A stretch of 16,952 nt of DNA, from the NCBI GenBank assembly GCA_026713205.1, contig JAPOOY010000133.1, forward strand, positions 1-16,952, in the 5' to 3' direction. The DNA is from Bdellovibrionales bacterium (GTDB lineage: Bacteria; Bdellovibrionota; Bdellovibrionia; Bdellovibrionales; UBA1609). Below the pieces are notes generated by a model, which saw only the letters and a list, made by a program, of their open reading frames with translations, made no database searches and was not told the DNA's origin. This document shows, piece after piece, positions 1 through 16,952 of the stretch. Position numbers and translations under genes: made by a program. Within the stretch, counting starts at the first letter, position 1, and each line of letters begins with the position of its first letter.

Positions 1-118
1 AAGTCGCTCTGTGGCAAAACGCATGTTTGAATTTTTGACCCCTATAGGCTGTTATAAAGGGTGTAAGCATTCTTTCTTATGAAAAACCAGAAAATTTCAA
101 ACTGGAGGAGTATAAAAG
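1..118. repeat. Palindromic element copy E1 (right half, cut by window edge)
   Basis: This is half of a palindromic repeat whose other half lies before the window. It begins in the core (CTGTGGCAAAACGCATG), continues through an arm containing CTGTTATAAAGGG, and ends in the family terminus (AAAATTTCAAACTGGAGGAG, then TATAAA). It is nearly identical, in reverse orientation, to the left half of the copy at 16026-16140. It lies just downstream of the tryptophanase stop codon and could act as its transcript end or 3' stem-loop; that role is inferred. Confidence 0.75.
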
Positions 119-146
119 AGTTTACCTTTATGGAGAACTTCAGTGT

Positions 147-1517
147 TCAAGCTGGAGAAGTGTGAGCTGTTTTATCTTTCCATTTAAAATGAGCTGTAAA
201 ATGTCTTAAAACTTCAGGCTGCCAGGTGATTTCAATTCCTTTCAGATGCTGTACTTCCTTTTGGAATTGAGTGAGGGACTCAATCACATAGTTTAAATGG
301 GATCGGGTATAAACGCGCCGGGGAATAGCCAATCTCACCAACTCCTGGGAGTAAGATTCTCCAAACATAACCGATCCAATCTCACAGGAACGCACACCGG
401 AAAATCCATAGAATCCCGCCGCAAAGGCCTGGGCGGGGTGGTCAGAAGAGGAAAGGTGCGGAGTGAGTTTTTTAACATCAATATAAACCGCATGACCTCC
501 TGCCGGATGAACCACAGGGATGGAAGCAGCTTTTAGTTCTCCATGAAACCAGGCTGTAGAGGATATTCTGTAATGAAGGTAGTCTTCCTCCAGTGCTTCT
601 TCCAGACCCACGGCAATGGCTTCCAGGTCTCGCCCCGCCAGTCCTCCATAAGTGGAAAAACCCAATAGAGGTATCAGACGATTTTTGCAATCGGTAAAGA
701 GTTGGTTGTCTCTTAAACAGATAAACCCCCCAATGTGAGACAAACCGTCTTTTTTGGCGGAAACATAGCACATATCCGCCAGATCAAAAATTTTCCGGGC
801 AATATCCCTTGGGGAGTGATTTTGAAAAGACTTATTTCTTGTTTTGATAAACCAGGCATTTTCAGCAAAACGGCAGGCATCCAGAATAAAAGGCGCTTTA
901 TACTTTTTACATAACTCAGCGGCAGCTTTAATATTTTCAAAATCTGCGGGATGTCCTCCACCGGAATTGTTGGTGATAGTCATAATCACTCCGGCAACAG
1001 AGTGTGTTTGTAAGGCTTGCTCCAGTTTTTCCAGATGAATGTTACCTTTAAATGGATATTCTGATTTTGTATCTTTCATTTCCTCTGAAGGTAAATCCAA
1101 AACTTTAAACCCCAGCAGGCCTGCGTTTGCCCTTGTGGTATCAAACAGTGTGTTGGAAAGGAGATATTCCCCTCGGGTCTTAAGGGCGCCTAAAAGGATT
1201 CGTTCCGCCGATCGGCCCTGATGAGTGGGAATAATGTGAGGCATTCCCGTGATTTTTTGAATTGTGCTTTCAAACCGAAAAAAACTTTCCGCTCCGGCGT
1301 AGGATTCATCACCTCTTAACAGTGCGCTCCATTGGGCCTGGCTCATGGCTCCTGTTCCGGAATCCGTTAATAAATCAATCATCACATCCCGTGCGGGAAT
1401 GAGGAACAGATTGAGATGAGCTTTTTCCAGAACTTTTTTTCTATACTCACGGGTGGTGAAGTACAGAGGCTCCGTGGATTTTATTTTATAGGGCTCCATG
1501 AGGAAAGGTTTAGTCAT
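147..1517 (-). CDS. tnaA: Tryptophanase (L-tryptophan indole-lyase)
   Basis: PLP enzyme of the beta-eliminating lyase family that splits L-tryptophan into indole, pyruvate and ammonia in the cytoplasm. The 456-residue protein is family length. It has the SAKKDGL segment whose second lysine (K256) should carry PLP, the early LTDSGTGAMS motif and PTHQGR. Tryptophanase is favoured over tyrosine phenol-lyase on three points: FDTT with Asp126 where the phenol-lyase has Thr, EIGS at 379-382, and VLRHFTA with His439 where the phenol-lyase has Phe. The ATG has a strong GGAGGAG site 9 nt upstream, inside a repeat end (1522-1574). The gene is 65 nt from the DUF4340 gene and may be co-transcribed with it. 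No TnaC-like leader peptide or TnaB permease is visible. Confidence 0.93.
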   Translation of the reverse strand: MTKPFLMEPYKIKSTEPLYFTTREYRKKVLEKAHLNLFLIPARDVMIDLLTDSGTGAMSQAQWSALLRGDESYAGAESFFRFESTIQKITGMPHIIPTHQGRSAERILLGALKTRGEYLLSNTLFDTTRANAGLLGFKVLDLPSEEMKDTKSEYPFKGNIHLEKLEQALQTHSVAGVIMTITNNSGGGHPADFENIKAAAELCKKYKAPFILDACRFAENAWFIKTRNKSFQNHSPRDIARKIFDLADMCYVSAKKDGLSHIGGFICLRDNQLFTDCKNRLIPLLGFSTYGGLAGRDLEAIAVGLEEALEEDYLHYRISSTAWFHGELKAASIPVVHPAGGHAVYIDVKKLTPHLSSSDHPAQAFAAGFYGFSGVRSCEIGSVMFGESYSQELVRLAIPRRVYTRSHLNYVIESLTQFQKEVQHLKGIEITWQPEVLRHFTAHFKWKDKTAHTSPA

Positions 1518-1521
1518 GATC

Positions 1522-1574
1522 TTATACTCCTCCGGTTAAGCTGTGAGGTTTTTTATATGTGAGAGGAGAATATA
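1522..1574. repeat. Short degenerate palindromic element E2 carrying the tnaA ribosome binding site
   Basis: This short stretch between tnaA and the DUF4340 gene starts like the family terminus (TTATACTCCTCCGGTT, then TGAGGTTTTTTATATG) and closes with GAGGAGAATATA, which is inverted relative to TATACTCCTC at 1523-1532. It looks like two element ends with no core. Read on the minus strand it supplies GGAGGAG as the Shine-Dalgarno site of tnaA. The match to the family is partial. Confidence 0.45.
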
Positions 1575-1582
1575 TCATCAGT

Positions 1583-3049
1583 TCAATCTTCTTTTTGATA
1601 TTGAAAAATGGAGTCCTTCCCCTTTGAGTCTTTATCAGCTGAAGGCTTTGTTACATGACTCACCGGTTTTTTACTTTGATCTGAAGGGCTGGTTTTTTTA
1701 TCTTCCTCTTTTTTAACAGGGGTTTGTTTATAGGGATCCTTTTCAAAAATTTTGTCTAAAGCTGATTTGGAAATCGCCACTTTGTCTGCTGATAGATTGG
1801 TTTGAACCCAAAGCATGTCCTTTTCAGAATCCTTAAACGGTTGCCCCGCTTTTAAGCTAAGTTGCGTTTCCCCTTTGTTATCTTTAAGAATAACAGAGAG
1901 CTTTGGCAGCCATAGAGGGAGGCTGCTGTACTGTTCTCCTTTGAGTTGAGGAATGCTATTTAGGAGAGTGTTTATTGTTTTGGAATTGATCTTTTTTCCT
2001 TTTGCTTCCGGGTTATCAACCGAAACCCATTCTCCCTGAGCGTTTTTTTTGGCGGTATAGGAGTAAGTATCCCCTTTTAACTCCAATAGGGAGACTTCCG
2101 TTTTTTTATATTTAAAGGGAGCTGTGTGGTCTCTTAGAATCTTTTCTGAGAGGATGAGTTTGTCCGCTTGGGTTTTGGAACATTCCAAAATATATTTTCT
2201 GTCCGAAGTATGGATAAAAGCTGTATTTTCTTTTGTGGCGCTGACTCGCACTTCAACGCTTTGATTTCTGAATTTTAGGCGAATTGTCGTTTCCGGTTTA
2301 TTGAGTCCATATTTTTTCAGATTATTTTCCGTAGCCGCTCCCACAATTTCAAGAGCTTTAAAAGTATTTAAATCAGACCAAAAACTGCTTAAACGACTGG
2401 CTTTTAAGGGAAAGGGTGCGGCCTTTTTAAAGGCCCATTTGTAGTCGGACCAAGTGAAAGAAAATCTTTCTTTTCCTTTATAATTTAATTCTATGGGATG
2501 ACCGACAGTATGAAGAGCGTTTAAACTTCGGAAAGAAACAGGGTCTTTTTCATTCACAGAAGTTTTAAAGGAATTATCACCCATGAGGAGTGTGTCTCCC
2601 TTGCGAATAAAGTATTTTTCATCAAAACTGGGTTTCCAACTGACTGAGAAGAAAATCTTTTCACCGGACTTTAAGGAAAAAGTAACTTGATTAGCTTTTT
2701 CATCCAGACTGTATTCCTCCCACTTAACTTCTTTTGGAGTGATATTCTGTACTTTTTCTTCTTTAAGTTGATTAAACCATGAAGTGATAGCCTCGGAGTT
2801 TGCATAATCCTGTACGGGGGATGTCATTTTCCAACTTTGATTTTTTTTCGTGAGGATAATGGGTTTTTCCCGGGTGGTTATTTGGATTTCCTGAATATCC
2901 TCTATTTCCTGAGACAGAAAGCGAGTACGGTTTTCTTCTTCTTTGGCTTTTTCAGAAGAGCGGTAATAGTCATAGAGGGCATAGCCTCCCACAGCCGCTA
3001 CAAGTAAAAAAGCCGCCAGTTTTCCCGGCCATTTTTTCTTCTTTTTCAT
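1583..3049 (-). CDS. DUF4340 protein of a Gld-type ABC exporter operon
   Basis: A 488-residue membrane-anchored protein. It has a lysine-rich start, one transmembrane helix at about residues 10-27, then a large extracytoplasmic region of two similar mixed alpha/beta halves, each with a tryptophan-containing repeat typical of DUF4340 (QSWKMTSPVQDY near 71-82; GEWVSVDNPEAKG near 340-352). The last 50 residues are a charged Lys/Ser/Asp tail, probably disordered. DUF4340 genes commonly follow GldG-like genes in ABC operons, and that context is the main functional clue; the substrate is unknown. The start has an excellent AAGGAGGGG site, which sits at the edge of a palindromic element separating this gene from the GldG-like gene by 236 nt. 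Confidence 0.8.
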   Translation of the reverse strand: MKKKKKWPGKLAAFLLVAAVGGYALYDYYRSSEKAKEEENRTRFLSQEIEDIQEIQITTREKPIILTKKNQSWKMTSPVQDYANSEAITSWFNQLKEEKVQNITPKEVKWEEYSLDEKANQVTFSLKSGEKIFFSVSWKPSFDEKYFIRKGDTLLMGDNSFKTSVNEKDPVSFRSLNALHTVGHPIELNYKGKERFSFTWSDYKWAFKKAAPFPLKASRLSSFWSDLNTFKALEIVGAATENNLKKYGLNKPETTIRLKFRNQSVEVRVSATKENTAFIHTSDRKYILECSKTQADKLILSEKILRDHTAPFKYKKTEVSLLELKGDTYSYTAKKNAQGEWVSVDNPEAKGKKINSKTINTLLNSIPQLKGEQYSSLPLWLPKLSVILKDNKGETQLSLKAGQPFKDSEKDMLWVQTNLSADKVAISKSALDKIFEKDPYKQTPVKKEEDKKTSPSDQSKKPVSHVTKPSADKDSKGKDSIFQYQKED

Positions 3050-3052
3050 TTT

Positions 3053-3284
3053 TCCCCTCCTTTTATTTTATTTTGAGTTTTGCGTTTTTCCATTTACATA
3101 AAGATAGCCCTCCATTAAGAGAATATAGAGGTCAAAAGTGAGTTCGGCTTTGACACAAATGCGGCTAAAAGCCGCTTTGTGGCAAAACGCATGTCTGAAC
3201 TTTTGACCTCTATATTCTCTTAATGGAGGGAGTAATCCTTCTGTCATTAAAAAACCTCAAAACTCAACTCAAGAGAGGTACAAA
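3053..3284. repeat. Palindromic element copy E3 (full length, perfect 32-bp arms)
   Basis: A complete element. The outer ends are TTTTGAGTTTTGCGTTTTTC on the left and AAAAACCTCAAAACTCAACT on the right. The inner arms are 3108-3139 and 3199-3230, perfect inverted repeats over 32 bp. The central hairpin at about 3149-3186 pairs TTTG/CAAA, CACA/TGTG and GCGGCT/AGCCGC around a three-base loop. The element lies inside the ABC operon: its right end is 2 nt from the GldG-like stop codon and its left end touches the DUF4340 ribosome binding site. It could attenuate or process the transcript between the two genes; this is inference. Confidence 0.9.
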
Positions 3285-3285
3285 C

Positions 3286-4938
3286 TCAAGCTTCTCTTCT
3301 GCGGTACCACATCCACAAACTCAGGGACAGAAATATTAAGGGAAGAATAATAACCATTGTCACAAGACTGATACGATGGTTTTTTGTTAAGCTGATTTTT
3401 GTGCCTTTGGCCTGTTTGGGGCGGATAGTGATTAAATCCTCTTCATCCACAAGGGACACCACAGTGTTTAAAGCCAAGTCTCTATTAACACCTTCATGAA
3501 TGTATCTGTTTGTCAGAAAATCGCTGTCTCCGAAAACCACCAACCGAAATTCTTTTTTCTTTTGAGGGTTTTCTTTTTCATTGGAGGTTTCAGAATCTTC
3601 TTCTTCTGACTCAGATTCGCCGTGGCCACCGTGGGGATCTGAAAGGGGAGACTCCTTTTTCTTCTCTGATTTCGGTTTAACTTCAATGGCAACGGTTTGT
3701 GAATTAAGATTTTCTATTTTGACTTTTTCTTTCAGTTCCGGAACGGCAAAGCTGGCATCCACTGTGCGAACGAGACGGGAAGTTGTCCACTCCTCAGGAA
3801 ATTCATCTACCGCTTCCACCACACTGGCTCTGTTAAAGATAGCCGGAACATTTTTTAGAGCTGTCAGACGACGGGTGATAGGATGATTAGAATCAAAATG
3901 GGCTCCTAAGGCGGTTGCGGCGCTTCCAAAAAAAGCTCCTTGAGGGGTTAAAATAAAGTTATCTTGGTAGTTGATCCCAAATTCCTTTAAAAAGGGTTGG
4001 AGATTATGTTTTTCTCCGGGATCCAAGGCTATAAGAATACGGCCTCCTCTTTTTAAATAATCTTTCAACCACTGCGTTTCTTCATCCAGCCAGGGGCGGC
4101 GGGAGCCTATGGCCAGTACAACTTCAGGGTCTTTTGCAGGGGCTCCATCCTGGACAAAGCTCCATTCCTTAAGAGTTAATCCGGAGTCCATCAAACCCTG
4201 CTGAAAAATTTTTAAACCATCGGGTCTATCGTCCTGTAAGTCCTTTTCTCCATGACCGACAAGAAAATAGATCTCTTTTGTCGTTCTTTTTTTTACTTTA
4301 ACAAGGGCGGATGTAATGGATTGTTCATTAAAGGGGGCGGTGATGCGTACACTGCGTCCCTCATGTTCCGCAAAAACAAAAATTTCCTTTTGATTTTTAT
4401 CCGGGAGATCAGACAAGTTAAACTTTTCCGCCAGAGCATTATCTTTATAAGTGTCCACAAAACGGACTTTAAATTTTGTTGTTTTTTGTTTGTAAAGAAT
4501 CAAACTGTTTTTCAGTTCCTCCTTTGTAAATAACCCTCTCTCCGAGATTTTGTCTCCTTTGTAAAAGATATAAAGGATTAAATCCTCTTTGAGAGATTCC
4601 AAGGCCTCTTCTGTTTGTGGTGACAGGGAGTTGATTTTTTCCTCTGTTAAGTCAAAGGTTCGGTTGAAACGATGCCCGAAATAACCTGCTGCGGAAATTC
4701 CGATAATCACAAGTAGCAAAGACCACCCAAGGCTCATGCTGTTCTTTGTGGTTTTTGCCGTTAAAATTTCCAGGTAAAGCTTATAATCCAGAATAAGAGC
4801 TGCCAGCAATCCTACGACAAAAAGGGCAAGAAAAATATAGGAGATCGTTATCCAACCTCCCAGAATAAAGCGTGTGCCCGCAGCAATGATGAGAGAACAG
4901 CCGCTCAGTAATAAAGAAAGTTTTCCCCAAGGACTCAT
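3286..4938 (-). CDS. GldG-like auxiliary protein of ABC exporter
   Basis: A membrane protein with an extracytoplasmic domain, known as the third component of Gld-type ABC transporters. From the preferred ATG at 4938 (550 residues) it has N-terminal membrane segments at about 8-22, 28-52 and 70-86, the family hallmark FDLTEEKINSLSPQT at about 95-109, a periplasmic domain with FLVGHGEKD (225-233) and FGDSDFLTN (469-477), and a final helix at about 525-545. An in-frame GTG at 4950 would add four residues, but the ATG overlaps the permease stop as TAATG with GGAGG just upstream, so coupled translation is more likely. An unusual charged insert at about 424-462 contains DPHGGHGESESEEED. Function is inferred from the family and operon; the substrate is unknown. 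Confidence 0.88.
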   Translation of the reverse strand: MSPWGKLSLLLSGCSLIIAAGTRFILGGWITISYIFLALFVVGLLAALILDYKLYLEILTAKTTKNSMSLGWSLLLVIIGISAAGYFGHRFNRTFDLTEEKINSLSPQTEEALESLKEDLILYIFYKGDKISERGLFTKEELKNSLILYKQKTTKFKVRFVDTYKDNALAEKFNLSDLPDKNQKEIFVFAEHEGRSVRITAPFNEQSITSALVKVKKRTTKEIYFLVGHGEKDLQDDRPDGLKIFQQGLMDSGLTLKEWSFVQDGAPAKDPEVVLAIGSRRPWLDEETQWLKDYLKRGGRILIALDPGEKHNLQPFLKEFGINYQDNFILTPQGAFFGSAATALGAHFDSNHPITRRLTALKNVPAIFNRASVVEAVDEFPEEWTTSRLVRTVDASFAVPELKEKVKIENLNSQTVAIEVKPKSEKKKESPLSDPHGGHGESESEEEDSETSNEKENPQKKKEFRLVVFGDSDFLTNRYIHEGVNRDLALNTVVSLVDEEDLITIRPKQAKGTKISLTKNHRISLVTMVIILPLIFLSLSLWMWYRRREA

Positions 4939-5735
4939 TAAGGCCTCCACCTTCCAAATTCAATCACTCTATAGACCAGGAAGAGAAACAAGAAAATAGC
5001 GCTGATAAAGAAAACACAGGAACTCACAGTTAAACTGCCTTTAATGAAAAAGGTTAAATGGTTGCCGAGGGACAGGTATTCCATAATGGATGTGAAAATA
5101 GGATTGTTGGAAAAATCCTGGCCTTGAGAGATAAACCAGAGAACGACATTTAAGATGAATCCAATAATCATGCTTAAGAAGACGGAACTGGTCAAAGAGG
5201 AGGCAAAAAGCCCCACAGCCGTGTATAAAGCCGCCAGTAAAAATAACCCTATATAGGAGGCTAATAAAGGTTTAAAAGGTATTTCCGAAGGAAAGACTGC
5301 AACCATCAAAGGGTAAAGAAAGGTGACAGCCAGAAAACAAAAGACAAGACCTAAGAGAGCCAGGTATTTTCCCGTTACAATGTGAAAAGAGGAGATAGGG
5401 GTGGTCATTAGTAAATCAAAAGTACGATTTTTTCTCTCTTCCGCCAGAAATTTCATAGTTAGAGCCGGTACACAAAATAGAAGAAGAAGATTGATCAGGG
5501 AAATATGGGAGACAAATACGGCAAAGTGAATATTTTTTTCCTGTCCACCCATTTGCTGAAAAGCCGGCATCACATAGGAATCAGCAAACCGAAACAGTTC
5601 TCTTGGAAAAGTGTAACTTAAAAAACCACAGAAAATACCTATAAGGGAAAGAAACAGGGGACTGAAAATAGTTTGGGAAAAATCCCTCCAGGCAATCACA
5701 AAGGTCTGTCGGAAAAAAAACTTTACAGCATTCAT
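4938..5735 (-). CDS. ABC-2 type permease, GldF-like
   Basis: Integral membrane subunit of an ABC exporter, 265 residues, with about six hydrophobic segments. The stretch EERKNRTFDLLMTTPIS (99-115), after the second membrane segment, is the conserved cytoplasmic loop of GldF and related ABC-2 permeases. It should pair with the ATPase encoded immediately upstream: its ATG overlaps the ATPase stop as ATGA. It ends in a TAATG overlap with the GldG-like gene. Both junctions indicate translational coupling and stoichiometric expression. In Bacteroidetes the GldAFG complex is tied to gliding; outside that group such operons are widespread and uncharacterised, so gliding should not be assumed here. 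Confidence 0.9.
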   Translation of the reverse strand: MNAVKFFFRQTFVIAWRDFSQTIFSPLFLSLIGIFCGFLSYTFPRELFRFADSYVMPAFQQMGGQEKNIHFAVFVSHISLINLLLLFCVPALTMKFLAEERKNRTFDLLMTTPISSFHIVTGKYLALLGLVFCFLAVTFLYPLMVAVFPSEIPFKPLLASYIGLFLLAALYTAVGLFASSLTSSVFLSMIIGFILNVVLWFISQGQDFSNNPIFTSIMEYLSLGNHLTFFIKGSLTVSSCVFFISAIFLFLFLVYRVIEFGRWRP

Positions 5736-6667
5736 TTTTGCTCGTTCCTTTTATTTCCATCTGTCAGACGGATAAATACCTCTTCCAGATTTAGACCTTC
5801 CTCTTTCATTTCCAGGAGACCGAAATTTCCTGATACCACCACCTGCGCAACCTGTTCATTGACAGAGGAATCGGAGGAGGTTTGTAGTTCTATAAAAGTC
5901 TTTTTATCCTGGACGCTGAGGACACCTTTCAAAGATTGGAGTTTTTCCAACAGAGAAGGGGAATCATTTCTGGTTTTCAGAGTAAGGGTTTTTTGAGCGG
6001 AAAGCTTTGAGCCTAATTCCTGTAATGTGCTGGTGGTGACAATACTTCCTTCGTGAATAATGATCACACGGTCACAACTGGTTTGCACTTCCGGCAAAAT
6101 ATGCGTGGACAGGATAATAGTGTGCTGTCCCTTAAGGTCGGCGAGCAGTTCCCGTATTTCAACAACCTGTCTCGGGTCCAGTCCCACAGTGGGCTCATCC
6201 AAAATAAGGATGTCCGGATCAGTGATAATGGCTTGGGCCAACCCCACTCGCTGTTGAAAACCCTTGGACAAATTTCCAATCAGGCGTTTTTGGACAGACT
6301 GCAGACCGGCCTTTTCAATAGCACGATCTGTCAGAGTGGGAATTTTATGTGAGGGGCAGCATTTCAAACGGGCTGTAAATTGTAAATAATCCCTGACATA
6401 CATATCCTTGTAAACGGGAGGCGCTTCCGGCAGATAGCCGATTTTTTGTTTCACTTCAACGGGGTATTCCGAAATATCCTGGCTGTCAATTAACACCTTT
6501 CCCTGAGAGGGGGACATATAGCCTGTTAACATTCTCATTGTAGTGGTTTTACCTGCACCGTTTGGACCGAGAAAACCGACAATTTCCCCTTTATTTACGG
6601 TGAAACTCACATCCCGTACGGCGGCTCTATGTCCATAGCTTTTATGTAAATTACAAGCTTCAATCAT
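5732..6667 (-). CDS. ABC transporter ATP-binding protein, GldA/CcmA-like
   Basis: Cytoplasmic ATPase powering the exporter encoded downstream. All motifs are intact in its 311 residues: Walker A GPNGAGKTT (34-42), a Q-loop region near 74-80, signature LSKGFQQR (133-140), Walker B ILILDEPTVGLDP (153-165) with catalytic Glu158, and the H-loop His189 in STH. A C-terminal extension of about 90 residues ending in LEEVFIRLT is typical of this exporter group. It is the first gene of a four-gene minus-strand operon and its stop overlaps the permease start. The ribosome binding site is weak (GAGAGAG). A palindromic element separates it from mltD upstream. Confidence 0.93.
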   Translation of the reverse strand: MIEACNLHKSYGHRAAVRDVSFTVNKGEIVGFLGPNGAGKTTTMRMLTGYMSPSQGKVLIDSQDISEYPVEVKQKIGYLPEAPPVYKDMYVRDYLQFTARLKCCPSHKIPTLTDRAIEKAGLQSVQKRLIGNLSKGFQQRVGLAQAIITDPDILILDEPTVGLDPRQVVEIRELLADLKGQHTIILSTHILPEVQTSCDRVIIIHEGSIVTTSTLQELGSKLSAQKTLTLKTRNDSPSLLEKLQSLKGVLSVQDKKTFIELQTSSDSSVNEQVAQVVVSGNFGLLEMKEEGLNLEEVFIRLTDGNKRNEQK

Positions 6668-6708
6668 AAGGCTCTCTCTGAGGTTTTTTCTTTAACCAAT
6701 AATAAAAC

Positions 6709-6740
6709 AGTATAATTAGTGGTTTGAGAGAAACTGTCAA
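6709..6740 (-). promoter_or_regulatory. Possible sigma-70 promoter of the ABC operon
   Basis: On the minus strand TTGACA (6740-6735) is followed by an A/T-rich TATACT (6714-6709). The 20-nt spacing is longer than normal; a 17-nt spacing would use AATTAT instead. It lies about 45 nt before the ATPase start, the expected place, but the spacing makes it uncertain. Confidence 0.3.
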
Positions 6741-6798
6741 GTCTTTTTGGAAATGGAAGGCAATATATTTTTTTTACAAATGAATGGTTCATGAATTT

Positions 6799-7023
6799 TT
6801 ATACTGGTCCGGTTTGAAATTTTAGGTTTTCCGCTGACATAAAATGAGCCCTCCCTTAAGCAAATAGAGGGGTCAAAAGTTCAAACATGCGTTTTGCCAC
6901 AGAGCGACTTACAGCCGCACCTGTGTCAAAGCCGAACTCACTTTTGACCCCTCTATTTGCTTAAGGGAGGGTGTCATCTTTCTTTCATCTGGAAAACCGA
7001 AAATTTCAAACACAATTAGTGAA
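6799..7023. repeat. Palindromic element copy E4 (full length, perfect 32-bp arms)
   Basis: A complete element filling most of the 406-bp gap between mltD and the ABC operon. The left end starts TTATACTGGTCCGGTTTGAA and the right end closes CCGAAAATTTCAAACAC. The inner arms 6849-6880 and 6940-6971 are perfect inverted repeats of 32 bp. The core carries GTTTTGCCACAGAGCGACTT and AGCCGCACCTGTGTCAAAGC. Relative to E3 the core is in the opposite orientation and the arms differ at five positions, each difference being mirrored in the other arm. It lies downstream of mltD and upstream of the ABC promoter region, so it may insulate the two units. Confidence 0.9.
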
Positions 7024-7073
7024 GGGGGCGTAGTTCTTCTATGTATGATTAAAATTCCAACCAGAGGAGTAAA

Positions 7074-8585
7074 TTATTTGGGAATACGCAGGCGAGATCC
7101 TGTGAGAAGGATAGATTTAAAGTTCAGGGAATTGGCCTTCATTAACTTAACCAGGCTGATTTTATACTGATCCGCAATTCCAATAAGAGTTTCCCCTTTT
7201 CGCACGATATGAACATTTTTATTACTACCGGTTGATGGTTGAGATTTGGCCTGAGGAGCTTTTAGTTTTAAAGACTGCCCCACTTGAATGGTTGTTCCGT
7301 TTAAATTATTTAAAGTTTTAAGGGCTGCAACACTCACTCCATAACGCTTGGACAGTTGTATTAAAGATTCCCCGCGAGCGACTTTGTGCTTTTTTGGTGT
7401 TGTTTTAGTTTGTGGTTTTTTTGTTTTTGATTTAATTGGAACGGCAGCTAATTTGCGAGTGGGAACTTTTAATTTTTGTCCTACGCGAATAAGGGATCTT
7501 CCTCGCATCCTGTTAGCCCTTCTCAGGTTGGATACGGAGGTTTTGTTTCTGCGGGCAATCCGGTAAAGGGTGTCCCCTCGGCGGACACGATACCAATAGT
7601 GATCCATGTAGGCATATTTTGGACGAGGCATGAGGCTGGATTTCATAGCTTCAACGGCGCTGGCCTGTAAACCCATGGGAATACGAATAGCCGTATCCTT
7701 TTCATAGACAGGCACATATTCCCCTTTATACATGGGGTTGAGGTTTTTCAGGTTTTCATAGTCAATTTTTAAATGAGTTGCCAGTTTTTTGAGACTGATG
7801 GGTTGTGTTATAGGTACGGTGTCATATTGAAGGTTCTCCTGGTACTTTAAACTGGAAAAACCGTATTTGGATGGGTTTGCCGCTATTCTTCGTGCTGCAA
7901 TAAATTTTGGCACATAGTTGCTCGTTTCAGAGGGGAGGCTTTTCTTCTCAATGAGATGCCAGAAATTTCTATTATAATGCTTCATCATAGCTCGGTTGAC
8001 TCTATATTCACCGGCATTATAAGCGGCCATGGACAGGTGCCAGGAACCGAATAGGGAATAAAGATCTTTAAAAAATTCCACAGCGGCGCGGGTGGAAAGT
8101 TCAGGGTCTCTTCTTTCATCCACAAAATGATCAATTCTCAAACCAAATCGCCGACCGGTTGATTTAATAAATTGCCAGTAACCCACTGCATTTGATCGGC
8201 TATGGGCCTTTGAGCTGAAACCGGATTCAATGAGGGCCACATAAACCAGGTCTTCCGGCAGGCCTTCTTTTTTTATAATGGCTTTCATCAAAGTGAGATA
8301 ACGGGTGGACCGCTCCAGATAGTTTTGCATGAGTTCCCGTCCCTGTCCGGTGAAATAGCGAACCCACAAATCCACTTTATGGTGGTCTTCTTCCGGCAGA
8401 GGGTTATAAAGGGTTTTGGGTGGTATATCAGGGCTCTTATCGGAGGTGTTGGTTGTAGCTTCAATGGATTTGGAAGGAGTCACCAAATGGGAAATTTGGT
8501 GCTGCGGCCCTTTTGAATATTTGGGAAAATGACTGCAGGATATGAGAAATCCTATATAACACATTAAAAGAAATAAATTTTTCAT
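7074..8585 (-). CDS. mltD: MltD-like membrane-bound lytic murein transglycosylase lipoprotein with three LysM domains
   Basis: Cleaves the glycan strands of peptidoglycan in the periplasm, producing anhydromuropeptides. From ATG 8585 (503 residues) the protein starts with a lipoprotein signal peptide whose lipobox LISC puts the lipidated cysteine at residue 17. The SLT domain (about 100-215) has the catalytic glutamate in ALIESGF (Glu120), then GYWQFIKSTG and MAAYNAGE. Three LysM peptidoglycan-binding repeats follow at about 331-375, 400-442 and 458-502, joined by Lys/Thr/Pro linkers. An upstream in-frame GTG at 8606 would add seven residues before the signal peptide; the ATG is preferred because AAGAGGG lies just before it. 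It is transcribed alone, divergent from bioD. Confidence 0.93.
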   Translation of the reverse strand: MKNLFLLMCYIGFLISCSHFPKYSKGPQHQISHLVTPSKSIEATTNTSDKSPDIPPKTLYNPLPEEDHHKVDLWVRYFTGQGRELMQNYLERSTRYLTLMKAIIKKEGLPEDLVYVALIESGFSSKAHSRSNAVGYWQFIKSTGRRFGLRIDHFVDERRDPELSTRAAVEFFKDLYSLFGSWHLSMAAYNAGEYRVNRAMMKHYNRNFWHLIEKKSLPSETSNYVPKFIAARRIAANPSKYGFSSLKYQENLQYDTVPITQPISLKKLATHLKIDYENLKNLNPMYKGEYVPVYEKDTAIRIPMGLQASAVEAMKSSLMPRPKYAYMDHYWYRVRRGDTLYRIARRNKTSVSNLRRANRMRGRSLIRVGQKLKVPTRKLAAVPIKSKTKKPQTKTTPKKHKVARGESLIQLSKRYGVSVAALKTLNNLNGTTIQVGQSLKLKAPQAKSQPSTGSNKNVHIVRKGETLIGIADQYKISLVKLMKANSLNFKSILLTGSRLRIPK

Positions 8586-8844
8586 TATTGCCCTCTTAAA
8601 AGCCACTTTTCCTTAATTTAAAAGGTTAGGATACATGCTATTCTTTGTAAAATCTTACTGCGCTCCTGACAAATAATCAAGACCAACTCTAATTAACTTA
8701 TCGTTTTTATTGTGCCTGTTTTTGAATAAAAATAAAAGGTGTGTAATTATTAACGCGTCGCAGGTCCTGAAATGACAAGTTGAGCGAACAGTAACAGGAA
8801 AACTCCGGTTGTCAAATTTATCTTGAAGAAAATACAGTGCAGTT

Positions 8845-9450
8845 ATGGAAAAAAATCCACAGGGTATTTTTGTTACCGGTACGGGAACCGGTGTGGGAAA
8901 GACCCTGGTGTCCACAGGTTTATGTCTGCATTTTCAAGCGGATTACTGGAAGCCTATTCAGACGGGAACCCCCACTGATACGGATTTTGTCCGGCGGTTT
9001 ATTTCCGGGAAAAAAATTCATAAAAGTGTGTATCGTTTTCAGGCTCCTCTTTCTCCCAATCAATCCGCTGAACTGGAGAATAAAAGTGTTGAACTGCATT
9101 ACATTCAGCGGCCTGAAAGCTCATTTCTGATTGTGGAAGGATGTGGAGGGATTTTTGTGCCCCTCAACAAAACACAGACACAAATGGATTTGATAGAACA
9201 GTTGGGTTTTCCGGCGATTGTAACAGCTCAAAGCGGCTTGGGCACTCTTAATCATACCCTTTTAACCCTGGAAGCGCTGGCTTCCCGGAATCTTCCGGTT
9301 TTAGGTTTGATTTTATCCGGCCCTCCTCATCCAAAAAATGTTAGAGATTTAGAATTCTGGGGAAAAACACCTGTTCTTTTGGAGTTGGATCTTTTGCCTT
9401 CCATCACTAAAAAGACTTTAAGTCAGGCTTTTAAAAGTCTTCAAATTTAG
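8845..9450 (+). CDS. bioD: ATP-dependent dethiobiotin synthetase BioD
   Basis: Closes the ureido ring of biotin, converting diaminopelargonic acid, CO2 and ATP to dethiobiotin in the cytoplasm. The 201-residue protein has the family P-loop GTGTGVGKT (12-20), the substrate lysine in YWKPIQTG (Lys36), and VEGCGG (97-102), which matches the family's EGxGG segment. It is somewhat shorter than typical BioD proteins (about 220-230), mainly at the C-terminus. The ribosome binding site is weak (GAAGAAAA). No other biotin gene is nearby, so the pathway must be scattered or partial. A short core-less palindromic element follows 20 nt after the stop. Confidence 0.92.
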   Translation: MEKNPQGIFVTGTGTGVGKTLVSTGLCLHFQADYWKPIQTGTPTDTDFVRRFISGKKIHKSVYRFQAPLSPNQSAELENKSVELHYIQRPESSFLIVEGCGGIFVPLNKTQTQMDLIEQLGFPAIVTAQSGLGTLNHTLLTLEALASRNLPVLGLILSGPPHPKNVRDLEFWGKTPVLLELDLLPSITKKTLSQAFKSLQI

Positions 9451-9469
9451 GAATATATATTTATACCCT

Positions 9470-9528
9470 TTGTTTTGAATTTTGTGATTCTTTCATTTAA
9501 AAATTTGAAAACTCAAACCGGAAAAGAG
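9470..9528. repeat. Core-less palindromic element E5 downstream of bioD
   Basis: Two family ends face each other with no arms or core between them. The left end is TTTATACCCTTTGTTTTGAA; the right end reads AATTTGAAAACTCAAACCGG. Together they form a weak palindrome of about 60 bp. It looks like an internal-deletion derivative and may serve as the bioD 3' hairpin. Confidence 0.6.
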
Positions 9529-9627
9529 CTTGATTAAACGAGCTTCTCCGCGTGAGTTGTAAAGTCTGGAGGAGGCTGATAATTTGATTAAGGTATATGA
9601 TAAGGCAGTAAATAATAGAGGTGTTTA

Positions 9628-10260
9628 ATGGAGTTGCGGCTTATTTTGGAGAATATTGTCTCTTCCCGGAAGATTCATGGGCGCTGGCTGAACACCCTTT
9701 CTTTTCTGGAATATATAGGAACACGAAAAATCCTGAAAAGCCTTCCGGCGAATATTCTGGATGAAACTCTACTGAGTCATGTTGCTGAAGAGGCTTTCCA
9801 CAGTTTGTTTTTTAAGAAACTGGCTCGGAAGCTCACTGTCAATAATTATTCATTTAAAGAGGAGGAAATGCTGGCGCCGGAAGAGTGTGAAAATTATTTT
9901 CAACAATTGGATAAGAAAGCGGAGCTTATTTCAAATGAAAAGCCCGATCTTAACTATCTTTACACCACCTGGATTGTGGAAACACGGGCGGTAAGTGTGT
10001 ACTCTCTTTACAATAAGATTTTAAAGGAGAAACAGTTTTCTTTTACCTTAAATCCTATTTTAAAGGATGAGGAAAAGCACTTAGCGCAGGTTAAAAATTG
10101 TATTCAACAGATGGACAGCCGACATGAAATCCATTTTCAGGAGTTAATGGGGTTTGAAGAGCAGGAATTTTCCGTTCTTCTCGAGCATTTAAAAAAAACT
10201 GTCTTTCAAAAAACGGAGATAAGTTCCAGGACTGCATCAACTCTTGGCAGTTATACCTGA
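9628..10260 (+). CDS. Ferritin-like di-iron protein of unknown function
   Basis: A 210-residue, largely helical protein with the spacing of a ferritin-like four-helix di-iron site: Glu28 in SFLEYIG; EEAFH at 54-58, giving an ExxH pair (Glu55, His58); Glu118 in WIVETRAVSVY; and DEEKH at 147-151, giving a second ExxH pair (Glu148, His151). Those six ligands suit an oxygen-activating carboxylate-bridged centre as in MiaE- or rubrerythrin-type proteins, but I cannot name the substrate. It follows bioD on the same strand after 177 nt. The start has GAGGTG at a good distance. The last three codons and the TGA fall inside the end of a palindromic element (from 10251), so the native C-terminus may have been altered. 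Confidence 0.7.
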   Translation: MELRLILENIVSSRKIHGRWLNTLSFLEYIGTRKILKSLPANILDETLLSHVAEEAFHSLFFKKLARKLTVNNYSFKEEEMLAPEECENYFQQLDKKAELISNEKPDLNYLYTTWIVETRAVSVYSLYNKILKEKQFSFTLNPILKDEEKHLAQVKNCIQQMDSRHEIHFQELMGFEEQEFSVLLEHLKKTVFQKTEISSRTASTLGSYT

Positions 10261-10295
10261 TCGTGCTTGAGTTTTCAGATTTTTAAAATGAAAAC
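10251..10295. repeat. Left end of palindromic element E6, overlapping the ferritin-like gene's stop
   Basis: TTATACCTGATCGTGCTTGA followed by GTTTTCAGATTTTTAAAATG matches the family terminus. Its TTATACC encodes the final Tyr-Thr of the ferritin-like protein and the next bases give the TGA. It pairs with an inverted end at 10955-11000 on the far side of brnTA. Confidence 0.65.
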
Positions 10296-10362
10296 AAAAA
10301 GAGAGCTTTTTGGTCTGGAACTTGTCTCATAAATACGATTATCAGTCATAAATTTACTTTAT

Positions 10363-10400
10363 TTGACAAGAAATCTATTTTCAGTATATACTGAAAAATA
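10363..10400 (+). promoter_or_regulatory. brnTA promoter with overlapping 20-bp perfect palindrome
   Basis: TTGACA at 10363-10368 is followed, after 18 nt, by TATACT at 10387-10392. The box lies inside the perfect palindrome TTTTCAGTATATACTGAAAA (10378-10397), which ends 2 nt before the brnT ATG. A dimeric repressor bound there would cover the -10 box and start site. BrnT-BrnA autorepression is known for the family, so this is the likely operator. The expected transcription start coincides with the ATG. Confidence 0.75.
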
Positions 10401-10693
10401 TGCGGTTTGAGTGGGATGAACGCAAGGCTGTTAGCAATTTTAAAAAGCATAAGGTCAACTTTGAGACAGCTATTACTGTATTTGATGATCCTTATGCTCT
10501 TATAGCGCCAGATGAAAAACACTCTACCGCTAAAGAAAAAAGAGAATGGATTATTGGAGAGTCGGATAGCGATATTTTAGTTGTTGTTTTTACTAAACGA
10601 ATACAAGGGGCTATATATCGTATAATCAGTGCTCGTAAAGCAAATAAAAAGGAAAGGAGACTTTATGAAGAATATAAAAAACTTCCCTTTTGA
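10400..10693 (+). CDS. brnT: BrnT family toxin (ribonuclease) of type II toxin-antitoxin pair
   Basis: BrnT proteins are small RelE-fold ribonucleases that stop translation and are neutralised by BrnA. The 97-residue protein has the family pattern from end to end: start MRFEWDERKA, then NFKKHKVNFE, VFDDP, a DEKHS segment at 38-42, IIGES, LVVVFTKR and the closing RIISARKANKKERRLYEE, which holds conserved basic residues (Arg74, Arg79). The ATG fits the family N-terminus exactly, yet no Shine-Dalgarno site precedes it and the -10 box ends 7 nt upstream, so the mRNA is probably leaderless. The 3' end overlaps brnA by 29 nt. The module sits between inverted ends of a palindromic element. Confidence 0.92.
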   Translation: MRFEWDERKAVSNFKKHKVNFETAITVFDDPYALIAPDEKHSTAKEKREWIIGESDSDILVVVFTKRIQGAIYRIISARKANKKERRLYEEYKKLPF

Positions 10694-10949
10694 GAAATCA
10701 AGAAGGATTACTTTAAAGGAGACAACAGCGGCTAAGAAAGCTATTGAAAGGAAAACAGGAATAAAGCGCCCAATGCGTGGAAGGCCTGCTAAAGGGAAAC
10801 ACAAATATGTGCCGACCTCTATCAGGCTGCATCCGAAAGTTTTAAGCTGGGCAAAAAGAGAAGCAAAAAAAAGAGGAATAGGGTATCAGACAGTCATTAA
10901 TGAATCTTTAATTAAAAAAATATCTGCAAGCTATACTGATCATATTTGA
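10665..10949 (+). CDS. brnA: BrnA family antitoxin
   Basis: DNA-binding antitoxin partner of BrnT, 94 residues. The N-terminal half is basic and probably contacts the toxin. The C-terminal half carries the BrnA ribbon-helix-helix-like segment: PTSIRLHPKVLSWAKREA, then GYQTVINESLIKK. The ATG at 10665 is chosen because AAGGAAAGGAGA lies just upstream; a GTG at 10629 in the same frame would give a longer form but has no such site. It overlaps the brnT 3' end, the usual order for this family. The stronger ribosome site on brnA than on brnT should favour antitoxin supply. The gene ends directly against the right element end. Confidence 0.9.
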   Translation: MKNIKNFPFEKSRRITLKETTAAKKAIERKTGIKRPMRGRPAKGKHKYVPTSIRLHPKVLSWAKREAKKRGIGYQTVINESLIKKISASYTDHI

Positions 10950-10954
10950 AAAAT

Positions 10955-11000
10955 CATGAACTGCGGAAAACTGCAAAACTCAACCCCGATCGGTATAATT
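10955..11000. repeat. Right end of palindromic element E6, after brnA
   Basis: TGCGGAAAACTGCAAAACTC followed by AACCCCGATCGGTATAA is the family terminus in inverted orientation relative to 10251-10295. It begins within a few bases of the brnA stop codon. Between the two ends (about 750 bp in all) the usual arms and core are absent and brnTA takes their place. Confidence 0.65.
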
Positions 11001-11058
11001 TATTTAGTGCGCGGAAAGCAGGGTTGTTTTAACAATGACATACAATACAACCTTGATA

Positions 11059-12015
11059 TTAGAAGTAAAACCTTAAATTGGCGGAGATGATAAGGGATTC
11101 AGCTTCGGCAAATGCTATTGTTCTCTCTTCTACAAACTCTACAAAGTGCCCTGTGGATTCTTCGGTATCAATGTTCCGGTGATAGCGCAGATCAATGTTC
11201 AGTCCTAAATTCGGTCCTAAATCTATATCCATTCCACCGGAAATACCTCCATCAAAGGACTGATACCATTTTTTTTCGTCCACATCTTCAATGAATTCCG
11301 AATTTAAGTATTTTTTCCTATCCTGATCTACGATGTCTCTTTTACGGTTTATATAGGCTGCGGAAAGTCCAACATAAGGCCGGATTTTTCCCGATAAGGG
11401 AACCAATCGGATAGCTATGGCAACCGTAGGCTGATCTATACGAATGAAAGAGCCTACAGGGTACTTGTTCACGTCCTCTCCTCTCGGTGTTAAATAATGT
11501 CTGGAATAATTTATGCTGAAATCAAAGGAAAAGTACTTTTGGGCGGAGCCTCCTATAGATAAAAAGTAAGAAGGAAAAGCGGATTCTATATCATTTTCCA
11601 CCTTCCAAGTTCTAACAGTCCCCAGTCCTGCTGAAACATACACTTTTTCCACTCCCGATGAAGTGTATGTGGAGGTAGGGAGGGGGGATTGAGGAGTTGC
11701 AACACTCTGGTTGGAGGAGGGTTGGGAAGAACCGAATATTTTATTTAATAAATTTTGTTCGCTTTTCAATCGTTCCTGTTCCACTTTTTCCAAAATTAAA
11801 CTTTCTGTCTGTACTTCCGCACCTTCTCTGGCATTTCTCAGTTTTTTGGCTTTTGAGGGATTTAAGGCGGGAGCAATCACTGTTTGGGAAGGGGCTTGAG
11901 CTTCTGATTTGTTTGTATTGGTATTCACGATAACCACATCAGAAGATTTTGCGCCAAAAGCGGAAAACAGAAAAAATACTGTATATAATGACAGAAGAAT
12001 TTTAAATGGAAACAT
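11059..12015 (-). CDS. Outer-membrane beta-barrel protein with disordered N-terminal region
   Basis: A 318-residue secreted protein. The signal peptide covers residues 1-22 (hydrophobic run LLSLYTVFFLFSAFGA, cleavage probably after Ala22). Residues 25-120 are rich in Ser, Gln, Pro and charge, with a short helical stretch around 60-95 that may form a coiled coil. From about 121 the protein alternates polar and aromatic residues in strand-length runs (VYVSAGLGTVRTW, SFDFSINYSRHYL, RPYVGLSAAYI, NLGLNIDLRYHR) and ends in NLRFYF, the aromatic C-terminus recognised by the Bam machinery. This suggests a small barrel of about eight strands, OmpA/OmpW-like in size. The ribosome site AGGAGGAG is strong. 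The specific function is unknown. Confidence 0.78.
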   Translation of the reverse strand: MFPFKILLSLYTVFFLFSAFGAKSSDVVIVNTNTNKSEAQAPSQTVIAPALNPSKAKKLRNAREGAEVQTESLILEKVEQERLKSEQNLLNKIFGSSQPSSNQSVATPQSPLPTSTYTSSGVEKVYVSAGLGTVRTWKVENDIESAFPSYFLSIGGSAQKYFSFDFSINYSRHYLTPRGEDVNKYPVGSFIRIDQPTVAIAIRLVPLSGKIRPYVGLSAAYINRKRDIVDQDRKKYLNSEFIEDVDEKKWYQSFDGGISGGMDIDLGPNLGLNIDLRYHRNIDTEESTGHFVEFVEERTIAFAEAESLIISANLRFYF

Positions 12016-12125
12016 AACTCCTCCTCTAAGGTATAGTCAGGTTAATGTAAGTGCTTCCGGCAATACAAGTCCCGTTCTCTATGGAATCAGTCTTTTCTTC
12101 GGTTAAAAGGGGAGAACAATTAAAT

Positions 12126-12160
12126 ATTTTTACAGACCAAAGTCTGTTTATTATGTAAAA
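12126..12160. promoter_or_regulatory. Nested inverted repeat upstream of the barrel protein gene
   Basis: ACAGACCAAAGTCTGT (12133-12148) is a perfect 6-bp stem around CAAA, itself framed by TTTTTACA and TGTAAAAA. It lies about 115 nt before the barrel-protein start and has no T-run to make a terminator. It could be an operator for that gene; no regulator can be named. Confidence 0.3.
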
Positions 12161-12180
12161 ACATACTTTAAAAGGGCTTT

Positions 12181-12300
12181 TTATACCAATCCGGTTTGAG
12201 TTTTGAGATTTTCTGTTTATATGAATTAGCACTTCATGAGAGTATTTAGGATTCAAAAGTGAGCGCGAATTTGACACAAGTGCGGCTATCAGCCGCTTTT
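12181..12300. repeat. Palindromic element copy E7 (left half only), fused to the mtnA 3' end
   Basis: The left end TTATACCAATCCGGTTTGAG is followed by an arm ending TTCAAAAGTGAGCGCGAATT and the core TTTGACACAAGTGCGGCTAT, then CAGCCGC. The element stops just past the central hairpin; the right arm and right end are missing. The hairpin contains the last two sense codons and TGA of mtnA, so the gene and the element share sequence. Confidence 0.75.
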
Positions 12301-13251
12301 TGGTTTAAAAATTCCCTTCTCTGTAATAATACCCGTGATTAAAGAGGCGGGAGTTACATCAAAAGAGGGATTATAGATAGAGCCTTTATCTGCCCAGAAA
12401 GGAGAAATTTCCTCTGCATTTCTTTGTTCAATGGGGATGTCCTGTCCTGAAAGGCATTGTCTGTCAAAAGCTGATTCAGGCGCGACAACATAAAAAGGCA
12501 CCTGAAAATGCCTGGAGATCACGGCGAGACTTAAAGTGCCTGTTTTATTAGCTACATCTCCTCCGTTACTGATCCGATCAGCTCCTAAAAAGACGGTATT
12601 TACTTTTTTTTGAGCCATGAGGCCGGCGGCCATGTTGTCACATATCAAAGTGCAGGGGATTTGTTCTTTTTGCAGCTCCCAAAAGGTGAGTCGGGATCCT
12701 TGATTAACGGGGCGGGTTTCACACACATAAACATGAATCTTCTTTTTATCTTTGTGAGCTTGTTTAATCACTCCTAAGGAGGTGCCTTCCCCCCCTGTAG
12801 CCAGTGAACCGGCATTACAATAAGTGAGAATCTGATCTCCCGAATGAATGAGGTTTTTCGCTTTTTGAGCGATTTGCTCACAGGCCTTTTTATCTTCTTC
12901 ATAAATTTGGAGAGCCGTTTCCAGTCGGTGAGTTGCTGTGGTTTGTTTCAGAATACGATCCACGGCGGAAAACAAATGAATGGCCGTGGGCCGGGCTGAC
13001 TTCAGTTTTTCCCCCGCTTGTTGAATTTTTATTTCAGAGGATTCTCTGAGAGCATAATCGGCTAAACTAAAAGCCGCACTGATGCCAATGAGATTGGCTC
13101 CTCGCACTTTCAGGCCTTTGATTATAGAATACATATCTTCCGGTTGGGAAACAGGAATCCATTTTATTTTTTCCGGAAGAAGGGTCTGATCCAAGATCAG
13201 CAACTCTTTTCCAGGCTGGTATTTTATGGCTAAGGTTTCAACAGATTTCAT
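12289..13251 (-). CDS. mtnA: Methylthioribose-1-phosphate isomerase
   Basis: Converts 5-methylthioribose 1-phosphate to 5-methylthioribulose 1-phosphate in the methionine salvage pathway (cytoplasm). From ATG 13251 (320 residues) it has VRGANLIGISAA near 49-60, the catalytic cysteine in YCNAGSLATGG (Cys145), CETRPVNQGSRLT (177-189) and the catalytic aspartate in LGADRISNGGDVANKTGT (Asp225). The family resemblance excludes the related eIF2B subunits, which lack this set. An in-frame TTG at 13278 would add nine residues; the ATG fits the family N-terminus, but its GGAGGT site is 14 nt away, longer than usual. At 320 residues it is on the short side, and its last codons and stop lie in repeat E7. 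No other mtn gene is in view. Confidence 0.9.
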   Translation of the reverse strand: MKSVETLAIKYQPGKELLILDQTLLPEKIKWIPVSQPEDMYSIIKGLKVRGANLIGISAAFSLADYALRESSEIKIQQAGEKLKSARPTAIHLFSAVDRILKQTTATHRLETALQIYEEDKKACEQIAQKAKNLIHSGDQILTYCNAGSLATGGEGTSLGVIKQAHKDKKKIHVYVCETRPVNQGSRLTFWELQKEQIPCTLICDNMAAGLMAQKKVNTVFLGADRISNGGDVANKTGTLSLAVISRHFQVPFYVVAPESAFDRQCLSGQDIPIEQRNAEEISPFWADKGSIYNPSFDVTPASLITGIITEKGIFKPKSG

Positions 13252-13467
13252 TTTATATGCTCGTGACCTCCATTTCAACTAGACAGCTTGATTCATCAGT
13301 TTCCTGTATTCTACGGACTTTTCATGCCCAATCCTGAGTGAGGAGCTATTTTTTTATATCTCCCTTTTCAACTGCTATAAAAAATTCTTCAGAATTTGGT
13401 GAGCTGTCATTTTTTATTCATTTTCCTCATATAATAACTGTTAAAAATTTTTATATTAGAATCAAAA

Positions 13468-13917
13468 CTAAAGATGTATTATCTGTAGAGTCTCGTCTGT
13501 CCATTTCTTTTTTAAATATTCTATAATAAGTCGCCTATGACAATGATCTGGTTCATGTTCACTGCATAGTAGACAACCTTGATGAATTATATTTTTTATA
13601 TCTTGTTTCTCAATACATCTTTGTTTCATGAGCTTCATAAATTTATATTCATACGTGTTCCAGTCCCCTTTGTTTTTTTTATACTCATTTAAAATATCTT
13701 TTGTCGGCGCCATATCAGGCAAATGAACATAATCCATATCAGATATTTCTTTTAAAAAGTAAATAAGATCATTCTTTTTTGCAAAACCAGCTAATTGGGA
13801 TACATTATTTAAACGAACATCTACAATTCTCTTTGCCCCAGATTGTTTTAACTTTTCAAAAAAAACATCCGCAGTCTTCTTTGTAAAACCAATAGTGAAA
13901 ATTTTAATACTTTTCAT
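13468..13917 (-). CDS. DUF488 family protein, small form
   Basis: A 149-residue protein of the DUF488 family, whose biochemical activity is not established. It has the family landmarks: TIGFTKK near the start (8-14), IVDVRLNN (31-38) and the paired motif LLCSEHEPDHCHR, with Cys118, Cys126, His127 and Arg128, probably lining the active pocket. It is the last gene of a three-gene minus-strand cassette, 29 nt after a second, longer DUF488 gene; the two are related only distantly. The ribosome site is poor. Low GC compared with mtnA next door suggests the cassette was acquired as a unit. Confidence 0.8.
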   Translation of the reverse strand: MKSIKIFTIGFTKKTADVFFEKLKQSGAKRIVDVRLNNVSQLAGFAKKNDLIYFLKEISDMDYVHLPDMAPTKDILNEYKKNKGDWNTYEYKFMKLMKQRCIEKQDIKNIIHQGCLLCSEHEPDHCHRRLIIEYLKKKWTDETLQIIHL

Positions 13918-13946
13918 GATGTTTTATTTGTTTACCAAAATACCTT

Positions 13947-14591
13947 CTAGAAAAAGGGTGAAACTCCTGGTTGAGATCCTTCTAAAAAAGCAGAGTCCTT
14001 TTGATAAGTGTAGGCAATTTTTTGAGCCTGCCGACTGTAAGCCTCTGTAATACACTCCTCTTCATTTCGAAGCATATCGGGAAATATTTTAAATTTATCA
14101 AGAAGACTTTTTTCCATCTCTGTATTTGCCTGAAGAGACCCATCAGAGAGTATATGTTGAATATTATTCTTTGAAAAATGCAATTTTTGATATAACTGCC
14201 TACAAACAAGAATTGTTCTATGGCATTTTAAGGGGTCACCTTCTGAACACATAAGAGCAATACTGCGCTTTTTTACTTCCACTATAATTTTTTCCAGCCC
14301 TTTGTTAAATAAAGGTTCTTGAGCTAATAGGTGATACTGCAACTTACCCTTGTCATTGTAACAGGAAGTGTTTTTACTCCTGCCTCCTAATTCTTCACCA
14401 AGAAATAAATACTCAATCCTGCTCTCTAATAAAGCCTTTTTTACACTATCTTTATTAAACTGACTGTTGTATTTGCTGTAAGGTTGTGATCTGACATCAT
14501 AAACCAATGAAATACTATACTGATTTAGCCATTTAATAAAATTGATAATTGTATGTGTAGAATGACCTATTGTAAAAACCTTGTTTTTCAT
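13947..14591 (-). CDS. DUF488 family protein, long form
   Basis: A second DUF488 protein, 214 residues. Motifs are clearer than in its neighbour: FTIGHSTHT (6-14), VYDVRSQPYSKYNSQFN (30-46), FLGEELGGR (63-71) and LMCSEGDPLKCHR (113-125) with Cys115 and Cys123-His-Arg. About 65 extra residues follow the usual domain end and are helical and charged. It sits 16 nt after the dual-OB-like gene; its AAGGGG ribosome site overlaps that gene's stop codon, so the two are probably translationally coupled. DUF488 proteins are often found near mobile or nucleic-acid-processing genes, but the reaction is unknown and I assign none. Confidence 0.85.
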   Translation of the reverse strand: MKNKVFTIGHSTHTIINFIKWLNQYSISLVYDVRSQPYSKYNSQFNKDSVKKALLESRIEYLFLGEELGGRSKNTSCYNDKGKLQYHLLAQEPLFNKGLEKIIVEVKKRSIALMCSEGDPLKCHRTILVCRQLYQKLHFSKNNIQHILSDGSLQANTEMEKSLLDKFKIFPDMLRNEEECITEAYSRQAQKIAYTYQKDSAFLEGSQPGVSPFF

Positions 14592-14607
14592 TATATTCTT
14601 TTACCCC

Positions 14608-15279
14608 TTAAAAAAGTGGATTTGTAACCATAGAAGCAATCAATTTATAGCAATAACCTTTAAATGGTTCGCTTATACTAATACATAAATATAAACTATT
14701 CAATTGATATTTTCCATCTTGTTTCTTAAAAAAATAAGATTCAACCTTTGGGTCTGTTATGGAAAAATTATATTTGTGTTTATTATAGATAAATAAAGCT
14801 CTTATTTTCCGTTTATAAAAATCTGTATATACATGAACCTTTATTGATTGAACATAAATTAAAAATAATGAAGTCTTTAATTCAGAGGCCTCATCTTCTG
14901 GAATTCGGTCATTTTCTCCATTAGGACTGGAATACCCATTGAGCCATAATTTAGAAGGCTCATCTTTTATTTGTTCCAAATTATCCCATATTTCGACATC
15001 TTTTTTCCCCCAGTGAACCTTATTATCAATAAGATGATTTTCTGTTTGATATTTATACACAAGAGGCTTTAGTAATTTAATAGAAATAATATCCAGAATT
15101 TGAGGATAACTTCCATCAGCAAACATTTGCTCTTCTTCTGATATTTCTCCTTCTTTTCGATCGCTGACAGGTCTTATCCATTGACCATACTGCCCATTAA
15201 CCATTTCTTTACCGGCAATACAACGACCAGACATCTTTTTTGAATTAGCTAGACAAATTATTTTTTTTTCATAACCCAT
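14608..15279 (-). CDS. Dual-OB-domain-like protein, first gene of the DUF488 cassette
   Basis: A 223-residue soluble protein. The start IICLANSKKMSGRCIAGKEM, then YGQWIRPVSDR (31-41) and DGSYPQILDIISIKLL (55-70), recall proteins I know as dual OB domain-containing, which frequently neighbour DUF488 genes; this is from memory, not a search. The rest is rich in beta-strand-type alternation (KVHVYTDFYKRKIRALFIY) with YQTENHLID at 77-85. OB folds usually bind nucleic acid, so the cassette may act on nucleic acid or nucleotides, but that is inference. It has its own strong promoter at 15297-15325 and a very short leader. No catalytic motif is evident. Confidence 0.6.
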   Translation of the reverse strand: MGYEKKIICLANSKKMSGRCIAGKEMVNGQYGQWIRPVSDRKEGEISEEEQMFADGSYPQILDIISIKLLKPLVYKYQTENHLIDNKVHWGKKDVEIWDNLEQIKDEPSKLWLNGYSSPNGENDRIPEDEASELKTSLFLIYVQSIKVHVYTDFYKRKIRALFIYNKHKYNFSITDPKVESYFFKKQDGKYQLNSLYLCISISEPFKGYCYKLIASMVTNPLF

Positions 15280-15296
15280 TTCTATAAACTCTCAAT

Positions 15297-15325
15297 ATTA
15301 TATTGATAATTTTTCAGCCTTTCAA
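15297..15325 (-). promoter_or_regulatory. Sigma-70 promoter of the DUF488 cassette
   Basis: On the minus strand TTGAAA (15325-15320) and a consensus TATAAT (15302-15297) are separated by exactly 17 nt. Transcription should start near 15290, leaving a leader of about 11 nt before the ATG at 15279, with GAGAG as the only ribosome-site candidate. Confidence 0.75.
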
Positions 15326-15489
15326 GTGCAAATAAAAAAGAGTATATTTTTTAATTATTCCCTTAAGTTCTTGAATTTTGAAACTATGCTATTGAAGTCT
15401 TGTATGTTCTTCCTCTATTCTGCTTTGAAATTCACCCATCAAAGAAGCCCCCGGACAGCCCCTAAAAATCCATGTAGCCAAAGATTGAA

Positions 15490-15686
15490 ATATCGGGAAA
15501 TACCGGACATATGTCTTTTTTGACACAGTCTTTACAGAATATACTGGAGACATTCTTTGAGTGGAACCGGTGGACGATCCTTTTGGGATAGAAAAAGTGT
15601 AAAGGATGTCTCCGGTATAAAACGTAAAGACTGTGTCCGGTATAGACCGAAATACCCTGACATTTCCAGAAATGTGTCTTTTTTGA
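15490..15686. repeat. Large inverted repeat next to the tRNA-Gly 3' end
   Basis: Arms at 15522-15558 and 15601-15637 are inverted repeats of 37 bp with 31 matches, around a 42-bp loop. Outside them a weaker pair (ATACCGG at 15500-15506; CCGGTAT at 15638-15644) extends the symmetry. The motif TGTCCGGTATA or its TGTCTCCGGTATA variant recurs in both orientations, and TGTCTTTTTTGA occurs at both outer borders (near 15513 and 15677). It shares no sequence with the other palindromic family. It resembles a small transposon-derived element or clustered protein-binding sites. Between it and the cassette promoter (15326-15489) I see nothing else. Confidence 0.65.
15658..15684 (+). terminator. Plus-strand hairpin with T-run at the border of the inverted repeat
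   Basis: GACATTTC, loop CA, then GAAATGTGTC (one bulge) is followed by TTTTTT. It has terminator form for plus-strand transcripts and faces the convergent tRNA-Gly gene. No plus-strand gene precedes it, so it may only be part of the repeat. Confidence 0.35.
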
Positions 15687-15690
15687 AAGA

Positions 15691-15767
15691 TGGAGCGGGA
15701 GACGGGGGTCGAACCCGCAACCCTCAGCTTGGAAGGCTGATACTCTAGCCAATTGAGCTACTCCCGC
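15691..15767 (-). tRNA. tRNA-Gly (anticodon TCC)
   Basis: A full cloverleaf of 77 nt with encoded CCA. The acceptor stem GCGGGAG pairs with CTCCCGC, the D arm holds AATTGGCTA, the anticodon stem TCAGC/GCTGA encloses the loop CTTCCAA (anticodon TCC), and the T arm contains GGTTCGACCC. It reads GGA and, by wobble, other glycine codons. Its 5' end abuts palindromic element E8. Confidence 0.95.
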
Positions 15768-15775
15768 AACTTTTT

Positions 15776-15781
15776 ATTATA
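15776..15781 (-). promoter_or_regulatory. Probable -10 box of tRNA-Gly within the element E8 terminus
   Basis: TATAAT on the minus strand ends 8 nt before the tRNA 5' end. It overlaps the terminal TTATA of element E8. No convincing -35 box is found at 16-18 nt, so activity is uncertain. Confidence 0.4.
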
Positions 15782-15932
15782 TTCCTTCATTTGCTGAGTT
15801 TTGAGGTTTTTCAAATGAAAAGAACATAAATTTCTTCCTGAGAGAGTTGGGAAGTCTTCCAGATTTTCCAGCTCTCTCAGGAAGAGTTCATTTTTATCTT
15901 AGTAGAAAACTTCAAAATACAATTGGTATAAA
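15777..15932. repeat. Palindromic element copy E8 (different arms, no GCGGCT core)
   Basis: The ends are of the usual type: GCTGAGTTTTGAGGTTTTTC on the left, GAAAACTTCAAAATACAATT then GGTATAAAT on the right. The centre is unlike the other copies: a perfect 13-bp inverted repeat CTTCCTGAGAGAG (15834-15846) and CTCTCTCAGGAAG (15872-15884) around 25 bp. It shows that the family is defined by its ends and its palindromy rather than by one interior. Confidence 0.7.
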
Positions 15933-15984
15933 TCTAAGCGTTCATCTTTTACAATGCAAGCAAAAAAGAAGAACTGTGAAGGAG

Positions 15985-16014
15985 GATAAAAGATAACCTC
16001 TTTTATCTTTTTTT
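15985..16014 (+). terminator. Strong plus-strand intrinsic terminator without an upstream gene
   Basis: GATAAAAGA and TCTTTTATC form a perfect 9-bp stem around the loop TAACC, followed directly by seven T residues. The stem is A/T-rich but the architecture is classic. No plus-strand ORF ends before it; it lies between elements E8 and E9. A short non-coding transcript is the only obvious client. The rest of 15933-15984 shows nothing recognisable. Confidence 0.5.
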
Positions 16015-16025
16015 ACAGAAGCCGG

Positions 16026-16313
16026 TTTATACTCCTCCGGTTTGAAATTTTCCGGTTCTTCATAAGAAAAAATACTTACACCCTTTATAACAGCCTATAG
16101 GTGCCAAAAATTCAGATATGCGTTTTGCCACAGAGCGACTTTCAGCCGCATCTGTGTCAAGTTCGTGCTCCTTTTTGACGCTTAATTTATGGGTTTTAAT
16201 CCGAAGCCGCATCTGTGCCAAAGCCGAACTCCTTTTTGACCCCTGTAGGTTGTTATAAAGGGCTTATGTCTCTTAAAGAAAAACCGGAAAATTTCAAACA
16301 CGATCGGTTTAAA
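16026..16313. repeat. Palindromic element copy E9 (full length, internal duplication)
   Basis: The left end starts TTTATACTCCTCCGGTTTGA; the right end closes GGAAAATTTCAAACACGATC, then GGTTTAAA. The arms contain ACCCTTTATAACAGCCTATA (left) and its near-complement GTAGGTTGTTATAAAGGG (right), with about 4 mismatches in 30. The centre holds the family core GTTTTGCCACAGAGCGACTT, but a segment beginning AGCCGCATCTGTG is present twice, at 16144 and 16205 (offset 61 nt), so the core is duplicated. It lies downstream of the partial proline-rich gene. Confidence 0.88.
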
Positions 16314-16336
16314 TTTTGAAGTAAAGATCTTATCCA

Positions 16337-16952
16337 TCAATTGATTTGTTTGTTTTTTGTAGTATCAGGAGGATTTACTTTTGTTTCTGATTCATTGTTG
16401 TTTGCTATTCCACTGATATTGATATTTCTGTTTTTATCATATTTAAACATAATATCTTTCCTGTTTGTCATTAAGGGGCGTCTGCAGGAAGAGGATTGGT
16501 TTTTACAAGGTCTGTAAAAAATGATAATTTTCGCGGAATAGTCAAAGATTTCTGCAGGTTTTTTTAATACATTTTGTGGATGACGGTTCGGGGAAGAGGA
16601 AGGTTGATGCAGAGGTGGTAATGCGCCGTGTAGGTTTTCCGGAGAAGGAGAAAGGCCGGGAATATTTTCCATAGGTTGAGAGGAGGGAGTATTATGCGGG
16701 TTCTTGCCGGGTGCCGGGTGAGAAGGAGGTATTGTACTGCTTATTTTTCTTGTGGGAGGCGCGGATTTTAATCCTTCTAAGGGATTTCCTGATATAGCAG
16801 GATTTTTTTGAGGATTTTGTGGAGGTGAGTTCTTTTTTGCGGCTTGGGCTGTTGGCTTGGGTTGTTGATTTTGTGGGGGTATGTTCTTTTTTGCGGATTG
16901 AGCTGTAGGCTTTGACTGTTGATTTTGTGGGGGTGAGTTCTTTTTTGCGGCT
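16337..16952 (-). CDS. Partial Pro/Gln-rich low-complexity protein (5' end beyond window)
   Basis: An open frame runs from the right edge to a TGA at 16337 without interruption, at least 204 codons. It is rich in Pro, Gln, Asn, Lys and Ser, includes 18-residue tandem units of the form AAKKNSPPQNQQxKPTAQ, and then PPSHPAPGKNPHNTPSSQP. The C-terminal part (IIIFYRPCKNQSSSCRRPLM, then an Asn-rich tail) is less repetitive. An internal Met at 16672 exists, but the open frame continues upstream. I do not recognise it. It may be a disordered surface or envelope-spanning linker protein, or a C-terminal tail of a larger one; it could also be a decayed gene. Confidence 0.5.
   Translation of the reverse strand, partial: AAKKNSPPQNQQSKPTAQSAKKNIPPQNQQPKPTAQAAKKNSPPQNPQKNPAISGNPLEGLKSAPPTRKISSTIPPSHPAPGKNPHNTPSSQPMENIPGLSPSPENLHGALPPLHQPSSSPNRHPQNVLKKPAEIFDYSAKIIIFYRPCKNQSSSCRRPLMTNRKDIMFKYDKNRNINISGIANNNESETKVNPPDTTKNKQIN
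16829..16952. repeat. 54-bp tandem repeat (minisatellite) inside the Pro/Gln-rich ORF
   Basis: Units start at 16829, 16883 and 16937 (partial), each beginning GTTCTTTTTTGCGG and containing TTGATTTTGTGGGGGT. The period is 54 bp, 18 codons, so copy-number change keeps the frame. The array continues past the window edge; a more degenerate unit (GGATTTTGTGGAGGTGA) precedes it. Confidence 0.85.

Follow-up and report, generated by a model that had tools for sequence, protein, structure and literature searches.

A dispersed hairpin element of Bdellovibrionales with co-varying inner arms

Hairpin copies at the locus and their architecture

The window, that is, the whole 16,952-nt stretch of DNA that was analysed, carries several whole or partial copies of a short hairpin element (Table 1). 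The inner arms of copies E3 and E4 are 32 nt each, 100% complementary and separated by 59 nt; between the two copies they differ at arm positions 7, 13, 14, 19 and 22, and each difference is mirrored in the opposite arm, which bears out both the perfect arms and the five mirrored changes described in an earlier sequence-only reading of this DNA. A third arm type, which that reading had assigned to E9, is present as ATAACAGCCTATAGG, but the copy itself looks composite, its left half being doubled. The flipped core of E4 is a detail absent from the earlier description. A search of the window against Rfam at the gathering threshold returned tRNA only; at a relaxed threshold, 12 of 14 matches for copy L063 and 7 of 8 for E3 were microRNA precursors, which we took as matches to any hairpin.

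Table 1. Copies of the element, and their parts, within the window.
Feature	Position	Strand	Remark
E3, whole element	3072..3285	+	core on + strand; occupies most of an intergenic gap
E3, left inner arm (P1 5' strand, 32 nt)	3108..3139	+	
E3, internal loop, conserved 5' strand and P2 start	3140..3152	+	GAGTTCGGCTTTG
E3, P2/P3 hairpin	3153..3182	+	variable; G-T intermediates among copies
E3, internal loop, conserved 3' strand	3183..3198	+	CAAAACGCATGTCTGA
E3, right inner arm (P1 3' strand)	3199..3230	+	fully complementary to left arm
E4, whole element (locus L009)	6800..7016	-	core on - strand, inverted relative to element ends
E4, inner arm (32 nt)	6849..6880	.	
E4, core (loop and P2/P3)	6881..6939	-	
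E4, inner arm	6940..6971	.	fully complementary to 6849-6880
E1, half copy	1..114	.	truncated by contig start; right core part, arm, TIR end
E9	about 16028..16311	-	arm type ATAACAGCCTATAGG; looks composite, left half twice, one version degenerate
Degenerate left half, taken as E8	12182..12305	+	TIR, arm, 5' loop, P2/P3; lacks right arm

At least 150 core matches, some of them partial, were found in the 1.5-Mb source genome (G000), a draft of 302 contigs, some of which start or stop inside copies. The element is a TIR-ended unit, with 58 of 76 paired ends spaced 200-239 bp; the pattern TATACNNNTCNNGTTTGA, allowing at most one mismatch, occurs at 383 sites in this genome and at none when read backwards, as befits a TIR. 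Inside the unit lies a stem of free sequence of ~30 bp, followed by a conserved, asymmetric internal loop of two strands (GAGTTCGGM facing CGCATGTYYGA) and the P2/P3 hairpin. The ends, TATAC...GTATA, are consistent with TA duplication, as judged from the ends themselves. The copies are non-coding, mostly intergenic and numerous; the genes around those in the source genome (n=138) were oriented -/- in 25 cases, -/+ in 24, +/- in 19 and +/+ in 16, with 3 copies overlapping an open reading frame (ORF) and 51 not scorable. In other genomes (n=79), convergent placement was commonest (19), followed by -/- (14), +/+ (12) and -/+ (7), with 6 overlapping and 21 not scorable.

The genes flanking E3 are 236 bp apart in the window and contiguous (from overlapping to 9 bp apart) in 6 of 6 relatives, a comparison of one site in which the N-terminal sequence, rather than an alignment, served to identify the neighbouring gene; E3 is therefore an insertion. 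Taken jointly with the reading of the arms developed below, E3, E4 and their relatives probably belong to a mobile, non-coding element found in Bdellovibrionales, which in the source genome is MITE-like. The element is primarily a mobile repeat, with any host role putative.

Distribution and search for a mobiliser

Of 143 genomes in the class, 29 gave a match to the core model, every one of them from a single order, with 2 matches in genome G031; the internal loop is conserved across families of that order and is common to genera with differing outer parts. No mobiliser was found among the two transposase families searched, DDE_3 (PF13358) and Y1 (PF01797). The former was detected in 0 of 16 core-bearing family genomes. 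Y1_Tnp was present in 9 of the 16, in the source genome as a single match lying at the edge of a contig, and was rejected as mobiliser since it is not tied to the core: it is absent from G001, G002, G004, G016, G017, G053 and G054, five of which (G001, G002, G004, G016 and G054) are core-rich. With regard to phage or plasmid carriage, the strict core pattern occurred in 0 viral contigs and blastn found nothing in either the phage or the plasmid set; a relaxed pattern matched 28 viral stretches, but at most 10 of 24 flanking positions pair in them, and they were read as chance matches.

Two further ideas about the element were discarded. TIR ends do not act as Shine-Dalgarno donors to the genes downstream by our count, a start following 4 of 44 ends of Shine-Dalgarno type and 19 of 266 others (P=0.55), and an origin of the arms from target genes found no pattern, with five overlaps between arms and ORF ends among the examined copies, one of them at an ORF 3' end.

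Arms match within copies far above chance

Both flanks were available for 119 copies in the source genome; the match between arms was lost in 16, leaving an arm-intact set of 103. In this set, the arms differ at 1.9% of pairs within a copy and at 32% between copies, so that identity within copies exceeds identity between them, the comparison on which the sequence-only reading had made its case depend; 68 of the 103 are perfect across 28 pairs. The same contrast appears as a similarity of 0.978 within versus 0.762 across copies for the inner arms, and the outer stem is unmatched (0.686 versus 0.663). The many-copy analysis of covariation proposed in that reading, with the arms aligned separately, was carried out on the 83 distinct hairpins among the 103 copies and gave the outcome foreseen there. 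Across the 31-bp arm helix, 98.0% of cells were paired and 27 of 31 pairs had changed on both sides; the covariation score for the whole structure was 0.480, with 0 of 500 shuffles as high, and fell to 0.130 or less when the partner was slid by 1-3 columns. Four arm pairs (columns 13/109, 15/107, 16/106 and 18/104) show all four Watson-Crick types with zero unpaired cells. Arm matching within copies is thus far above chance. Arm mismatch is higher in some relatives, at 5-8.5%. Perfect arms were kept in 6 of 23 core-degraded copies, and more than six arm mismatches were seen in 11 of these 23 versus 4 of 83 core-intact copies.

An assembler that merged the two arms is an exceedingly improbable source of this matching: the draft state of the source genome, with contig ends inside some copies, speaks for it, but long single contigs contain matched arms as well (L063 lies in one of 3.26 Mb, L322 in one of 2.66 Mb), as do assemblies of differing contig naming styles, the 16 unmatched copies were assembled too, and 32-bp arms with an interior difference should have no long k-mer in common.

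Private mirrored changes and inverted cores

Changes private to single copies were counted in two subfamilies of 33 and 32 copies, with private singletons in the outer regions of the same copies serving as the neutral rate; these singletons may in part be under constraint or misaligned. Mirrored single-base changes numbered 6 and 8, where independent hits predict 0.16 and 0.07 (14 versus 0.23 in total), an excess of ~60-fold over what double hits arising independently permit. One-sided changes, in contrast, numbered 8 and 8 where 42.7 and 27.2 were expected (16 versus 70). Transversions made up 5 of the 14 mirrored changes and transitions 9. Twelve of the 14 sit in contexts absent from all other examined copies, which argues against block conversion between copies; a context was shared with another copy in 2 of 14, one of them truncated to five bases where the arm stops, and conversion from sister copies was accordingly rejected. 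One change is mirrored in copy L166 and present in one arm only, as G-T, in copy L180.

Among the 103 arm-intact copies, core orientation with respect to the element ends was inverted in 11, standard in 78 and unclear in 8, a further 6 being too short, with 3 of the 11 inverted calls resting on small margins. A stricter, marker-based count (3 flipped, 59 standard, 41 unclassified) was judged too strict, and a looser one (19 of 96 flipped) takes in ambiguous rows.

The excess of private mirrored changes, their unique contexts and the inverted cores together favour an origin of the mirrored changes by templated correction, one of the two causes offered in the sequence-only reading. We consider it probable that template switching carries a mutation from one arm across to its partner and that the arms evolve in concert. 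The nascent strand would switch template across the hairpin, so that a one-arm mutation is either copied to the opposite arm or reverted, and the same kind of event would at times invert the core, which could alternatively stem from recombination between arms. The conserved loop would be kept as a recognition site or as an RNA part required for spread, and constraint would act in addition on how the core-plus strand folds, as RNA or as single-stranded DNA. Arm matching and spacer inversion are described as products of template switching in two reports (PMC8604942; PMC8794818).

Several observations count against this proposal. According to PMC8604942, template switching occurs mostly at short spacers, the inverted spacers are of few bases, and the bacterial data cited favour transversions; the spacer here is 59 nt and itself foldable, although short spacers are typical of such repeats without defining them, and 9 of 14 changes are transitions. 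Strand-biased leftovers (see below) are unforeseen by plain DNA template switching, the L180/L166 pair fits a two-step path, and decayed arms are commoner in core-degraded copies. The outer stem is uncorrected, and may never have neared a palindrome. The empty mobiliser search and the higher arm mismatch in some relatives were also counted against it.

Constraint on the fold and alternative explanations

Leftover arm mismatches in the 103 copies comprise 22 G-T versus 7 A-C on the core strand, or 19 versus 2 when counted by substitution in three subfamilies. The bias is weaker elsewhere, with 52 G-T versus 29 A-C distinct states in the other genomes pooled and 13 versus 13 in G001 alone. Because leftovers are mostly G-T and seldom A-C, a constraint on the fold, the other cause offered at the outset, is needed besides templating: a folded core-plus strand, whether RNA or single-stranded DNA, is probably also under constraint, and neither process alone explains all of the data.

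Selection alone on such a structured molecule, with mismatches purged or compensated at a second site, would account for this bias, for the G-C/G-T/A-T intermediates among P3 sequences and for the L180/L166 pair, which looks like a G-T intermediate beside the mirrored change derived from it; the conserved loop, the predicted MFE (z=-15) and the company that decayed cores keep with decayed arms point the same way. We nevertheless regard it as rather unlikely, since many copies would have to be hit twice for each change, against the 14 mirrored changes where 0.23 are expected. Five of these are transversions, which have no wobble intermediate, and the four arm pairs with all Watson-Crick types hold no unpaired cell. 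Gene orientation around copies in the source genome shows no clear preference, which speaks against a cis-regulatory RNA.

Matching of the arms at transposition only, with each copy rebuilt from one arm (hairpin-primed) or from a perfect source and then left to neutral decay, is quite improbable. It agrees with the many perfect arms and with the loss of matching in some copies; the deficit of private one-sided changes, however, suggests that matching goes on after insertion, and the strand bias of residual mismatches is at odds with it.

Relation to known systems and implications

Template switching across the hairpin, as preferred here, recalls the correction of quasipalindromes, in which, according to PMC8604942 and PMC8794818, arms are likewise homogenised and the spacer or loop inverted. 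The present family differs in being dispersed in one genome, in its ~30-bp arms and structured spacer, in its strand-biased leftovers and in an outer stem that escapes. Stem-loop sequence families of bacteria, repeats with a common predicted hairpin that are mostly intergenic, resemble it in both respects as described (PMC2267715); what draws attention to the present family is how its arms match.

Bacterial MITEs are short, non-coding, TIR-ended, mostly intergenic and of high copy number, as is the present family, whereas its near-perfect co-varying inner stem, its conserved loop and the negative search for a mobilising transposase set it apart. REP/REPIN elements, which are associated with RAYT, are also dispersed, intergenic, high-copy hairpins; the elements here are larger, carry another motif and lack Y1_Tnp in 7 of the 16 core-bearing family genomes. 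A description of a high-copy mobile hairpin of Bdellovibrionales with these features was not found in the literature searched.

Co-varying stems are usually taken as proof of selection on RNA structure. Much of the covariation here looks mutational, and with the outer stem, P3 and the loop as internal controls the family allows mutational and selective causes of covariation to be separated by number, providing a natural testbed for hairpin matching during evolution. The conserved loop invites a search for a binding protein or mobiliser. Tentatively, and in our judgement unlikely, GAGTTCGGM/CGCATGTYYGA may be the centre for recognition or catalysis in a hairpin-based mobile system not described so far, operating as RNA or single-stranded DNA from one strand, with arm copying as part of its spread; this loop lies between two helices of free sequence and is seen here in one bacterial order only.

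Concerted evolution of the inner arms

The sequence-only reading had described perfect arms in the hairpin elements E3 and E4 and mirrored differences between them; this observation of paired arm changes is confirmed and is general. Each of the two copies has 32-nt perfect arms, and their arm sequences differ at five positions, every one mirrored in the opposite arm. The retrieved stretches of the window's genome (G000) contained 138 distinct core hits. At least 45 nt was available on either side in 119, and the arms were intact (at least 22 of 28 Watson–Crick pairs) in 103 of these and not intact in 16. The excess of within-copy over between-copy identity implied by that reading was evident: the mean arm-versus-arm difference inside one copy was 1.9%, a value that excludes the 16 decayed copies because the 103 were picked for intact arms, as against 32% between left arms of different copies, and 68 of the 103 displayed no mismatch over 28 pairs. 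Across 83 distinct hairpins, both-sided changes occurred in 27 of 31 arm pairs and 98.0% of cells were pairing, with four arm pairs displaying all four Watson–Crick types and no unpaired cell. Such concerted arm evolution is unusual and countable.

The inner arms were matched within copies (0.978 versus 0.762 across copies) and the outer stem hardly so (0.686 versus 0.663; 96 copies and 1500 sampled cross pairs in both cases). Outside G000, where a similar filter was applied, within-copy arm substitution mismatch was 1.7% in G002 (12 of 14 copies), 5.1% in G016 (22 of 22), 5.2% in JANQSX (7 of 7), 6.8% in G001 (42 of 59), 7.1% in JANQSP (16 of 16) and 8.5% in G004 (6 of 10), and between-copy mismatch was 22–42%. 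Two copies of JAUICD have one left arm in common, and two further genomes yielded one copy each. At single loci, the left and right arms of L203 are of different types, and parts of the outer arm of L199 and L210 are seemingly inverted locally.

Origin of the mirrored changes

Private changes, those seen in a single copy, were scored in the two largest G000 subfamilies (33 and 32 copies), likewise restricted to arm-intact copies. The outer-region private rates were 2.3% and 1.5% per site, respectively. Independent mutation at these rates would yield 42.7 and 27.2 one-sided arm changes, whereas 8 and 8 were observed; two independent hits would yield 0.16 and 0.07 mirrored changes, whereas 6 and 8 were observed. 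When all changes were counted, mirrored and one-sided numbered 85 versus 12 and 23 versus 17, respectively; between the closest copies they were about equal (123 versus 116 in 110 overlapping pairs). The nine-base context was unique among the 138 copies for 12 of the 14 private mirrored changes, so sister copies are an unlikely source of those 12. One of the remaining two is present in both arms of locus L166 and in one arm only of L180, as G–T. The 14 changes comprise nine transitions and five transversions.

We consider arm-to-arm templated correction, combined with a strand-specific fold constraint, to be the probable explanation of this concerted evolution. Template switching at inverted repeats reportedly yields arm homogenisation together with spacer inversion (PMC8604942, PMC8794818), with spacers shorter than the 59 nt of this element. 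Relative to the element ends, the core orientation was standard in 78 copies and inverted in 11 (three by small margins); 8 copies were unclear and 6 were too short to be assigned. Core inversion could also arise by recombination between the arms. Confidence in templated correction is tempered by the length of the spacer, the preponderance of transitions and the intermediate state seen in L180/L166, all of which raise the weight of selection acting alone on the structured core strand, an account of the matched arms that we regard as unlikely. More than six arm mismatches were found in 11 of 23 damaged-core copies as against 4 of 83 intact-core copies (13 copies lay in between), and perfect arms persist in 6 of the 23.

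Template switching leaves the G–T excess among leftover arm mismatches unexplained. Read on the core strand, these were 22 G–T versus 7 A–C in G000. By substitution type in three subfamilies, G–T versus A–C was 19 versus 2 in the arms, 69 versus 45 in the outer regions and 13 versus 17 in the core; distinct states outside G000 were 52 versus 29 pooled, with 13 versus 13 in G001 alone. The bias indicates that either the one-strand fold is constrained too or correction is blind to G–T. Wobble intermediates occur in P3, where G–T cells, at few positions and partly inherited, reach 7.2% versus 0.76% in the arms. Small as the numbers are, rough arithmetic would fit correction of every mismatch but G–T, half reverted and half spread.

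Anatomy and copy number

Many copies were already evident from DNA searches of the 1.5-Mb G000 assembly (302 contigs, the window being C133). A covariance model based on 60 hairpins from ten genomes matched all 150 scored places, some partial at contig ends; since these were drawn from 967 first-look candidates, 150 core matches is a lower bound for G000. The TIR end TATACNNNTCNNGTTTGA was found at 383 sites with at most one mismatch, compared with none for the backwards-read pattern, and 58 of 76 paired ends were spaced 200–239 bp apart. The TIR ends of the element enclose, from the outside inwards, an imperfect outer stem and a second asymmetric stretch; further in lie the inner arm stem P1, a conserved loop and the P2/P3 hairpin. 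The predicted fold of E3 has −76.3 kcal/mol (z = −15). P1 is about 32 bp in G000, with median aligned lengths of 28.5 to 35 in six relatives with at least six intact copies each. Among the invariant or near-invariant columns of the 60-hairpin alignment are GAGTTCGG-TTTG (5' side) and CAAAACGCATGT--GA (3' side); P2 too varies in paired fashion in more distant genomes, and the constant remainder is GAGTTCGGM and CGCATGTYYGA.

Several loci depart from this layout. The P3 loop of L064, L075, L079 and L110 holds a short G+C-rich hairpin; at about 740–900 of L061, two cores of opposite orientation appear nested by eye, the arm of one being the inner helix of the other; and in L042, L092 and L109 (from G004 and G001) the unit lies in tandem arrays with steps of 184 bp and about 127 bp, the first units having no matching right arm.

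Insertion and placement

The genes flanking E3 were contiguous in all six relatives searched (short overlap to 9 bp apart) versus 236 bp apart in the window, the second gene being identified from N-terminal sequence without alignment; E3 is therefore an insertion. The 138 G000 copies are mainly intergenic and displayed no clear orientation preference relative to genes (25 −−, 24 −+, 19 +−, 16 ++, 3 overlapping an ORF and 51 not scorable), and convergent placement was the most frequent in other genomes (19 of 79). Searches for DDE_3 and Y1_Tnp in the 16 core-bearing family genomes revealed no mobilising gene, DDE_3 being absent from all 16 and Y1_Tnp from 7.

Element copies and other repeats in the window
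Feature	Position	Strand	Description
E3	3072..3285	+	TIR-ended hairpin element
E4	6800..7016	core on −	TIR-ended hairpin element
Gene pair	10252-10998		presumably BrnT/BrnA-like; flanked by TIR-like ends (by eye), as if element-carried
Inverted repeat	15522-15637		37-nt arms, 84% complementary, separated by 42 nt; no core noted
Inverted repeat	15795-15935		TIR-like ends, 88% inverted repeat, 3-nt spacer, without core; perhaps a coreless relative of the element
Tandem repeats	16799-16952		54-bp repeats at the contig end

Distribution and novelty

The element is a new family within a known kind, mobile hairpin repeats. A literature search, with subscription journals largely outside its scope, returned no description of this repeat among the matches listed, and the titles of the three papers matching the exact core strings concern other organisms. 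Core model matches were found in 16 of 47 genomes at the family level and in 29 of 143 at the class level, every one within the window's order; G003, of the same genus and 87% complete, had zero core model matches. A relaxed loop pattern matched 18 of 368 phylum genomes, all from the same order, and its backward control gave one match, in another phylum genome. The wider genome collection contained at least 67 matching stretches, with only Bdellovibrionales, Bdellovibrionaceae, Bdellovibrionia or Oligoflexia in the titles among the matches listed. As a negative control, flank pairing in the 28 viral stretches matching the relaxed pattern never exceeded 10 of 24 positions; among 30 Bdellovibrionales places read identically (two places listed twice), 25 had 19 to 24 paired positions and the other 5 had 10 to 15.
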